This document shows positions 1 to 64,000 of a stretch of 64,000 nucleotides of DNA, in pieces. The position numbers and the translations under genes are program-made. Location of the stretch: positions 310,001 through 374,000 of the forward strand of contig JABTUZ010000001.1 of the NCBI GenBank assembly GCA_015075105.1, written 5' to 3'. Position 1 is the first letter of the stretch. Each line of letters opens with the position of its first letter. The notes beneath the pieces were generated by a model. That model saw nothing but the letters and a program-made list of their open reading frames with translations, ran no database searches and was not told where the DNA came from. Source of the DNA: Leptospiraceae bacterium (GTDB lineage Bacteria > Spirochaetota > Leptospiria > Leptospirales > Leptospiraceae).

Positions 1-680
1 TTAGGACGAGGTACAGAGTGATCGATAGCGTGGCTGTCAGAAAAAAAATACCTGAATCCTTCACCGGATAAGATTTTTTCGAGTCCCGGGTAATAACCGC
101 ATTCAGATAGCCAAATCCCTCTTGGATCGTGCCCCCAAGTTCTTTTATAAACTTTCCGACCGATTCTGATTTGAGCAAGTACACTGGAAGGCTCACTTTC
201 CATTAGAGGTAAAAAACCGTGTGTTGCCGGGCTTGTTATCGTCTCCAAATACCCTTCTTGATGAAATTCTCTAAAACCATTGATAATATTTTTATCTAAT
301 TCCAAAAAAACTTTTTTTACTTCTTCAAAATTGGCTAAGTAAACTTGAGAAAGATAGTTTAGATGAGGATCATAGACAGTTCTTTTCACTTCTTTGTTCG
401 CAAGTAAAATGAGCATGTCAATTTTTTTGATAAAATTTTCTTGCAGGTATTCGTCCTCTAACATAGAAATCAGTGGTGGAGTAAAAGACATTGTAATCTT
501 AAATCGAACACCTTCTCTCTTCAAGTTTCTGAATGTATTGATGAGGGGAATGTAGGTTTCAAGGATTGCTTCATTCAGCCAGTTTTCTTCTAAAAAAGGC
601 GTGGAATAACCAGGGTGCCTCACATAAGGAAGGTGAGAGTGTAAGACTGGAATTAAATACCCTAACTTTTCATTGCCCAT
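1..680 (-). CDS. GH57 1,4-alpha-glucan branching enzyme, N-terminal part (cut by window edge)
   Basis: The first 226 residues of a glycoside hydrolase family 57 protein are visible; the gene runs off the left edge. Reading from ATG at 680 it shows the N-terminal LHSHLPYVRHP strand, then TPPLISML, TSPATHGFLPLM and GIWLSECGYYPGLE. Glu193 in the last motif is in the position of the family's catalytic nucleophile, and FFSDSH follows near the edge. This pattern is that of the branching-enzyme (AmyC/TK1436) branch of GH57, which forms alpha-1,6 branches in glycogen-like polymers in the cytoplasm. The start overlaps the end of the DUF4912 gene by 11 bp, so the two are probably co-transcribed. The second catalytic residue and C-terminal domain lie outside the window. 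Confidence 0.9.
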   Translation of the reverse strand, partial: MGNEKLGYLIPVLHSHLPYVRHPGYSTPFLEENWLNEAILETYIPLINTFRNLKREGVRFKITMSFTPPLISMLEDEYLQENFIKKIDMLILLANKEVKRTVYDPHLNYLSQVYLANFEEVKKVFLELDKNIINGFREFHQEGYLETITSPATHGFLPLMESEPSSVLAQIRIGRKVYKRTWGHDPRGIWLSECGYYPGLEKILSGEGFRYFFSDSHAIDHSVPRP

Positions 681-1350
681 GTTTAGACGACCCAAAGGAT
701 GAGCCTAAAAAGGCTCGATTTTCTTTTTCTTCTTTAAAATTTTCACTAAACTTCCACAGTCCTTCTATATTTTTGATCCAGCCCTCACTGATCCACTTCT
801 GATGAACCCAGTCCAAGTCAATTTCAGTGGAAGGAGAATTTGCAGGAAGGTTGAGAATCGCCGATTTGAGTATCGAAATATACCTTCCATCCGGACCTAC
901 TACGCACACTTCCACTACTAAATTTTTCACAGGAAAATCAAATTTCATATACCAGTTGTTTGTAAATGGTGGAAGGGAAATCTGATAATTGTGAGTTTTT
1001 GCATTTTTAAATCCTACGCACAATTTAATATAGGAATTATCCGAAATTGTATTTAAAGAAAATAGAGCTTTTTCTAAGGTAGAGTTGGAAATTTCCCAGA
1101 ATATAAAAACTTCTTTTGGATTCTTTTGAAGAATTTTAACAATGTCCCTGTCTATAATTTTTGGCAAATCATTCATTGCAGGGTCTTCATAAATTCTAAG
1201 ACGTGTCGGTTGGAGCTTTATGGTAGATTTCTCGGATGGAACTCTTTTTTTTCGTGGCTTTTTTTCTACCGGAGCTTTTTTCGCTTTTGGAATCTTCGGA
1301 GTAGGGCTTTTTTTCTTTGTTGCTGTTTGTTTCTTTTTGGGAGTAACCAT
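670..1350 (-). CDS. DUF4912 domain protein with Lys/Pro-rich N-terminus
   Basis: 226 residues. The first 45 or so are rich in Lys, Pro and Ala and probably disordered. Residues about 60-200 resemble DUF4912, including FIFWEIS and VVGPDGRYISIL. No catalytic motif, signal peptide or membrane segment is seen. A good ribosome site (GAGGAG) lies 5-10 bases before the ATG. The downstream GH57 gene overlaps it by 11 bp. DUF4912 genes are known to occur beside GH57 genes, so a role in glycogen metabolism is possible, but that is inference. The basic tail might bind nucleic acid or an anionic partner. Confidence 0.85.
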   Translation of the reverse strand: MVTPKKKQTATKKKSPTPKIPKAKKAPVEKKPRKKRVPSEKSTIKLQPTRLRIYEDPAMNDLPKIIDRDIVKILQKNPKEVFIFWEISNSTLEKALFSLNTISDNSYIKLCVGFKNAKTHNYQISLPPFTNNWYMKFDFPVKNLVVEVCVVGPDGRYISILKSAILNLPANSPSTEIDLDWVHQKWISEGWIKNIEGLWKFSENFKEEKENRAFLGSSFGSSKHGQ

Positions 1351-1538
1351 TTTTGACTCCTCGAGCCGATTAGTAATTTCAATTTAGGAATCACTAATAG
1401 AGAGTCAAGAGTTTTATTCTTAGAAATTTTATGATATTCTACAATTTTCTAATACTTTATTTTTTAGAATTATGATTTTTTATTTGACTAAGATTTTAGT
1501 ATTCTATCAGGATAAAAGAAAACAATAAGGCAGTGTTT

Positions 1539-1826
1539 ATGAAAATAAATTATACATGGAAGCATGTAGATCGTTCAGAATCAGCAGAAGAATACGCAGA
1601 TAAAAAATTTCAAGTAATTACTAAGTTTACTCATAAAATCATTTCATGCGATGTTTCGTTTGAATTGAGCCATGGAACTATTCATGCCAATTTAAAACTA
1701 CATTCCGATGGAACGGTATTCAACGCCCAGAATTCTGAAAAGGATATCTACGCATGTATTGATGGTTTAGAGTCCAAAATCCACAGGCAGTTAGAAAAAT
1801 TTCATGATAAGAAATCAAGTCATTAA
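1539..1826 (+). CDS. hpf: Ribosome hibernation-promoting factor / RaiA family, short form
   Basis: About 95 residues matching the short HPF/RaiA fold: N-terminal INYTWKHVDRSESAEEYADKK, a central beta hairpin, and the DIYACIDGLESKIHRQLEK helix that ends the family domain. These proteins bind the 30S decoding region and promote dimerisation or stalling of idle ribosomes. The long-form C-terminal dimerisation domain is absent. A GTG at 1533 is in frame, but AAGG at 1527-1530 is correctly spaced for the ATG at 1539, so I use the ATG. It is a single gene with a TPR gene 12 bp downstream. Confidence 0.85.
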   Translation: MKINYTWKHVDRSESAEEYADKKFQVITKFTHKIISCDVSFELSHGTIHANLKLHSDGTVFNAQNSEKDIYACIDGLESKIHRQLEKFHDKKSSH

Positions 1827-1838
1827 ATTTTAAAGTAA

Positions 1839-2792
1839 ATGAATCCTCCCGATCTCAGTTTTCACAATGCAAGGGAAATTGAAGAGGCAAGCGAGTATCT
1901 AAAAGAAGGGGAATTCGAAAAAGCAAAAACTATTTTTTCTAATCTTCTTGATAAAGAACCTGAAAATCCTGATTTTATTTCAGGATTTTTTATTTCTGGG
2001 TACTGGGACAATCGGATTGAATTAATTTTCAATTCAAAAGAAGGGAAGGATAGAGCCTCAAGGCTTGTTCAATTATTTGATGAATTTGAAAAAGAAGTAA
2101 GCCAGAGAAATTTTTCAAACAAAACATTTCTTTCTTTTGTAACTGAATGCGTTCTTGGCGAAGCCTCTTCGCAATTTAGGAAAGCATACCAAAGAGAAGG
2201 GATGATCGGACTGGAGCCGAATCACCTTATTCAATTAGTTCGTTGCCTGATGAAAATTGGAGACTATACCAATGCAAAAGAAATTTTAGAGTATTCAAAA
2301 AATTTTCACAAATCATCTGGAGAGATTCGTTTTTTTGAGGCAGAATGTATCTATCATCTTGGAGATCACAGGCAAAGCAGGGTATTGTACCGAGATGCGA
2401 TGCTTCTTGATCCACTTGCCATTCGCCCTGAGATGGTAAATTCAGAGCCTTTGCACTCTGCGATTTTATCGATTTCCAAAGAATATTCTGAAATAGATTT
2501 TAAGGAATATCTTCCTGTGTATTGTCTCGAAAAAAATATATTTACAGAAGTAAAAAACTATTCGGATGTAGAAATACAAAATTTTATAAAAGAAATTTCT
2601 CGTCTTGAGGAAAGTTTTAATTCTAAGATTGAAAAATATTCCTTTAAAATTAGGTGTAGAATGATTCAGCTATTGGTCACGATCTTGGACTCTTCCTTCA
2701 AGAAAAACTTAGGAGTATATGAAGAGGCAAAGCACAGGTTGGAGTGCATAGAGCCGGGTTTTTTAGAGAGAAGAAATAATGCAAATTCGTAA
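1839..2792 (+). CDS. TPR-like hypothetical protein
   Basis: 317 residues, cytoplasmic by appearance (no signal peptide or membrane segment). Helical repeat character is clear near residues 12-45 (EASEYLKEGEFEKAKTIF) and about 130-190 (IGDYTNAKEILEYSK, YHLGDHRQSRVLYRDAMLLDP), typical of tetratricopeptide hairpins. The first TPR and a low-complexity C-terminal helix suggest a scaffold or adaptor. It starts 12 bp after the hibernation factor gene and may share its transcript. I do not recognise a specific function. Confidence 0.75.
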   Translation: MNPPDLSFHNAREIEEASEYLKEGEFEKAKTIFSNLLDKEPENPDFISGFFISGYWDNRIELIFNSKEGKDRASRLVQLFDEFEKEVSQRNFSNKTFLSFVTECVLGEASSQFRKAYQREGMIGLEPNHLIQLVRCLMKIGDYTNAKEILEYSKNFHKSSGEIRFFEAECIYHLGDHRQSRVLYRDAMLLDPLAIRPEMVNSEPLHSAILSISKEYSEIDFKEYLPVYCLEKNIFTEVKNYSDVEIQNFIKEISRLEESFNSKIEKYSFKIRCRMIQLLVTILDSSFKKNLGVYEEAKHRLECIEPGFLERRNNANS

Positions 2793-2856
2793 AATTATCA
2801 AAAAAGTAAAGAATTCTGTTTACATAGCTGTAAGTCGTCAAAGTTTTGTTTAAACT

Positions 2857-3507
2857 ATGGATAAATACAAAAAATTTTCTATCTTACTTTTATTCGTCTT
2901 CTGGAATTGCTTCGAATACGAAGAGACGATTTATTTTAAAAAGGGATTTTCTGGTTTTGTGGAAATTGCCTATACAGTTCCTATCAAAGAAAGGTCCAAA
3001 ACATCCTTAATAAAATTTTTACCGGTAACGGAAGAAGATGTAAACAGTAGGATCAACAAAGGTTTGTTTGCTAAAAATATAAAGGTTAGAGACTTTTCCG
3101 TAAAATTTTTGGAAAAAGACGAGAGAGAAGATGTAGTCTATAGAGAAAAAGCAAGAGTGTTTTATCGGTTAGATTTTAATGAATTGAGTCAGTTAGACGG
3201 AATCTTACTCGGATCACTTTTTGTACAGAAAAAAGGGAATTCCATAAGTATCAAAAGAGAATTCAAGTCTGTCAGTATGTCTCCTCCGAACCCGACACCG
3301 GGCGAGAAAAAAATCTTTACTGAATCTATGAGATTGTTAAAAGACGGGTATGTCCATTTTCGTGTAATTTTCCCTATTGCGGCTGAGTGTAGATCCAATA
3401 AAGGAGAAATAAGTCTCGGACTTTTATCTTATAAATTTCCCCTTACAGATACAGTCGAAAAAATTGGAAATAATCTTTGGAATTATTCTATTACTACTGC
3501 CTATTAA
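2857..3507 (+). CDS. Putative lipoprotein
   Basis: 216 residues. A short basic start (MDKYKK) and a hydrophobic stretch end in FVFWNC, a plausible spirochaetal lipobox with Cys18. The remainder is beta-rich and soluble with no recognised domain. The protein is probably anchored in the inner or outer membrane. It converges on, and overlaps by 4 bp, the NifU-like gene. Function unknown. Confidence 0.7.
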   Translation: MDKYKKFSILLLFVFWNCFEYEETIYFKKGFSGFVEIAYTVPIKERSKTSLIKFLPVTEEDVNSRINKGLFAKNIKVRDFSVKFLEKDEREDVVYREKARVFYRLDFNELSQLDGILLGSLFVQKKGNSISIKREFKSVSMSPPNPTPGEKKIFTESMRLLKDGYVHFRVIFPIAAECRSNKGEISLGLLSYKFPLTDTVEKIGNNLWNYSITTAY

Positions 3508-3857
3508 ACTATTTCGTCTAACGCATTGTTCAAGGCAGAGATCACAAATTCCGGATAGTATTTTTTTCTGGGTGGAAATTCAAACACAGATTCAATATTC
3601 TCCGGCTTTAGACTTCTTGCTTCTTCAATAGTTTTATTTTTGATTAAACTAACCAAGGTTTCCAGAGCAACGATACTAAAGCCGCAACCGGTAGATATAT
3701 AAGAAGCATCTACAATTTTTCCGTTTTCTAAATTTAGATACAATTTGTAATTGTCTCCGCATACAGAATTTTTATAAACTGAATGAATTGTAGGGTTGGT
3801 TAGCTCTCCAAAATTCTGTCTATTGTCATTGATTTCTTTAAACCGAACATAATCCAT
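3504..3857 (-). CDS. NifU/IscU-like iron-sulfur cluster scaffold
   Basis: 117 residues with the IscU/SufU core: NPTIHSVYKNSVCGD holds the first cysteine-Gly-Asp, then ISTGCGFSIVALETLVSLIKNKTIEEA holds the second. In the family these cysteines assemble Fe-S clusters in the cytoplasm. The third ligand Cys usually found near the C-terminus is not obvious; the end reads FPPRKKYYPEFVISALNNAL. It may therefore be a degenerate or carrier-type paralogue. No suf/isc partners are adjacent. Confidence 0.75.
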   Translation of the reverse strand: MDYVRFKEINDNRQNFGELTNPTIHSVYKNSVCGDNYKLYLNLENGKIVDASYISTGCGFSIVALETLVSLIKNKTIEEARSLKPENIESVFEFPPRKKYYPEFVISALNNALDEIV

Positions 3858-3912
3858 ATTTTTTAATATAAGCCTTCAATCGAGAGATTGATCTTCATCA
3901 ATTTAAGTCGTA

Positions 3913-4236
3913 TTAGTGTACTTTATCTAAAATTCTTTCCAATAGCCTTTTGTTGAACTCGTCTGACTGTTCCCAACGTGAATGCCATGCCGTAAGTATA
4001 TCTTGAGTTGACCTGCGAGATTCTTCGATTGACCGATTCAGTTGGTTTCTGGATTCTTCAATTGACCTATTCAGTTGATTTCTGGATTCTTCAATTGACC
4101 TATTCAGCTGATTTCTGGATTCTTCTATCATCTGGTTTGTTTCTTTGCTGGATTTGAAAGAAAGATATCCATAAAAAAGTCCTATTGCTGTTATGAGAAA
4201 CCCGGCAGGATTTAAAAAATTCCAAAACTGTTCCAT
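3913..4236 (-). CDS. Small membrane-anchored coiled-coil protein with 11-residue tandem repeats
   Basis: 107 residues. One N-terminal membrane segment (about 10-28, PAGFLITAIGLFYGYLSF) is followed by tandem copies of an 11-residue unit of the type IEESRNQLNRS. The unit period matches a hendecad coiled coil, so a rigid cytoplasmic or periplasmic stalk that oligomerises is likely. The tail (SRWEQSDEFNKRLLERIL) is also helical. The three central units are almost identical at the DNA level (33-bp repeats), which implies recent expansion and possible length variation between strains. No family recognised. Confidence 0.65.
   Translation of the reverse strand: MEQFWNFLNPAGFLITAIGLFYGYLSFKSSKETNQMIEESRNQLNRSIEESRNQLNRSIEESRNQLNRSIEESRRSTQDILTAWHSRWEQSDEFNKRLLERILDKVH
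4019..4137 (-). repeat. 33-bp tandem repeat, about 3.5 units
   Basis: Units begin at 4019, 4052 and 4085, with a partial degenerate unit from 4118. Units 2 and 3 differ at one base and unit 1 differs at a few. Each encodes the 11-residue coiled-coil unit of the overlapping gene, so unit gain or loss keeps the frame. Confidence 0.9.
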
Positions 4237-4324
4237 AAGGAAATAATAGAGAATGGATTTTATTTGTCAAGACTGAATCTCTGGACAAATTTAACGAGTG
4301 TATTGTAAAAATTAGTAGGCTATA

Positions 4325-4723
4325 TTATTTTTTTTCAGAAGCAATTCTAAAACACAAAACACTCAAGAGTAGGGTTATGGGAGTGAATAGCAGAGATTCT
4401 AGTTTACTAAGCGAAAAAATATTTCCAATGGTATTTAAAGCGAACAATAATGATAGCCCGTAAATCATGATTGTGATAATTTTTTCCGATATAAATTTTT
4501 TAATCAGATTGGCTTTCATTCCTATAAAAAACATAATTATCAGTAGGATAGAAATTGAGACTATTTCAAAAATAACCATCTGCGAGTTGTTTTCGATTCG
4601 GCCTCCCCAAACAATGGAATGAGGTATGACACCTGCAATTACCAATAAATGATAAAAAATTGCAGATATAAAAATACATAGTGACGTATTCACTGCTAAA
4701 CGAAATGGAATCTTTTGTATCAT
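4325..4723 (-). CDS. Small integral membrane protein
   Basis: 132 residues with four predicted membrane helices (about 10-32, 47-66, 77-95, 103-122) and short charged loops. No recognised motif. It sits between two other small membrane-protein genes on the same strand (spacings of about 70-90 bp), so they may form a unit. Function unknown. Confidence 0.6.
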   Translation of the reverse strand: MIQKIPFRLAVNTSLCIFISAIFYHLLVIAGVIPHSIVWGGRIENNSQMVIFEIVSISILLIIMFFIGMKANLIKKFISEKIITIMIYGLSLLFALNTIGNIFSLSKLESLLFTPITLLLSVLCFRIASEKK

Positions 4724-4793
4724 AGAAGGACAAGTTTTTTAGTAGTTTAAAAATATACAAGTAGATAAAAAAGCCTTTTCTATAAGACAGTAT

Positions 4794-5591
4794 TTATTTT
4801 CTCTTTGACGAATCTTGTTCTTTTGGGGAACTTTCAAGAGATGTAAGTAAGTCAATCAGAGATATTTTTGGGTTTCTCATTATTCCCCGGTGGGGCTGCT
4901 CTAAGTCCATTGTGACAGTAAAGACAGCAGTAACGAGTAAAACATAAATTAAAATTTTCCGTAACTTGTGTATTAGACGCTCATGTCCACCAGTTAAACG
5001 ACCAATAAGAAAGCTACTTACCATTCCAAAAATAATCAACATAATTATAATCGTATCTGCAATTTGATTCATACTGCCGTAATAGGCTCGATCGTGTGTC
5101 ATTACTATACCGTTGAATCCATTTATAAGAGGAGTGTGGATTGTATTGCTTTTTTTTTCGGAAATAATATATTTCAAAACATCTGCAATCTTATTTTGAA
5201 TTTTGCGAGCGTCACTCGTGATTTCCTTCATTTTCTCATCGTCAATTTTTATTTTGCCAAACAGAATTCGATTTTTAGTATATTCAATTAAAAGTGATTT
5301 TATCTTTTGATATTCTTGGTGCTCCAACATAGAAGAGGTAGCCGCAAAGTCACCGATTGAAATAGCTTCGTTTAATAGGAATTCTTTGCGATGCTCATAG
5401 CGGTCTGCGGCTCCGGAAAAAGAAAAAGCTAACAGTAATGCAAAAAGCGCCATAGTCGCATCTTCTACACGAGACGATGAATCCGAATCATCCTTTTTTT
5501 GAAAGACAATACCAAGCCAGCCGGTTAATAAAAGCAGAATAAAAAAGTAAACACCTAATTTCCAAGCATCTATATGTAGTATAAAACTCAT
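4794..5591 (-). CDS. DUF4239/bestrophin-like membrane protein
   Basis: 265 residues. Helices lie near residues 10-30, 47-60, 180-200 and 212-230, with a long helical soluble section between (about 65-175). The segment DATMALFALLLAFSFSGAADRYEHRKEFLLNEA, split here as a hydrophobic helix then RYEHRKEFLLNEA, is the hallmark of the DUF4239 family, whose predicted topology is bestrophin-like. Transport of small anions has been proposed for that fold but is not shown. The N-terminal start is supported by an immediate membrane helix. No partner gene gives further information. Confidence 0.7.
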   Translation of the reverse strand: MSFILHIDAWKLGVYFFILLLLTGWLGIVFQKKDDSDSSSRVEDATMALFALLLAFSFSGAADRYEHRKEFLLNEAISIGDFAATSSMLEHQEYQKIKSLLIEYTKNRILFGKIKIDDEKMKEITSDARKIQNKIADVLKYIISEKKSNTIHTPLINGFNGIVMTHDRAYYGSMNQIADTIIIMLIIFGMVSSFLIGRLTGGHERLIHKLRKILIYVLLVTAVFTVTMDLEQPHRGIMRNPKISLIDLLTSLESSPKEQDSSKRK

Positions 5592-5739
5592 TTCAGTTTC
5601 TTATTAGAAAATACCTATTAATTAGGCAATTATAAAATATGAGCTTTTTTAAAAATTCAGAGATTGAATGAAATTTTTTTTATGACTATGATTACTATCC
5701 TGAATCTATGTTTAACTATTTTTCTAGGAGTATTTTTTT

Positions 5740-6186
5740 TTAGCCCTCTGACGTTAAGAGTGGGCTATGTGACTTTAGAATTCGAAAGTGCGTTAGCTTT
5801 CCAAATAAACGAATAAATTTTACTTTAAAAAACGAATATTTTTCACTTCCAAATATTTTTGTCTCGTTCTCTTTACTACCTTGTGGTTCTAAAATGAATA
5901 GAGATAGGTTATTTTCTAATTTTATGCAATACGTATTGTTAAAAATAAAGGAGTTGTATTCTATCGAATAGTTTAATTCCTCTGCAATTTTTCGTAAATC
6001 CAGTTTATTTAAAATCTCTGTAGTGATAGGTCTTTTAGAATCCCAAAAAATGAGAGATTCTAGTAATTCTTTTACTAGAGAAGAATTCAAAAGTTCGTAA
6101 ATAAATTTTGCTTCTTCTAAACTCTTACAAGAAATAAAATTACAGGTATCATCAACTTGATTGGGTTTATTAAAGTACGATTCCAA
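5740..6186 (-). pseudogene. C-terminal remnant of Eco57I-type restriction DNA methyltransferase
   Basis: About 148 codons resembling only the last part of Type IIG/Eco57I-like N6-adenine methyltransferases. VDDTCNFISCKSLEEAKFIYELLNS and the following segment WDSKRPITTEILNKLDL match the C-terminal target-recognition end. The SAM-binding and NPPY catalytic regions are absent. The only available start is a TTG at 6186, and the DNA immediately upstream is a copy of the DUF1564 leader repeat, not methyltransferase sequence. This is therefore best read as a truncated remnant joined to an unrelated leader. Whether the fragment is translated is unknown. Confidence 0.65.
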
Positions 6187-6201
6187 AATATTAAATCGAA
6201 T

Positions 6202-6463
6202 ATTTTTCTGCTCTTCTTTATAAGGTAAAAAAAGTTTGCTTTAGAAAAAAATTTTATCGTTTTTTAGAATTTTTTCTTCAGTTTTACGTAAAAAGTCCTA
6301 AATCTGTATTAAATGTGTAATCTCTTGAAATCCCCTAAAAAAGTGGAGTTCCCACATTTTTGCGTGAAAGGTGAACAATTGGTATAAAGCATGCATTTTA
6401 CTGAAAAGAGTGGAGATCCCACATTTTCACACGAAAAGTATAAAAACTGCACTAAATGCGAAA
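6202..6463 (-). repeat. Dispersed leader repeat, copy C (solo, without DUF1564 gene)
   Basis: On the minus strand this matches the leader of copy A (about 45024-45290) nearly base for base. It includes two hairpins with GTGG/CCAC arms at 6343-6355 and 6410-6422, the ATGC-TTTATACCAATTG segment between them, and the AT-rich block ending in GAGCAGAAAAAT. After that point the match stops and no DUF1564 codons follow. It reads directly into the methyltransferase remnant. Boundaries are approximate. Confidence 0.85.
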
Positions 6464-6514
6464 TACTATAAACTATACTAAAAATGACCTGCCTGCAAAA
6501 ATTCAATAAATAGT

Positions 6515-6540
6515 TGAATGAAAAACTTGTTTTTCATTCA
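6515..6540. terminator. Perfect 11-bp inverted repeat before transposase
   Basis: TGAATGAAAAA and its exact complement flank a CTTG loop, ending 8 bp before the transposase ATG at 6549. The right arm carries a run of five T, so it could terminate transcription entering the transposase or hide its ribosome site, as is common for IS elements. It could also be part of the IS end. Confidence 0.5.
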
Positions 6541-6548
6541 TATACTCT

Positions 6549-7761
6549 ATGTTTCTGCAAAATACCCATCACCTTCAAGGCAGTCTATTGGATCCTGAAC
6601 AAAATTTGAACAGTACGTTACGAGGCGTATTAAAAACAATTGGTCCTAAACTTTTACGAGAAGATATTTAAGAATATCAACGAGAAGGATTTTAGATGCT
6701 TGTATCATCCTGTTTTTGGTCGAAGTAATTTTCCTGTAAATATTTCGGTAGCCATTGATATCATAAAAGAGATGTATTCTCTGACAGATGAGCAGTTGTA
6801 TGAAAATTATCACTTCAATTATTTGTATCAGAAGGTGTTAGGAGTCGATGATATTAATCGATATAGTTTTGCGAATATGAAGAGCGAACGGGTATAAATC
6901 TTTTCGATCGAGTTTTTCAAGATGGCCGTGATGCAATTATTGAGGAACTTGGCTTGAAGAATTCAACGCAGAGAATTGATTCTGTGATGCGGCGAATATC
7001 GAGCGGATGAATCGCCTAACGTTATTCTATAAAGTTCTGAGTAATCTGATGAAAGTTTTGCAAGAATTAGAAATTAAGCCTTCAGGTGAATTGGATTCAA
7101 TTTTGTCTCAGGAAGAGGACGGTTTCTGCTATCGTTTGCCCAAGTCTCAAGTGTAAGATCGGACAGAACAACTTGGAAATTTTCTGTTTATCTATGTGAA
7201 ACGTTTCGAGAATGACGAAAAAGAAGACGTAAATTTTGTAGCGACTGCAATTCGCGGGAAGGAAAATGAGAAAGAACTCGACTCTCTTTTCTTTACGTTA
7301 TGCGACAATGGATTGATTGAACAATGTCCAAATGATGAAATCCCTAAATCCCAAAAATTAAAAGCTGATGGAACTTTAATTGCAAACTTTGAATCAAAAA
7401 AATGTGCGTCATGTCCGTTAAAAGAAAAGTGCGTTGCATACAAAAGTGAAAAGCAATCCCGAATAAAAATTGATACGAAGCGGAGATGGTTGGATGAAAG
7501 AAATGCAAAGTTCAAATCCGGAGAATATCAGACTTTATGTAAATTGCGTCCACCGGTTGAAGGTTTGATGGAAACTAAAACCAAAATATCTGAAGGGGCG
7601 AACTAGGGCTCCGTAAAGTTGGACATCGCATGATTTTGAGGGCAATCGGAATCAATTTTAGACGATATGCGACACACATCGCTTATTTTTTCAAAAATTT
7701 GTTATTCCCATGTGAGAATGAGTTTCAATTGTGCGATTTTGAGACTCTGCCCGCCTTATGA
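6549..7761 (+). pseudogene. Decayed IS1182-family transposase
   Basis: A transposase spread over several frames. It starts MFLQNTHHLQGSLLDPEQ at 6549 and stops at 6670. A second segment (to 6897) carries the DUF772-type N-terminal domain, SNFPVNISVAIDIIKEMY. Frameshifted pieces follow (NLFDRVFQDGRDAIIEELG). A long piece at 7196-7606 contains the CASCPLKEKC cysteine cluster of IS1182 DDE transposases. A shift then leads to MILRAIGINFRRYATHI and the end at 7761. At least four frame breaks or stops and internal deletions make it inactive. I could not delimit terminal inverted repeats, so the full IS borders are not given. Confidence 0.85.
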
Positions 7762-7780
7762 GAAATCTTTTTAAGGCGGG
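7750..7780. terminator. Hairpin at end of transposase remnant
   Basis: CCCGCCTTA (7750-7758) pairs perfectly with TAAGGCGGG (7772-7780) across a 13-base loop and overlaps the transposase stop codon. There is no following T-run, so it may be a stem-loop belonging to the IS end rather than a classical terminator. The rest of the gap to 7939 holds nothing else I recognise except the 22-bp repeat at 7786. Confidence 0.5.
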
Positions 7781-7785
7781 TCAAC

Positions 7786-7807
7786 TATTTCCAAGAAAGA
7801 CTTTTTG
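7786..7807 (+). repeat. 22-bp repeat, copy 1 (other copy at 61880-61901)
   Basis: The 22 bases beginning TATTTCCAAGAAAG are identical to 61880-61901. The match continues imperfectly for several bases to the right. It lies just after the transposase remnant. It may be a scrap of an IS or another dispersed repeat. Confidence 0.6.
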
Positions 7808-7939
7808 CAGGTGTATCCTTAATCTTCAATCAAATTTACAGGCTTTATATGTCTCTTAACTCGAACTCACGTTAAGTATAAAAATGCTCTTTGAACAGAT
7901 GAATTACTCCGATAAAGAGAAATGGGAGAATAAAAAAAA

Positions 7940-8863
7940 TTGAAAGAATTTAACATAAAACCCCCACAAGAATGTACAGAAAAAATGCTTGAATGCTGGA
8001 AACAGTTTTCTATATATATCGAAATCGAAAAAAATTATTCTATTCATACGAAGGCCGCCTACCTAAAAGATTTGAGTCTTTTTTATGAGTTTTGCATTCA
8101 GGAAGGAGTTGATTTTTTGGAAATTGAACCTATAGATTTTCGTTCTTTTTTTGCCCATACTTTAAAAAAGCAAGCGATGGATAAAAAAACTCAATCCAGA
8201 AGACTTTCCTCTTTGCGGACTTTTTACAAACTTTTACATAGAAATGACCTCATAAAAGAAAATCCTGTTTTAAGTGTTCGATTTCCAAGAACAAAAAAAA
8301 ATCTTCCAAAAAATTTTAGCCCTTGTGAGACGGAAGATTTATTGGAGCACAACAATTTAACACCTAATCTTGAAAAAAGAGACAAAGCTATTTTAGAAAT
8401 TTTATATTCGACAGGGATACGTGTATTTGAACTTGTAGGAGCCAAGCTAACAGATTTATCTTCAGATATAACTACACTCAAAGTATTAGGAAAAAGGCAA
8501 AAAGAAAGATATGTATTTATAGGCGAGCATGCAAAAGAAGCTCTACAAAATTATTTAAAAGAGAGAGAAGTGTCCAACAATTCTGAATATATTTTTTTAA
8601 ACCAAAAAGGAAAAAAGCTTACCACCAGAGGGATTCGTTATATTTTGAGTACAAGAAGGAAATTAATGGGATTTGATAAGACAGTAACCCCTCACAAATT
8701 TCGACATACATTTGCAACTGATCTATTAGACGCAGGAGCTGATATACGTGCCGTTCAAGAATTGCTGGGGCATGCCTCTCTTTCTAGTACTCAAATTTAT
8801 CTAAATGTTTCTAAAGATAAACTCAGAGAAGTCTATCGCAAATCCCATCCTCACGCAAAATAA
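7940..8863 (+). CDS. xerC: Tyrosine site-specific recombinase XerC
   Basis: 307 residues. The N-terminal SAM-like core-binding domain (about 15-100) is followed by the catalytic domain with all key residues: Arg161 (GIRVFEL), His252 and Arg255 (HKFRH), His278 (LLGHASL) and nucleophile Tyr287 (IYLNV). It resolves chromosome dimers at dif with XerD. Translation starts at TTG 7940 after GGGAGA at 7924-7929. It precedes hslV and hslU, the same order as the codV-clpQ-clpY operon of Bacillus, which supports assignment as XerC rather than a phage integrase. Confidence 0.9.
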   Translation: MKEFNIKPPQECTEKMLECWKQFSIYIEIEKNYSIHTKAAYLKDLSLFYEFCIQEGVDFLEIEPIDFRSFFAHTLKKQAMDKKTQSRRLSSLRTFYKLLHRNDLIKENPVLSVRFPRTKKNLPKNFSPCETEDLLEHNNLTPNLEKRDKAILEILYSTGIRVFELVGAKLTDLSSDITTLKVLGKRQKERYVFIGEHAKEALQNYLKEREVSNNSEYIFLNQKGKKLTTRGIRYILSTRRKLMGFDKTVTPHKFRHTFATDLLDAGADIRAVQELLGHASLSSTQIYLNVSKDKLREVYRKSHPHAK

Positions 8864-8875
8864 AGGAAATACAAA

Positions 8876-9409
8876 TTGGAACAATTTCACTCAACTACAA
8901 TCTTATGTGTTCGTAAAAATGGAAAAGTTGCACTTGCGGGAGATGGGCAAGTTTCTATGGGTCAGACTATTATGAAACATTCTGCCAAAAAAGTAAGACG
9001 GCTTTTCAACAATCAAATTGTATCCGGGTTTGCAGGATCGGCTGCCGATGCATTCACCCTGTTTGAGCTTTTTGAAAAAAAAGCAATCGAATTCGGTGGG
9101 AGTCTTTCAAGAAGTGCTGTTGAGCTTGCAAGGGAATGGAGAACAGATCGAATGCTTCGTCGATTAGAGGCTTTATTGATTGTAGCAGACAAAAACGACT
9201 CTTTCCTAATTTCAGGAACAGGAGATGTTATTTCACCAGACGATGGAATATTAGCCATTGGTTCTGGCGGCAACTATGCTTTGTCGGCAGCAAGAGCCTT
9301 GTATGCAAATACAAGCATGGAGCCTTTTGAAATTGTCAAAGAAGCTATGAGAATTACTGCGGATATATGTATTTATACCAATGACAATATCACAATTGAA
9401 GAAATTTAA
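8876..9409 (+). CDS. hslV: ATP-dependent protease proteolytic subunit HslV
   Basis: 177 residues. The start is a TTG at 8876, giving [17 protein letters not shown]; by family alignment the mature catalytic Thr is Thr7, so a six-residue propeptide is removed. [11 protein letters not shown] and [14 protein letters not shown] are conserved HslV segments. Twelve subunits form the peptidase core, which is opened by HslU. The gene follows xerC by 12 bp and precedes hslU by 147 bp. Confidence 0.95.
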
Positions 9410-9556
9410 GAAAGTTCCCTACAGTTAAATTGTGTTCAAATAAACTCTTGTAAAATCATTGTATTAATTATACATTGTTGTATCTTTAAAAATAAAGAAT
9501 AGGGAATGTCTTCTAAATATAGTTTAAAATTAAATTTTTTTATAGGTAATATTTAA

Positions 9557-10966
9557 ATGAATGAACTAAAAAAATCTTCTGAAATTGCGAAAGAAATTGA
9601 TCTGACTCCGAAGCAAATCGTCTCCATGCTTGACGAGCATATCGTCGGACAAAAGAATGCAAAAAAAGCAGTAGCTATTGCTCTTAGAAATAGATATAGA
9701 AGAAGGAAGTTAGACGAAAGCATTCGTGAGGAAATCTACCCTAAAAATATTATAATGATTGGTCCGACCGGAGTCGGAAAAACCGAGATTGCAAGAAGGC
9801 TTTCAAAATTATGTGGTGCTCCTTTTTTAAAAGTAGAGGCTACTAAATATACAGAGATAGGTTATGTGGGAAGAGATGTAGAGTCCATGATTCGTGACCT
9901 CGCTATTGTAGCTTTAAACATGGTAAAGGCAGAGTTTCGCTTGCATGTTGTTGAAGAAGCAAAATCCAGAGCAGAAGATGTTATTTTAGATATTCTACTT
10001 CCTGATCCATTCAATAAGCCAATTTCTTTAACTGAGGATTTTAGTCAGGAAGAAGAAGAAAGACGAAAGAAATTTTTAGAAAGCCGCGAGCTTATGAAAA
10101 AAAAATTAAAAAGCGGGAAGTTAGACAATCACGAAATTGAAATAGACCTAACTCCACCCCAATCTCAACTTCCTTCTATGCAGGTGTTTGGTGCTGTGAA
10201 TATTGAAGAAATGGACGCACAAATTCAAAACATTCTTGGAGACCTCGTTCACAAAAAAAACAGAAAGCGTAAACTGCCTATTAGTGAAGCGTTAGGCGTA
10301 ATAGCTGATCAGGAAGCTGAGAAATTATTAGATCAAGAAAAACTACACAGAGAGGCTTTAAAAAGATCAGAAGAAATGGGAATTATTTTTATTGATGAGA
10401 TTGATAAAGTAGCCGGAAAAGAGTCTCGAAGTGGAGTAGATGTATCAAGAGAAGGTGTACAGAGGGATCTCTTACCGATTGTAGAAGGTGCGACTGTAAA
10501 CACTAAAATTGGACCCATCAAAACGGATCATATTCTTTTTATTGCAGCCGGAGCATTTCACATGTCAAAACCAAGTGATCTTATCCCTGAATTGCAAGGC
10601 AGGTTTCCGATTCGAGTCGAGTTAGAAAAACTTGTCAGAAATGATTTTATTAAAATTCTAACTGCTCCAAAATCTTCTCTGACAAAACAATACCAAGCTC
10701 TTCTCGGTACGGACGGAATTGAGTTGGAATTCTCTATCGATGGAATAGAAGAAATTGCAAATATTGCTTACGAAGTAAACGAGAAAAATGAAAATATTGG
10801 TGCAAGAAGACTAAACACAATCATGGAAAAACTTTTAGAGGAAGTTAGTTTTCAAGGGCCTGATTTAAAAGCATCAGAAAAGAAAATCAAAATCACCAAA
10901 GAATACGTTTCTAAAATACTAAAAGAAATAGTCGAAGATAGGGATTTAAGTAAATACATACTTTGA
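9557..10966 (+). CDS. hslU: HslU AAA+ ATPase subunit of HslUV protease
   Basis: 469 residues. N-terminal [17 protein letters not shown], Walker A GPTGVGKT at 69-76, the variable I domain (about 120-260), Walker [12 protein letters not shown], the sensor region with [12 protein letters not shown], and the C-terminal tail ending DLSKYIL that docks into HslV. It unfolds substrates and feeds them to HslV in the cytoplasm. It is slightly longer than the E. coli protein (443), with the extra length in the I domain. The 147-bp AT-rich gap before it may hold its own promoter, although I see no clear boxes. Confidence 0.95.
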
Positions 10967-11082
10967 TACCTATTTAAAAAATCACTGAGTTCATCCTTTA
11001 TAGAAAAATTCAATGTCCATTTTGTAAACTTTCCGAAGAAATACCATTATGTAGAAACTTTAAATAGACTAATTTAAGAAAA

Positions 11083-11919
11083 CTAAAAACTAATATCAGC
11101 CTTTAAAGCAGCAATAGGGTATCTAAGATATACAGTTGTAGCCTTTGAACTTGTGGTTATTGTAAAATGATCCAAAGGATCAACCCCAATATTATAATAA
11201 CCCTCGTCTATCATCGCTATCCCAAATCCTGCACTCTCCTTCTCATCCAAAAACTCTGGTCTGAAGAAATCTGCAGATTTACCTTCTTTGTACAATTCGT
11301 TGTGTTTTTGTCTGGACTCTCCAATTCTTTTTAAATCCAAAGACATGATTGGCGCATCGTTACGAATTCGAATAAAAAGTAGATCATCTGTAACCTCAAT
11401 TTTTAATGAAATTTTTAGATTATCTTTTTGTGTTTTCTCTCTAATAAAACTAAGTAATTCTTTTTCATCGTCTGTGAGTTCAGTTTTTTTAACTCTAATT
11501 TTTTCCTCTAAGGTTAAAATATTTTGGATTGTTTTTTTCACTTTTTCAGGGACAATATATCTCTGCATTGCATCTCTAAGCGGGCTTGTGTCCAATATCA
11601 CCTGAAGCAGATGCTCTGTTTCTTTTTCATCTTTTTCTTTCTGAATTAACTTTTTATAAAGCTCGTCTTTGAATATTACAAAACGAATATTTCCTTTCAA
11701 AGCATTCAATAAGGCTTCCATAAGCCCACTGAATATATGAAAGGATGCCAAAGGATTTGCGCCAATTTTTTCAAGAACTCCATTTAAGAGTTGTGACAAG
11801 CAATCTCTCGTTTCTCTGGTTAATCCTTTGATTTCCAAAGAAAAAGTCTTTCTTTGGACTAAATTGTCAATTTGATCTAAGATTTCTTCTCTTGTCAGAT
11901 ATTTTCTACCATTTCTCAT
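11083..11919 (-). CDS. Conserved hypothetical with possible GHKL-type ATPase fold
   Basis: 278 residues, soluble. [16 protein letters not shown] (about 65-80) resembles the N-box helix of histidine-kinase-like ATPases, and [18 protein letters not shown] (about 230-247) could be a G-box. Between them is a charged helical region. The similarity is only suggestive: no H-box or receiver is present and the usual DxGxG is not clear. A sensor, anti-sigma or switch protein is possible. It stands alone, convergent with hslU. I do not recognise it with certainty. Confidence 0.65.
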
Positions 11920-11998
11920 TTTTTGTTTTCTTTTTAATGTATTTATCTAAAATGCCATAAGGAATGCAAGTAGGAATTTTTTCAAGAAACAAAGAATC

Positions 11999-12259
11999 AT
12001 GATAAAAAAAGAAAATTTATTCGAGCTTACTACCCCTGATCTGGGAGACGCAGAGAAGATAGAGTTAGCGATTTGGTACGTAAAACCGGAAGAAAACATA
12101 GAAAAAGGGCAAGAGATCCTAGAGCTTGTAACGGATAAGGCAGCTTTTCCAGTCGAATCTCCCTATTCTGGAAGACTTATAGAAATTTGTATCCCAAAAG
12201 GCTCTAATGTTCAGAGAGGGCAGGTGCTGGGGGTTATGGAAATTTTGCAGGACTTATGA
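11999..12259 (+). CDS. Single lipoyl/biotinyl-attachment domain protein
   Basis: 86 residues forming one biotinyl/lipoyl hairpin domain. ELVTDKAAFPVESPYSG holds the DKA motif whose lysine is the lipoylation site in 2-oxoacid dehydrogenase E2 subunits, and the end RGQVLGVME matches the closing strand. There is no E2 catalytic domain, so it is a free-standing lipoyl carrier or an incomplete relative. Its stop overlaps the phosphoesterase start (ATGA, 12256-12259), indicating translational coupling. The link between the two functions is unclear. Confidence 0.8.
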   Translation: MIKKENLFELTTPDLGDAEKIELAIWYVKPEENIEKGQEILELVTDKAAFPVESPYSGRLIEICIPKGSNVQRGQVLGVMEILQDL

Positions 12260-13131
12260 AAATCATACATATTTCAGATTTACACTTGCCTATCTCTATT
12301 CCAATTTTTTCTCTTTCAGGGAAAATGATTCTTGGCTACATAAGCTACACTTTGCGAAGAAAAAAAAAATATCCCGAAAAAATTTTTTCTGCAATTCTAA
12401 ATAAAATCAAAACTACAGACTACGATTGTCTAATTATTTCCGGAGATATAACCAATGTGTCTTCTGATCTTGAATTTCAAAATGTATCTAAAAAGCTAAG
12501 CCCGATTCTGGACGAAAGAGTTTTTATAATTCCCGGAAACCACGACAGGTATGTAAAAAAAGCTCTACGTCCCGTTGATCTATTCGAAAAATACTTTGGA
12601 CAATTCACTGGAGAAAAAACTTTTGAAGAAGAAAACTTTTATCTTAGGTTTAAAAAAATAAAGAGTCATTGTATCATAGGTTGGGATTCCAATTTTCCTA
12701 ACTCAATGATAAAAGCGACGGGATATGTAAATAAGAAAGTTCTCATCAATTCTAAAAATCTGCTACACACACTAAACCTAAAAAATCCGATAATTGTTTG
12801 CCACCATCCTCTGTGGAATCCTGAAGATAAAAATGAATCTTCTTTTCACCGACTTTCCAATAGAGAAGAGGTAATCACCCACTTAAAAGATATGTCGCCT
12901 ATCGTCTATCTTCACGGTCATGTTCATTCTAATTGGGTAAAGCATTCAGATGAACAAATTCCATTCCCGATAGTAAACTCGGCTTCTAGTCCAAGAATAT
13001 CTGATGAGTGTCATAATAGTGGTTTTCATATCTTGGATATTCATGATAAGAAAATTCAATTTACAAGATTTCATTATTCTAAACAAGAAAATCAAATGAT
13101 CCAAGATGAATTGATTCAGTATTCAAAATAA
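12256..13131 (+). CDS. Calcineurin-like metallophosphoesterase
   Basis: 291 residues with every metal-binding block of the family in order: HISDLHLP (residues 4-11), IISGDITN, IPGNHDR, VCHHPLW and LHGHVHSNW. It therefore should bind two metals and cleave a phosphomono- or diester; the substrate cannot be told from sequence (UDP-diacylglucosamine hydrolase LpxH/LpxI-like, cyclic nucleotide and other roles exist in the family). The region between GNHDR and HHP is longer than in LpxH. Coupled to the upstream lipoyl-domain gene. Confidence 0.85.
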   Translation: MKIIHISDLHLPISIPIFSLSGKMILGYISYTLRRKKKYPEKIFSAILNKIKTTDYDCLIISGDITNVSSDLEFQNVSKKLSPILDERVFIIPGNHDRYVKKALRPVDLFEKYFGQFTGEKTFEEENFYLRFKKIKSHCIIGWDSNFPNSMIKATGYVNKKVLINSKNLLHTLNLKNPIIVCHHPLWNPEDKNESSFHRLSNREEVITHLKDMSPIVYLHGHVHSNWVKHSDEQIPFPIVNSASSPRISDECHNSGFHILDIHDKKIQFTRFHYSKQENQMIQDELIQYSK

Positions 13132-13254
13132 TAAGAGGATTGGGATAAATTTTTGAAAATTATGAGATAATTTAAGTCTAATGTATTGTTTAAAACTATT
13201 TTTTTAAAAAATAATTTTTCTAAAATCATAAAATATTAAATTTAAGGAATGTAA

Positions 13255-14298
13255 ATGAGTTCAATTACAAAAGAAAAAATCCAAGCAGAGCTTGCAAAAA
13301 TTCGTCACCCTGTTGTGAAAAGAGATTTAGTTTCTCTTGGTATGGTTGACACCATAGAAGAAATAGAAGAGATTTTTCATATTCAGTTGAAAACTCCCGA
13401 TGACGACAGAAAACTTCAATTCAATCTCGAAGCAAACATTCGACAAACCTTAACCAGAATCGACAATTCAAAAAAATATAAAATAAAATTTGTCAAAGAT
13501 CCAAATTTACAATTCGAAGAAGGCAATAGCATTCCCGGGGTGAAAAAAGTAATTGCTATCGGATCAGGAAAAGGTGGTGTCGGAAAATCTACGGTCACAA
13601 CAAACATTGCAGTAACTTTGATGAAACAAGGACTGAAAGTAGGAATCTTGGACTCTGATATTTACGGCCCGTCCATAGGAAAACTTTTTGGAGTTCAAGG
13701 CAAGGTTGCGTTAAAAGCCGAAGAAGACAGAATTTATCCATTAGAAAAGTTTGGTCTTAAAATAATTTCTTTTGCGTTTCTTGTAAACGAAGACCAGCCT
13801 GTAGTTTGGAGGGGTCCAATGCTCGGAAAGGCAGTAGAGCAATTCTTGTACGATGTAGTGTGGGGAGAGTTGGATTATCTTCTAATTGACTTGCCTCCCG
13901 GTACAGGAGATGTTCAACTTTCCCTTGCACAATTAATCGACATAGATGGAGCAGTGATAGTTACCACTCCACAAAATTTAGCACTACTCGACGCTTCCAA
14001 AGCAGGGACTATGTTCTCTCAAGTGAAAATTCCAATCCTCGGTGTGGTTGAAAATATGAGTGAATTTATTTGTCCTCATTGCAACAAGCCTTCTAAAATC
14101 TTTTCATCGGGTGGAGGAGAAAAATTATCAAACTCTTTTCATTCGCCACTACTCGGAAAAATACCTCTTCTCTTGGAAATCATGGAATCGGGAGAATCAG
14201 GCGACCCCGTATCGAGCACAGAAAAATCAGAGTTAATAAAAAATGCGTATTCCGATATTGTGAAAAATCTTTTAGCTGAATTAAAAAAGTTAGAATAA
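13255..14298 (+). CDS. mrp: Mrp/ApbC (NBP35-like) iron-sulfur carrier ATPase
   Basis: 347 residues. An N-terminal MIP18/DUF59 domain (about 1-85) is fused to a ParA-type P-loop domain: [11 protein letters not shown] at 103-113, [21 protein letters not shown]. The CPHC pair (Cys273, Cys276) is the Fe-S ligand motif through which dimers carry a cluster to target apoproteins. Length and domain order are normal. Convergent, with one base of spacing, with the GT9 gene. Confidence 0.92.
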
Positions 14299-14299
14299 T

Positions 14300-15355
14300 T
14301 TACCAAAGGGTATTGATATTTAAGATTAGTTTAATTCTACGAATCACATCCATTGGATCAATTAACTCCATGCAGGCAAAATCTTTCCTGTAGCATTCTG
14401 TATCACCGAAAATACTACAAGGTCTGCAAGGAAGGTTTTCAATTTGTAAGACACCTACATCTTCTTGGGCATAAGGACCAAACCCCGACATAGGGTGAGT
14501 AGTTCCGTATAAACCGATCACAGGTTTTTTTAGTAAAGCCATGATATGGACGTTAGACGAATCCATTCCTACCATAACGTCTAACTTCTCCATGATTCCT
14601 ATTTCGCCTTTGATACCAAGTTTCCCTCCTGATACTATATAACAATCAGGAGTATCTCCTATCAATTCAAGTAAGATAGATTTTTCTTCCTTGGAGCCAA
14701 ATAGAAATATTTTAGCGTTGAATTCAGACTTGATCAATTGAATTAAATTCTTGGATTTGTAGTGGGGCCATTCTTTTAACTTATGCCCCGCAAAAGGTGC
14801 AAAACCAATCCACATCGTATCTTTTTTTCCGATTCCAATACTTTTGAAATAATCGCTTGCAAATAATTTAGACTCAGAATCCACGTTGATCCAAGGTCCC
14901 TTTCTTGGAGTAGCGGGAAATCCTGCTTTTGCAAATACATTCAAGTATCTGTCAACCGTATGCGGCAAACGAGTCATTAGTTTATTTTTCCTACGAGTTT
15001 GTAGATGCTTTTCGCGCCTGCCTTTTACAATTGTATAAGTCGAAACCCCGTGAAGTTTGAAAAAGAATTTAAAAATTTTTGTTCGTAGAGATGAATGCAA
15101 ATCAATAAATTTGGTGTAAGGCCCTAGTTTTTTTAAATCTTTAAAAAGTCGCCAAAGACCCAAAAACCCTCTATATTTTTTTAAGTTTATTCCAAGTACA
15201 TGTACATTTGGTATATTGTAAAAAAAAGGAGTGTAGTTCCCTCTGGTAACTAAAGTAATTTGCAAGGTCGGATATTTTGCTGCCACTGCAATAAGTGCAG
15301 GAGTTAGAAGGGCAACATCCCCCATTGCTGAAAATCTGGCTACCAGCACATTCAT
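14300..15355 (-). CDS. Glycosyltransferase family 9 (heptosyltransferase-like)
   Basis: 351 residues with a GT-B fold. It starts with MNVLVARFSAMGDVALLTPAL, the GT9 N-terminus, and contains FAPFAGHKLKEWP, the MVGMDSSNVHIMALLKKPVIGLYG acceptor/donor region (with D-S-x-x-x-H) and PCSIFGDTECYR near the end. GT9 enzymes add heptose or related sugars to the LPS core at the inner membrane. It follows the DUF4254 gene directly on the same strand, a pairing that supports an LPS or surface glycan role. Confidence 0.88.
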   Translation of the reverse strand: MNVLVARFSAMGDVALLTPALIAVAAKYPTLQITLVTRGNYTPFFYNIPNVHVLGINLKKYRGFLGLWRLFKDLKKLGPYTKFIDLHSSLRTKIFKFFFKLHGVSTYTIVKGRREKHLQTRRKNKLMTRLPHTVDRYLNVFAKAGFPATPRKGPWINVDSESKLFASDYFKSIGIGKKDTMWIGFAPFAGHKLKEWPHYKSKNLIQLIKSEFNAKIFLFGSKEEKSILLELIGDTPDCYIVSGGKLGIKGEIGIMEKLDVMVGMDSSNVHIMALLKKPVIGLYGTTHPMSGFGPYAQEDVGVLQIENLPCRPCSIFGDTECYRKDFACMELIDPMDVIRRIKLILNINTLW

Positions 15356-15356
15356 T

Positions 15357-15956
15357 TTATTTCTTTTTGTACAGAGCCGGGTTTAAATTCTTGTCGTTGT
15401 ACATTTTCATTTGTCTATACACCTTTATATATTTGACTCCATTTTTCAGGTCAATAAACAAATCGTCAAGGCACCCTGTCATATCTTTTCTTTGATCCAA
15501 TAGAATTTCTAATTTCTTCTGGCAAGTTTCAATATGAGAAGGAGAGACATCTTTTCTTTTAGTTTCTTCCGTCATGTGATAAATTTTCAACTCAAGAATA
15601 CTCATTCTGTCAATTAACCAAGCAGGAGTCTCGGAATTCATTTTTGCATTTGGATTTTTAGAAACAGATTCAAATTTTTTTACAAGATAGTCATCCAACC
15701 ATTCTACTGTGTCTGTTCTTTCCTGATTTAATGCATCAATTTTTCTTTTGAATCGTACGATTTCCTTGTCTTCGATATCAGGGCGACGAATCTCATCTTC
15801 AACATGCCATTGAATAGTGTCTATTTGATTTTTCTTAAAAAGCTTAAACTCAAGGCTCTCCTCTTGAAACGGATTTTTTGCCTCTTCTTCATTCTTATGC
15901 CAAGCCAAGATTGATTCTTGAAATATTTTTATTATATTATTTGCGTTTAATTCCAT
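15357..15956 (-). CDS. DUF4254 domain protein
   Basis: About 199 residues, all helical. It begins MELNANNIIKIFQESILAWH and contains TVEWLDDYL and the repeated NSETPAWLIDRMSILELKIYHM pattern (split over helices) typical of DUF4254. Function of the family is unknown, but it recurs beside GT9 genes, as here, where the stop is one base from the GT9 start. An in-frame TTG at 15995 with AGAAGA upstream would add 13 residues; I prefer the ATG because the family begins at this helix. Confidence 0.8.
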   Translation of the reverse strand: MELNANNIIKIFQESILAWHKNEEEAKNPFQEESLEFKLFKKNQIDTIQWHVEDEIRRPDIEDKEIVRFKRKIDALNQERTDTVEWLDDYLVKKFESVSKNPNAKMNSETPAWLIDRMSILELKIYHMTEETKRKDVSPSHIETCQKKLEILLDQRKDMTGCLDDLFIDLKNGVKYIKVYRQMKMYNDKNLNPALYKKK

Positions 15957-16013
15957 GACTATATTGTAGGATTTAAAAGAAGGATAAAAAATCAATTATC
16001 TTCTTTAGTAAAA

Positions 16014-16949
16014 TCATTTTCTATTTTTTAGAAATTCTATAATCCTTGGAATTACTTTTTCAGGAGTATCGTAGTGAGGAGTATGTCCCGCATCGGCAAT
16101 TGAAAAAAAATCAGCCTTTGGCATAACTTCCATTGCAACCTCACTACTCGAATACGGAACCACTTTATCATTTTTTCCCCACACAAGTAAAGTGGGAATT
16201 TTCAGTTTCCCCAGCCTGCGAAAAGTTTCTTTATGCGTACCAAAAGGCATGTTTCGGAGTGAAGAAAGAATCGAATACTTAAATCCCTTGTAGAGAAATT
16301 GCTCTTCAAATTGAACTTGAAATTTCTTCCAAGCGTCAGGTTTTTCAAAACTGGTAGAAGTTCCTTTCATTAGAGAAATATCTCCAAATGTTTTCATTAC
16401 ATACTCACCCACGTAAGGAAGTTTGACCAGCTTCCCTGCAAAAGGAATTTTAAGAGGAAAACCGGCAGGAGAAATAAATACAACGCTTTTTACTTTTTCG
16501 GGGTGCCTCACTGCAAACTCGCACACAACTATCCCTCCCATAGACGAGCCTATTAGTTTAAATTGTTTTTGGATTTTCAATTTTTCTAAAAGCTCTACTA
16601 ACTGTCTGTCAAACAAATCGGTATTGTTTGGAATTTTTGGTCTGTCGGATAAACCTCTACCGTAAAGATCGTAACGCAAAACTTGAAAACCAGAATCAAC
16701 TAACGCACGAAATATATTATCATACACAAACGAAGGCATAGTAAATCCATGCACCAGCACTACGAGTTCCCCTTTTTGAGAGCCGCCAAGCTCATAATGA
16801 ACTACCCCATCGCTAAGAGAAATAAAGTTGCCCGACTTGTTTTTACGAATCTCATCATTTAATTCCATAACTTCTCGATCCATAAGAAATGGAAGAGCTA
16901 TCAATACGGCAACTAAGATCCCTATAATAAAAATTTTTTTATTTTTCAT
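16014..16949 (-). CDS. Membrane-anchored alpha/beta hydrolase
   Basis: 311 residues. An N-terminal hydrophobic segment (about 6-22) anchors or exports it; then HGFT (oxyanion), the nucleophile elbow GSSMGG with Ser136, the acid in VWGKNDKVVP and the base in DAGHTPHYDTPE. All catalytic residues are present. The substrate is unknown (a lipid or ester is typical). It follows the ABC-2 permease by 3 bp on the same strand, so it is probably co-transcribed with the transporter. Confidence 0.88.
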   Translation of the reverse strand: MKNKKIFIIGILVAVLIALPFLMDREVMELNDEIRKNKSGNFISLSDGVVHYELGGSQKGELVVLVHGFTMPSFVYDNIFRALVDSGFQVLRYDLYGRGLSDRPKIPNNTDLFDRQLVELLEKLKIQKQFKLIGSSMGGIVVCEFAVRHPEKVKSVVFISPAGFPLKIPFAGKLVKLPYVGEYVMKTFGDISLMKGTSTSFEKPDAWKKFQVQFEEQFLYKGFKYSILSSLRNMPFGTHKETFRRLGKLKIPTLLVWGKNDKVVPYSSSEVAMEVMPKADFFSIADAGHTPHYDTPEKVIPRIIEFLKNRK

Positions 16950-16952
16950 GGT

Positions 16953-17741
16953 CTATCCTCCTGCAAATTCAACTTTCTTTTTTCCAAATGAATAAATGAC
17001 TAAAATAATAACAAATAGTACAGAAATTTGAATTATATAATTGAGAAATAATTCTTGATAGGTAAATTGAATTGGAGACTGAATCAAAATTGCTGTAGGA
17101 AAATAGTATAGATAAGGGAAAGGAGTTAGCGATACAAACTTCAACCAGCCTTCAGGGAATAGGTTTACGGGGATCACACTACCCGAAAGGAGTGTAACAA
17201 GTGCACTATATAGAATCCAAAAACTAAAGGTTTCAGTAAAGAAAAAACTAAGAATAGAAATGAAAAAACCAAACAAAGTAAACAAAATAAAAGAAAAAAT
17301 ATATATCGGTATAAATTTGCAGATACTTATCCAGTTTAAATCAGGCACTATCCCAAAAAAGAATATCGAAAATATAAGTAGAGGAATCGCTCTTGCAAAA
17401 AATTGAAAAAGGCTCACCCCAACGCTATCAGAAAAATACATCAATACAAAGTTATATGGTTTCAAAAAATCATACACTATATCGCCTGTTTTTATCTTAT
17501 TGGAGACGAGACTATCGTTTCTTCCAAAAGAAACCTTGATAAGTGTAGAAAGAATTGCGTACTCTACTAATTTTTCTCCTTTCCAACCGCCCAGAAAATT
17601 AGGACTTTCCTTAGCAACTGTTTTCCATACTGAAGTGAATATAAAAATATACAAAAATGCGTTAAATAGTCCGGTGTAGTATTCTAACTTATAAGCCAAA
17701 GATCGCTGGAAAGCATTTGATATAAATTTTAAATACGTCAA
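16953..17741 (-). CDS. ABC-2 type transporter permease (DUF990 family)
   Basis: 262 residues with six predicted membrane helices. The N-terminal YLKFISNAFQRSLAYKLEYY and the DIVYDFLKPYNF loop are typical of the ABC2_membrane_6/DUF990 group. These permeases usually work as a pair of distinct subunits with one ATPase, but only one is present next to this ATPase; a second may lie elsewhere or this one may homodimerise. Its start overlaps the ATPase stop by 4 bp (coupled). Substrate unknown. Confidence 0.85.
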   Translation of the reverse strand: MTYLKFISNAFQRSLAYKLEYYTGLFNAFLYIFIFTSVWKTVAKESPNFLGGWKGEKLVEYAILSTLIKVSFGRNDSLVSNKIKTGDIVYDFLKPYNFVLMYFSDSVGVSLFQFFARAIPLLIFSIFFFGIVPDLNWISICKFIPIYIFSFILFTLFGFFISILSFFFTETFSFWILYSALVTLLSGSVIPVNLFPEGWLKFVSLTPFPYLYYFPTAILIQSPIQFTYQELFLNYIIQISVLFVIILVIYSFGKKKVEFAGG

Positions 17742-18724
17742 AGTTCTTCTTTCCCAGAATACATTTTCTTAATTGCAAGTCCCAAGTCAGGATTTTGTTT
17801 TTGGATTTCTTGAATTTTGATTCTTTTCTTTTGTAAAAAACTTAAAAGTGAAGATAGAGGCTCTTTTTCCGGGATGATTATTTTATATTGAGTGTCAGAA
17901 ATTTTTTCTTTTACCCTAAAAGGTTTCGGGAAATTTATATTTTTTACGGGAGTTTGAAAATGAAGATTTACCACAGACTCATTTCCGAGTAGCTTATTGA
18001 AGTTAGAAATATTTCCGTCGTAACCTATTTTACCTTTATCGAGTACGATGATCCTATTTGCAAGATATTCAATATCCCCTACATCGTGGGTAGTAAGAAT
18101 GATAGTTACCTTGTCTTCAAAATTAATCTTTTGAATGAAGTTCCGAACTTTTTCTTTTACTATTAAATCCAACCCGATAGTCGGCTCGTCTAAAAACAAA
18201 ACCTTTGGAGAATGGATCAAGCTCGCTGCTATATCTGCTTTCATTCTCTGTCCTAAAGAAAGTTTTCTTGCTTGCTGCTTGTAAAACTCCTCCAAGCCAA
18301 GTAGATCAAAAAAGAATTCCAACCTCTTTTTAAAAAGTTTTTCATCTATTTTGTAAATAGACTTTAACAAATCAAATGACTCCTCCACTGGAAGATCCCA
18401 CCACAACTGTGTTCTTTGACCAAAGACCACGCCTATTTGAAAAGCATTTTCTTTTCTATTTTTAGATGGGTTGAGCCCGTCTATTAGAATTTCACCATGA
18501 GAGGGAGTGAGTATCCCTGTGAGCATTTTTATTGTAGTAGATTTACCGGCACCATTGGGTCCGATGTAACCTACAAGCTCACCTTTTTTTATCCGGAAGG
18601 AAACATCGTCAACTGCTCGGATAACTTCTCTTTCGGCTGAAAAAAGAGCCTTAACTGAGCCAAAGAATCCGGATTTTCTTTTTTTTAGGATAAAGTGCTT
18701 GGTTAAATTTTTTACCTGAATCAT
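17738..18724 (-). CDS. ABC transporter ATP-binding protein
   Basis: 328 residues. Walker A GPNGAGKST, signature LSLGQRMKADIAASL, Walker B VLFLDEPTIGLDL and the switch His in LTTHDVGD are intact, so it is a working ATPase. The first 35 residues and the C-terminal domain (about 245-328) are those of the DUF990-linked ATPases. It is the first gene of an apparent ATPase-permease-hydrolase operon, with divergent mnmH upstream across a 68-bp gap. Confidence 0.92.
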   Translation of the reverse strand: MIQVKNLTKHFILKKRKSGFFGSVKALFSAEREVIRAVDDVSFRIKKGELVGYIGPNGAGKSTTIKMLTGILTPSHGEILIDGLNPSKNRKENAFQIGVVFGQRTQLWWDLPVEESFDLLKSIYKIDEKLFKKRLEFFFDLLGLEEFYKQQARKLSLGQRMKADIAASLIHSPKVLFLDEPTIGLDLIVKEKVRNFIQKINFEDKVTIILTTHDVGDIEYLANRIIVLDKGKIGYDGNISNFNKLLGNESVVNLHFQTPVKNINFPKPFRVKEKISDTQYKIIIPEKEPLSSLLSFLQKKRIKIQEIQKQNPDLGLAIKKMYSGKEEL

Positions 18725-18792
18725 ATTTCTTTATAATTCTACAATATTTTTTTCTTGGTTTTTTTGCCAATCAAATCCACAAAGAAACTATC

Positions 18793-19890
18793 TTGATTTA
18801 CAATTCTAAATTTAAACAAATAGAAGAAATTTTTAACAACAACAAAACAGAAATAGTAATCATTGATGTTCGTAGCGAAAATGAATTTTTAGAAGACCAT
18901 ATCCCACTTGCAATCAATATGCCTGTGCTTACGAATTTAGAGAGAGCCGAAGTCGGCACTCTCTACAAATCCAATTCGTTTGAAGCAAGACAACTCGGCG
19001 CAAGAATAATTTCAAAAAATCTGCCGAAAATTTTAGCTCAAATCGAAGAGATTTCAGAAAAGACTAATAGAAAGGCCGGCCATTCCGGCAAACCGAATAT
19101 AGAGTTTGTAATCTATTGTTGGAGAGGTGGTATGAGGTCAAGGTCGCTTTTTACTGTTATGGATCTGATTGGTTACAAGGCTAAATTAATTGACGGTGGA
19201 TACAAAACCTATAGAAAAAAAATAAACGAATATTTCCTAAGCGAAAAAATTCCAGAATGCGTAACTATCTATGGACCAAGTGGTTCTGGAAAATCAGAGA
19301 TATTAAAGATTTTGAACGAAAAGAAATTTAAAGTTCTTCCCTTAGAAACATTTGCAAATCATAAAGGCTCAATTCTGGGTGGAGATTTTTTAATGCAACC
19401 TTCACAAAAAAAATTTGAATCAAAAATATATTTTTTCTTAAACCATTATTCTTGCAACACTTATGGTTCCAAAATAATTGTTGAAGGAGAGAGCAGAAAT
19501 ATCGGCAAACTGACTATACCGGAAAAACTTTTTCAAAAAGTTCTAATCGGGGAAAATATTTGGATAGAGCTACCGATTGAAGAAAGAGCCAAAAGACTGT
19601 CAGAAGAATACGTTGAGAATATAGAAATTTTAATTAAAAAGGTTGAACTGCTGAAAAAATATATCAGTAGTGACATCACAGTAAAAATAATCGAATGTTT
19701 AAAAAAAGAAGACCGATTTCACGCGGCCTACTTACTTCTTGAGCATCACTACGATGTGTTTTATAAAAAAAATTCACCAGAAAGATCGAGTAAAAGAAAA
19801 TACAAAGCGGTCTTTCAAGAGAAAACTTTTGGTGAACTTAAAAAATGTGTTGTTTCCTATTTTGAAAATACAATTCAAAGATCTTTATAA
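18793..19890 (+). CDS. mnmH: tRNA 2-selenouridine synthase MnmH
   Basis: 365 residues. N-terminal rhodanese domain (about 10-145) with DVRSENEFLEDHIPLAINMP and catalytic Cys in IYCWRGGMRSRS, then a P-loop domain beginning TIYGPSGSGKSEIL. This two-domain order is specific to MnmH/SelU, which replaces sulfur with selenium at U34 of some tRNAs through a geranylated intermediate, using selenophosphate from SelD. Start is TTG at 18793. The last 16 bp overlap the convergent gene. SelD is not in this window. Confidence 0.9.
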   Translation: MIYNSKFKQIEEIFNNNKTEIVIIDVRSENEFLEDHIPLAINMPVLTNLERAEVGTLYKSNSFEARQLGARIISKNLPKILAQIEEISEKTNRKAGHSGKPNIEFVIYCWRGGMRSRSLFTVMDLIGYKAKLIDGGYKTYRKKINEYFLSEKIPECVTIYGPSGSGKSEILKILNEKKFKVLPLETFANHKGSILGGDFLMQPSQKKFESKIYFFLNHYSCNTYGSKIIVEGESRNIGKLTIPEKLFQKVLIGENIWIELPIEERAKRLSEEYVENIEILIKKVELLKKYISSDITVKIIECLKKEDRFHAAYLLLEHHYDVFYKKNSPERSSKRKYKAVFQEKTFGELKKCVVSYFENTIQRSL

Positions 19891-21998
19891 AACTCTAAAT
19901 TTTTTTGTAGCTCTTGGGGTAGAGTGCCTATATTTTTTTTGATATTAAAATAGTGGTTTTCTAAACTTTCAATTTTCTTCAATCTTAGATTATTGAATTT
20001 TTCTGCGATATCTGAATAGATTGGTTGCTTCAAAAGAGTATTTCTTATCTCTTTTGGGAAAGGACAATATCTGTAAAAAATACTTCTTGAGACCTTATTC
20101 AATCTGGGAACTCCTTTCGATTCAAATAGCATCCAATTCAAATAGTCTGATGCAAAAATATCCCTTATGTTTTTTCTGTATTTAATAATTTGTTGTCGAA
20201 TTTTTTCTCGTGCTTCCAAACTTAAATTTTTATTTTTTCTGTAATAAGAAAGATAATCATAATATTCAGATGTCAACGAAGGCGAAGTAATATCATTCCA
20301 AAATCTGCCTTGTAAAGTTTTATTCAATTCCCACCTGAATATTCCGAAAGAACGAAGTAACATCAAATACAGATTGTCTGCTGTGAACTGTGGGATAAAA
20401 AATCTACCCGAAGAATTTCTTTTACGCATTGTAACTTCTTGCCACATAATACACCTCGACCCATAAGTCGGCACGATTACAAACTCGGGAAGTACACGTG
20501 TCATAACAATTTCTTTTGAAATATTTTTTGCTTCATTCGAATAATTTGTTTCTCTGTGGAAGAGTGAGAAATCAATTTTTAATGCGTCGTCTAATCCTTT
20601 TTGTATCTGTTCAGTAGAAATTTTTGATTTGCTGAATAGTTTTGTAACCATGTCTTTGTGAAGTACAGGAAAATATACTGATGGAGTTCCATAACAAAGT
20701 TTGTGCACGGATTTAAAAACATTTTCGATTTCAAAATTCAATCTCCTGTCTGTACTATTTAGGAAATTTTTCTCTTCCTCCTCGGAAATAAAACCTTTGA
20801 TGCGTTTTAATTTATTTACATCTTGAAAACTTTGACCCAATTCATTAACTGAAGGCTCATCAATTAAATTATAAATCCTAAGAAGCCATTCTCGCAAAGT
20901 ATAAATTGTAATTTCCTGAGGATTGAATTTTTTAGGAATAGATACTAAATCTTGTATTTGAGATGGATAAAGAAGTTTTTCATCCATGAAACAGTATTCC
21001 AAAAAATTATCAATACATTCAGGTGCATTTTTATCTTTCAAAAATTTTTTAAAAATCTGCTCGTAGATTGGAAAAAAAAGAAGAGAGATGTTTGACCTGA
21101 CTACTCTCGCAGCTTCAATATTTGAAAATTTATCTTTTAAATTTCTGAAAATATCTAAGTTTTCTAAAAATATATTTCTTTTTGAAACTTCTATTTCAGA
21201 ATAATCTAAAATACGATTTAAACAATTTCTTAACTCAGGTTGAATAATTTCATAGTTCTCCTCTTCCTGAGATGCTTCATCTGACTCGTGGCCATACGAA
21301 ATTTCTAAAAACTCAAATTCCCCTGTTGGTTTAAAAAAGGTATCCCCTTTTCTTGAATTGTGGAATACTCCTTTGATCGAATACTTTCCCCTTTTTTTAC
21401 GAAAAAATTCTAAGAATATATTTGGGTATCTCAAGTCATAAAGATAGTATAGAGGAAAAATTTTTAAACTAACTTGATCACCTTCAACTTTTTTTATATA
21501 AGATAAAACTCTTTGATTTGAAAAAACTAAATAGCAAAATTCACCCAAATGAATATCAGAAAGATTTTTGATCTCCTCTTTTTGGTATTCCTCTGAATAT
21601 AATTTAGTAAGAAGCTCAATTTTATTAACATAGTCTTCTTCAGGAAATTTTTCTAAAAAATCTAATAGCCTAACTTTTGTAAACTCTGGATCAGAAAAAA
21701 TTAAACTACTCATTTTGTCTTTAAATGGGAGCCTTAAAAAAAAGTGTCTTAATATTTCATATTCGTGAGTCGTAAAATGAAATTTTCTCAACCCAGCTTT
21801 TAACACCTTCCATCTTTCATAAGTTTTTGCCTGAGAATTTTTTATTAAATTAGCAATGTAAAAAGACAAACCGGCAAGAATAAAAAATAGAGCTATCCAT
21901 AAAAAAGTATAAATATCTATTTCCGGGAATTTCCATGTAACTTCTTTCCATTCTTTGATTTGGACATCCTGAGCAAGAGGAAAAGTAAATAACCTCAT
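19875..21998 (-). CDS. Large conserved membrane protein of unknown function
   Basis: 707 residues. One membrane helix near residues 30-52 (TFLWIALFFILAGLSFYIANLI, given as a 22-residue span at that position) follows a short extracytoplasmic N-terminus; the remaining 650 residues are soluble and mainly helical. A well conserved-looking block near residues 500-540 contains EFVIVPTYGSRCIMWQE and KRNSSGRFFIPQF. I recognise no catalytic motif or named domain. The preceding 95 bp hold only its promoter region. It overlaps mnmH tail to tail by 16 bp. Confidence 0.75.
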   Translation of the reverse strand: MRLFTFPLAQDVQIKEWKEVTWKFPEIDIYTFLWIALFFILAGLSFYIANLIKNSQAKTYERWKVLKAGLRKFHFTTHEYEILRHFFLRLPFKDKMSSLIFSDPEFTKVRLLDFLEKFPEEDYVNKIELLTKLYSEEYQKEEIKNLSDIHLGEFCYLVFSNQRVLSYIKKVEGDQVSLKIFPLYYLYDLRYPNIFLEFFRKKRGKYSIKGVFHNSRKGDTFFKPTGEFEFLEISYGHESDEASQEEENYEIIQPELRNCLNRILDYSEIEVSKRNIFLENLDIFRNLKDKFSNIEAARVVRSNISLLFFPIYEQIFKKFLKDKNAPECIDNFLEYCFMDEKLLYPSQIQDLVSIPKKFNPQEITIYTLREWLLRIYNLIDEPSVNELGQSFQDVNKLKRIKGFISEEEEKNFLNSTDRRLNFEIENVFKSVHKLCYGTPSVYFPVLHKDMVTKLFSKSKISTEQIQKGLDDALKIDFSLFHRETNYSNEAKNISKEIVMTRVLPEFVIVPTYGSRCIMWQEVTMRKRNSSGRFFIPQFTADNLYLMLLRSFGIFRWELNKTLQGRFWNDITSPSLTSEYYDYLSYYRKNKNLSLEAREKIRQQIIKYRKNIRDIFASDYLNWMLFESKGVPRLNKVSRSIFYRYCPFPKEIRNTLLKQPIYSDIAEKFNNLRLKKIESLENHYFNIKKNIGTLPQELQKNLEFYKDL

Positions 21999-22093
21999 AT
22001 AAGATATTCCTTAGATTAGTTTTCTCTTCACCAAAAAATAAAAGCAATGACGAGTTGTTACAATTTTAGGGGGTTTTCCTTTATAGTCAATAT

Positions 22094-22441
22094 TTAATCT
22101 AATTTTAATATATTCGGGTAACTGCTAAATCCAAAAATATTTCCTTCCGGGTCGGATAAATACAATGTGTGGAGAGTCTTTTTAAAAACCAAAGGTTGAA
22201 TTTTCTTTAACTCCTTTCTGTGTTTTTTTGAAATTGTAAAAATGAGTGCGTGTGGAGATTGATTTTTTTTTCCTTTTTCAATCATTAAAATAATTTTTCC
22301 AAATTCAAACCAAACAGAGCGAATCTTTCCTTTTTCATTGAAGTTAAATTTTGGCTTGGAAATTCCCGGCAGGCTAGAATAGAATTCAGATAATTTTTTC
22401 GGGTTGGGCGATGTAATTGCTATATGATGGATTCGTAACAA
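22094..22441 (-). CDS. VOC (glyoxalase/bleomycin resistance-like) family protein
   Basis: 115 residues with a single VOC module: RIHHIAITSPNPKKLSEFY at the start and LHTLYLSDPEGNIFGFSS at the end, which carries the conserved Glu metal ligand. The N-terminal His is also present. The family includes glyoxalases, dioxygenases and resistance proteins, so the reaction is not determined. Isolated gene; the repeat region begins about 100 bp upstream. Confidence 0.8.
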   Translation of the reverse strand: MLRIHHIAITSPNPKKLSEFYSSLPGISKPKFNFNEKGKIRSVWFEFGKIILMIEKGKKNQSPHALIFTISKKHRKELKKIQPLVFKKTLHTLYLSDPEGNIFGFSSYPNILKLD

Positions 22442-22554
22442 ATTTAACCCTTGAAAAGAGATGAAATTTTTTCTATTTTCCTGTTATATTTCTTTTAAAA
22501 ATCACTTTTAGTCAATTCTATTTTTTTTCATTGTCGTTTCATCTAGCAAAGTTA

Positions 22555-23004
22555 CGTTTTTCGTACTGATTTTACACTTTTCGTGCAAAAATGTGGGATC
22601 TCCACTTTTTCAGTAAAGTGCATGCTTTATACCAATTGTTCACCTTTTATGCAAAAATATGGGATCTCCATTTCAGAGGACTGATACTTGAAGTCTGAGG
22701 CCTAAAAAGTGAAGGTAACCTCAAAAAGTAGAATATCTTAGGATGAGGTTTTGAGCTTATGCTATTATGCAGATTATACTGTAAAATGGGATTCCACCTT
22801 TTCAGTAAAGTGCATGTTTTATACCACCAGAACCTTTATAAAAAACATGGAACTCCACTTTTGGGATTAAAAATGAAAACCTTTAGTAAATTTAGACTTT
22901 TATGTAAACTGAAGAAAAATTAAAAATGATAAAATTTTTTTTTTTTTAATAAACTTTTACCTTATAAAATGAGAGCAGAACAAATTCTACTTTATGAGAA
23001 ATTT
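22555..23004 (+). repeat. Dispersed leader repeat, copy B (two leader modules in tandem)
   Basis: A leader upstream of a broken DUF1564 gene. It contains the hairpin module twice: about 22575-22670 (hairpin arms at 22593-22605) and about 22765-22865, with the spacer (TTTCAGAGGACTGA..., then GGATGAGGTTTTGAGCTT) that in copy A lies only at the left end. The second module is more diverged from the other copies than the first. It ends in the AT-rich block and GAGCAGAA before the former start codon. Together with the pseudogene it fills most of the 1.05-kb gene-free stretch 22442-23495. Confidence 0.85.
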
Positions 23005-23438
23005 ATGAACCACAAAATATGTAGAAACCCAATCGATGGTTTGTTCCAGTAAAATATATTGAGTTCATTAGAAGAACAACGGTTTTTTGAGACGAAAATA
23101 TTTACACGCATTGTTGAACAGATAGAAACAAGACTTTGGGGCATTTTTGAGAAAAATGGAGAGTAAAGAAAGGTATCAAGTAAAGTCATAAATTTGCATA
23201 GAATTCCACTGAATAACGAGGACTGATTGAGCTTGCATTCTTGCAGACTGGCTTGGCAATCTGCCAGGTACTGCTCTTTTTACTTTTAGTGCTGACCTTG
23301 CCGATCAAGATAATTCTCCCCGGCAGATTCTTCGAGAATGGAGTTCCCACCCCGGTAACCACGATTGCGGGAGGAGCCTACCTCTCCAAGAGAAAAACAA
23401 CCCGCTACAACAGACTAAAACGACAAAAGCCAAAGTAA
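23005..23438 (+). pseudogene. DUF1564 family pseudogene, copy B
   Basis: Begins ATGAACC at 23005 and matches copy A throughout, but has many single-base gains and losses, so no single frame covers more than about 65 codons. In the last frame one can still read IILPGRFFENGVPTPVTTIAGG and SKRKTTRYNRLKRQKPK, the conserved C-terminus of DUF1564. DUF1564 is a small-protein family of unknown function described from Leptospira, often in many copies. This one is dead. Confidence 0.85.
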
Positions 23439-23451
23439 AACAAAAAAAATC

Positions 23452-23481
23452 TTGACAAAACCAATCAATGTGCCGCATTCT
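23452..23481 (+). promoter_or_regulatory. Putative sigma-70 promoter of SFPD-repeat gene
   Basis: TTGACA at 23452-23457, an 18-base spacer and CATTCT at 23476-23481, 27 bases before the start codon. The -35 is exactly consensus and the -10 is weaker. It lies immediately after the DUF1564 pseudogene. Confidence 0.45.
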
Positions 23482-23507
23482 ATCTGGTATTTTACATGGA
23501 GAAAAAA

Positions 23508-23990
23508 ATGAAAAATCTTTTAGGGGTATTGGTTTGTTTCGTATTTACTTTTCAGATTTCGGCAGCTGATTTTAAGATTGGGGACCGAGTCCAGTGCAAT
23601 TGGAAAGGGGGAGGCACATTTTACAATGGGAAAATTACTTCTTTGAAAGGGAACAAAGCTCATATATCTTATGACGATGGTGACCAAGAAGACACTACAT
23701 TGAATATGTGCAAAAAGGGAGATAGCGGTTCAAGTAGCAATTCAAGCGGGAATTGCCACTTCAACGGAAAGCAGTTGTGGGGGAAGGTGCAGTTTGTAAC
23801 TTCTTTTCCAGATATAAAAGTTCAAGTAGTCAATTCATTTCCTGATTTAAAAGTTCAGATGGTGAATTCTTTTCCAGATAGTTGTGGAAAATGGCAAGAA
23901 ACTTCATCATTTCCCGATTTGAAAGTACAGATAGTTGAGTCTTTTCCAGATATAAAGATTCAATATGTAAATTCATTTCCCGGAAAGTAA
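23508..23990 (+). CDS. Secreted protein with Tudor-like domain and SFPD repeats
   Basis: About 160 residues. A signal peptide (MKNLLGVLVCFVFTFQISAA) is followed by a small beta domain (FKIGDRVQCNWKGGGTFYNG to EDTTLNMCKK) like Tudor/Agenet or SH3-type modules. A Ser/Gly linker precedes six SFPD/SFPG units of roughly ten residues (V-x-SFPD-I/L-KVQ), a pattern seen in unrelated bacteria whose function is not known; a beta-helix or beta-solenoid is likely. The start at 23508 is chosen because GGAGA at 23498-23502 is well placed; ATG 23496 is not. Probably periplasmic or surface. Confidence 0.75.
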   Translation: MKNLLGVLVCFVFTFQISAADFKIGDRVQCNWKGGGTFYNGKITSLKGNKAHISYDDGDQEDTTLNMCKKGDSGSSSNSSGNCHFNGKQLWGKVQFVTSFPDIKVQVVNSFPDLKVQMVNSFPDSCGKWQETSSFPDLKVQIVESFPDIKIQYVNSFPGK

Positions 23991-24000
23991 AGCCTATTCG

Positions 24001-24038
24001 AAAAACTACTCAATTTCGATTGGGTAGTTTTGATTTTT
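24001..24038 (+). terminator. Rho-independent terminator
   Basis: Arms AAAACTACTCAAT and ATTGGGTAGTTTT (one mismatch) enclose a TTCG tetraloop, followed by a T-rich tract to 24038. It is 11 bp after the SFPD-repeat gene stop. The next gene's ATG lies directly after the T tract. Confidence 0.85.
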
Positions 24039-24039
24039 T

Positions 24040-24750
24040 ATGATAAATGAATTTCTTCCTACGATTATTTTTTTTCTAATAATCTTCTCATTCTTGTTTT
24101 GGGTCTTCTATCTTGGAAGAACAATAGATAGAAAAATACAAAATCGACTACGAAATGTTTTTTCCAATACAGAGATAATACAATTTTCTAATATAGAAAA
24201 ATCTACTGTGTATCTAAAAAAAATTGGAAGTGGAATTTTTCTATCCAGAAAATTCTTTCTATATACGAATAACAAGGAGGCACATTTAAATAGGCAGGTG
24301 ATTTTTGAGTTTGAAATGTCTAAGAAAAACTCTATACCGTTTGTATTAGTCAGGTATCCGAATTCTATAAATTTTTCTTCAAAAGCAGATGCAAAAAAAG
24401 AGACAGAGGCTTGGAAGAAAAACCTCTTTGTTTTTGGAATTCCCTTTTCTGAATTTTATCAACTAAAAAATAAAATACAAATTGCAAGTGAATCGCTTAG
24501 GCAAAATAATAAAGATAGGATATTTTCTTTAATAGAGAATGGTAACCTTCAAGAAAAATTTGAAAAAATTCCCGTAAGCTTAAAAATTCTTGGTTTCAAT
24601 GCAAATAATTCTTCTTGGAAAATATATTGTGAAAATGAAAAGATAGGATTTGAAATAGACTCAACATGGTTAAAAAAAATCAGTTTTACTGAAATAGAAA
24701 ATTTTCTTAGGATCGTAACTTCCCTTGCAGAGGTAATTGAAAAAAATTAG
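24040..24750 (+). CDS. Hypothetical protein with N-terminal membrane anchor
   Basis: 236 residues with a membrane helix at about 6-26 and a soluble remainder of mixed alpha/beta character. No motif recognised. ATG at 24040 sits at the end of the preceding terminator, so the ribosome site must lie within the terminator T-tract or the transcript must start elsewhere; a later start is possible. Convergent with proC. Confidence 0.6.
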   Translation: MINEFLPTIIFFLIIFSFLFWVFYLGRTIDRKIQNRLRNVFSNTEIIQFSNIEKSTVYLKKIGSGIFLSRKFFLYTNNKEAHLNRQVIFEFEMSKKNSIPFVLVRYPNSINFSSKADAKKETEAWKKNLFVFGIPFSEFYQLKNKIQIASESLRQNNKDRIFSLIENGNLQEKFEKIPVSLKILGFNANNSSWKIYCENEKIGFEIDSTWLKKISFTEIENFLRIVTSLAEVIEKN

Positions 24751-24753
24751 TAT

Positions 24754-25518
24754 CTATTTTTTGCCGATCTCTACAGCTCTTTTATAAGCCTTATACACTG
24801 CCGATATTATGCTATGGGAGAAGTTCCCTTTCTCTAAAGAGTCTAAACCATAAATTGTAGTTCCACCCGGAGAGGTCACTTTATTTCTCAAAGTGTAAGG
24901 GTGGGTTTGTGGAAATTTATCAATTTCATTTTCCAATAATTTCACGCTACCTTTTACAGTTTGGATCGCTGCTTTTAATGAATCCGAATAAGTGAGGCCT
25001 GATTTTACTCCACCTTCAGCGAGAGATTGTATAAACGTAAAAACAAAAGCAGGACCGGATCCGGCAAGCCCTGTGAATGCGTCTAAATTTTTTTCGCTTC
25101 CAAGTTCCATTACAATTCCTGAGTTCTGGAAAATTTTTTGTACAATAGGATAAGCCTCTTTGTTTCCAAAATAGGCAATACAGCCTTCTTTTACGGTCAA
25201 TGGAAGATTGGGCATTGCTCTTACAATTTGAGATTCTGGGTATGAATTTTTTTGTAAGTCAGAAATTGTAACTCCTGCCGCAATTGAAATTAAAATTTTT
25301 GGAGATTGGATTTCTTTTAAAACTTCAAATACCTTATCCGGTTTTACGGAAACTATAATTATATCCGATTTGTTTGAGAGAGTGGAGATGTTTTCCTCTT
25401 GTGAAACTCCTTGGATATTTTGAAATGGATCGTACACTGATGTTTTAAAATCATTCTTTATCGAATGAAAAATTGCAGATCCCATATTTCCGAGCCCTAT
25501 AACTCCAACTTTTTCCAT
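24754..25518 (-). CDS. proC: Pyrroline-5-carboxylate reductase ProC
   Basis: 254 residues. Rossmann start VGVIGLGNMGSAIFHSI, MPNLPLTVKEGCIAYF and the dimer/active-site signature LAGSGPAFVFTFIQSLAEGGVKSG (split at GPAFVF) with TVKGSVKLLE and VTSPGGTTIYGL are all present. It makes proline from pyrroline-5-carboxylate with NAD(P)H. Its start overlaps the preceding PLP homeostasis gene by one base, the common yggS-proC order. Confidence 0.93.
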   Translation of the reverse strand: MEKVGVIGLGNMGSAIFHSIKNDFKTSVYDPFQNIQGVSQEENISTLSNKSDIIIVSVKPDKVFEVLKEIQSPKILISIAAGVTISDLQKNSYPESQIVRAMPNLPLTVKEGCIAYFGNKEAYPIVQKIFQNSGIVMELGSEKNLDAFTGLAGSGPAFVFTFIQSLAEGGVKSGLTYSDSLKAAIQTVKGSVKLLENEIDKFPQTHPYTLRNKVTSPGGTTIYGLDSLEKGNFSHSIISAVYKAYKRAVEIGKK

Positions 25519-26189
25519 TAGTAACTCCTTTTCCCGAATATAAGAGTTCCAATTCTTACAAAATTACTACCTTCTTCTATAGCAATCTTATAATCTCCAC
25601 TCATTCCCATCGAGCATTTTGAATCAGGGCAAAAATCTTTTCTTATAGAATTCAAGTCCTTGAATACATTTCGTGTAATTGTTGGGTCTTCATTGGTAGG
25701 TCCCATAGTCATTAGACCTTCAAAAATACAATACTCATTTTGGAAAGTAGAGATTTTTTTTAGAGTTTCGACTAACGCATTTCTGTTGAATCCTGATTTT
25801 GAAGATTCATCAGTAAGATTGGCTTCCAGAAAATATCGGATTGGCTGTTTTCTTTTTAGTGCTTCTTTTAGTAATTCTTTTAATGATGATTCACTCGTGA
25901 CTCCGTGAGTATAAGAAAACAAACCAAATAGTTTACGCAAGTTACCGGTTTGCAAGGGCCCTATATGATGAAGTTCGAAATCAAAGCCTTCGTCTTTTAG
26001 CTTAGAAAATTTCTCAATTCCTTCTTGAATTTTATTTTCACCAAAAATTGTTATTCCGCCTTGAATCGCTTCGCGTATCGACTCTAAGGTTTGTTTTTTT
26101 GATACTGCAATCAAAATCGGAGAAGGTGTAGACTTTGAAGAATGGATTTCTTCTAATACTTTCTTATAATTTTCTACTATATAGCTCAT
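25518..26189 (-). CDS. PLP homeostasis protein (YggS/PLPBP family)
   Basis: 223 residues, alanine-racemase-like TIM barrel without a second domain. LIAVSKKQTLESI contains the PLP lysine, FGENKIQEGIEKF is the next conserved block, and GMSGDYKIAIEEGSNFVRIGTLIFG binds the phosphate (split over strand and helix). It controls free pyridoxal phosphate and amino-acid balance. Co-transcribed with proC. Confidence 0.92.
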   Translation of the reverse strand: MSYIVENYKKVLEEIHSSKSTPSPILIAVSKKQTLESIREAIQGGITIFGENKIQEGIEKFSKLKDEGFDFELHHIGPLQTGNLRKLFGLFSYTHGVTSESSLKELLKEALKRKQPIRYFLEANLTDESSKSGFNRNALVETLKKISTFQNEYCIFEGLMTMGPTNEDPTITRNVFKDLNSIRKDFCPDSKCSMGMSGDYKIAIEEGSNFVRIGTLIFGKRSY

Positions 26190-26208
26190 AAAAATAGGTC
26201 TATGAAGT

Positions 26209-26832
26209 TTACCTGACTCTTTTTGTATTTTTAATTTTTCGATATTTCTGCTTTTTCCAAGATGCTTTTTCTAATCGCTTGATTCTTTTTTCTATACTGG
26301 GTATTTTTTTGTTGTTTGTAAAACCAAACTGTCTTTCTAATCTCGACACTCTTTTTTCAAGGCTTGTTGAATGTTTTTTACTTCGTACTTTCTTGGTTTG
26401 TCCGGGGAATTTCTTTTTTTTATGAGAGATTATAGATTCTTTTTTTGAGCTATGTTTTTTAGTATCCAATTCTTTTTCTCTGTTCGGAATTAAATTTTCA
26501 TCTTCAGTGATATTGATTTTTTGATGAATATTTTCTGTTGGACTTTTAGAAACTGAATCATCCGTTGTTTTAGGTTTGACAGGTTCCATAACGTCTGGAA
26601 CTGATTCTTTTTTTAGGTGCTCGTCTTTTTTTGATTCGATAGACTCTTTGATTGGATTAGGGGGGAGAATAATTCGATCAATTTTTGCAGGAGGCTCATC
26701 ATTTTTTTTACCTACATCTTGAATTTTCTGTGAAAGTTCGTTTCGGAAAATAAAAGCGTATATTCCCATGGAAACTAGGACGATTACTATAATAGCTGAA
26801 ACGATAATTTTGATATGCTCTTTAGTTGCCAT
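26209..26832 (-). CDS. Hypothetical membrane-anchored Lys-rich protein
   Basis: 207 residues. A membrane helix lies at about 9-29, followed by a strongly charged, low-complexity extracytoplasmic or cytoplasmic region. Its C-terminus has repeated RLERQ / IKRLEK heptads suggesting a short coiled coil. No family recognised. It lies upstream of the PLP gene and divergent from the FlaA-like gene, whose true start lies beyond 26832. Confidence 0.55.
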   Translation of the reverse strand: MATKEHIKIIVSAIIVIVLVSMGIYAFIFRNELSQKIQDVGKKNDEPPAKIDRIILPPNPIKESIESKKDEHLKKESVPDVMEPVKPKTTDDSVSKSPTENIHQKINITEDENLIPNREKELDTKKHSSKKESIISHKKKKFPGQTKKVRSKKHSTSLEKRVSRLERQFGFTNNKKIPSIEKRIKRLEKASWKKQKYRKIKNTKRVR

Positions 26833-26883
26833 ATAAAATCCTTTAAACCAATTCTTTTCTTTTTTTATTATCGGAAGATTTCC

Positions 26884-27642
26884 TTGTTTTCTAAGGCTTT
26901 TAAAAATATTCTATTGTGCGTATTTTTTCTGAATTTACTTTTAAATACCTTTAGCCTTCCGGCACCTGCAAGACAGAAAGAGAAGGACTTGAACGGGAAT
27001 ATAAAAATTTTAGAAGAAACTATTAAAAATAAGGAAACCTATGAGATTTTTCTGGCTGATGATTTTGAAGGCTCTCGCCCTTGGCAGATATATCGTGGGA
27101 TCTCTTTTTTAAACAAGACCGAATTTATTTCAAAGGTACCGGATTTAGAAGCATTTTTATTAGAGCAAAAAATTTATTCAAAGATATACAAAAACAATGT
27201 AAGAAATTCATTAATGATTCATTCTTTTCTTGAAAATCCCGGCAAACAAAATCTTGATATACGTCCTCAGGAAACAATTCGTCTTCCACCGGGCGTTCCT
27301 ATTCGTTTTTTTCTCTGGGTGTTTTCAAACGATTATAATATGAGTTTGAAACTTATTATTTCTCAGAAGAAATCCAAAGACTTATACTACGATATAGGCA
27401 GCCTAAAGTATGAGGGTTGGAGAAGGTTGGAGACTGCGATTGATATTCCACCAAAGAATATAAAGCTGCATTTATCTTTGCAAGTTCCGTTGGAAATAAA
27501 AGGTCTCAGAATTGAGCCAAGTCCGTTTCAGAAAAGAGGAGTTTTTTATATATACGTGGATCAGATGGGTTTCTTACTTGAGAAACAAAAAACAATCTAT
27601 CCGGGATCAGAAGTGAAGGACAATTGGAGCTTTGAATATTAG
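26884..27642 (+). CDS. FlaA-like flagellar filament outer layer protein
   Basis: About 252 residues. After a signal peptide (FKNILLCVFFLNLLLNTFSLPAPA, residues 6-29) the protein shows the FlaA pattern: FLADDFEGSRPWQ, IRPQETIRLPPGVPIRFFLWV, YYDIGSLKYEGWRRLE and FYIYVDQMGFL. FlaA proteins sheath the periplasmic filament core of spirochaetes. I start at TTG 26884 because CGGAAGA lies just upstream and an earlier start would run into the divergent gene. It may be a FlaA paralogue rather than FlaA1/FlaA2. waaA starts 9 bp downstream. Confidence 0.8.
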   Translation: MFSKAFKNILLCVFFLNLLLNTFSLPAPARQKEKDLNGNIKILEETIKNKETYEIFLADDFEGSRPWQIYRGISFLNKTEFISKVPDLEAFLLEQKIYSKIYKNNVRNSLMIHSFLENPGKQNLDIRPQETIRLPPGVPIRFFLWVFSNDYNMSLKLIISQKKSKDLYYDIGSLKYEGWRRLETAIDIPPKNIKLHLSLQVPLEIKGLRIEPSPFQKRGVFYIYVDQMGFLLEKQKTIYPGSEVKDNWSFEY

Positions 27643-27651
27643 GAGTTTTCT

Positions 27652-28932
27652 TTGATTTATCTATATAGAGTTTTTACTTTTGTAATTTATCCGTTTCAAT
27701 TTTTGATTTTTCCTTTTTCAAGAAAGGCAAGAGAATTTTTAAAAAAACGAAAAATAGATAAAGATCGAATTTTACAAATTTGTGAAGACTTTACAAGCAA
27801 GAGAGTGATTTGGCTTCATGCGTCGTCGGTAGGAGAATTAGATCAGTGCAAAGCCTTGATTTCCGTGATTAGAAAAAATGAGCCGAATACAGTTGTGATC
27901 CAATCTGTTTTTTCTGAAAGTATAAAAGAGGAAAACTTGCGCAACTTAGACGTGTATTTCTATTTTAGATTACCTTTAGATTTTTATTTTTCGTATAATT
28001 TTATTTTTGAAAAATTCAAACCGGAAATTCTAATTTTAATGGCTTGGGATACCTGGCCCAATTTGATATATGCTGCAAAAAAGTACCACTCGAAAGTATT
28101 TCTTTTTTGTGCAAGCATAAATAAAACTTCAGGAAGAAATTCATTTTTCTTGGAGAAACTTACTCAAAGTATCTTTCAAAAAATTGACATCATCTCTGCA
28201 TCGAGCGAATTTTTCTTACCGGAAATTTTTCGATTAGTGAAAGATAAAGAAAGAGTATTTGCACTTGGCGACACTAGAGTCGATTCTGTGGTAGGAAAAA
28301 TTAGAACAAAAAAGAAAATAGACCCTCTGAAAAAATTACTTCCAATAAAAAATCAAACTATCATTTTTGCATCTACCTATCCTGTATGTGAAGAAATTTT
28401 AGTCCCTATGATTTCAGATCTATTGAAAAGCGGCAAGAATGTTTGGATTTTCCCCCACCACATAGAAAAAAAAAGAATTCAAGAGATTGTACGCCTTCTT
28501 GATATAAATTCTATTCCTTACTCCTTGTTTTCAGAGATTACAAACAAATACAAAAAAGTAATCCTATTCGATAAGTTAGGAATTCTTGCTTATGCGTATC
28601 AATACGCCGAGCTTAGTTATGTCGGAGGTGCGATTCACAATAGGGTGCATAACGTATTAGAGCCAGCCTATTTCGGACTTCCTATAGTTACTGGAAGTAG
28701 GATTTTTCATTCTCCTGAGGCAGTTTCTTTAAAAAATTTGGGAGGGCTTTTCAGTTTAGAAAAAAAAGAAGATATCCCTGAAATAATTTTAAAACTCTTA
28801 AAAGATCCAAAGATCAGGAGTAGAATAAAGTCTATGAATAAAAAATTTGTTCTGTCTGGAGAGGGTGCATCAAAGCGACTGTATGGACAGTTTATAAGGG
28901 ATATCCCTGAAAATAAGATATGTAAAATTTAG
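27652..28932 (+). CDS. waaA: 3-deoxy-D-manno-octulosonic acid transferase WaaA
   Basis: 426 residues. After an N-terminal membrane segment, VIWLHASSVGELDQCKAL carries the HASSVGE motif with the catalytic glutamate, then PEILILMAWDTWPN and the donor-site YVGGAIHNRVHNVLEPAYFGLP. It adds Kdo to lipid A at the inner membrane. Start TTG 27652 follows AGGAG. The YVGG motif is as in the family. Expected length. Confidence 0.92.
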   Translation: MIYLYRVFTFVIYPFQFLIFPFSRKAREFLKKRKIDKDRILQICEDFTSKRVIWLHASSVGELDQCKALISVIRKNEPNTVVIQSVFSESIKEENLRNLDVYFYFRLPLDFYFSYNFIFEKFKPEILILMAWDTWPNLIYAAKKYHSKVFLFCASINKTSGRNSFFLEKLTQSIFQKIDIISASSEFFLPEIFRLVKDKERVFALGDTRVDSVVGKIRTKKKIDPLKKLLPIKNQTIIFASTYPVCEEILVPMISDLLKSGKNVWIFPHHIEKKRIQEIVRLLDINSIPYSLFSEITNKYKKVILFDKLGILAYAYQYAELSYVGGAIHNRVHNVLEPAYFGLPIVTGSRIFHSPEAVSLKNLGGLFSLEKKEDIPEIILKLLKDPKIRSRIKSMNKKFVLSGEGASKRLYGQFIRDIPENKICKI

Positions 28933-29621
28933 TCAGAGATTCCGGCAGACCTGAAAGCAGACTCTTTTTCACGAGCGACTTGATTGGCTTGTTCTTTGAT
29001 TGTATCCATAATTTTTTGGTATTGTCCTCCTTCATCTTCTTCCCCGGATTCTTTCTGACTCTGAACAAGATATTCTATAATTTCTAACCTATCCTTAACG
29101 CTCTTTTCTTGAAATTTATAGTATTCACGAATTTCTGAATTGTTTGCAGTTTTGTTTGTCACGTTATTTGTGATTTTCGCAATTCTTTCGCTGTCTTTAT
29201 TTTTGTTTGCCCTCATTTCAGGGGTAAGTCTTTGAGGAATTAGGTCATTCCCGGGAAATTTTTCGCGAAGGCTGTCAAATTGCTCCATTGCCTCTTCCGA
29301 ATAGGGTTTACCAGTCTGAGGGTTGATAGGGATATCACCTTGTGGGGTTGGGTGGGCTTCATTGTTTTCTATCTCTTCATAAGATAGTTTTCCGGATTTG
29401 TAAAAGTCCGAGTCAAAAATGGATTTGGAGCGATCTACCCCAATTCGATCGTTTCCGGTAGAATTGGACTGATTTGTGTTTCCGGTGAATAAAAAGCCCA
29501 ACTCATTGGATTTTAGGTTTGCCTTTTTTTTTGGCTCTCCTTCATAAAAAAATAATAAATAAAAAATTCCAACAACGGACACAATGATAATCAAAGTTCT
29601 TATATATATTTTATTAATCAT
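28929..29621 (-). CDS. Hypothetical single-pass membrane protein
   Basis: About 230 residues from ATG 29621. A membrane helix near residues 5-25 is followed by a polar, Glu/Asn-rich region with PTPQGDIPINPQTGKPYSEEAME, and a helical C-terminus (QKESGEEDEGGQYQKIMDTI). A longer start at 29717 is open but adds a second hydrophobic stretch overlapping the divergent lipoprotein start. Function unknown. Overlaps the waaA stop by 4 bp. Confidence 0.6.
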   Translation of the reverse strand: MINKIYIRTLIIIVSVVGIFYLLFFYEGEPKKKANLKSNELGFLFTGNTNQSNSTGNDRIGVDRSKSIFDSDFYKSGKLSYEEIENNEAHPTPQGDIPINPQTGKPYSEEAMEQFDSLREKFPGNDLIPQRLTPEMRANKNKDSERIAKITNNVTNKTANNSEIREYYKFQEKSVKDRLEIIEYLVQSQKESGEEDEGGQYQKIMDTIKEQANQVAREKESAFRSAGISD

Positions 29622-29706
29622 AGATTTATATTCTCTTAAATTCGACGTAAAATAACCAAAAAATGCTTGGTTAAAAATAGAGATAGAATTTATTAGAAAT
29701 TGAATT

Positions 29707-30414
29707 ATGAAAAACATCCTGAAATTCGTGATTCTGATGTTTTTTTACGGGTGTGGAATCAATACGGATACTCCTACAACTCCGTATATCTTCCTAATCC
29801 CTATAAATATTCCTCAAATCGCAGGAATGTATCCGATTGACAGTTCTACTTCGACTGATTTTAGTCTGGTTGAACCTGTATTCAACGGAGCAAAGCCTCA
29901 ATTTATATTAAAATACTATGTAACGAATACGGAACAACAATTTGTAGGTTATAACCTGTATATTACTTCATCCACCCCGTCCTTAGCAGAAACTCAGCTT
30001 GGAGCCAATGCTTATTTAGAAAATGGAATCCAACCTTCTTTTCCTCATTTAGCGACTGAAAACTCTACAGACAGCTCCAGAATTCAAAAAAAGAGAATCT
30101 TAAACAGAAAACCTCCACCGGGTGTGTTTCCATTTCAAAAATGCGAAGTATATACTTTTTCGATTCGGGCAGTTTTTAATAATGGTGCAGTTTCAAATCC
30201 ATCCAGCCCGGTGTATAGATGTGCTTCTTTGACCCCTTCTTTATGCGAAGAAGGCTCCAGTTGCAATCCTTCTGTATGCAATATTTCTGCTTGTACAGTA
30301 GATAAAAATACCTGTATGGTTGGAACTCTATGCAATCCCTGTAAAATTGCTGGAAAGGAATCACTGGGTTGTGAATGCCCTCCGGGAGTTTCTCCTCCGG
30401 GATGCAATCCTTGA
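29707..30414 (+). CDS. Putative lipoprotein with Cys-rich tail
   Basis: 235 residues. The lipobox FFYGC gives Cys16. The middle (about 50-160) resembles a fibronectin-like beta domain with VEPVFNGAKPQFILKYYV and VYTFSIRAVFNNGAVSNPSSP. The C-terminal 55 residues hold about 14 cysteines (SLCEEGSSCNPSVCNISAC and on), an unusual knot-like tail for a spirochaete. The rsmI gene starts within its last codons. Function unknown. Confidence 0.7.
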   Translation: MKNILKFVILMFFYGCGINTDTPTTPYIFLIPINIPQIAGMYPIDSSTSTDFSLVEPVFNGAKPQFILKYYVTNTEQQFVGYNLYITSSTPSLAETQLGANAYLENGIQPSFPHLATENSTDSSRIQKKRILNRKPPPGVFPFQKCEVYTFSIRAVFNNGAVSNPSSPVYRCASLTPSLCEEGSSCNPSVCNISACTVDKNTCMVGTLCNPCKIAGKESLGCECPPGVSPPGCNP

Positions 30415-31136
30415 GTTTGGAAAAACCGATTCTTTATGTAGTTGCAACTCCACTCGGGAATATGGATGATATCACAATTCGTGCTTTAAATACTCTAAAA
30501 GAGTCAGATCTAATCTTGGCAGAAAACCCCAATCATTCGAGGGCTTTTCTAAAAACCCATGGAATACACTCAGAGATTAGAGGTCTTCCTAAAATACCTA
30601 CAGGCGAAGAAAATAGAATTTTAGAAATGTTTCAGGGAATCGAAAAAATTTCATTAATAAGCGATGCTGGAACTCCTGGAATTTCCGATCCGGGGTCCGG
30701 TTTTATAAGATTTGCTCGCAAGGAAAACTGGAAAATAATACCTATACCGGGAGCATCTGCACTAACGTCTATCCTTTCAGTATCCGGTTTTCAGACAAAT
30801 CCTTGTATTTATTTAGGGTTTTTGTCAGATAAGAAAGTCAGTAAAATCAAAGAGCTTGAGAAATATTCAGATTTTGAGGGGTTAATTGTAATCTTTGAAT
30901 CTGTTCACAGAATTATCTCTCTATTGGAAATCATAAGAGACATATTTCCAAAGTCCAATTTGCTCATTGGACGAGAAATTACTAAATATTACGAAGAGTT
31001 TTTATATTTTCCTATAGCAAAAGATGCAAATTTTTCTAATATTACAGAAAAAGGCGAATTTGTTATTTTAATTAATAATAGATTAAAAAAAATAGCTAAA
31101 GAGAATTCTCGTTTTACCGAAACTATAATAGAATAG
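30402..31136 (+). CDS. rsmI: 16S rRNA (cytidine1402-2'-O)-methyltransferase RsmI, divergent
   Basis: About 244 residues. YVVATPLGNMDDITIRAL, ISDAGTPGISDPG and the PIPGASALTSILSVSGF block place it firmly in the RsmI family of SAM methyltransferases, which modify 16S rRNA C1402. The usual LAEDTRHTRKLL segment reads LAENPNHSRAFLKTHGI here, so a normally conserved Asp-Thr-Arg is altered. The exact start is uncertain: ATG 30402 overlaps the lipoprotein gene, while TTG 30411 or 30417 are alternatives. Confidence 0.85.
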   Translation: MQSLSLEKPILYVVATPLGNMDDITIRALNTLKESDLILAENPNHSRAFLKTHGIHSEIRGLPKIPTGEENRILEMFQGIEKISLISDAGTPGISDPGSGFIRFARKENWKIIPIPGASALTSILSVSGFQTNPCIYLGFLSDKKVSKIKELEKYSDFEGLIVIFESVHRIISLLEIIRDIFPKSNLLIGREITKYYEEFLYFPIAKDANFSNITEKGEFVILINNRLKKIAKENSRFTETIIE

Positions 31137-31147
31137 GAGAAAAAGGT

Positions 31148-31465
31148 ATGACAATTGAAAGAATAGGTGCATCCAGACCAAGCTACGAACCTAAACGAAC
31201 TACTCCTTTGAAAAAAAATGAAACTGTCGAGTTGAAAGACAATGTTTCTATTTCGGATACTGCCAGACAAAGAGTAATGGAAGCCAAACTTCAAACTGAA
31301 ATTAAAAATATCAGTCGCCAAATTGGCTCTAAAGAAGAAGATACAGAAAGACTCGAAAAACTCAAAGAGATTAAAACTCGTTTAAAGAATGGAGAATATG
31401 ACAATCTAACTCCAGAAGTGTTAAATAAAGTTGCCGGAAATATTGCGGAATCCCTCTTAGGATAG
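31148..31465 (+). CDS. flgM: FlgM-like anti-sigma-28 factor
   Basis: 105 residues, acidic and helical, without a signal peptide. The C-terminal half (LEKLKEIKTRLKNGEYDNLTPEVLNKVAGNIAESLL, residues about 69-104) has the FlgM shape: a helix ending in IxxGxYxxxxxxVAxxIxxxLL that binds sigma-28. FlgM holds the flagellar sigma factor until hook export. AGGAGAAAAAGG precedes the ATG. Assignment rests on pattern, so the name is tentative. Confidence 0.7.
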   Translation: MTIERIGASRPSYEPKRTTPLKKNETVELKDNVSISDTARQRVMEAKLQTEIKNISRQIGSKEEDTERLEKLKEIKTRLKNGEYDNLTPEVLNKVAGNIAESLLG

Positions 31466-31537
31466 TACCGGTATTTGTTTAACTAAGTTATTGTAATATT
31501 CCCTTAAAAGAAATTAAACTAAGATGGAAGTTTAACT

Positions 31538-32704
31538 ATGCCAGTTTTGCCTGACTGGGTAAACTTCCAGTTTACCCCAAGAATACATATCGAAATAGAC
31601 TGTGGCTTTAAAATGGGCTCCTTTGTGAAAAATATAGGGAGTCGGGTTTTAATGCTCTCCACTCAAAAAGAAATCCAAAATACTGACGAGCTTTCCATTA
31701 TCAAGACAAGTATTGAAAAGCATACAGATGGTGTAATTCTATACGACAACATTGAAGATAAACCAACATTCAAAGAGTTAGACACTGCGGCTCATTTTGT
31801 AAGACACTCCAAAGCCAATTGCATTGTAGCTTATGGATCATTTGATTCTATTAATGCAGCTAAAGCAGTTTCTATTCTTGCTACAAATGATTTTTTTGCA
31901 GAAGAACTTGTAGCCGATAAAAATTTAGTTTTAAAAAAGCCAATTCCTTTGGTCACGATTCCTACCATGCCTGTCATGGGAACTGAGTGTTCTCCTTTTT
32001 TTACCATCATCAGTGATAAGGATATGTTTAGAAAATATTATTCTCACCAGTATGTATTTCCAGAGTTAATCATTGCAGACCCCAAGGTAGGTCTTCATCT
32101 CACTTCCAATGATATTGCGAGGACTGCAACTGCAATTCTTTCTGCCGCAGTTGACACTCTATTATCTAAGTATGCAAATGAAATAACGAGTTCCTCTACT
32201 TTACGGGCAATGGAGCTTGTGGCAAAAAACATTATCCCTTCCATTCGTGATCCAAAAAATTTGACTGCAAAAAATTCGATTTATTCTGCAAGTTTACTTA
32301 CAGGGATTGCACAGTCTTCCAGCTCTCTTGGGCTTTGCTTTGCATTGTCTCTTGCTACATCCAACCTGACTAAGATGGATATATTTCAGGCTATGTCGAT
32401 TTTACTTCCACATATTATGGAATACAACCTAACTTCTTCTGCGGGAAAATATGTGATGATCGCAAAAGCACTGGATGAAGATATTTCTGATATTTCTATA
32501 ATCGAGGCAGCCATCAAAGCTGTGGAAGGAGTCAGGAAAATTTATATAGAACTAAAAATGCCTCAAAGACTTTCAGAATACGAAGTAAAAAAAATTGACC
32601 TACCCGGAATAGCGTCTCTTGCATCGAGCTTTCCATTTTTGGATTGTTTACCAAGAGAACTTCCTAAAAACGAGATAGAAACAATTTTAGTGGCAGCGTT
32701 TTGA
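31538..32704 (+). CDS. Iron-ADH-superfamily pseudoenzyme
   Basis: 388 residues aligned over the full Fe-dependent alcohol dehydrogenase/glycerol dehydrogenase fold. Of the four usual metal ligands only one Asp remains (AAVDTLLS). The His four residues later is Ser, and in the next block the family GxxHGMAH and HGVANAILLPHV patterns read GLCFALSL and IFQAMSILLPHI, so both further His are gone. The nucleotide loop GGGS is AYGS. It thus probably does not catalyse metal-dependent redox; a regulatory or structural role is inferred. It follows the FlgM-like gene after 72 bp. Confidence 0.8.
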   Translation: MPVLPDWVNFQFTPRIHIEIDCGFKMGSFVKNIGSRVLMLSTQKEIQNTDELSIIKTSIEKHTDGVILYDNIEDKPTFKELDTAAHFVRHSKANCIVAYGSFDSINAAKAVSILATNDFFAEELVADKNLVLKKPIPLVTIPTMPVMGTECSPFFTIISDKDMFRKYYSHQYVFPELIIADPKVGLHLTSNDIARTATAILSAAVDTLLSKYANEITSSSTLRAMELVAKNIIPSIRDPKNLTAKNSIYSASLLTGIAQSSSSLGLCFALSLATSNLTKMDIFQAMSILLPHIMEYNLTSSAGKYVMIAKALDEDISDISIIEAAIKAVEGVRKIYIELKMPQRLSEYEVKKIDLPGIASLASSFPFLDCLPRELPKNEIETILVAAF

Positions 32705-32797
32705 TTTTATAGTTTTTTTAAAACAACAAATACGTAAAAGAGTAGATTTTTTATCTTATTTTTAGTAGCTTGTTTAACATAAACATAGGAAAATTTT

Positions 32798-33118
32798 ATG
32801 GCGAATGAAACAATAGACACAATTATAGGCGAAGATATAGTATTTAAGGGTAGTCTGAAATTTCACAATAATTTAATGATTAGCGGTCAAATCAAAGGTA
32901 CGATTGAAACAAACGGGAATTTGATTATTAGCGATACAGGTGATGTGAATGCAGATATCCAAGTGGGCTCTTTGACCGTAAACGGAATTTTTCGTGGAAA
33001 TATTGACTCAAAAAATAAAATCTCAATCGGAAAAACAGGAAAAGTTTCAGGGGATATAAGGACTCCAGTTTTAGAAATTGAAACCGGTGCAAAATTCTCC
33101 GGAAATTGTTCTATGTAA
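32798..33118 (+). CDS. Bactofilin
   Basis: 106 residues, almost all bactofilin domain: IIGEDIVFKGSLKFHNNLMISGQIKGTI then a run of short beta-helix repeats (NLIISDTGDVNADIQVGSLTVNG, KISIGKTGKVSGDI). Bactofilins polymerise into filaments without nucleotide and act as scaffolds, often for cell shape or M23 peptidases. An M23 peptidase gene lies about 3.5 kb downstream. recJ begins 2 bp after its stop. Confidence 0.92.
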   Translation: MANETIDTIIGEDIVFKGSLKFHNNLMISGQIKGTIETNGNLIISDTGDVNADIQVGSLTVNGIFRGNIDSKNKISIGKTGKVSGDIRTPVLEIETGAKFSGNCSM

Positions 33119-33119
33119 A

Positions 33120-34943
33120 ATGACTTTGGAAGTTCATGATAATTATACACACGGAGTAAGGTTTCATGAATTACCCGATTCGAGTATTCCTGAATTAAAT
33201 TCATTTCAGTATAACTTGCTACAAAAATTACAACCGGACAAAGAGAGCTGGGATTTTTTTTTGCAACCAAAAGAATCTGATTTTGTCTCTCCTTTTTTAT
33301 TGCCCGATCTATTAGAATCTATTCCTCTTTTAAAAAAAGCTACTTCTGAGAAGTGGCACATATTGTTGTTTGGAGACAGGGATACGGATGGAGTGTCTTC
33401 AGCGAGTATCTTGGGTAGATATTTTTCAAAAACACACGAAAAGAAAGGTGGGCGACTAACCGTAAAAACTTCTTCTTTAAACGATGAGTATGGTCTTTGC
33501 AAATCGGTAATGGACTTTATTTTAGAATTAAAGCCAGACTTACTAATTACGTTAGACCTTGGCTCATCTAACTATTCAGAAATTAATATTTTAGCAGAGG
33601 CTGGGATTCAAATAGTAGTTATCGATCACCATGAAATTCCAAAATCTATCCCAAATTGTTTCCTCATCAATCCAAAAAGGCTCGATTCAGAGTATCCTGA
33701 GAAGAAAATTTGTACGTCTGTTCTATCTTTAAAAGTTATACTATCGTTGATTTTTTCGGATTCAGAAATATATCAAAAAATTGTAAACTCTAACTTGAGC
33801 AGGAAAGATAAAATCTCTCGATTGAGCGATGAATTTTTTCTATATCTCCAAGGCGATAAAAAAATCAGAAATGCGTTTCACCACTATGTGAGTTTGTCTG
33901 CGATTGGGACGATCACTGACATGATGCCTCTTACCGGTGAAAATAGAATTATTGTAAAAGAGGGTTGTACATCTCTTTCTAAAAATAGTCGCCCTGAGGT
34001 TAAGAAAAACCCCGGCTTGTATAGCCTCATACAAAACCTATCGATCAATTCGGAAAAGATCACTTCTAAAGAAATCGGTTGGGTGATTGGTCCTGTACTC
34101 AATGCTGCGGGTAGGATGGGAAAAACAGAAGTTGCTACTGGACTTTTATTGAGTGATGATGAATATACAATTCAAAACTTAACCCAAGAGTTAATCAAAA
34201 TCAACACAGAAAGAAAAGAAAGAACCAATCGAAATATTGAAAAAGTAAAAAATCTATTTTTGAAAAACCCGGAAAAAATAACCAGAAAAGTAATATTTTG
34301 TTATGACCCTGAGTTAGAGCCCGGAGTTTCCGGGATTGTGGCTACGAAACTCACAGAAGAATTTAAAAGGCCTGCTATATTTATTACTCCTGAAACAGAT
34401 AATGCAAGAGGGAGCATTCGATCTTACAAAGACGAGAATGTTTTAGAATTACTCGAAATGGTAAGTGAGTTGCTTTTGCACTTTGGAGGGCACCAAGAGG
34501 CAGGAGGGTTTTCTATAAAAAATGAGTTGGTTCAAAAGTTAGAGGAAAAAATTGTAGAAAATTCTGAAATTTGGTTGAATAAAATGGACTTATCAACCGG
34601 CAAAATTTTAGAAAGTGCAGTCTCTTTTCGATCCAATGAATTAAAAGAATCTCTATATAAGGATATTGAAATATTTGAACCTTTTGGACAAGGAAATGAA
34701 TCTCCTGTTCTTTCTATTATAAGCGGAAAGATTATTAATTTTACTCCTATAGGAGACGGGACACATGCAAGATTTCAATTATTGGGGTGTGATCCAAAGA
34801 TCAAATTTGTTATTTGGAGAAAGGCTAAAGAATTGGAATCTCTGATATCCAAAAAAGACTCAATAGATTTATGGGGAGTGTTAGAGGAAAATTATTTTAA
34901 CAAAAGAAGTTTTATTCAATTTATTGTAAGGCACTACAGATAA
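33120..34943 (+). CDS. recJ: Single-stranded-DNA exonuclease RecJ
   Basis: About 607 residues. DHH domain motifs LLFGDRDTDGVSSASIL and VVIDHHEIP, then the DHHA1 motif FGGHQEAGGFS and a C-terminal OB-like domain. RecJ degrades 5' single-stranded ends in recombination and mismatch repair. The motif usually GDYDVDG is GDRDTDG, still with the metal-binding Asp residues. Start at ATG 33120 immediately after the bactofilin stop; an earlier in-frame start would overlap that gene. Confidence 0.92.
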   Translation: MTLEVHDNYTHGVRFHELPDSSIPELNSFQYNLLQKLQPDKESWDFFLQPKESDFVSPFLLPDLLESIPLLKKATSEKWHILLFGDRDTDGVSSASILGRYFSKTHEKKGGRLTVKTSSLNDEYGLCKSVMDFILELKPDLLITLDLGSSNYSEINILAEAGIQIVVIDHHEIPKSIPNCFLINPKRLDSEYPEKKICTSVLSLKVILSLIFSDSEIYQKIVNSNLSRKDKISRLSDEFFLYLQGDKKIRNAFHHYVSLSAIGTITDMMPLTGENRIIVKEGCTSLSKNSRPEVKKNPGLYSLIQNLSINSEKITSKEIGWVIGPVLNAAGRMGKTEVATGLLLSDDEYTIQNLTQELIKINTERKERTNRNIEKVKNLFLKNPEKITRKVIFCYDPELEPGVSGIVATKLTEEFKRPAIFITPETDNARGSIRSYKDENVLELLEMVSELLLHFGGHQEAGGFSIKNELVQKLEEKIVENSEIWLNKMDLSTGKILESAVSFRSNELKESLYKDIEIFEPFGQGNESPVLSIISGKIINFTPIGDGTHARFQLLGCDPKIKFVIWRKAKELESLISKKDSIDLWGVLEENYFNKRSFIQFIVRHYR

Positions 34944-34950
34944 GAAAGAC

Positions 34951-36558
34951 CTAACTTGCCTCGCCTGTATTTTCTTCGTTTCGACTTTGAGTGTCTTGGT
35001 TTCTTTTTTCTTTGTGAAATTTTGAGTTTCTTCTAAAATGTCTGTGTCTTTTTGGGTGGGGAGAAATTTTACCTTGTTTAGAAGACTCAACTTCTGCCCC
35101 TGCTTCAACTTCAATTGATTCATGAATTGTAGAATTTTCATCTTGTTCGGATGGTGGTGCAGGGGTATTGTGCTTTTCGTGTTCAAATTTTCTTTTGTTT
35201 GAGTTAGGATTTCCTTTGTGAAATCTGTTTCCCTTTCCGGACTTTTGTCCTCCACTGTGGTGTGTCTTGGGTTGATGGATTGCAGAGCGAGGGGGTCTAG
35301 TTCTTGTAGAAATTTCCCAGAAGAAAGCAGCTTGAATAGAGGTCTCATCATTCTCGGTTATGGCATTGATTTTAAAAATCATAAATGCTTCATAGAAAAA
35401 ATCTTTTTTCCTGAAGAATTCATTTTGTGCTGCCATTTTGTCGTCTGTTTTTAAAAATCTATTCTGACTTGCAAAAATTTTTAGCAACCTGTCTTTGTCT
35501 CTTTTTGCAATTCCGAGACGAGAGCAAATAGGTTCAAGGCCGGTCTTTATAGACTGAACTATATTTTTAGAATCTTTCTTTATAGAATTTGAAACTATAT
35601 CTGTGAAGATTAGGGCAAAGAAAATTACGGGCGTTAGTTCTTCTCTTTCACTCAACATCCTATCTGCAATAACCAATCTCTTCCCTATGGAAGTAGAGAG
35701 GAAATTTTCCGACCAATTAGAATCCTTTTTAATTGAATCTAGCGCTTCACTAAAAATTACGTCTAATAAATGATTTTCTGCAAACCCCTGAAAAATAAGT
35801 GAAGTCTTCCAAGTTCTAAAAATTTTATTGTACTCTTCTAACATTCTGGACTGAGAGGCTTTTTCTATTTCAAAGCGATTTTTCTTTATAGAAGTTTTTA
35901 TCTTTTTGTCCATTTCTAATCCGTGCAGAATGCTAAACTTAATTGCTCGTAACATTCTAACCGGGTCTTCCTTAAAAGATATTTCAGGGTCTCCGATAGG
36001 TCTTAGAATTTTATTCTGAATGTCTTCTACACCACCTACATAGTCGATGATAGATTCGTTTCTTGGGTCAAAGTAGAGTGCGTTGATTGTAAAATCTCTT
36101 CTTGCTGCGTCTTCTTTTGCGGTTCCGTAGCTATTATCTCTTTTTAAAAGATAATCTTTGTCGCTACTCGCTTTTTTTAATCTGTGTTCTGGAAGAGAGC
36201 GAAATGTAGAAACTTCTATGATTTTTCCTTTAAACAGTATATGTACAATTTTGAATCGTTTTCCAATGATTCTACAGTTATTGAAAACCCCTCTGATTTG
36301 ATTGGGAGTAGCACTTGTAACTACATCAAAATCTTTAGGTTTGCGACCAAGAAGCAAATCTCTGACACAACCACCTACAAGATAGGATTTATAGCCGAAT
36401 TTATTGAGCCTGTGGACGATCTTTAGAGCGTCTTCGTCTATAGAATTTTTGCGAATCGTATGGGATTCCCTGTAATATCTCTTTCCTTCCGGGTATCTGA
36501 GAATATTTTCAACTGTTATATTTTTTCTGTTGAAAAGATTATTAAAAAAATCAATCAT
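34951..36558 (-). CDS. pcnB: Poly(A) polymerase PcnB-like, with long basic tail
   Basis: 535 residues. The nucleotidyltransferase head has [19 protein letters not shown] with the two catalytic Asp and the RRDFTINAL motif, with the binding helices [19 protein letters not shown] after it. That fits class II poly(A) polymerase/CCA-adding enzymes; PcnB is favoured by the [12 protein letters not shown] motif and the long, His/Arg/Lys-rich low-complexity C-terminus (about 420-535). Substrate choice cannot be decided from sequence alone. Convergent with recJ. Confidence 0.85.
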
Positions 36559-36651
36559 GCTATAGTATATCGCAAATATAGTAAATTAAGCGTTGGAGGC
36601 AAGCAAAATTTAATCTTTTAAACAAAAGATTCGATTTTTCTATACACTGTA

Positions 36652-37659
36652 TTGTCCGAAAAGGAATTTCAAATACACTTGAGTTATTCTGAGCGTTTTT
36701 TGCTTTTTCAGAGGCAATTTCGTAAAAATTTCATCAAATTTATACAAAAAGGTCATATTAAAATATCTTTATTGTTCGTCCCTCATAGCGAAAAGAACAT
36801 CATCAAAATCGAAATTTCTTATTTTACGGTATTTTTCATATTCTTTTTGGCTATAGCATTATCTGTTGTAAGCATATTTTTAACCATTAAGTTTAACTTT
36901 TTGGATAAGGCAGAGTTGCACCAAGAGGAAGTCAATCAGAATAAAAACCAGTTCTTGCTTTATTACATGATGGCAGAAGAGTTAGAATCTACTTTGAGTA
37001 AGCTGTCCACAAATTCTCACGACCTAAATCAGTTGGCTTGGGAGCAATACCAAAAAGATTCTGTGTTAGAAAATGACTGGATCGAAGCTGAAAGGAAGAT
37101 TTCATCCGAAATAGAAGAGTCTGATTCCAATATGAATCTTTACAGAGAATCTGTAAAAAAAATTTCCATAATAGAGAATAAGTTGAGAAAATTAGTTCCC
37201 GTATTCCAGAACGCTATGGAGTATTTGGATACAAGAGAAAGTATTTTTCAGTCCATGCCGAGAGGAAGACCTCTTCAACCGGGAGTAGGTAGAGTTACTT
37301 CTTCTTTTGGAGACAGATTTGATCCATTTGGTTTTGGTGAGGGGGAATACCACAATGGAATCGACCTAGCGTCCGGAGAAAAAACTCCGATTTACGCAAC
37401 AGCCCCCGGAATCGTAGAGTCTGAAGAATCAGAGGGAGGACTCGGTAAGAGTGTTAGGATTAATCACGAAAACGGGTTTTACACTCTATACGGGCATTGC
37501 TCGGCTATTCTTGTTACTAAAGGAATGCAGGTGCAGAGGGGAGATAAAATAGCTCTCGTGGGTGCAACAGGGAAGGCTACCGGAAATCACTTACACTATG
37601 AAGTTCATATCGGTATGGATCCACCTTTGGATCCTGTAGAATTTATTAATATGGATTAA
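36652..37659 (+). CDS. M23 family metallopeptidase with membrane anchor and coiled coil
   Basis: 335 residues. A membrane helix at about 56-80 is followed by a coiled coil (about 90-175) and the LytM/M23 domain: HNGIDLA, GLGKSVRINH, YGHCSAI and HLHYEVH with the Zn-binding His and Asp. It should cut peptidoglycan cross-links, or activate other hydrolases, in the periplasm. Start is TTG at 36652. Bactofilin in the same region makes a shape-related role plausible. Confidence 0.88.
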   Translation: MSEKEFQIHLSYSERFLLFQRQFRKNFIKFIQKGHIKISLLFVPHSEKNIIKIEISYFTVFFIFFLAIALSVVSIFLTIKFNFLDKAELHQEEVNQNKNQFLLYYMMAEELESTLSKLSTNSHDLNQLAWEQYQKDSVLENDWIEAERKISSEIEESDSNMNLYRESVKKISIIENKLRKLVPVFQNAMEYLDTRESIFQSMPRGRPLQPGVGRVTSSFGDRFDPFGFGEGEYHNGIDLASGEKTPIYATAPGIVESEESEGGLGKSVRINHENGFYTLYGHCSAILVTKGMQVQRGDKIALVGATGKATGNHLHYEVHIGMDPPLDPVEFINMD

Positions 37660-37715
37660 GATTCTTTAAGAAAAAATCCCTTGATTGCAAAAGATAAATT
37701 GAGGCACTAGTAATT

Positions 37716-38639
37716 ATGATAGATAGAATTCCAATTCCAAACCCTTTCGGCTGGGAGGGTCCATCCTCTTTTAGTATTTTAATGATGCTCGCTTTTTTAG
37801 CAGCTTCCTATTTACTTCCGAGGGAGCTAAAAAGAAGGGGGCTTGTTCCTGAAGCATCCGACTGGATTATTTTCCTTGCTATTTTTGGAACTCTTATAGG
37901 TACAAAAGTATTTTTTATTTTTGAAATCTGGGATCAAATATTTGTAGAGCTACCCGGATTTGACGGTAAGTATCTATATCCTCTTACTCATTGGAATGGT
38001 TTTCCAGGACAACCGGGACTTTGGAATTCTCTTTTTTCCGGAGGAGGACTTGTATTCTACGGTGGATTTTTAACCGCAATCCTGTTCATTCTATTGTACT
38101 TTCGAAAAAATAATATGGACTATGGGAATTATTTTGATGCAATGATTCCATCTATGGCGATTGGGTATGCGATAGGGAGATTGGGTTGTTTTGTTTCTGG
38201 TGATGGTTGTTATGGTTTTCAAACAGACTCTCGGATTCCATTACTTGTTTTTGAATTCCACGGCGCTCATCCATCCGGAGTTCCTGTTTGGAATACTCCA
38301 ATCATCGAAGCCTTTGTTTCTTTTCTGTATTTTGTGTATTTTCAGTATTACGCAAAATTTCAGAATTTCAAAAAATGGGGGTTGTTTTCTCAATACTTGA
38401 TTTTCCATGGAATTGCAAGACTTTTAATAGAATTCATGCGTGTGAATAAGGCAGTCATTCCTTTTATAAAACCACCCGAGTTAGTCAATATTCCTGATGC
38501 TTCAGGAAACCCGGCATTTTTAAAAGGATACTACTGGCATGGATTTTCTCAAAGTCAATATATTTCTATTGCACTGATTTTGGTGGGAGCTTTTGCAATC
38601 ATAAAATTTAAATTATATGAAAAAGAAAAATCGGCTTGA
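37716..38639 (+). CDS. lgt: Prolipoprotein diacylglyceryl transferase Lgt
   Basis: 307 residues and seven or more membrane helices. Lgt's signature appears as [18 protein letters not shown], with Arg and Asp/Cys-rich loop, then the [12 protein letters not shown] helix and final conserved [10 protein letters not shown]. It transfers diacylglycerol to the lipobox cysteine of prelipoproteins at the inner membrane, fitting the many lipoproteins here. This is the branch of Lgt with GDGCYG instead of NGE. Confidence 0.85.
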
Positions 38640-38807
38640 GATATTTTAAAATTATTACACATCAAAAAAAAGTTTTTGTGTAACTTGCTTTTTCCCGACT
38701 GGATCGATTTTTTGAAAGATTACTATAAATGGCGTACCTGCAAAAAGTCGTTTTTTGAAAAAGCAATTGTTCAAAAAGCCAATAAAAGTGCCATTTTCTA
38801 GCGTTGT

Positions 38808-38830
38808 AAAAAGCCCTGAAAGGGGTTTTT
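38808..38830. terminator. Possible terminator hairpin
   Basis: AAAAAGCCCT and AGGGGTTTTT pair around a GAA loop, with a T-run, about 170 bp after lgt. The 220-bp gap to the next gene holds nothing else I can name. Confidence 0.5.
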
Positions 38831-38891
38831 GTAGTAGCGTCATAAATTTATTTGAAGATTGACTTTTTACGGGACACTTGCATATAGGGTT

Positions 38892-39053
38892 ATGATGCTA
38901 AAAATTTTACGATATATTTTTATTTGTTTTCTATTTATTCTTTTCGTAAACGCGACTTGTCACAGGGGAAGAAACAGGGATTGTCCCCCCGGCCATAGAA
39001 AGCAAGGACTTTGTATCCAAACCGAAATAAACAATCCTTTATCTCCAGCTTAG
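38892..39053 (+). CDS. Very small Cys-containing secreted protein
   Basis: About 53 residues. A hydrophobic helix (ILRYIFICFLFILFVNATC) ends in a possible lipobox Cys, followed by a short basic, Cys-containing tail (RGRNRDCPPGHRKQGLC). AGGG sits close before the tandem ATGs at 38892-38897. It resembles tiny spirochaetal lipoproteins, but such a short gene could also be chance. Overlaps the thioesterase gene by 15 bp. Confidence 0.45.
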   Translation: MMLKILRYIFICFLFILFVNATCHRGRNRDCPPGHRKQGLCIQTEINNPLSPA

Positions 39054-39551
39054 CCTTACATCTTTTTTATCCGGGTTTTTTTCAAAAAAATCTGGTTCTG
39101 GAATAAGGAGTGCTTCTTTGAGCGTAGATGGAACTTCTATAACTTTTTTTTCTGCAAGGTGCACACAAACAAGTCTCATCTGAGCCTGAAATATTGTGTC
39201 TGGAATTTGAAAAATATTTATTTCCTTATCCGATAAATTTATTTTTGGATAGGACTTGGTTATGGATTGATAAATTTTTATACTGCTTTTCTTGCAGGCT
39301 GTAAAATGGGTGACTACGTACAATTTTTCTTCTAAAAATGCGGGTTTTAAATATTTAGAAATTATTTCAGCAACTACAAATACGAAGCCTTCACTCATAA
39401 ATTTTCCGAAACTATAATCTGAGTCTATTAACCCTTGAGAACGACCTCTTTCTAAATATTTTAAATAATTCGGGTGATGAACACCTCCACCCGCATCAAT
39501 ATCTTCAAACGCAACTACCAAAGGGTAGATGTAAACTCTATCAAATTTCAT
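39039..39551 (-). CDS. Hotdog-fold acyl-CoA thioesterase (YbgC/4HBT family)
   Basis: 170 residues. VVAFEDIDAGGGVHHPNYLKYLERGRS is the 4HBT signature: the first Asp-containing loop and the His/Asn before the central helix are as in the family, with the usual Asp as D18 or D20. It should hydrolyse a short acyl-CoA or acyl-ACP thioester in the cytoplasm; YbgC is often linked to the envelope Tol-Pal system. Isolated gene. Confidence 0.85.
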   Translation of the reverse strand: MKFDRVYIYPLVVAFEDIDAGGGVHHPNYLKYLERGRSQGLIDSDYSFGKFMSEGFVFVVAEIISKYLKPAFLEEKLYVVTHFTACKKSSIKIYQSITKSYPKINLSDKEINIFQIPDTIFQAQMRLVCVHLAEKKVIEVPSTLKEALLIPEPDFFEKNPDKKDVRLSWR

Positions 39552-39684
39552 TTTTCTAAATCCTTTTTAGTTTTTTTGACAACTTTTTTTATGATTATCT
39601 TCATTTTCTCTATAAAAAAATCCAAATCAATATTTTAAAATCTGCCGAAATTAGAAACAAGATAAACTGTGTCAGGGGAAAAAA

Positions 39685-40635
39685 ATGGCAAAATATATTA
39701 TATTCTTAGTTTTACTTTTGGAAACTTTTTGCAGTACTACAGAATCTAGTCGCAAAATCAGTGCATCCGGAGATCCGGATGATATTTTCTTTGAGAAAGA
39801 TTCTTCCAAGCCTCAAAAGAAGGAAAGGTCTTTTCGGGACGGAGACGAATCTTCTACTCGATCTATTCAAAATGAATTGGATGAGCCAAACTTGATGGCG
39901 AATAATGATTCAAAAGAAATTCCGCAAAAGAAAGATACCGGGAAATTTGACGAGATTGGGATGTCTTCGTGGTATGGAAAACAATTTCATGGGAAAAAGA
40001 CTGCATCCGGAGAAAGCTACGATAGGTTTAAGTTGACCGCTGCACACAAAACTCTCCCTTTAGGCTCTGTTGTAAGAGTGAGGAATTTAGAAAACGATAA
40101 AGAAGCAGTAGTCACTATTAATGATAGAGGACCGTTTGTAGAAGGAAGGATTATAGATGTGTCTGAAAAAGCAGCTGAAATATTGAATATGAAAGATTCA
40201 GGAGTTGCCAAAGTAGGAATCACACTTGTAAAAAAAGGTGAAGAGAAAAGTGAAGACTCTCTGCAAAAAGATGAAGATTCGGAAGATATAGATGACTCGT
40301 CTTCAGGCTCTTTGGACGACGAAGAAGAAGAGGTTGTCGAGGATTCCAATGAGAGGCCTTATAAATTAAAAACCGATAAATCACCTAAGAGAAAAGTTGC
40401 AACAAAACAAAGCCCAAGAGGTTACACTGTACAAGTTGGTGTGTTTAAAGAAAAAAATCGGGCGATGAAATTTCAGGAATCTTTAAAAGGAGACTACAAA
40501 CAAAAAGTGTACATGTATCCAAGACAAGGAAGTTTCATTGTACAAATCGGAGATTTCCCAAACAGAGAAAAAGCTGAAAGCCTAAGAAATCAGTTAAAAG
40601 AAAATGGGATACCGGCTTTTATTCCAAAAAAATAA
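39685..40635 (+). CDS. RlpA-like lipoprotein with SPOR domain
   Basis: 316 residues. Lipobox ETFC (Cys16), a Ser/Asp-rich linker, then the double-psi RlpA domain (about 92-185: SSWYGKQFHGKKTASGESYD, AAHKTLPLGSVVRV, INDRGPFVEGRIIDVS), an acidic low-complexity stretch and a SPOR domain (about 252-316, YTVQVGVF to GIPAFIP). RlpA proteins are lytic transglycosylases acting on glycan stripped of peptides at septa; SPOR binds such glycan. The active-site Asp of the family (in NDRGPF) and His (AAHKTL) are present. Confidence 0.9.
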   Translation: MAKYIIFLVLLLETFCSTTESSRKISASGDPDDIFFEKDSSKPQKKERSFRDGDESSTRSIQNELDEPNLMANNDSKEIPQKKDTGKFDEIGMSSWYGKQFHGKKTASGESYDRFKLTAAHKTLPLGSVVRVRNLENDKEAVVTINDRGPFVEGRIIDVSEKAAEILNMKDSGVAKVGITLVKKGEEKSEDSLQKDEDSEDIDDSSSGSLDDEEEEVVEDSNERPYKLKTDKSPKRKVATKQSPRGYTVQVGVFKEKNRAMKFQESLKGDYKQKVYMYPRQGSFIVQIGDFPNREKAESLRNQLKENGIPAFIPKK

Positions 40636-40655
40636 TTTTCTGAAAACCTGATGCT

Positions 40656-40694
40656 AAAAAATTCATTGGCAGAAATTCTGCCGATGAATTTTTC
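40656..40694. terminator. Bidirectional terminator
   Basis: AAAAATTCATTGGCAG and CTGCCGATGAATTTTT form a 15-16 bp stem with one mismatch and a 5-base loop, A-rich on one side and T-rich on the other. It lies between the convergent RlpA and DUF486 genes and can serve both. Confidence 0.9.
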
Positions 40695-40706
40695 AAGGTG
40701 AAAAAT

Positions 40707-41063
40707 TTAACCTGAAATTCCCTTGTCTTTGAAAATAAAAAATACAGCTCCTACCATGCAAAGCGCTGCCCATAGATAATCCAAAGAAAGTTTTTCCTTC
40801 ATGTAAAATATTGCAAACGGAAAAAAAATAGTTAGCGTAATCACTTCTTGAATGATCTTTAGTTGTGCAAGATTCATAACACTGTGTCCGATTCTGTTTG
40901 CAGGGACTTGCAAGAGGTATTCAAAAAATGCGATTCCCCAACTTGCAAACACAGCAATGAGCCAGTGTTTATCGGAAAGGCCTTTCAAATGGCCGTACCA
41001 AGCAAAAGTCATAAAAATATTACTACAGCACAATAGTAAAATTGTAGATAGAGATGGATTCAT
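40707..41063 (-). CDS. DUF486/DMT-like small membrane protein
   Basis: About 118 residues from ATG 41063 with four membrane helices: LLLCCSNIFMTFAWYGHLK is the DUF486 signature, then WGIAFFEYLLQVPANRIG, then two more helices ending FIFKDKGISG. Related to EmrE-type small transporters, though no substrate is known for DUF486. A TTG at 41087 would add 8 residues. Confidence 0.8.
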   Translation of the reverse strand: MNPSLSTILLLCCSNIFMTFAWYGHLKGLSDKHWLIAVFASWGIAFFEYLLQVPANRIGHSVMNLAQLKIIQEVITLTIFFPFAIFYMKEKLSLDYLWAALCMVGAVFFIFKDKGISG

Positions 41064-41279
41064 ATATTGTTTACTCTTTTGTTCCAATAATTTTATCGGT
41101 ATTTTAAAATCAAATTAGAATTACCGTAATTTTCACAAGGGGAACGATAGACGAATCGAACTGCAAATAAAAAAACCTTGAAAGTGGAAGTCAGTAACCA
41201 TGAAAATGGATTTTAGCGAACTGATGATTTTTTGGGAAAGAATCGTTTTGTTTAAAAATTTTAGAAACAGGAAAAGAAA

Positions 41280-41654
41280 GTGAATATGAATGTTCAAATT
41301 TTTGTTGTATTAGTTGTTATCGGAATGATTACAGGTGTCATGGGAGGATTACTCGGAATTGGTGGAGCTTTGATCTTAATTCCCTCATTAGTATTTTTTT
41401 TAGGTTTGAACCAACAAGAAGCGATAGGGACAAGTCTTGCAGTATTATTGCCACCCATCGGAATATTTGCAGCATACAATTATTATAAAGCAGGGTACGT
41501 AAAAATAAATTATGCGATGGTACTTGCAGTTACCTTTATGATTGGAAGTTATCTCTCTTCTAAGTTTGCAATTGGAATACCGGAGAGTATAATTAGAAAA
41601 ATTTTTAGTGTCTTATTGATTGTTATTTCTCTAAAAATCTTCTTCTCGAAATAG
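41280..41654 (+). CDS. TSUP/TauE-SafE family, half-size permease
   Basis: 124 residues, four membrane helices. MITGVMGGLLGIGGALILIPSL is the TSUP repeat signature and GTSLAVLLPPIG the second conserved element. Full-length TSUP proteins have two such halves (about 250 residues); here only one is present, so two copies would need to pair. The family exports sulfite, sulfoacetate or related anions. Start GTG 41280 (AGGA 7 bases upstream) or ATG 41286. It lies 36 bp before the rhodanese-thioredoxin gene. Confidence 0.85.
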   Translation: MNMNVQIFVVLVVIGMITGVMGGLLGIGGALILIPSLVFFLGLNQQEAIGTSLAVLLPPIGIFAAYNYYKAGYVKINYAMVLAVTFMIGSYLSSKFAIGIPESIIRKIFSVLLIVISLKIFFSK

Positions 41655-41690
41655 ACTGTAGGGAAAATATTGCAAATAAGGGTGACAATT

Positions 41691-42425
41691 ATGAAAATAA
41701 CAACATTCTCTATAGCTGTATTATTTTTTTTGAATAATTGCAGTGAAGCTAAAAATCAAAATGCAATGAATTTGATACACAACGTGAATGCAATAGAGTT
41801 TAATAATCTTATTCAGTTGGACAATGGGATTGTTTTGGATGTCAGAACTCCGGAAGAAGTTGCTCAAGGAAAAATCAGAAATGCAAGTGTCGTGAACTTT
41901 TATGATAAGGACTTCGAGAAAAAAATTAATTTAATTCAAAAAGACAAACCGATTTATATCTATTGCAGATCGGGAAGTAGAAGTTTGAATGCGTCAAAGA
42001 TTTTGGAGAAGAATGGGTTTACTAAAATTTACAACCTAAGCGGTGGGATTTCAAGCTGGGTGGGTAATGGTTTTTCAGTGGAGAAACCGACACAAATCCA
42101 AGACGACAAAATACAAGAGATGTCACTTGCCGAATTTAATAAAATTATCGAAACAAAAAAATCTGTACTCGTTGACTTTCATACTAAATGGTGTTCTCCC
42201 TGCATTCAAATGGCACCTATCGTAGATGAAGTTTCAAAAGAATACCAAAAGAATTTGACTGTAATTAGAATCGACATTGATAAGAGCAAAGAACTTGAAG
42301 AGGCATACAATATTCAAGGAGTTCCTGTATTTTATATTTTTCGGAATAGAAAAAAAGAATGGGATCATAGCGGACTTATCTCTAAAAAGAATTTAATCGC
42401 AGCAATTGAACGAGTCACTAAATAA
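41691..42425 (+). CDS. Lipoprotein with rhodanese and thioredoxin domains
   Basis: About 244 residues from ATG 41691. Lipobox FFLNNC (Cys17) follows a signal peptide. A rhodanese domain (about 35-130) has Cys92 in YCRSGSRS, and a thioredoxin domain (about 145-244) has WCSPC (Cys168, Cys171). This fused, membrane-anchored sulfurtransferase plus reductase, beside a TSUP permease, suggests periplasmic sulfur-compound handling such as sulfane sulfur transfer and reduction. The pairing is inference; both active sites look intact. AAGGGTGA lies just before the chosen ATG. Confidence 0.88.
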   Translation: MKITTFSIAVLFFLNNCSEAKNQNAMNLIHNVNAIEFNNLIQLDNGIVLDVRTPEEVAQGKIRNASVVNFYDKDFEKKINLIQKDKPIYIYCRSGSRSLNASKILEKNGFTKIYNLSGGISSWVGNGFSVEKPTQIQDDKIQEMSLAEFNKIIETKKSVLVDFHTKWCSPCIQMAPIVDEVSKEYQKNLTVIRIDIDKSKELEEAYNIQGVPVFYIFRNRKKEWDHSGLISKKNLIAAIERVTK

Positions 42426-42518
42426 TTATTTTTTAAATCTCAAAGAAAGAGAATATTCACTTAGAAAAAATATTTAACGGTAAATATATTTGTCGGGGCT
42501 TTCTATTTTTTACACTAC

Positions 42519-42551
42519 TGTAATTTACTTGTAATCTGATTGTATTCTAAT
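42519..42551 (+). promoter_or_regulatory. Three 11-bp direct repeats, Pho-box-like
   Basis: TGTAAT, TGTAAT and TGTATT occur at 42519, 42530 and 42541, each separated by 5 bases, giving an exact 11-bp period. This is the geometry of PhoB boxes (one helical turn repeats). A possible -10 (TATAAA, near 42568-42573) lies about 20 bp further and no -35 is evident, as for activator-dependent pho promoters. The next gene is the porin, 47 bp downstream. Confidence 0.55.
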
Positions 42552-42597
42552 TAAGTCATCGTAGGAATATAAAAATCATAAATAAGGGATTACGAAT

Positions 42598-44301
42598 ATG
42601 ATATTAAACAGGAATTCAAGGAATTTTTTTGTAATTCTAATACTTTTTATTTTTCCGGTAATTAAAATTTTAGGACAAACAAAGCTGATAGATACGAAAG
42701 AAGAGAAAAAAGGAAATCTTCCAAAAAATAGTTTAGAGATTTATGAAGACACAGAAACCGGTCAAGTATTTACAAAGCCGGGCACAAATCGGAAAAAAAT
42801 ACGCATTATCTCTGATTCAGAAATTGAAAAGATAGAGCCATTCCCGAATACTTTAGTCAATCGCCCGTCCAATTTAAAAAATGAAAAACTGACAATTGTG
42901 GGAAGACTTCAAGTACACGGAGTCTCAGGGCAAATTCAATCTGCTTACAACAATGGTCACAGGGATTTTAATTCAGTGGATTGGTCGATTAGAAGAGCAA
43001 GGTTGGGCTTTATGTATGCGGGTGATAAGTGGTGGGGAACTACTATAAACCTCAGGTTAGAAAATGCTTTCGCATCGCCTTATTTGACCCCGGGCAGCAC
43101 AACCTCTGTCTGTGCCGACTCTACATGCTCTACAAAAGCAAACGCACTCACAAGTCAGCCAAGTTTAAAAGATGCGAGAGGGCTTATACAAAATGCTTTT
43201 ATTTATGTAAACCTTCCTTTTCATATCAGGGTAAGTGTTGGTATGATTAATCTACAATTCAATCGAGAGATGCTCATGTCGTCTTCTAATTTTATTGCAT
43301 TAGAAAGAACCTTGATCGCAAATGCTTTGCCTCTTTTTGATAATGGGATTTCGTTTCAGTGGATGCCTCTTGCAGATATTCTTGGCAAAAAATATGAAAG
43401 ATATTTGACCTTGTCGGGAATGATTTCTGATGGGCATGGAGGAGGAGGAAATAATGGATTTGGTAGAAGAATTGACACAACGTATTCCAGAAGTGGAACC
43501 GTTCCGGTAATTATTTCTCCATTATATACAGGTAGAATTCAATACAATGTATTTGGTGGACTGATTAATGAAAATGGAAAAGACCTTGGCTGGCAGGAAG
43601 GAGAAGAGATTTTTCAAAGTGAGATGAAATGGTCTATAGGTGCTGCTATTACAGAAACAAAAAACTACAAGGTGATAGGTTCAAATTTCCCAATAGAAGC
43701 TCAGCCAAGAAATATGGAGACATTGCAACTAACGTCCTATCAGGCAAGCCCGGTGGGCGGGACTACGCCAACTTCATCAGCTAACAGTGCTCTTCTAAAC
43801 ACATCTGTTGACTTCACATCTCAGAATACAAAATCCGGTGCAAACTTAGCGAGAGCCAATATGGGTCTTGTTGCACATAATTATGACACTACTTTTACTT
43901 ATAAACACTTCTATCTAAACGGTGCTATATCCTATTTCTCAGGTGCAGCTTCCAATAATATTAGAAGTCATCATATAACAGTTGGTTACAATATTCCTGT
44001 GCTTGGGAAATGGATTATGCCTGTAGCGAGATACGATTTTTTAAAAGCAGATTTTAATAGAGATGGAAATTATTCTCAAAATGAAATATTCAAACTGTAT
44101 TGGGTTGGTTTAAATTTTTTTGGAGATAGACATTTATTTAAAGCACAATTATTTTTTAATGTAATCAAGGACGAATTGGGCACAAACGCATATAGACAAA
44201 GTTATGATTTGAATAACAACCAAATTTTTTTCCAATTGCAGGGAACTTTTTGGACAGGAGTTACTCCACCGGATAAATTAGAAACGAGAGTAGAAAGATG
44301 A
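42598..44301 (+). CDS. Outer-membrane porin, OprO/OprP-like
   Basis: 567 residues. A signal peptide (about 1-27) and a 60-residue polar N-terminal region precede a beta-barrel pattern of alternating hydrophobic strands (KLTIVGRLQVHGVSGQ, SIRRARLGFMYAGDKWWGTT, YTGRIQYNVFG) ending in FFQLQGTFWTG. RRARLGF and the general strand order resemble phosphate-selective porins O and P. A lipoprotein gene follows 22 bp later and may be co-transcribed. Phosphate selectivity is inferred from family likeness and the upstream repeats only. Confidence 0.8.
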   Translation: MILNRNSRNFFVILILFIFPVIKILGQTKLIDTKEEKKGNLPKNSLEIYEDTETGQVFTKPGTNRKKIRIISDSEIEKIEPFPNTLVNRPSNLKNEKLTIVGRLQVHGVSGQIQSAYNNGHRDFNSVDWSIRRARLGFMYAGDKWWGTTINLRLENAFASPYLTPGSTTSVCADSTCSTKANALTSQPSLKDARGLIQNAFIYVNLPFHIRVSVGMINLQFNREMLMSSSNFIALERTLIANALPLFDNGISFQWMPLADILGKKYERYLTLSGMISDGHGGGGNNGFGRRIDTTYSRSGTVPVIISPLYTGRIQYNVFGGLINENGKDLGWQEGEEIFQSEMKWSIGAAITETKNYKVIGSNFPIEAQPRNMETLQLTSYQASPVGGTTPTSSANSALLNTSVDFTSQNTKSGANLARANMGLVAHNYDTTFTYKHFYLNGAISYFSGAASNNIRSHHITVGYNIPVLGKWIMPVARYDFLKADFNRDGNYSQNEIFKLYWVGLNFFGDRHLFKAQLFFNVIKDELGTNAYRQSYDLNNNQIFFQLQGTFWTGVTPPDKLETRVER

Positions 44302-44323
44302 AAAAATTTCAAGGAAACCTAAT

Positions 44324-44872
44324 ATGAAAAACTATATTCAAAATATTTTTATTTGCACAATCCTTGCTTTGGTTACCAATTGTGCGTACATTCAATCGAA
44401 CAAAGAAGATTCGAGAGGAGCATTGATTTTTTCTATTTTGCAGAACTCTCAAACTAATTTAACAGAGACTTTAAGATCGGTGGTGTATATTGCTAAAGTA
44501 GATCCTGCAACATTTCAAGGGAAATGTGTTGATTCATTTTATGGAGCCATGACGGCTACCAATTACTACGACTTAAATTATAAAGCTCTCATGGATTCTG
44601 TTTCTACAAATCGAGCTTCCGCAGTGGCTAAGGCTTATGCGACATCAAGTAGTTGTAACCATCTTGGATTTTCTGGACTTGGGGCAGAACAAGCAACAGA
44701 CAATAGTGTAAAATTTAAAGCATATTTTTGCGATGCTTCATATTCTGCTTGTTCTGACAATGCGATTGCAGGAAAAATAAACGGGTCATCTATTATCGGT
44801 AAAGGCTCTGATGGTGTGACAAGAGGCCTTGCTTTTGACTGCTCTTCTAGACCAAACGGATTTTGCTTATAA
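44324..44872 (+). CDS. Cys-containing putative lipoprotein
   Basis: 182 residues. Lipobox LVTNC gives Cys20; six or more further Cys (KCVDSF, SSCNHL, YFCDASYSACSD, DCSSRPNGFCL) suggest disulfides in an exported domain. No domain recognised. It follows the porin by 22 bp and so is probably in its operon, perhaps regulated by the same upstream repeats. Confidence 0.65.
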   Translation: MKNYIQNIFICTILALVTNCAYIQSNKEDSRGALIFSILQNSQTNLTETLRSVVYIAKVDPATFQGKCVDSFYGAMTATNYYDLNYKALMDSVSTNRASAVAKAYATSSSCNHLGFSGLGAEQATDNSVKFKAYFCDASYSACSDNAIAGKINGSSIIGKGSDGVTRGLAFDCSSRPNGFCL

Positions 44873-44897
44873 ATTGGTGGGTTAGTGTAGTTGAATA

Positions 44898-45307
44898 ATG
44901 TGGAGATCCAATTCAGAGGACTGAAAGACTGAGGTCTGAAGGCTGGAATTGTGGAGTTGGAAATCTTTGTCTAATAGGTTTATCTTTTAGGATGAAATTT
45001 TGAGCTTTAGTAGAGTTTTTGAAATTTCGCGTTTAGTGCAGATTTTATACTTTTCGTGTAAAAATGTGGGATCTCCACTCTTTTCAGTAAAGTGCATGTT
45101 TTATACCAATTGTGAACCTTTTATGCAAAAATATGGGAACTCCACTTTTTTGGGGGATTAAAAAAAATTACACCTTTAGTGCAAATTTAGGACTTTTTAT
45201 GTAAAACTGAAGAAAAAATTCTAAAAAACGATAAAATTTTTTTTTTTAAAGCAAACTTTTTTTACCTTATAAATGAGAGCAGAAAAATTTACTTTAAGGA
45301 GAAATTT
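44898..45307 (+). repeat. Dispersed leader repeat, copy A
   Basis: Starts near TGTGGAGATCC and contains, in order, a TTCAGAGGACTGA segment, TTTTAGGATGAAATTTTGAGCTTTAG, and two or three degenerate units of about 45-70 bp. Each unit has AGTGCA, TTTATAC and an A-rich/hairpin/T-rich block. The hairpin arms are GTGG/CCAC at 45066-45078 and ATGG/CCAC at 45133-45145. Then GAAGAAAAAATTC and the T/A-rich block lead to AAGGAGAAATTTATG of the DUF1564 gene. The ribosome site is strong. This leader and the pseudogene fill the gene-free stretch 44873-45780. Confidence 0.85.
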
Positions 45308-45780
45308 ATGAACCCACAAAAATATGCAGAAACCCAATCGAGCTTGCTTGTTCCAGCAAAATATATGGACGAGTTCAATAGAAGAACAACGGGTTTTTCG
45401 AGACGAAAATATTTACACGCATTGCTGAACAGATACAGAAATGTGATTCTTTGGGGTACTTTTGAGAAAATGGATAGAGTAAAGAAAGCGTATCAAGAAG
45501 TCGGACAAAATTTGCAAAAGAAGAATTTGAATAAATAACTGGATTGAGCTTGGCATTCTTGCAGACTGGCTTGGCACCACAAAGACAGCTCTTTTTACTC
45601 TTTTGTTAGTGCTTGACCTTGCCGAATGGGACATAATTCTCCCCACCAGATTCTTCGAGAATGGAGTTCCACCCGGTAACCACGATTGCGGGGAGCTTAC
45701 CTCTCAAAGAGAAAACAACCCGCTACAACAGACTAAAACGACAAAAACCCGACGAAAAAGAAAGAAAAAACCCGACTTAA
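45308..45780 (+). pseudogene. DUF1564 family gene, frameshifted, copy A
   Basis: The first frame gives 76 codons from ATG 45308 (MNPQKYAETQSSLLVPAKYM to QNLQKKNLNK) with an excellent AAGGAG site. After a stop at 45538 the family sequence resumes one frame over as WIELGILADWLGTTKTALF and FFENGVP, then shifts again to VTTIAGSLPL and TTRYNRLKRQKP. At least two frameshifts separate the pieces. The N-terminal helix-turn-helix-like part could still be made as a truncated 76-residue protein. Family function is unknown; a DNA- or RNA-binding role is suggested only by its basic composition. Confidence 0.85.
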
Positions 45781-45886
45781 CTCAAAAAGATAAAATTTTA
45801 ATTTCATATTAGAATGATTCTAATTTTATAGACAAGAAAATGATTTCTATAAAACTGGAATTATCAATTCATTATAGAGGTATAAG

Positions 45887-46201
45887 ATGAAATTATTTTG
45901 TAAATATTTGTTAATTTTTACTTTTATTTCTCTAACCGTATCGCTTTCTTCAGAAGAAACATCAAAAGTTTGCTTGCCTGTTGAAAATAGTCAAAAATAT
46001 TTAGTTAAAAGAAGAGATCACAAGAAAACCAATATACAAAATTTGAAAAATACATTAGAGTTAAAAAATGCAGTCTATGTACAAAAAAACAAAAATCAAT
46101 CTGGTGTGAATCAAGAAATCTGTGATAGAAAAAAATCTACAAAATTGCTTAAAGAAGATTTTCTAAAAAATATTAAGTTAGAAGAAATTCCTAAAGTATA
46201 A
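45887..46201 (+). CDS. Small exported hypothetical protein
   Basis: 104 residues with a signal peptide (about 1-22, KYLLIFTFISLTVSLS) and a basic, Lys-rich remainder with two Cys (KVCLP, EICDRK). GAGGTATAAG precedes the ATG. No family recognised. It lies between repeat copy A and nadB, an accessory pocket. Confidence 0.55.
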   Translation: MKLFCKYLLIFTFISLTVSLSSEETSKVCLPVENSQKYLVKRRDHKKTNIQNLKNTLELKNAVYVQKNKNQSGVNQEICDRKKSTKLLKEDFLKNIKLEEIPKV

Positions 46202-46207
46202 AATTTT

Positions 46208-47803
46208 TTAACTTGATCGAAGGATTGTATCATTTCTGGAAGGCTCTCTGGTTTCAGGATAGTCTGTTGTAAAATGAAGTCCTCTACTTTCTTTTCTGAG
46301 GATTGCAGATCGAATAGTGAGATCGGCTATTTGCAAAATATTTCGGAGTTCCAACAAGGAATTTGTAATAATTGTCCTATTGTAATAATCTCTTACTTCT
46401 TCAAAAATCAACTCTATTCTTCTTTTTGCTCTTTCTAAACGAAGATTACTTCTAACTATCCCAACATAATTACTCATAATAGTTTTTACTTCGTGAAGGT
46501 TATGCGAAATAAGAACCCATTCTTCTGTATTAATCATACCTTCTTTATTCCATTCAGGCACTTCATTAGCTTCTTGTAAAAATACAGTTTTTTCTTTTTC
46601 TATATCCATTGCAATCCGATTAGAAAAAACGAGTCCTTCCAATAAACTATTAGATGCCAAACGATTTCCGCCATGCACGCCTGTGCACGCTGCCTCACCG
46701 GAAGAGTATAAATTTAGAATATTTGTCTTGCCCCATACATCGGTTTCAATCCCTCCACACATATAATGAGCTGCGGGTACTACCGGTATCGGAGTTTCGG
46801 TAATATCAATCCCAAGCGACTTACATTTTTCATAAATCGAAGGAAAGTATTTTATAATTTCTGGTTTAATCAAATGAGTTACATCTAAGAGAACATGAGT
46901 CTCTCCTCTTTTTTTCAACTCGTTATCAATTGCTCTAGCAACAATATCTCGTGGTGCTAAATCTCCCATCTCGTGGTATTCTTTCATAAACGCTTCACCA
47001 TTCAAACGTCGAAGGATTCCCCCTTTCCCTCTGACCGCCTCAGAAATTAAAAATGAGTTTCCGTTTTCGTGGTAGAGTGAAGTCGGGTGGAACTGATAGA
47101 ATTCCATATTTTTTATAATTGCACCTGCTCTAAACGCACAGGCAACTCCATCACCTGTCGCAATCTCCGGATTGGTTGTATGAAGATACACTTGTCCGGC
47201 ACCTCCCGTGCAGATAATTGTTTTTTTTGCAAGAAGGGGAAATATTTCACCTTTCCTGATTTGTAAAATATAAGCTCCATAGCATATATTAGTTTTATTT
47301 TTATTTTTCTTTATATGATGTGGGGTGATTAAGTCAACACAGGTATGGTATTCTAAGATTTTAATATTTCCATTTGCTTTCACTGCCGATAGCAAGCTAT
47401 TTTCTACTTCTCTTCCTGTTCTATCGTATGCGTGAACAATTCTTTTGTGTCTGTGTCCACCTTCCAGTCCTAGATCTAAATTCCCATCAATGTCCCTATT
47501 AAACGGCACTCCAAGAGTGATTAATTCTTCTACTGATTTTGGTCCTTCTTCAACTAATATACGAGTGGCTTCCAAATCACAAAGCCCAGCACCTGCCTCT
47601 AAGGTATCTTTCAGATGACTTTCTTTATTATCAGTCTTGGCGAATACAGATGCGATCCCACCTTGTGCATAATTTGTGTTTGATTCAAAATCAGATTTTT
47701 TAGTGACAATAGTGACCTCACCGAATTTTGCGAGCTTTAACGCACAAAATAATCCGGCAAGACCACTACCGATTATTAAAAAATCTGTTTTCTTTTTATG
47801 CAA
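46208..47803 (-). CDS. nadB: L-aspartate oxidase NadB
   Basis: 531 residues. FAD-binding GSGLAGL (12-18), [21 protein letters not shown], the active-site [18 protein letters not shown] and the [16 protein letters not shown] region, with GGIETD and [17 protein letters not shown], distinguish NadB from fumarate reductase/succinate dehydrogenase. It oxidises aspartate to iminoaspartate, the first step to NAD. nadA and nadC are not in the window. It lies 13 bp downstream of the S41 protease on the same strand. Confidence 0.93.
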
Positions 47804-47816
47804 TTCAAAGCACCGA

Positions 47817-49631
47817 TTATTTCACAGCAATAAGTGCCTCAATGTAATCCAAGGAACGAATCAATTGATAGTCCGGCTTTATAGGATCGTTTTTATGCTT
47901 TTGTAAAAAACTCTCAGACATACCTTTTTTCTTTACCCAGTCTTTCAGTTTCTCTAAATTAAAATATGTTTTATGTTTTTTGTCAGATTCAATTTTTGGA
48001 AGGTGAGCCCACATATTCTCTTCTCTATACTGAAAAGGGAAACTCCCATCTTCTTCTGCGGACACTTCAATATCAGGATTTACCCCTACTACTTGAATAG
48101 TCATCCCGGAAGGATCGTAGTATCTGGATTGGGTGAGCTTTAAAACAAAATCTCTATTACCCGGAAGAGGATCAATTAACTTTTGCACAGTGGCTTTTCC
48201 AAAAGTTCTTTCACCAAGCAGCAATGCCCTTCCGTGGTGTTGCAATGCGCTTGCCACAATTTCACTTGCTGAAGCTGACTTGGCATTAATCAATACTACC
48301 ATTGGTAGATTTGTGATTTCATTATTCGGTTCTGCTCTTGCCTCTTCAGTGCCTTGATCCCGACCGGTACTTACAATGACTCCCTTAGATAAAAACATAT
48401 CGCTTATATCAATTGCGAGATCGAGATAGCCACCTGCGTTATTCCTCAAATCTAAAACCAACGCTTTTAGTTTGATATTCTTCTTTGCAGCTTCTTTTTC
48501 CAATTCATTATACGCATTTTTTATATCTCTATCGGATGATTCAGTATTTGATTTTACAAAACCGGTTAATTTAATATAGCCAATATGCTCGTGGTCTTTT
48601 ATTAAATTTTTGGTTACATTTTTCATCTCGATGGTTGCTCTTTCTACTTCTATATTAAACAGCTGAGTCGAGCCTTTTCTTTTCAGAGTAAGCACTACTT
48701 TAGTACCTTTTTTCCCTTTGATTCTCTTTACTACTTTATCTAAAGACAATCCTTTCACGGCTTTGCCGTCAACTGCAAGGATAACATCCCCAGATCGAAT
48801 GCCGGCTTTCACTGCGGGTCTTCCCTCCAAAGGATTTTCTATGATTACCTCGCGAGGTCCTCCTCCACTGAGGATTGCCCCTATACCTTCAAAGGTAGAG
48901 TCTTGAATTTTAGCCATTGACTCTTCCCACATTTCTTTTAAAAATACACTTGAGTGAGGATCCAAAGAATTCAAATATCCATTGGCGGCAGCAAGATAAA
49001 CATCCTTCATTCCAAATTCACTTTTTTTATCGGCTTCTTCATCCACTTCAAACATCGGATCTTTAAATGGGGACTCTCTATATTTTGATATATTGTCTTG
49101 AACAAAAGCGATTACACGATCAAAATCTTTTTTGGAAAAATGAATTTGCTCCCAACGAGATGCGAGAATTGATTTTTTAATCTGCTCTCTTTCCATCATT
49201 TTCTTCAATTCATCATTTTGAATTTTAGGTTTTGAGCTTTCGGCCTGATACTTTTTTTTACGAAGCTCTTCTACTTTTGTATAATCAGGATTAAATATCA
49301 CAAATCTGTCGGATGGAGATATTTTAAAAGTTTCTCCCGGAAAAATCTCTTCTACTTCTTCGTATTTCGCTCTATCTTTAAAATAACTTTCAGGGTATAA
49401 AAATAAAGCGTGAGGAAGAGACATTAACGCAAATATTGCAGCATCGGTATAGGCACGATCTACATGGATATTTTTCTCGATATATTGTTTTTCAACTGTG
49501 CTGACTACTGTCTCAAAATCGCGGGAAGTAAAATCGTAGGAGCGTGGAGATTTCTTTGCTTTTGACTCACAATTAATCGTAAGCGATAAAATCAAAAAAA
49601 TAGATACGGAAAACAGTTTTAGAAATTTCAC
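47817..49631 (-). CDS. S41 C-terminal processing protease, lipoprotein
   Basis: 604 residues. Lipobox LTINC (Cys21) anchors it; a long N-terminal region (about 30-210) precedes a PDZ domain (about 240-320, [19 protein letters not shown] and [12 protein letters not shown]) and the S41 core with [15 protein letters not shown] (nucleophile Ser near residue 460) and [10 protein letters not shown] with the general-base Lys. Ctp proteases trim C-termini of envelope proteins. The N-terminal region is longer than in typical CtpA. nadB follows 13 bp later. Confidence 0.92.
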
Positions 49632-49723
49632 AAAAATGCCTCTTTAATAATTCAAATCTTTTGAAAACAAATATATTTCCTTCCCATAGTTATGTCAATA
49701 GTCATTTTTCTGCAATTTTTATC

Positions 49724-49750
49724 TTGACACGAAGAATTTTAAAGTACAAT
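49724..49750 (+). promoter_or_regulatory. Putative sigma-70 promoter
   Basis: TTGACA at 49724-49729 and TACAAT at 49745-49750 are both near consensus, but the spacer is only 15 bases. The ATG of the lipoprotein gene is 15 bases further, so the leader would be very short. Confidence 0.45.
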
Positions 49751-49765
49751 AGAATTACATAAGAA

Positions 49766-50683
49766 ATGAAATACCTTTGTATCTGCTTTATTGTTTTCCT
49801 TGCCAATTGTTCTACTGCTCTATTTAGAGAAAAACCCGGAACTCCTGAATATTGGAAATTTTCAGAAAGAGTATTTATAGATTTTTACGGCTCTGAATCA
49901 AAAAGAGAAGATGCGTTTTCTGCACTTGAAAAAAAGTGCAATTCTACAAGTAAGTTGGAGGCCCTATCCTGCTACAATTTATCTGTTTTGTATTTTTATT
50001 CAAAAAAAATTAATGAATCGTATAAATTTGCAAAAAAGGCTGTCCTGAAAAATCCCAAGGATGAGCTATATCTTGACATGCTAAGGCAAGCTGCCATAGA
50101 ATTACAGGACACAGAGGCACTTCAGAACGATTACCCCGGAGAAGAAAACGAAATTGCCTCTTCCTTTACAAAACTATCGATCTATTGCAAGAACAATAAC
50201 GAAAAGTCTGCTCTATTGGAATTTGAGTTTTTAATTTCCAGAGGATATATTACAAAAGAAATTCTGCATTCCCCTCAATACGAAAACTGTCTTTCTAAAG
50301 ATTCTTTAAAAATGATTTCGCATAACGTAAAAAATGCAAAAATCAACTACAAAAATTTTTTCTTAAAAGAAAAGAAAGATTCTCATGAGTTTAGTCCTGT
50401 TTGGGATACGGTTAGCTATCTGGATACAACACAACCCAATTTACGAGAGCCTCCCAAAAAAAATCTTACAAAGCACTGGTTGAATTTTAGAAAAAGTATT
50501 TCTTCGGAAGACTACACTACCGCAAAAGAAACATTAAAATTATTTTTTGAAGAAATTCAAAACGGATTAGTGAAAGACAAAAAACATAAACACCTTTATC
50601 ATTCCATAAACAAGGCAGCAAGGCTTTTGATTGAGCAGGATAAATTTTTTGAGAAATTTAAGAACTTAACGAAAGAGCTTTAA
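49766..50683 (+). CDS. Putative lipoprotein with helical repeats
   Basis: 305 residues. Lipobox FLANC gives Cys15. [41 protein letters not shown] (residues about 73-113) is a TPR-like hairpin, and the C-terminal half is helical too. Likely an envelope scaffold protein, function unknown. Its 3' end overlaps the convergent pdxJ gene by 26 bp. Confidence 0.7.
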
Positions 50684-51413
50684 GATAGGCTTTCACAGAA
50701 TTCTCAATTCCAACGTGCAAGGCGTAAGAAATCAGTCTGTGACCGATAGACACTTCCTCAAGACCGGAAAGATTCCTAAACACCATTAAATTTTTATGAT
50801 CCAAGTCATGCCCTGCATTAATTCCAAGCCCAAGTTTCATTGCTTCCATAGCTGTTTTTTCAAAAAGAATGAATGCTTCTTTTCCTTTTTCCACACTTTT
50901 TTCAAACTGAAAAGCAAAAGGCCCCGTGTACAATTCAATTCTATCTGCTCCAATATCTTTTGCAATGTTTAGATTTTCTGCTCCTGCTTCTACAAATAAA
51001 GATACTCTAATATTTTTCTCTTTGATTTTTTGAATGATAGGAGATAGAAATTTAGAGTCTTTTTGTAAATCAAAGCCATGATCAGAGGTGATTTCTCCCG
51101 GATGAACAGGAACTAAGGTCGCTTGATCGGGAAGATTTTCAAAAATTATATCTAAAAACCTTTTACTCGGCTCACCTTCAATATTAAATTCTTTTTTTTG
51201 AGATATTTTTTGATTGTAAGTGTTTAGAAAATTTTTTAATTCGGATACATCTGTTTTTTTAATATGCCTTTCATCTTCTCGCGGGTGGACAGTGATCCCA
51301 TAGGCTCCCGAATTCAAAATAATCTCAGAGAATTCTAAAATATCTGGAATATTTCCTCCACGAGAATTTCTGAGAGTTGCTATTTTGTTTACGTTTACAC
51401 TTAATTTGATCAT
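50658..51413 (-). CDS. pdxJ: Pyridoxine 5'-phosphate synthase PdxJ
   Basis: 251 residues. [21 protein letters not shown] (start), [32 protein letters not shown] and [13 protein letters not shown] are PdxJ blocks holding the phosphate and catalytic Glu/His residues. It joins aminoacetone phosphate and deoxyxylulose phosphate to pyridoxine phosphate. The usual TLVPEKREEVTTEGG reads [14 protein letters not shown] here, so part of the active-site loop is divergent. The 220-bp gap upstream is AT-rich and shared with the divergent FYDLN gene; I see no clear signal there. Confidence 0.88.
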
Positions 51414-51635
51414 TTACAATCCAAAATTATTAACTATTTTATTTTGTGCCACTTTTGTTTAAGATTAATTGCTGATTTCAATAATATATCCTTAATTTTC
51501 GATTGTGTTTTTATGATAGCATAAAAACTAAAAAGTACAAATTTCCCGTATAAATTCAAGAATTTTCAAAAAATATAAATAAAAGCAATGAAATAGTTGC
51601 ATAAAAACGGATAAAATGTTTTTAGTCTCTTTTTT

Positions 51636-52022
51636 ATGGTAAAAAAGAAACCCAAACCCAAAACCAAAACACCCATTGTCAAAAAAAAGCCGACAGCTTC
51701 TCCTTCTTCTAAAAAGAAATCCAAATCAAGCGGGAAGACTACTTCAAAAGGCTCAGGACTTGGGAAAAAGCATACCTGCTACAATTGTGATACAAAATTT
51801 TACGATTTAGGTCATTTACCTCCAACTTGTCCAAAATGTGGTGTAGATCAAACTCAAAAACCGGTTGTAAAAACCAGAAAAGTAACTCCTAAGGTTACAG
51901 AGTTTGACGTAGTCGATGAAGATTTAGGTATAAACGAACAAAGCGAAGAAATCGTCGAAGACGCAGACCTTGAAATGGAAGAGGGTGAGACTGAATTAAT
52001 CGAAGAGGATGAAGGGCACTGA
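51636..52022 (+). CDS. FYDLN-type acidic/Zn-ribbon protein
   Basis: 128 residues. A Lys/Pro/Ser-rich N-terminus (about 1-45), a zinc-ribbon-like centre with CYNCDTKFYDLGHLPPTCPKCG (two CxxC pairs, here within residues 48-69), and an acidic tail. The TKFYDL segment is the namesake of the TIGR02300 FYDLN_acid family. Role unknown. Its stop overlaps the CTG start proposed for miaA. Confidence 0.85.
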   Translation: MVKKKPKPKTKTPIVKKKPTASPSSKKKSKSSGKTTSKGSGLGKKHTCYNCDTKFYDLGHLPPTCPKCGVDQTQKPVVKTRKVTPKVTEFDVVDEDLGINEQSEEIVEDADLEMEEGETELIEEDEGH

Positions 52023-52957
52023 AAAAATCCAATCTCTTTGTTATTTCAGGACCTACTGGTTCAGGAAAGACAGGAATTGTATCAGAATTAAACCCAGAAA
52101 TCTTTGAAGTAATTTCTTTTGATTCAAGACAAATTTATCAAGAGTTGGATATTGGAACTGCAAAACCAACCCTGAAAGAAAGAGAGTGTATCGAGCATCA
52201 TTTAGTAGATTTTCTTTCTCCATCAGAAAAAATAAACGCAAATATTTTTGTAGAACTTGCTAATGACTCCTTAAACAAGATTTTGCTAAAAAATAAAATC
52301 CCTGTAATTGTATGTGGAACAGGGTTTTATTTAAAAGCATTTTTGTATGGCATGTATCCTGTTCCATCAATCTCTGAAAAAATAAAAAATCAAATAGAAA
52401 GTATGGCAAAGAGCGAAAAATGGGATTTACTCAAAGAATTGGATTTTGAGGCTTCAAAAAATCTTTCACAAAACGATGAATATAGAATTATTCGAGCATT
52501 AGAAGTGAATCTTTCAGGGGTGAGATGGTCTGAATTAAAAAACACAAGAGAAGAAGGCGTTCTAAATAGAGACGATCTTCAAATAACAGGTTTTTTTTTA
52601 GACGAAGATAGACAAACCCTTTACAATAGAATTAATAAACGAGCAGAAGAAATGATTCAAAATGGAATTTTAGATGAAACAAGAAAGGTTCTAAAAAAAT
52701 ATGGAGAAAATTGTCCGGCTTTTAATACTCTTGGATATAATTTTACACTTGAATTTATCAGAGGAAAGTTAGATATAGATAGTTTACGGGAGAATCTAAA
52801 AAAATCTCACAGAAATTATGCGAAAAAACAGATTACTTGGTTTAGAAAAGAAAAAATTTTAAAACCGGTTTCTAAAGAGAGCGTATTAGATTATCTAAAA
52901 AAATATAAAACAGGTAAAATATGTCAACCAGAAACAATATTCAAGACCATCTACTAA
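52019..52957 (+). CDS. miaA: tRNA dimethylallyltransferase MiaA, CTG start
   Basis: About 312 residues. The P-loop GPTGSGKT lies at residues 11-18 and is followed by [18 protein letters not shown] and [12 protein letters not shown], then [17 protein letters not shown]. It transfers dimethylallyl to A37 of tRNAs reading UNN codons. In frame, a TGA at 52010-52012 blocks any earlier start and no ATG or GTG occurs before the P-loop, so the start is almost certainly CTG 52019, which overlaps the upstream TGA as CTGA, with GAGGA at 52004-52008. Using ATG 52145 would remove the P-loop. Overlaps hfq by 37 bp. Confidence 0.9.
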
Positions 52958-53166
52958 ATACTGCAAGAAAAGAAAAAATTGAACTCACAATTTATCTTCT
53001 AAACGGAGTCCCATTAAAAGGCAGAGTAGTCAGTTTTGACAATTTTACTTTAGTTTTAGAAAATGACGGCAAACAAAATTTAGTTTACAAGCACGGTATA
53101 TCTACTATTATTCCAGCAAAACCAATTAAATTACAACCGGAAGAAAATAAAGAAACAATCGGTTAG
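52921..53166 (+). CDS. hfq: RNA chaperone Hfq
   Basis: 81 residues. Sm1 motif [23 protein letters not shown] and Sm2 [11 protein letters not shown] match Hfq, a hexameric RNA chaperone that pairs small RNAs with mRNAs. The usual YKHAIST has Gly for Ala. The miaA-hfq order is as in proteobacteria. It starts within the last 37 bp of miaA, so it is translationally linked. Confidence 0.95.
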
Positions 53167-53176
53167 ATTTTGGTTC

Positions 53177-54070
53177 ATGCGATATTATTTTAATTCATTT
53201 TTCCGAATATTTTTTGTAACTATTGCAGTTTTTGTACTACACAAATCAGTGTATAGATTGGCATCCGGTGAAACATTGATAGTTCGTACTTCCTCCGGTG
53301 TAGTCAAAGAAACAATTACAAAAGAAGGGTTTCACTTTATTCCTGAAAAATTGGTTCCGGGACTCGTTACAACCAGTACTTTAAGAATAAAAAATCGTAG
53401 CGTAACAGTTCCAATCCGAAAAGAATTGAGTGGCGGGCTTTTTCCTGAAATGGGAGACGAAGGGTATTTGATTTTAAATTACACGGCTTCCTATTCTATT
53501 TCACCGGAAAGTCTGGATGAAATTTTTTCTGAAGCAAACGGAAAAGAAGAGAGTATCTCAAAGATTGCTTCAGAATTTGTACAACAAAAATTCTCAATTT
53601 CTTTCAGCGCTTTATACAAAGACCCTACAGAATTGCCCTTATTAAAAAATAGAATTATTGACTATACAGAAAAAAATATACTTACCGATCTTAATGACCC
53701 GAAATCCAAATTTAAAGGATTTACTTTTGAAAATGTAAGAATCTCAAAATTAGACTTACCTGACCCAAAGGTGTACTTGAGACTTTTTGCAGGTACCGAC
53801 TTAGTAATTAGAGCAAGAATCGAAAGAGCCAATGCGAGTATTCGAGGCGAGGGGATTGCGATTGAACAAACCAAAAAAGACGAAGCCTATTTCAAGAGAT
53901 TAGAAAAAACAGCAGGGTTTTTAAAAAAATATCCTGACTTGAAAGAATTTGCACTCACAGACAGACTTTCGGAAAAAGTTCAAGTAATTGCTCTTCCAAA
54001 TGAAAAATATATCGGAGAAGCTCTAAAAGACAAAATCAAACCAAAACGAATTCCAAAGGAAATAGAATGA
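53177..54070 (+). CDS. SPFH/Band 7-like membrane protein
   Basis: 297 residues. An N-terminal membrane helix (about 8-24) is followed by a prohibitin-type region: [24 protein letters not shown], a helical middle and [26 protein letters not shown] proteins form membrane-associated ring or cage complexes. The family match is by pattern only. Its stop overlaps the next start as ATGA. Cotranscribed with hfq. Confidence 0.7.
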
Positions 54071-55134
54071 TCCCACCAAACGAAAAACCGGTTGTATTGA
54101 TTATGGCAGGAGGGAAGGGAGAAAGATTTTGGCCGACCTCCAGAATTTCTTCTCCAAAACAACTGCAAAAAGTTTACTCTTCTAAAACCCTGTTAAAAGA
54201 AACTCTGGATCGAGCAGCAACACTAACTTCCCGCGATCGAATATATATTGGAACAAATGCTACCCTCAAAAAAGAAATCCTAAAACAGGAAAAAAGTTTT
54301 CCTGAAAAGAATTTTATTATAGAGCCTGAAGGGAAAAATACAGCACCAATTGTAGCCCTTGCTTCTTTGTATTTTCAAGCCAAGTACAAAAACCCTGTAC
54401 AAATTGTTTTGTCTGCGGATGCATTTATAGATCCTGTGAAAGAATTTACCAAAACAATTCAAAATGCAATCCTTGAAGCAGAGGACAACTTAGTACTTCT
54501 CGGAGTAAAACCAAACAGACCGGAGACAGGCTATGGTTATCTTTCCGTCGGAAAGGCCTCCAGCAACGGATTTCAAGTGAAAGCATTTTTTGAAAAACCC
54601 GAACACAAATTAGCCGTAAAATATATTAAAAAACCAAACTTTTATTGGAATCCGGGTATATTTATTTGGAAAACGGAAACAATTCTTTCTGAATTTGAAA
54701 AGCACGCGCCTTATATTTATAATCCTTTAAAGTCTGCTTTTCCTTTTAAAAATTTTGGAGATCTGACGACTGTATTTAAAATTCTTCCTTCAGAAGCCAT
54801 TGATACTGCCATCATGGAAAAAAGTAACAAAATTCGTATGGTGAAAGCTCTATTTTCTTGGGACGATGTGGGTTCATGGATTTCCTTGGAAAGAGTCCTT
54901 CCCGGAGATAAAAACAACAACCACCATAAAGGCAAGTCTGTGCACTATTTTCACTCAAAAGGCAATATTTCTTCAACAAAGAAGGATTTTATCGCATTTT
55001 TGGGGGTAAATGATCTAATTTTAGTCGAAGAAGAAGACGTAATATTGGTTAGCTCAAAAACAGGAATTAGTGAAATAAAAAAGATGATTAGTGAACTTGG
55101 AAAAAATAGAAGTTTACAAAAGTATTTGGAATAA
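54067..55134 (+). CDS. Mannose-1-phosphate guanylyltransferase
   Basis: 355 residues. Nucleotidyltransferase signature [16 protein letters not shown] (about 11-26) with SSPKQL, then [20 protein letters not shown] and [13 protein letters not shown], followed by the WDDVGSW motif. It makes GDP-mannose from mannose-1-phosphate and GTP for surface polysaccharides. There is no C-terminal phosphomannose isomerase domain as in bifunctional ManC/AlgA. Overlaps the SPFH gene by 4 bp. Confidence 0.9.
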
Positions 55135-55171
55135 TTTCCTGAACTTGAAAGTAAAGAATTAGGAGAGGTGA

Positions 55172-55267
55172 ATGCCTTCCGGTAAGAAAAGAAAACGAAA
55201 AAAAATTGCAACTCACAAGCGTAAGAAAAAACGCAGGGCAAACAGACACAAAAAGAAAGGGAAATAA
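55172..55267 (+). CDS. 31-residue AURKAIP1/COX24 (mS38)-like small basic protein
   Basis: Only 31 codons: a basic peptide MPSGKKRKRKKIATHKRKK and a Lys/Arg/His tail. AGGAGAGG at 55161-55168 is a very strong ribosome site. The MPSGKKRKRxKxxTHKRKKR pattern is that of the bacterial AURKAIP1/COX24-domain proteins, relatives of mitochondrial ribosomal mS38, so it is probably a small-subunit ribosomal component. It follows the guanylyltransferase by 37 bp. Confidence 0.85.
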   Translation: MPSGKKRKRKKIATHKRKKKRRANRHKKKGK

Positions 55268-55327
55268 CCCTTTTTAAACTTTCAATATTCTTAAGTAGGT
55301 TTTTGAAATCACCGATAGTTTTACTAT

Positions 55328-56059
55328 ATGTTAAGTGAAGGTGATTTTCAAGCCTATAGAAAATGGTGGAAAAAAGGGAAATCCTCCCTAAGAGGGTTTC
55401 ACAAGTCTTATAAAGCGATAACCCCGGATGGAGATGTACTTCAAGCGGACTTTAATTATCACGAAAGACTTGTGCACTTATATGTAGAAGTTTCCGGGGA
55501 GAGAGGTAGAGCTTTTTCTGCAAATATTAAGCAAGGCTCTATTATCCGCGAAAAAGATATAACAACTGGCAGATCTGGTTCAATAAAAAACCGGATCCAC
55601 CCGTTTAGGCATATCTTTTCTTGCATCCCGGACAACGATTTATTAGAATCCCTTGGTGGTGCTTATGATATCTCCCGAACTTCACTTGGGAAGCCTTCTT
55701 ATATCCCCGATTCTTCCCAGCATTCTGAAAATTTTGAACTTGTAAAAAAAGAGAATTTTTTTGAGCGATTAAAACGACAAAGACTTGAAAGAATTGAAAA
55801 GTATGGTACACTTCGTCAAAGATTTAAAAAAAGATTTTGGGGTGATTTGCACGATTTTGTATTAGGCTCTTCGCTTGGTGTTGCAATTTACTACCACTTT
55901 TTCGATTTTTTTATACTTGGAGCTACCTTGGCCGGTTTTGGTTTTTTTTTCGGGGGTTTAGACTGGGTTATTAGAGATAGAAGTCCACTAATGATAAAAG
56001 TATTTTTATTTATGGGAATCGGCTCTTATTTTTTCTATACAGGATATACACAATATTAA
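55328..56059 (+). CDS. Hypothetical protein with C-terminal membrane helices
   Basis: 243 residues. The N-terminal 150 are soluble, beginning MLSEGDFQAYRKWWKKGK with a beta-rich part, then a strongly basic helix (FFERLKRQRLERIEKYGTLRQRFKKRF, residues about 145-171). Three membrane helices follow (about 180-197, 200-218, 225-242). Not a family I recognise. cheW begins 9 bp downstream, so it may be linked to chemotaxis, which is inference. Confidence 0.65.
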   Translation: MLSEGDFQAYRKWWKKGKSSLRGFHKSYKAITPDGDVLQADFNYHERLVHLYVEVSGERGRAFSANIKQGSIIREKDITTGRSGSIKNRIHPFRHIFSCIPDNDLLESLGGAYDISRTSLGKPSYIPDSSQHSENFELVKKENFFERLKRQRLERIEKYGTLRQRFKKRFWGDLHDFVLGSSLGVAIYYHFFDFFILGATLAGFGFFFGGLDWVIRDRSPLMIKVFLFMGIGSYFFYTGYTQY

Positions 56060-56068
56060 AGGTTTACA

Positions 56069-56557
56069 ATGGCAAAAGACACACTCAATGAACAATACAT
56101 TACATTTAGCATAGGTGAGGAAGAGTATGCAATTTCTATTTTGAATGTAGAAGAGATTGTAAAAATTTCCGATTTAATCAAAGTCCCGAGAGCCAAAGAC
56201 TATTTCGTGGGTCTTATGGATATTCGCGGAAAAGTAGTGAGCATGATAGACCTCAGTAAAAAACTCATGAACAAAAGAACAGAAGAGAGTGTTTTGGATA
56301 GAGCGATTATTGTAAAAATTGGAGAGAAATCTCTTGGAATCATTGTTGATAAGGTATCCCATGTAGTGCGATTTCAAAGCACTCAGATCGATCCTCCCCC
56401 TCCTTCTGTCCGAGGAATCTCTTCTCGTTACATTGTTGGCGTAGCAAAGAAAGACAATAAATTTATCATCATCATGGATATTGAAAAAATACTCACCACA
56501 GATGAACTTTCAGAGCTGCACGAGTTGACTCCTGCCAATTTAGCACGATCTAAGTGA
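56069..56557 (+). CDS. cheW: Chemotaxis coupling protein CheW
   Basis: 162 residues. The SH3-like CheW fold is clear: [52 protein letters not shown] (residues about 45-72), [14 protein letters not shown] and [22 protein letters not shown]. It links chemoreceptors to CheA in the cytoplasm. Other che genes are absent here, so it may be one of several CheW copies. The TPR gene that follows overlaps its stop by 4 bp (GTGA). Confidence 0.93.
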
Positions 56558-58401
56558 AAGTCTTTTTTTCATTCTGTATTCTCGCAATTTCTATTTTTGC
56601 CGGGGAGCAAGATGAACGAAACGATTTCAAACGACTATACAAACTCCCGCACGAAGTTATTAATTCTGAAGAGTTATCCAAACTTTCTACTCTAAAGAAC
56701 GACCCGGCTACTTCTCCGGATAAACTGATAGAAGAAGTTACAAATATACTAAATAAATACTATTCTCAGTTTATTGGAGAAAAAAGAATTTGGGAAGATA
56801 AACTAAGAGGTGGAAAATACAATATCAAATCCGATCCTGCATCCATTCAGGCTTTTATCCACGAGCTGCTTACAGGACAAACCAATTCAGGAAGAACTCG
56901 TGATTCCGAAATTCTCTACAACCTTCATATTGAATTGGCATCTCAGTATGAAAAAAAACAAATCTACCACAAGGCGATCGAATCGTATTTGCAAGGTTTT
57001 CGTTATAAAAATTTTAAACCCACAGAAGAATACTATATCTCCGATAAAAGATGGAGCGAAATTTCCGATAAAGAAGAAATTCTAAAGAAAGATACTCATA
57101 AAATAAATTTTACAGAATTGAAAAAATCTGAATTTGATTTAAAAAAGCTACAAGACGATTTCCATGAAATGGAATCCAATTATGCAAAAAATAAAATCAA
57201 TCGAGATGATTTCTCACTAAAAAAATTCGAGCTTCAAAATAAAATCAAGTCCCAAACAAACCTCCTCAAAGAAAAAGAAGACACTTACTCTAACTCAAAA
57301 AAAAGCAATTACGATCCATTTTATAAAAAGCAAATCAAAGAAAATTCTGCCGTTCTGTTAAGATTTGCTAAAATTGTTAAAATTATAGAAAACGAAAACA
57401 AAGAAAGGCAAAAAATTATAAATAAAACATCCACTGTTGGAAAAGGAATTTTTGTTTTATTTGACTACAAAAGAAATACAGATTTTCATGCATACAAACA
57501 AATTTTAGAACTTGCCTATAGAATAGATCCTGAAAATGAAGAAGTGATAAAATCAATAGCAGATGAATCTCTAATGGCAGGACAAAAACAAACTGCCCTC
57601 GACTTTTATTTAAAACATGAAAATTTAATAAATACAAATTCATCGAATTCAAGTAACGGCAAAGAAACAGATTTAAAAATTGCAATCTTGTATTCTGATT
57701 TAAAAAGATATGTACTAGCAGGAAATTTTTACGAAAGGTATTTGCAAAAAGAAACTGACCCTAAAAAAAAATCTTCCATAGAATTTGAAATTGCCGGGTT
57801 CTATGAAAAGCAACTCGGAAATTTTGAAAAGAGTGCATTGCATTATCAAAATTGGCTTAACTATGTTGCAACTATAGATGAATCCACACTATCCTTTTCA
57901 GATTCTTTAGAATTGAAAACAGGAAAATTTAACGCTTACCACGGAATTTCAAAATTTCTGCACCTACAAAAATACAGCGACCAAGAAAAAGAAAATCTAT
58001 ACAAAGCCCGTGAGTTGTCTATTGATTTACAAAAAAATTTAGATAACGAGACAAAAAATCACGTTACAATCAGAAAAGAATTGCTCGAAACCAAGAAAGA
58101 TTTACTTGCTTCGACAAACGATGAAGTTCTCGCAAAATATCGTCTCCTTGAAATTCGTCAGAATGAAGCCATAGATAAAATAAACATAATAAAAACTAAA
58201 TACAAAAAAATCAAACTGATCGAAGTCTTGTCGAGGCTATGTGCCTTAGAAGAATCAGAAAGAAATTTGAATCAGGTAAGATCCATATATGAAGAAATAT
58301 TGCAAATTGGAACAGAAGAAGACATTGCCCATTCCATAAAAAATATTACTAGATTAGACTCTATTCAGAGAGACGGAATCTACAGAGAACCGGAATTTTA
58401 G
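56554..58401 (+). CDS. Exported TPR/coiled-coil protein of unknown function
   Basis: 615 residues. Start GTG at 56554 with a signal peptide ([17 protein letters not shown]). Residues about 110-150 and 300-410 have TPR-like hairpins ([42 protein letters not shown]), and 180-240 is a coiled coil. The protein is likely periplasmic. It is coupled to cheW by a 4-bp overlap, which hints at a motility link but gives no function. Confidence 0.65.
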
Positions 58402-58938
58402 CTACTTAGAATACTTTATGATTTCATCCGTTTCATTTCCACCGGAATCTGATTCGTCCAATCCAGAATAGTAACTATCTTTTGGCAAAACCTTAAAATC
58501 AAGACTGTCTATAACTTCTTCTTCGAGTACAATTTTTATTCTATAATTTCCTGGCTCAAGATCAGAAAAACTCCCACGAAGCAAATTGTTTCCTTGCTCA
58601 ATTTTTTTTCTTTTTAAATCAATTTCTACAAAACCGAGAGATTCTTTGTCAAGGGCAACTTTGTATTCTCCTGATCCCGAAAAATCCAAAAAACTAAATA
58701 AGTTCCCAGGCGGTAGGGTGTAAATATAATGGATAGTGTCGTCTATCTCAAAAGTCAGATTTTCTCGGGCCATGATAAAATCTGTATGAACATTTGTGAA
58801 ATGAAACATAGGGTCGTCTATTTCAGATTTGGTTACAGCCCACCCAAACTCGCCTACCGAATGACCACAATTTACAGTGAACGCAACTAATAGAAAAATA
58901 CACAATACGCATTTTTTACAATGAATTTTTTTTATCAA
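58402..58938 (-). CDS. Putative lipoprotein
   Basis: 178 residues. After a Lys/Cys-containing start, the hydrophobic stretch LCIFLLVAFTVNC ends in a lipobox with Cys24. The body is a beta-sandwich-like exported domain (LEPGNYRIKIVLEEEVIDSL) with an acidic Ser/Gly tail. No family recognised. Its stop touches the TPR gene's stop tail to tail. Confidence 0.65.
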   Translation of the reverse strand: MIKKIHCKKCVLCIFLLVAFTVNCGHSVGEFGWAVTKSEIDDPMFHFTNVHTDFIMARENLTFEIDDTIHYIYTLPPGNLFSFLDFSGSGEYKVALDKESLGFVEIDLKRKKIEQGNNLLRGSFSDLEPGNYRIKIVLEEEVIDSLDFKVLPKDSYYSGLDESDSGGNETDEIIKYSK

Positions 58939-58993
58939 CTTTTCATACCTTGATACTTACTAAATCGACAAAAAATAGAATTTTCTTGTAAAA

Positions 58994-60463
58994 TTACGGT
59001 AATTCTCCTGCTTCGATTATCTTTTTTGCTTTTTCGAGAATCATCTTATTCACAATACCCGGGTCTGCTTTGCCTTTACTCTCTTTCATTACTGCACCTA
59101 CAAGTGCAGCAAGTGCTCTTTCCTTCCCTTTTCTATAAGAATCGATAGCTTCAGAGTTTTCAGAAATCACTTTGTCCACAATCAACTCGATTGCTTTGTC
59201 ATCTCGAACTACTCCAAGATTTTTCTTGGTCATTATTTCAGTAGGCGAATCTTTTGAAACAAGCATTTCTTCAAAAATAATCTTTGCTATTTTTCCTGAA
59301 ATTTTACCTTCATTGATAAGTAGAATCATTTCCCCTAATCTTTTTGGCTCGATAGGAAAATTTTGGATATCTTCGTTTTCTTTGTTTAGTATCCCAAGAA
59401 CTTCATCCTTTACCCAGTTGGAAGATTTTTTCGGATCGTTTGAGATTTTTACAACTTCTTCAAAAAATTCTGCAATCTCTCTTTCAGATGTAAGCACCTC
59501 CGAATCATAAAAAGGAAGTCCAAGCTCTTTTTCAAATCGGTTTCTTTTTTCGGAAGGCAGTTCGGGAAGAGTGTTTCTTAAATCCTCTACATATTTTTCT
59601 TGTAAAATAATTACCGGTAGATCAGGATCAGGAAAATATCTATAATCGTGTGCCATTTCTTTAGATCGCATGGGAACTGTTTTTAATAGTGTAGAATCCC
59701 ATAGCTTAGTCTGTTGAGAAAAAGTATTACCTTTCAGATACTCTTCTTTTTGCCATTCTATTTCGTAGTCGATTGCAGATTTGACTGCTTTAAAAGAATT
59801 TAGGTTTTTGATTTCTACTCTTGTGCGAAACTCGCTTGAACCAACCGGACGAATAGAAACGTTTGCATCACAACGAAGAGAGCCTTCTTCCATATTGCAA
59901 TCCGACACCCGAATATACCTCAAAATATTCTTCAGTGCTAAAAGATAATAATAAGCTTCATCAGAAGATCGAATTTCAGGCTCCGAAACAATTTCAATCA
60001 GTGGAGTTCCTGCACGGTTTAAATCTACATAGGAAACATTTGTGTTTGGATCGGCAGAGTGTATAAGTTTTCCCGCATCCTCCTCGATATGTATCCTCGT
60101 AAGGTTTATTTTTTTAGATTCATTTTCTCCTTTGATCTGAAAATGAACTTCTCCTCCAAGCGCAATTGGTTTATCGAATTGAGAAATTTGGTAGCCTTTC
60201 GGTAAATCCGGGTAAAAATAATTTTTTCGATCAAATTTTGTAAAAAGAGAAATCTTACACCCAAAGGCAAGCCCTGCTACAATTGCCTTGTTAAGCGCAG
60301 ATTCATTCAAAACCGGTAAAGCTCCCGGCAAACCAAAACAAACCGGTGAAACTTGAGTATTTGGTGATCCTCCGTAAGCACACGAACTGGTAGAAAAAAC
60401 CTTGGATTGGGTATTTAGTTGTGCGTGGACTTCAAGACCTATAACAGGTTCAAATTCAGTCAT
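58994..60463 (-). CDS. gatB: Asp-tRNA(Asn)/Glu-tRNA(Gln) amidotransferase subunit B
   Basis: About 489 residues from ATG 60463, preceded by AGAGGGA. The start [46 protein letters not shown] (residues about 76-96) and [14 protein letters not shown] are GatB landmarks, followed by the C-terminal tRNA-binding YqeY-like tail ending in [17 protein letters not shown]. It phosphorylates misacylated tRNA for transamidation in the GatCAB complex. gatA and gatC are not adjacent. A TTG start at 60484 lacks a good ribosome site. Confidence 0.95.
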
Positions 60464-60611
60464 TATTTCCCTCTTTCTTGCCAATTTTTTCTGTATAAAT
60501 TTTAGGAAAAACTAAAAAATTTTTGATTTTTTTGTCCATATTTAATAAAAAATTTACTAAAATAAAATAGTTGAAAATAGAAGAATTTCAAATAAAAAAA
60601 GTGTGAACCCA

Positions 60612-61799
60612 ATGAAGAAATCAAAACTCTATTTTATAATAGTTTTTACCGTTATTTCTATAAATTTCAGCAAATTAGAAGCGCAAGTCTATTGCAATGG
60701 TGCCTCCTGCAATATTATTCCGAGTACTTACTTAAACCAGCTTAATGGACTTGGTGGGACTTTTCAAAACCAATACATAGGCGCTCTTTCAGACTCCATG
60801 ACTAAAGCTGCTCTTCTTTCCAACTCAAACACAGGGCTAATTGGCAGGGGTCACGTAAATAGATTTGAAATTGGTGCGGGTATTTCGGGTGCCTTAGTCA
60901 AGGGTGGAGACATAACCGTAAGATACAACGACATAGAATTGCCTCCCATGCCAAATGCAGGGATTGGGGTTTCTCCATTTGTAATGGGTGGGGTCAATCT
61001 CGGATTTTTATTTGGTCAAGGGCAATCTGACCAATCCGGTGACGACAGCACTTTTTTACACAGAATCAGCCTCTATGGACACGGAATCAATCGAACAGAA
61101 GATTTAGAAGACTACGTGAAGTCAAAGCCCGGTAAATTCCAAACACACGGAAAACTTGCGGTAAATAGCAGAGGGCTAATGCTTCGCTTTCAGCTCCTAA
61201 AAGAAAAATACTCTAGAATGAATATGTTCGGGTTTACCGGATTGAATATTGGAATTGGCTATAACGAGCAAAACTTTCAAATGAGCTTGACTTACCAAGA
61301 AGTAAAATCTCCTACAGTTAAGTTTGGTCTTGTGAGCGGAAAATGGGCAGGGAACAATCTACTCGAATTCAATTCTAAGGCTTCTTCTGTTCCTATTGAC
61401 ATTAGAACCGGTTTTAGATTTTTTTATATTTTTACAATTTTTGCTGGAGCAGGAACTAGTTTTAACAATGCAGACGCACAACTTCACCTTTCCAGAACAG
61501 GGCCCTTCACTATTGTAAATCCTATGGATCCTTCCAGTAGCTCTATTCTAAATACCATAAACCCTGCAAGCGCAAGCGAGCTTCTTAGAAATTCGGGAAG
61601 ACCGGCGATTCCTTCTACCGATTCTGCCGCAGCTAACCTTGGTTTAGAATTCAGAGGGTTTGGAAAATCAAAGGCAAGAATCGACTATGGAATTGTTGGA
61701 ATGGAAATTAATCTACTGACATTTAAAGTAGTAGCCGAGGCTATGATTTTAAAAGGAAACAATAAGCAAGGCAGTATCGGTGTAAAATTTGCACTCTAA
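60612..61799 (+). CDS. Lsa36-like surface/outer-membrane protein
   Basis: About 395 residues with a signal peptide (KLYFIIVFTVISINFSKLEA) and no lipobox. The early segment YLNQLNGLGGTFQNQYIGAL, DSMTKAALLSNSNTG and GHVNRFEIGAGISG resembles the Leptospira Lsa36 family as I recall it; many alternating strands (RLMLRFQLL-type) suggest a beta-barrel. An adhesin role is known for Lsa36 only in pathogens; here it is just family likeness. GTG 60603 is an alternative start. Confidence 0.6.
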   Translation: MKKSKLYFIIVFTVISINFSKLEAQVYCNGASCNIIPSTYLNQLNGLGGTFQNQYIGALSDSMTKAALLSNSNTGLIGRGHVNRFEIGAGISGALVKGGDITVRYNDIELPPMPNAGIGVSPFVMGGVNLGFLFGQGQSDQSGDDSTFLHRISLYGHGINRTEDLEDYVKSKPGKFQTHGKLAVNSRGLMLRFQLLKEKYSRMNMFGFTGLNIGIGYNEQNFQMSLTYQEVKSPTVKFGLVSGKWAGNNLLEFNSKASSVPIDIRTGFRFFYIFTIFAGAGTSFNNADAQLHLSRTGPFTIVNPMDPSSSSILNTINPASASELLRNSGRPAIPSTDSAAANLGLEFRGFGKSKARIDYGIVGMEINLLTFKVVAEAMILKGNNKQGSIGVKFAL

Positions 61800-61840
61800 T
61801 TTATGACACTTTTGCTCTGTCCATGCGTTGCAAGGTCTGG

Positions 61841-61866
61841 GGTCGTTAGTAGGCGATTCCCCAAAG
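61841..61866. other. GGGG/CCCC hairpin in intergenic gap
   Basis: TGGGGTCG and CGATTCCCCA pair with a one-base bulge around an 8-base loop. It lies between the Lsa36-like gene and the convergent isochorismatase gene, just before the second 22-bp repeat. No T-run follows, so it may be part of a repeated element rather than a terminator. Confidence 0.4.
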
Positions 61867-61879
61867 TGTTTGATCGCTG

Positions 61880-61901
61880 TATTTCCAAGAAAGACTTTTT
61901 G
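61880..61901 (+). repeat. 22-bp repeat, copy 2 (other copy at 7786-7807)
   Basis: Exactly the same 22 bases as 7786-7807, beginning TATTTCCAAGAAAG and ending CTTTTTG. It is in the tail-to-tail gap between the Lsa36-like and isochorismatase genes, next to a GC-richer hairpin region that stands out from the AT-rich surroundings. Confidence 0.6.
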
Positions 61902-61913
61902 AAGATGCGATAT

Positions 61914-62468
61914 TTATAAACCGTCTGTTACAAGTTTTGAAATTTTCTTAAATCCTGAAGACTCGGAGCTCCTGCACAATTCAAATAAAATAGACAAAGA
62001 GGTAGTTGTAACCCCACCGGAGGTACGAATCCTTTCCAGCGAAATTCTTTTTTCTTCTAAAGTTTTTGCAGACACACAGTCTTCTACTACGACTGGTATA
62101 AAACCATTTTCTAATAAATCTATCGAGGACTGAAGAACGCAAACATCGGATTGAATACCAATCAAAATAACGTTTTTTGCTTTACTATCATTTAGCCTTT
62201 CTTTAAAAACTTTAGAGTCCATTACGCTAAATACTTTTTTTTCAATAGGTTTATAAAACTCCCCCAAATTTTCAACTATTGGGGCTACAGTCGGTCCAAG
62301 CCCCTTTGGATACTGCTCAGTTACAAGTATCGGAATCTCTAAAGCCTTGATCCCTTCAATCACTATTCTGGAATTGTAAACTATACGCTCAAAATCGAAA
62401 ATCACAGGCTCTAATTTTTCCTGAATATCTACTACTATAAGGATAGATTCCTCTTTTAAAATTCTCAT
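61914..62468 (-). CDS. Isochorismatase-family hydrolase
   Basis: About 184 residues. LIVVDIQEKLEP holds the catalytic Asp, LVTEQYPKGLGPT the conserved Lys-like region and GIQSDVCVLQSS the nucleophilic Cys of the cysteine-hydrolase fold. Possible substrates are nicotinamide, isochorismate or similar; the family does not tell. Start ATG 62468 follows AGGTGA. Followed upstream by the GT4 gene on the same strand. Confidence 0.85.
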   Translation of the reverse strand: MRILKEESILIVVDIQEKLEPVIFDFERIVYNSRIVIEGIKALEIPILVTEQYPKGLGPTVAPIVENLGEFYKPIEKKVFSVMDSKVFKERLNDSKAKNVILIGIQSDVCVLQSSIDLLENGFIPVVVEDCVSAKTLEEKRISLERIRTSGGVTTTSLSILFELCRSSESSGFKKISKLVTDGL

Positions 62469-62491
62469 ATTCACCTACTTAAATACAACTA

Positions 62492-63760
62492 TTAAGTAAA
62501 TAACCCCATAATAGTTTTTCTTTTTTTCTTGTCTTGTATGGACGCAACACTTTTATAAATCTCTTCCAATTTAACAACAGATTTTCCCAATTCGTGATCG
62601 GAGGCAACCTCTATAGATGCCTTAGAGAAGTCTCTAAACTTTTCTTTGTCGCTTAATAAAAAAATAGTTTTCTCTGCAATTTCTTTTACATTGAATGGCT
62701 CTGCAATATAACCATTTTGATTGTCTATAATTAGCTCAGGTATTGCAAACGATTTCACCCCAATCGCAGGAAGTCCGCAAGCTATTGCCTCAAGAATAAC
62801 TAATCCTTGAGTCTCCATAGTTGAAGCAGTTAAAAATACGTCGTATTTCGGATAGTATTCGTGCAGTATATTGTGGTCGATAAACCCAAGAAAAGAAATT
62901 TTATCTTTTAAACCTAATTTCTCGGCTTGAATTTTTAAAGAATTTAGAGCAGGTCCATCTCCTATAATAGTAAGCGTAGAGTTTGGAATTTGGTTTTGAA
63001 TCAAGTGAAAGGCATTTATAATTACATCACAATTTTTTTCATAAGAAATTCTGCCTACATGAAGTAGTTTTGGATTTTGAGGGAGCTCACGAATACTACC
63101 CTTGAACTTAGACAAATCCATCCCATTAGAAATAACTGTAATCGGTCTTTTTATTCCGTACTCAAGAAGTTGGTCTTTTAATAAATGAGAAGGAGAAATA
63201 ACTTGATCGCACCTATTGTATAGATCGTTGCATAGTTTTAATATTACTTTTTTACGAATGTTTAGTTTATTAAATCTTTCTACTTTAATTAAATCTTTTA
63301 TTTTTAACCTTTTCTTAAATCGACTGATCTTCATAAAGAGTTTGTCTATTTTCAATAGTCTATAAAAAGAAACATACATATCTTGCTCTGCCATTAAAGT
63401 ATGGTATGTGCCAATTGAGGGAACTCCATATTTTTCGGCAGCGTTTACGGCGTATAACCCCATAAGTCCTGGGGTATGAATGTGCACTAAGTCCGGTTGA
63501 AATTCTTTAAACACTTTTCTGATTTTGTTCGGAGAGGGAAGGACTACTTTTATATCAGGGTAGCTCGGTAAATATCCGCATCGAAATCTTTCTATATGTA
63601 TATTATCATTGATTCTGGAAAAATCGCCTTCTCCATACCTTGGGCAAAAAATTTTGAACTCGTACCCTCTTTGAGAAAGTATCTCTGAAAAATTTTTAAT
63701 CGAAATAGATATTCCATCAATCTTAGGAAGAAATGTATCTGTGAAGTAAAGTATTTTCAA
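62492..63760 (-). CDS. GT4 family glycosyltransferase
   Basis: 422 residues, GT-B fold: start [19 protein letters not shown], the acceptor-side [35 protein letters not shown] and the donor [21 protein letters not shown] with the EX7E motif ([12 protein letters not shown]). It transfers a sugar from a nucleotide donor to a lipid or glycan, probably for LPS or a glycolipid such as phosphatidylinositol mannoside-type products. Substrate unknown. Isochorismatase gene is 23 bp downstream. Confidence 0.9.
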
Positions 63761-63903
63761 AATTATTTTTTCCCCTGCATTTTTGTCGCTCCCTTAACCT
63801 TGCATAAGTTTTTTCTTCATTAGAAATAGAAAATTCCTCTATTTTTTATATATATTTGTTTGACCACAAGCCCGACTTAAATGACATATAAAATGATAAA
63901 ACC

Positions 63904-64000
63904 ATGACCCTACACAAAGTATTCTTAATCCTACTCCAGTTGTCTATCATTTCCTGTGGACTTTCTGTTTCTTTTAGCCAGTTTTTTTTGGCTTTATCGT
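63904..64000 (+). CDS. Start of membrane protein gene, cut by window edge
   Basis: 32 codons are visible from ATG 63904: MTLHKVFLILLQLSIISCGL then SVSFSQFFLALS, two hydrophobic segments. The pattern could be the N-terminus of an O-antigen ligase-type polytopic protein, but too little is present to say. A TTGACC at 63860 may be a -35; no -10 at a standard distance is clear. Confidence 0.55.
   Translation, partial: MTLHKVFLILLQLSIISCGLSVSFSQFFLALS

Follow-up and report, generated by a model that had tools for sequence, protein, structure and literature searches.

In the Leptospiraceae DNA analysed here (a stretch of 64,000 nucleotides, called the window), a single gene encodes a small protein in which a Tudor-like module precedes a run of SFPD repeats, and the questions it raises are what the repeat is, how it came to be joined to such a module, and what the product might do. 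The initial annotation described a secreted protein with six decapeptide units of no known kind or function, lying beside a DUF1564 element as part of a transferred cassette with a good promoter and a terminator of its own.

Layout and surroundings of the window gene

The features of the locus are collected in Table 1. Judged by eye, the first 20 residues resemble a Sec signal peptide, in keeping with the claim of secretion, and the ATG is preceded at six bases by GGAG. The six annotated units do make up about half of the mature protein (79 of 140 residues). Their SFP[D/G] motifs, the last of which is SFPG, begin at mature positions 79, 90, 101, 114, 125 and 136 (1-based), and these spacings of 11, 11, 13, 11 and 11 replace the supposed decapeptide by a period of 11 residues, the third unit being two residues longer because SCGKWQ follows the third motif.

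Table 1. Features of the window gene and its immediate surroundings
Feature	Coordinates	Strand	Basis
Decayed copy of dispersed DUF1564-type repeat element, just 5' of the gene (approximate ends)	22549..23453	+	BLAST, copy reading
GGAG ribosome-binding site	23498..23501	+	Sequence
Whole gene, Tudor-like plus knot-family protein, 160 aa	23508..23990	+	ORF and translation
Apparent Sec signal peptide, residues 1-20	23508..23567	+	Judged by eye from sequence
Predicted Tudor-like barrel, residues 21-72; W32, Y39, Y55 and D57 cage-type; C30, C68	23568..23723	+	Homology and model
Ser/Asn/Gly linker, residues 73-81	23724..23750	+	Model
Knot-family domain (Q9PR55, PHROG 6462), residues 82-160; C83, C126	23751..23987	+	Sequence, profile, model
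Intrinsic terminator	24002..24031	+	Terminator scan

The gene has its own terminator, with 13 pairs followed by GATTTTTTAT (terminator-type sites in the region number 4, versus 1.4 expected). The good promoter did not hold up: TTGACA is present 5' of the gene at 23452-23457, but the promoter scan reported no promoter-like site there, and its matches in the region number 13 versus 8.7 (sd 3.1) in shuffles. The adjoining DUF1564 element is real, belonging to a repeat of about 900 bp with 54 BLAST matches in the 3.42-Mb genome (its own copy and fragments counted), longer copies of which are about 69-80 per cent identical; a DUF1564-type open reading frame (153-163 aa) is found in 6 of 11 other copies read, and matches PF07600 at E 7.8e-15 in the one copy tested. 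Carriage of the knot gene by this element at several sites was not found, as the genome has many copies of the element and one knot gene.

The two domains

By sequence homology, the SFPD repeat domain is a member of the torus-knot family of Q9PR55, a domain that we take to be the one named the septoil knot domain. In a phmmer search of the PDB, the window protein matches Q9PR55 (UU089.1 of Ureaplasma; entries 8iwa, 8iwb, 8iwc, 8jrm and 8w68) at E 2.2e-13, the other 15 sequences at E <=1 being weak matches, mostly of 53BP1 Tudor entries to the N-terminal part; a 25-row family profile has UU089.1 as its sole PDB match (E 4.2e-17), and residues 75-159 match positions 17-101 of the 103 in the PHROG 6462 profile (E 1.3e-30). 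The repeat is thus of a known kind, and, in line with the initial annotation, no function was found for it. Pfam, NCBIfam and PADLOC gave no consistent match to a 25-member sample of the family: one PADLOC family in one member (E 0.0058), the NCBIfam PerR model in four (best E 0.0014), and five Pfam families, each in a single member, were all taken as chance.

Q9PR55 was predicted to form a 7_1 knot and its homologue P73136 a 5_1 knot instead (PMC9278004); X-ray work confirmed the 7_1 knot of Q9PR55 (PMC13352647, PMC11223836). No more complex, or intricate, natural protein knot is known. The parts of these articles available to us do not give a function for the 7_1 knot family, nor do they treat distribution, phages or domain fusions in connection with Q9PR55, P73136 or 8IWA (PMC9278004, PMC13352647, PMC11223836). 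The knot fold of Q9PR55 is already known.

The mature window protein was modelled from a 61-row alignment after removal of near-duplicates (60 of 89 kept), giving a mean pLDDT of 87.1 and a pTM of 0.57, with a five-stranded barrel, a disordered linker (pLDDT <50 at mature residues 54-59), and a knot-family domain whose six strands recur about every 11 residues. The first-ranked Foldseek match of this model is 8iwa (E 1.5e-5), with a poor superposition (rmsd 10.1 Å over 69 columns, TMt 0.39). Because of this rmsd, and because AlphaFold is reported to ignore topological barriers (PMC10672856), the model does not fix the knot type of the window domain. A homologue from a Leptospira-type prophage, modelled from 25 rows (pLDDT 87.2, with one of five models poor at 46.8), was compared with 36 Foldseek chains, among which Q9PR55 entries alone reach Z >=2 (6.3, 6.3 and 4.6); the best alignment covers 65 residues at 3.3 Å, and its Z of 6.3 is middling on the tool's scale, sequence homology agreeing with it and no other fold being listed. 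A BFVD search with the same model returned nothing at E 0.001. That the repeat might be a chance or low-complexity feature without a fold is suggested by the shortness of the tandem repeat detected in the DNA (a 33-bp unit in only 2.4 copies, by TRF), but is opposed by the confident model and by the identities, from 63 to 82 per cent, of the best 80 genome loci, and is refuted by homology to a solved structure, leaving it practically no probability.

Most family proteins read consist of an apparent signal peptide and the knot domain alone, with two conserved cysteine sites, one preceding the first strand and the other following the third motif. Both cysteines are present in 86 of 90 family proteins, a count in which five exceptions were read individually (a script gave 85; reading moved L107 to those with both and L037 to those with neither). 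Both are absent from L034, L035 and L037, and L036 retains just one, close to the second site. This loss of the two together, in few cases, suggests from sequence that the pair forms a disulfide. L034 and L035, which represent one phage type, have no visible signal peptide, whereas L037 has an apparent one although it lacks the pair, which argues against a simple link between cysteines and export.

The repeat units of a protein resemble each other more than expected at certain positions. Over 61 rows, and relative to column shuffling that ignores relatedness, agreement within a protein is 0.424 versus 0.184 (shuffled maximum 0.226) for the residue before SFPD, 0.832 versus 0.653 (0.689) for the first residue of SFPD, 0.181 versus 0.146 (0.178) for the residue after it, and 0.470 versus 0.413 (0.464) for the Q/K of KVQ. 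Recent duplication of units was rejected as the source, the excess of synonymous codon identity at same-residue unit positions being small (0.521 over 7224 pairs, versus 0.454 expected from the same genes). These comparisons suggest that the units change jointly and have not been duplicated recently, a pattern that contact between them in a symmetric stack would produce; gene conversion in the more distant past may be an alternative source of their likeness. A divergent second paralogue (L026 and L027, in genomes G006 and G005) was also observed, the units of L027 having YGED or YSED instead of SFPD while retaining the cysteine pair and the period.

The N-terminal module was annotated as Tudor-like, and its model agrees, the predicted barrel having the five strands of an SH3-like Tudor fold and aligning with the PHF19 Tudor domain at Z 10.6 (rmsd 1.0 Å over 54 residues). 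The gathering scores of Pfam are missed (PTM_DIR17_Tudor, 18.8 versus 27.2; Tudor_5, 17.5 versus 31). In the phmmer alignment to 53BP1, W32, Y39, Y55 and D57 are kept at positions that presumably form the aromatic cage, and a fifth such position is D59 in the window protein and Tyr in 53BP1. Extracellular SH3b domains bind cell-wall polymers, and a possible but doubtful reading is that the barrel binds peptidoglycan or another polymer of the wall or surface, with the knot domain as its functional head and no recognition of the methyl-lysine type. Apparent export makes histone-like ligands unlikely, and the relatives of the barrel that follow a signal peptide have other C-terminal regions, as wall-targeting modules often do; against this reading, four cage residues (W, Y, Y and D) are retained, and the top neighbours among solved structures are Tudor domains, with no bacterial SH3b among the 50 rows shown, an absence that excludes nothing.

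Both domains occur in one open reading frame in four of 161 knot reading frames (120 distinct C-termini), all four being copies of the window gene; the survey covered 160 loci, with the 80 genome_contigs loci (in all of which the family profile found the knot domain) chosen by knot-domain score rather than from all bacteria. Relatives possess the two parts separately, as free-standing knot proteins with signal peptides and as signal-peptide-Tudor proteins with other C-termini. Residues 21-69 of the window protein have matches in Tudor proteins from rhizobial plasmids, and a viral scan with its Tudor part found no relative. Among the loci read, L021-L025 and L028 encode proteins in which an apparent signal peptide is followed by a Tudor-like N-terminal domain with two cysteines and then by a longer C-terminal part; this last part is similar in all of them except L021, where it differs. 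A long open frame in L029 ends in Tudor-like stretches, after a region with the stretch HEIGHAIG, which we take to be a metalloprotease-like motif.

Distribution and phage carriage of the family

The claim that the repeat appears in unrelated bacteria is borne out. In a genome_contigs scan with a ten-row family alignment, at least 544 of 590 pattern-matched stretches encode relatives, and the best 80 loci come, by title and with many metagenome bins, from Pseudomonadota, Myxococcota, Bacteroidota, Ignavibacteria, Cyanobacteria and others. Distribution within the Spirochaetota is patchy (30 of 392 genomes), and PHROG 6462 matches 19 of 61 relatives and not one of the 14 control genomes. Phyla are mixed in a tree built on 78 columns and 82 rows, after removal of eight viral rows (26 label changes, versus a least possible 7 and a shuffled mean of 42.7). 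It places the window protein nearest to a Leptospirales sequence (82 per cent), followed by an alphaproteobacterial bin; L048, L062, L097, L104 and L116, missed by a motif filter, and L100, dropped for unknown bases, are left out of the tree, the alignment and the cysteine count. The mixing speaks against purely vertical descent but is weakly supported, with stars on 7 of the 79 inner branches, and the tree gives no proof of transfer.

The genomic site of the window gene is not shared. The adjoining proC gene was found in all eight genomes of its family searched, and yggS lies beside proC in five of the seven others, but in the proC flanks (about 1.5 kb) of those seven genomes no knot gene and no copy of the 236-aa neighbour were found; six of the seven have a knot gene elsewhere. 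Neighbours at 95 loci were clustered, and clusters of three or more loci were listed. The large ones represent prophages of the Leptospira type (7-9 loci), a set resembling Ignavibacteria (up to 8 loci) and artefact-like reading frames of GC-rich DNA; common families recur as well, among them an ABC ATPase in 7 loci and, in five loci with the titles Betaproteobacteria or Bordetella, a solute-binding protein. A conserved operon partner was rejected on this listing.

Two Leptospira weilii plasmids have a family gene, which overlaps the baseplate J gene in both. Related IMG/VR loci are called Leptospira-type here because the nine proteins found first are 88-98 per cent identical to the L. weilii protein. 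Of 23 such loci in which the preceding gene of the tail operon is present, the knot gene separates it from J in 10, overlapping the start of J by 4 bases, and in 13 with the same operon that place has no knot gene. We read the small preceding gene as gp25-like; its PHROG, 5564, has no assigned function. The slot 5' of J is variable (L157-L179), the 13 loci having a gap or short reading frames of about 51-76 aa, and may be a cargo slot of these prophages. Two other phage types carry the gene, between two baseplate hub genes on the opposite strand in L036, and one reading frame from the small terminase gene in L034 (with L035). For these phages the knot gene is accessory and no obligate part of the tail, and its presence in 10 of the 23 loci is moron-like for the family, the window copy excepted.

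The protein might nevertheless be a structural part of the tail, such as a spike tip or baseplate piece that was later domesticated, as its place in the baseplate operon would suggest; its absence from that place in 13 of the 23 loci that share the operon, on which a tail-tip role was rejected as the main reading, and its apparent signal peptide make this very improbable. A reading that is unlikely to a lesser degree makes it a phage accessory, a factor of lysogenic conversion or superinfection exclusion in the envelope, with chromosomal copies as captured phage cargo. The match to PHROG 6462, the position in Leptospira-type tail operons, the settings of L036 and L034, and the apparent signal peptide of most forms argue for it. 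On the other side, the L034 form has no visible signal peptide, the clusters listed among the 80 bacterial loci include no recurring set of phage genes, the reading frames read around the window gene include no phage genes, and 50,697 phage records have no family match at E 1e-3 (nor any at E 1 with the prophage form as query; the domain alone gives five matches with E between 1 and 4, most of them to tape-measure proteins). Of the transferred cassette of the initial annotation, mobility is in keeping with the patchy distribution and the relatives on phages, while transfer by the DUF1564 element, which has 54 matches in a genome with one knot gene, is not supported.

Proposed role and comparison with known systems

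On balance, and with somewhat better than even confidence, we favour the reading that the window protein is an exported protein of Tudor and knot-family parts, the knot domain probably being an adaptable and stable module, either scaffold or binder, that acts in the envelope or beyond the cell. The window gene would have arisen by joining of a signal-peptide-Tudor gene, of the kind present in relatives, with a mobile and normally free-standing knot gene. The two-domain protein would be exported by Sec, after which a C83-C126 disulfide could tie the N-terminal arm to the loop after the third strand of the knot domain, which would make the exported module highly stable and resistant to proteases, while the Tudor barrel, on its flexible linker, would bind a ligand through a pocket resembling an aromatic cage. 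A JBC 2024 structure paper reportedly deals with the stability and protease resistance of Q9PR55. The wide spread of the lone form suggests that the knot domain has a job of its own, most likely as a sturdy module for binding or shielding beyond the cytoplasm; exclusion or lysogenic conversion is a testable alternative, raised by the phage setting of relatives. It is conceivable, though distinctly speculative, that the complex knot is in general a mobile exported module of the envelopes of bacteria and temperate phages, serving for example as an indestructible factor of exclusion or shielding, and that in the window fusion it is the stable arm of a binding barrel with a cage. A knot with seven crossings would in that case have resistance to extracellular proteolysis as its biological use. 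The two-domain member, the cysteine pair, the optional slot in a phage operon and the coordinated units are handles on what a complex protein knot does.

The window barrel shares with the Tudor domains of PHF1/PHF19 and 53BP1, and with Tudor_5 and PTM_DIR17_Tudor, its fold (Z 10.6) and a cage of W, Y, Y/F and D, but differs from them in scoring below the Pfam cut-offs, in being apparently exported and bacterial, and in having two cysteines. P73136, a homologue of Q9PR55 with 112 aa, is near the length of the lone form, and no second domain is mentioned in the available part of its description (PMC9278004); the PHROG 6462 profile, with 103 positions, is too short to include a Tudor domain. Q9PR55 itself, a chain of 89 aa without a Tudor part, has a fold that a prophage member of the family matches at Z 6.3, and it shares with the window protein the SFPD units and homology in sequence (E 2.2e-13; profile 4.2e-17), to which the window protein adds an apparent signal peptide and the C83/C126 pair.

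Follow-up and report, generated by a model that had tools for sequence, protein, structure and literature searches.

In Escherichia coli, the PHO box of phoA consists of two 7-bp direct half-sites separated by a 4-bp spacer, stands in the place of the -35 element and is followed after 10 nt by the -10 element. The definition of the PHO box used here was taken from the literature, and its half-site varies between species (PMC4415409). Two other described systems resemble the locus analyzed in this study. The Pseudomonas porins OprO and OprP belong to the Porin_O_P family, and the likeness lies in a porin beside or co-regulated with phosphate genes and in porin homologues that match Porin_O_P. 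In a leptospire, the HemR hem-box combines an OmpR/PhoB-family regulator with direct repeats of 11-bp period (PMC11426443). No leptospiral Pho regulon was found in the literature searched. The window analyzed, a stretch of 64,000 nt, comprises bases 310001-374000 of contig C1 in a 3.42-Mb Leptospiraceae genome (G000) that is 99.97% complete.

A phased repeat precedes a porin gene

TGTAAT-N5-TGTAAT-N5-TGTATT was found on the forward strand at 42519-42546 with a period of exactly 11 bp, its six-letter units starting at 42519, 42530 and 42541 (42518-42546 reads C-TGTAAT-TTACT-TGTAAT-CTGAT-TGTATT). Written as 7-bp half-sites, it comprises CTGTAAT (42518-42524), TTGTAAT (42529-42535) and TTGTATT (42540-42546), and it ends 51 bp before the porin ATG. 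With up to three mismatches allowed, the three-box pattern matched once in the window against 0.09 matches expected from dinucleotide shuffles, and in a pattern search the porin locus was the sole place in the whole genome with the exact pattern. The spacing and this rarity confirm the three helically phased repeats reported in a preliminary description of the window. The same two-box precedes the porin orthologues L026 and L027, and a third unit (TAGTAAT) occurs at the porin orthologue of genome G007 too.

The gene that follows encodes an outer-membrane porin of 567 aa (42598-44301, forward strand), with an LA_3150-family lipoprotein gene, assigned by family match, 22 bp downstream on the same strand (44324-44872; 182 codons). 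The porin had no match of its own in Pfam, NCBIfam or PDB sequence searches and none to Pfam PF07396 (Porin_O_P) above the gathering score; a PDB sequence search with the PHO4-like profile described below was likewise empty. The Porin_O_P cut-off of 20.9 bits was exceeded by one orthologue, L027 (at 22.6 bits), and by five of the six distant homologues. Judged from these sequences, the window porin is remotely related to Porin_O_P, and its role as a phosphate channel is putative. Its earlier designation as a phosphate-selective, OprO/P-like porin stands as remote kinship through homologues and not as a direct family match. An AlphaFold model built with five sequences, with a mean pLDDT of 44, was too poor to judge a 16-strand barrel with a phosphate-binding arginine ladder, and its fold matches were general porins, OprO and OprP included. 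A scan of genome contigs recovered the porin in just four Leptospiraceae MAGs, all of them porins already in the set, and the porin-bearing relatives are named Leptospiraceae MAGs. In each of the five family genomes with the porin, the next gene is lipoprotein-like and belongs to one and the same alignment; by sequence and gene order, the porin is the head of a conserved porin-lipoprotein pair kept in the four other porin-bearing genomes of the family.

Promoter layout matches that of phoA

A candidate -10-like hexamer, TCTAAT (42546-42551), begins exactly 10 nt past half-site 2, and the G007 porin orthologue has the same hexamer at the same 10-nt spacing. An alternative candidate, TATAAA (42568-42573), lies 21 nt past half-site 3, and a likely ribosome-binding site, AAGGGA (42584-42589), is read from the sequence 8 nt before the ATG, all on the forward strand. 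When TATAAT-like hexamers with at least four matches, including the A at position 2 and the T at position 6, were counted as -10-like, 10 of 22 sites had one exactly 10 nt past the second half-site, whereas other offsets averaged 1.2 (P about 1e-7 for the peak at 10 nt). The promoter of phoA in E. coli MG1655 shows this 7-4-7-10 layout, with CTGTCAT-AAAG-TTGTCAC, 10 nt and TATAGT. The box had been described as replacing a -35 element about 20 bp before the TATAAA hexamer; this distance is right for the third half-site, but the choice of TATAAA as the -10 element may be wrong, because TCTAAT sits at the spacing enriched at related sites and present in phoA. Judged from this peak over the 22 sites, the box takes the place of the -35 element with a -10-like hexamer at fixed spacing, and the porin promoter has two candidate hexamers, neither of them perfect.

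The box recurs before phosphate genes in this genome and its relatives

The exact two-box TTGTAAT-N4-TTGTAAT has one site in the 3.42-Mb genome (C1:1107314), 87 bp upstream of a gene whose match to PHO4 (PiT) stays below threshold; 9 of 12 homologues of the encoded protein match PHO4 (best 3e-8). Next among the matches listed are the two overlapping pairs before the porin, with one mismatch each. The genome's own phoBR operon has a weak site (10/14). Other repeats were also noticed. Two sequences 974 bp apart, AAGTAATTCCTTTGTAAT / TTGAAATCGAATTGTATT, form a pair present at no fewer than four places on C1 (about 1.02-1.18 Mb), probably a multi-copy element, and in G005 (C118:58970-59968) sites of the TTGTAATTCCGTTGTAGT type recur every 327 bp as a tandem array.

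Eight exact two-box sites were detected in eight Leptospiraceae genomes, this one included, compared with two for the reversed-pattern control. They precede PHO4 (this genome, G005 and G006), phoB-phoR (G001 and G003), porin orthologues (G006 and G007) and exbB-exbD (G004). Upstream of phoB, site scores were 12-14 of 14 in G001, G002, G003, G004 and G005 and 13 in G006; G007 was left out of this scoring because it had no phoR match at the threshold used. Some box units before phoB in G005 and G006 read TGTCAT, which is the E. coli form. We also inspected forty stretches that surround one-mismatch and related sites; being picked by hand, they give no rate, and about half of their sites fall inside genes, which we took as chance. 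Near-exact sites, with one mismatch, were found before a PstS gene in G003 (TIGR02136, 177 bits, below the cut-off of 207) and before an OlsB-like gene in G002, where a PHO4 gene is directly next. The low-scoring orthologues were the porins of G005 and G001, PHO4 of G007, G001, G003 and G004, and pstS of G007; the case of the PHO4 gene of G002 is explained by its operon with olsB. In that operon (L149, G002:C6:104700-106200) an OlsB-like ornithine-lipid acyltransferase adjoins PHO4 behind the box, likely tying phosphorus-free lipid synthesis to phosphate shortage. In G004 and G005 (L147 and L159), a near-exact box lies 36-46 bp before genes for small PAS-domain-like proteins, with a PAS_9 match in L159.

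The exbB-exbD genes follow one-mismatch sites in G001, G002 and G007, and all seven genomes with exbB (L185-L191) have a site with 12-14 matches 55-101 bp before its start, mostly TTGTAAT-N5-TGTAAC, that is, with TGTAAC as the second unit. In G007, the gene order is pstS-pstC-pstA-pstB, a 233-aa ORF, a SpoIIE-type phosphatase and then the porin, the box occupying the gap immediately before the porin. The 233-aa ORF (L122:16099-16800) occupies the place of phoU after pstB and has no match to PhoU or any other Pfam family. The same repeat had been expected near other phosphate genes, and it does precede PHO4/PiT-like genes, phoBR, pstS and olsB-PHO4. At pst genes in particular, the repeat was found in relatives (before pstS in G003 and between pstSCAB and the porin in G007), and this genome has neither PhoU nor PstB over the cut-off. 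The recurrence at phosphate genes supports the proposal, made from sequence, that the porin and the lipoprotein would be under phosphate control.

The motif definition draws in part on four of the sites, and statistical scoring was applied to 17 target promoters outside its definition (250 bp each), of which eight reached at least 12/14 and six at least 13/14 at period 11. With periods of 7-10 and 12-18, only 0-3 promoters reached 12, and the matches at period 13 are due to a TTGTAAT within the -10 region. For 104 permuted half-sites, an average of 0.48 promoters scored 12 or above, the high-scoring half-sites being shifted copies of the motif. Control genes reached 12 in 2 of 165 cases and 13 in none (Fisher 4e-8; 8e-5 when the controls are those whose upstream DNA is mostly intergenic). 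The AT content of the targets (73%) is somewhat higher than that of the controls (68%), which is allowed for by the period and permutation tests.

A candidate regulator of the PhoB type

Two OmpR-type regulators are encoded in this genome. Directly downstream of one of them lies a kinase gene with its best family matches to PnpS and PhoR, and PhoB is the best-scoring family for the regulator itself (248 bits; cut-off 296). By these best hits the genome contains a PhoB-PhoR pair, with the profile scores of its PhoB, PhoR and PHO4 proteins all below the curated cut-offs. Aligned with E. coli PhoB, the candidate keeps R193, R201, R203, T217 and R219, while H198 is replaced by N and R200 by K; these residues contact DNA in E. 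coli PhoB. The second OmpR-type regulator has W in place of R219. Seven of the eight genomes yielded a kinase partner for the PhoB-type regulator.

PhoU was not found in this genome by two models, and PstB was not found over the cut-off; Bacillus subtilis likewise has no PhoU (PMC4415409). We tentatively raise the possibility, which we hold to be somewhat doubtful, that the Pho regulon here is complete without the usual sensor, with PhoR-PhoB controlling a PiT-like carrier and the porin in place of a PstSCAB/PhoU-dependent arrangement, and with relatives adding ExbB-ExbD and so tying TonB-driven uptake to phosphate. If this is true, PhoR would need another route for reading phosphate, since neither PstSCAB nor PhoU would be acting. 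A nearly complete genome with no PhoU and no PstB over the cut-off would be a natural case in which to study phosphate sensing by PhoR.

Alternative explanations

The main rival explanation is that another OmpR-family regulator reads the box, for instance a HemR-like one that controls functions of iron/haem and TonB, for which the phosphate genes would be only part of the targets. It is raised by the exbB sites, present in every genome that has exbB, and by the precedent of L. biflexa HemR, whose binding sites are direct repeats spaced by 11 bp (TGACA-N6-TGACA) and under whose control exbB1/exbD1 stand (PMC11426443); the second OmpR-type regulator of this genome could also be such a reader. 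However, the half-site here is TGTAAT instead of TGACA, a search of the window that allowed up to one mismatch gave no hem-box, and the second regulator does not have the R219 of the PhoB type. The targets of the box moreover form a phosphate set that includes phoBR itself, PHO4, pstS and olsB-PHO4, and we regard this explanation as improbable.

The porin might instead be read through from the promoter of the genes upstream, with the repeat incidental or secondary. Immediately 5' of the porin (41280-42425), the gene of a TauE/SafE-type exporter and that of a rhodanese-thioredoxin fusion form a sulfur-handling pair on the same strand, separated from the porin by a gap of 172 bp in which no terminator-like site was found. 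Relatives, however, keep the porin and the lipoprotein behind other upstream genes (pst in G007), and the two-box is kept 5' of the porins of G006 and G007, which makes read-through improbable as the main explanation. Chance appears still less probable, and indeed very unlikely. An AT-rich genome could yield TGTAAT repeats freely and leave the porin repeat functionless; two-box sites with up to two mismatches are abundant (185 in the genome compared with 54 for the reversed control), and many one-mismatch sites fall inside genes. Exact sites, in contrast, are rare and every one of them precedes phosphate genes or exbBD, and the period, control-gene and -10 spacing tests speak against chance.

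A predicted PHO box of the lineage

Taken together, the repeat very probably represents a lineage-specific PHO box that drives the porin-lipoprotein operon through a PhoB-type regulator, with binding and activation being predictions. The operator would consist of three 7-bp half-sites with the consensus TTGTAAT and an 11-bp period. Under phosphate shortage, the PhoR-like kinase would phosphorylate the PhoB-type response regulator, which would then bind the box head-to-tail and, from the -35 position, activate the porin-lipoprotein operon, which may let more phosphate cross the outer membrane. Further predicted targets of this regulator are the PHO4/PiT-like transporter of the inner membrane, encoded elsewhere in the genome, and, among the relatives, its own operon phoB-phoR, together with pstS, olsB (for ornithine-lipid synthesis) and exbB-exbD. 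Counted against this reading are the low-scoring orthologues, the weak site of the genome's own phoBR operon, the sub-cut-off profile scores of PhoB, PhoR and PHO4, the use of MAGs as relatives, the partial derivation of the motif from four of its sites, and exbB-exbD, which is not a classical Pho gene. Box consensus, target genes and candidate regulator together offer a testable map of the phosphate-shortage response of these spirochaetes.

Comparison with known systems

Compared with OprO and OprP, the window protein has no significant Porin_O_P match, and its phosphate selectivity is putative. HemR differs in its TGACA half-sites and haem genes, and the window has no hem-box with up to one mismatch. 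Of solved structures, mycobacterial RegX3 scored best for the PhoB candidate; RegX3 comes from another lineage and answers to phosphate. The E. coli-type Pho system includes PhoU and PstB, neither of which was found in this genome (PhoU by two models, PstB over the cut-off). Relative to the E. coli PHO box, the half-site is TTGTAAT and not CTGTCAT, and three units are present at this porin. The E. coli CTGTCAT is best read as having its counterpart in TTGTAAT in this lineage, and since the half-site is a species-level feature of PHO boxes and not a defining one, this difference is compatible with membership among them.
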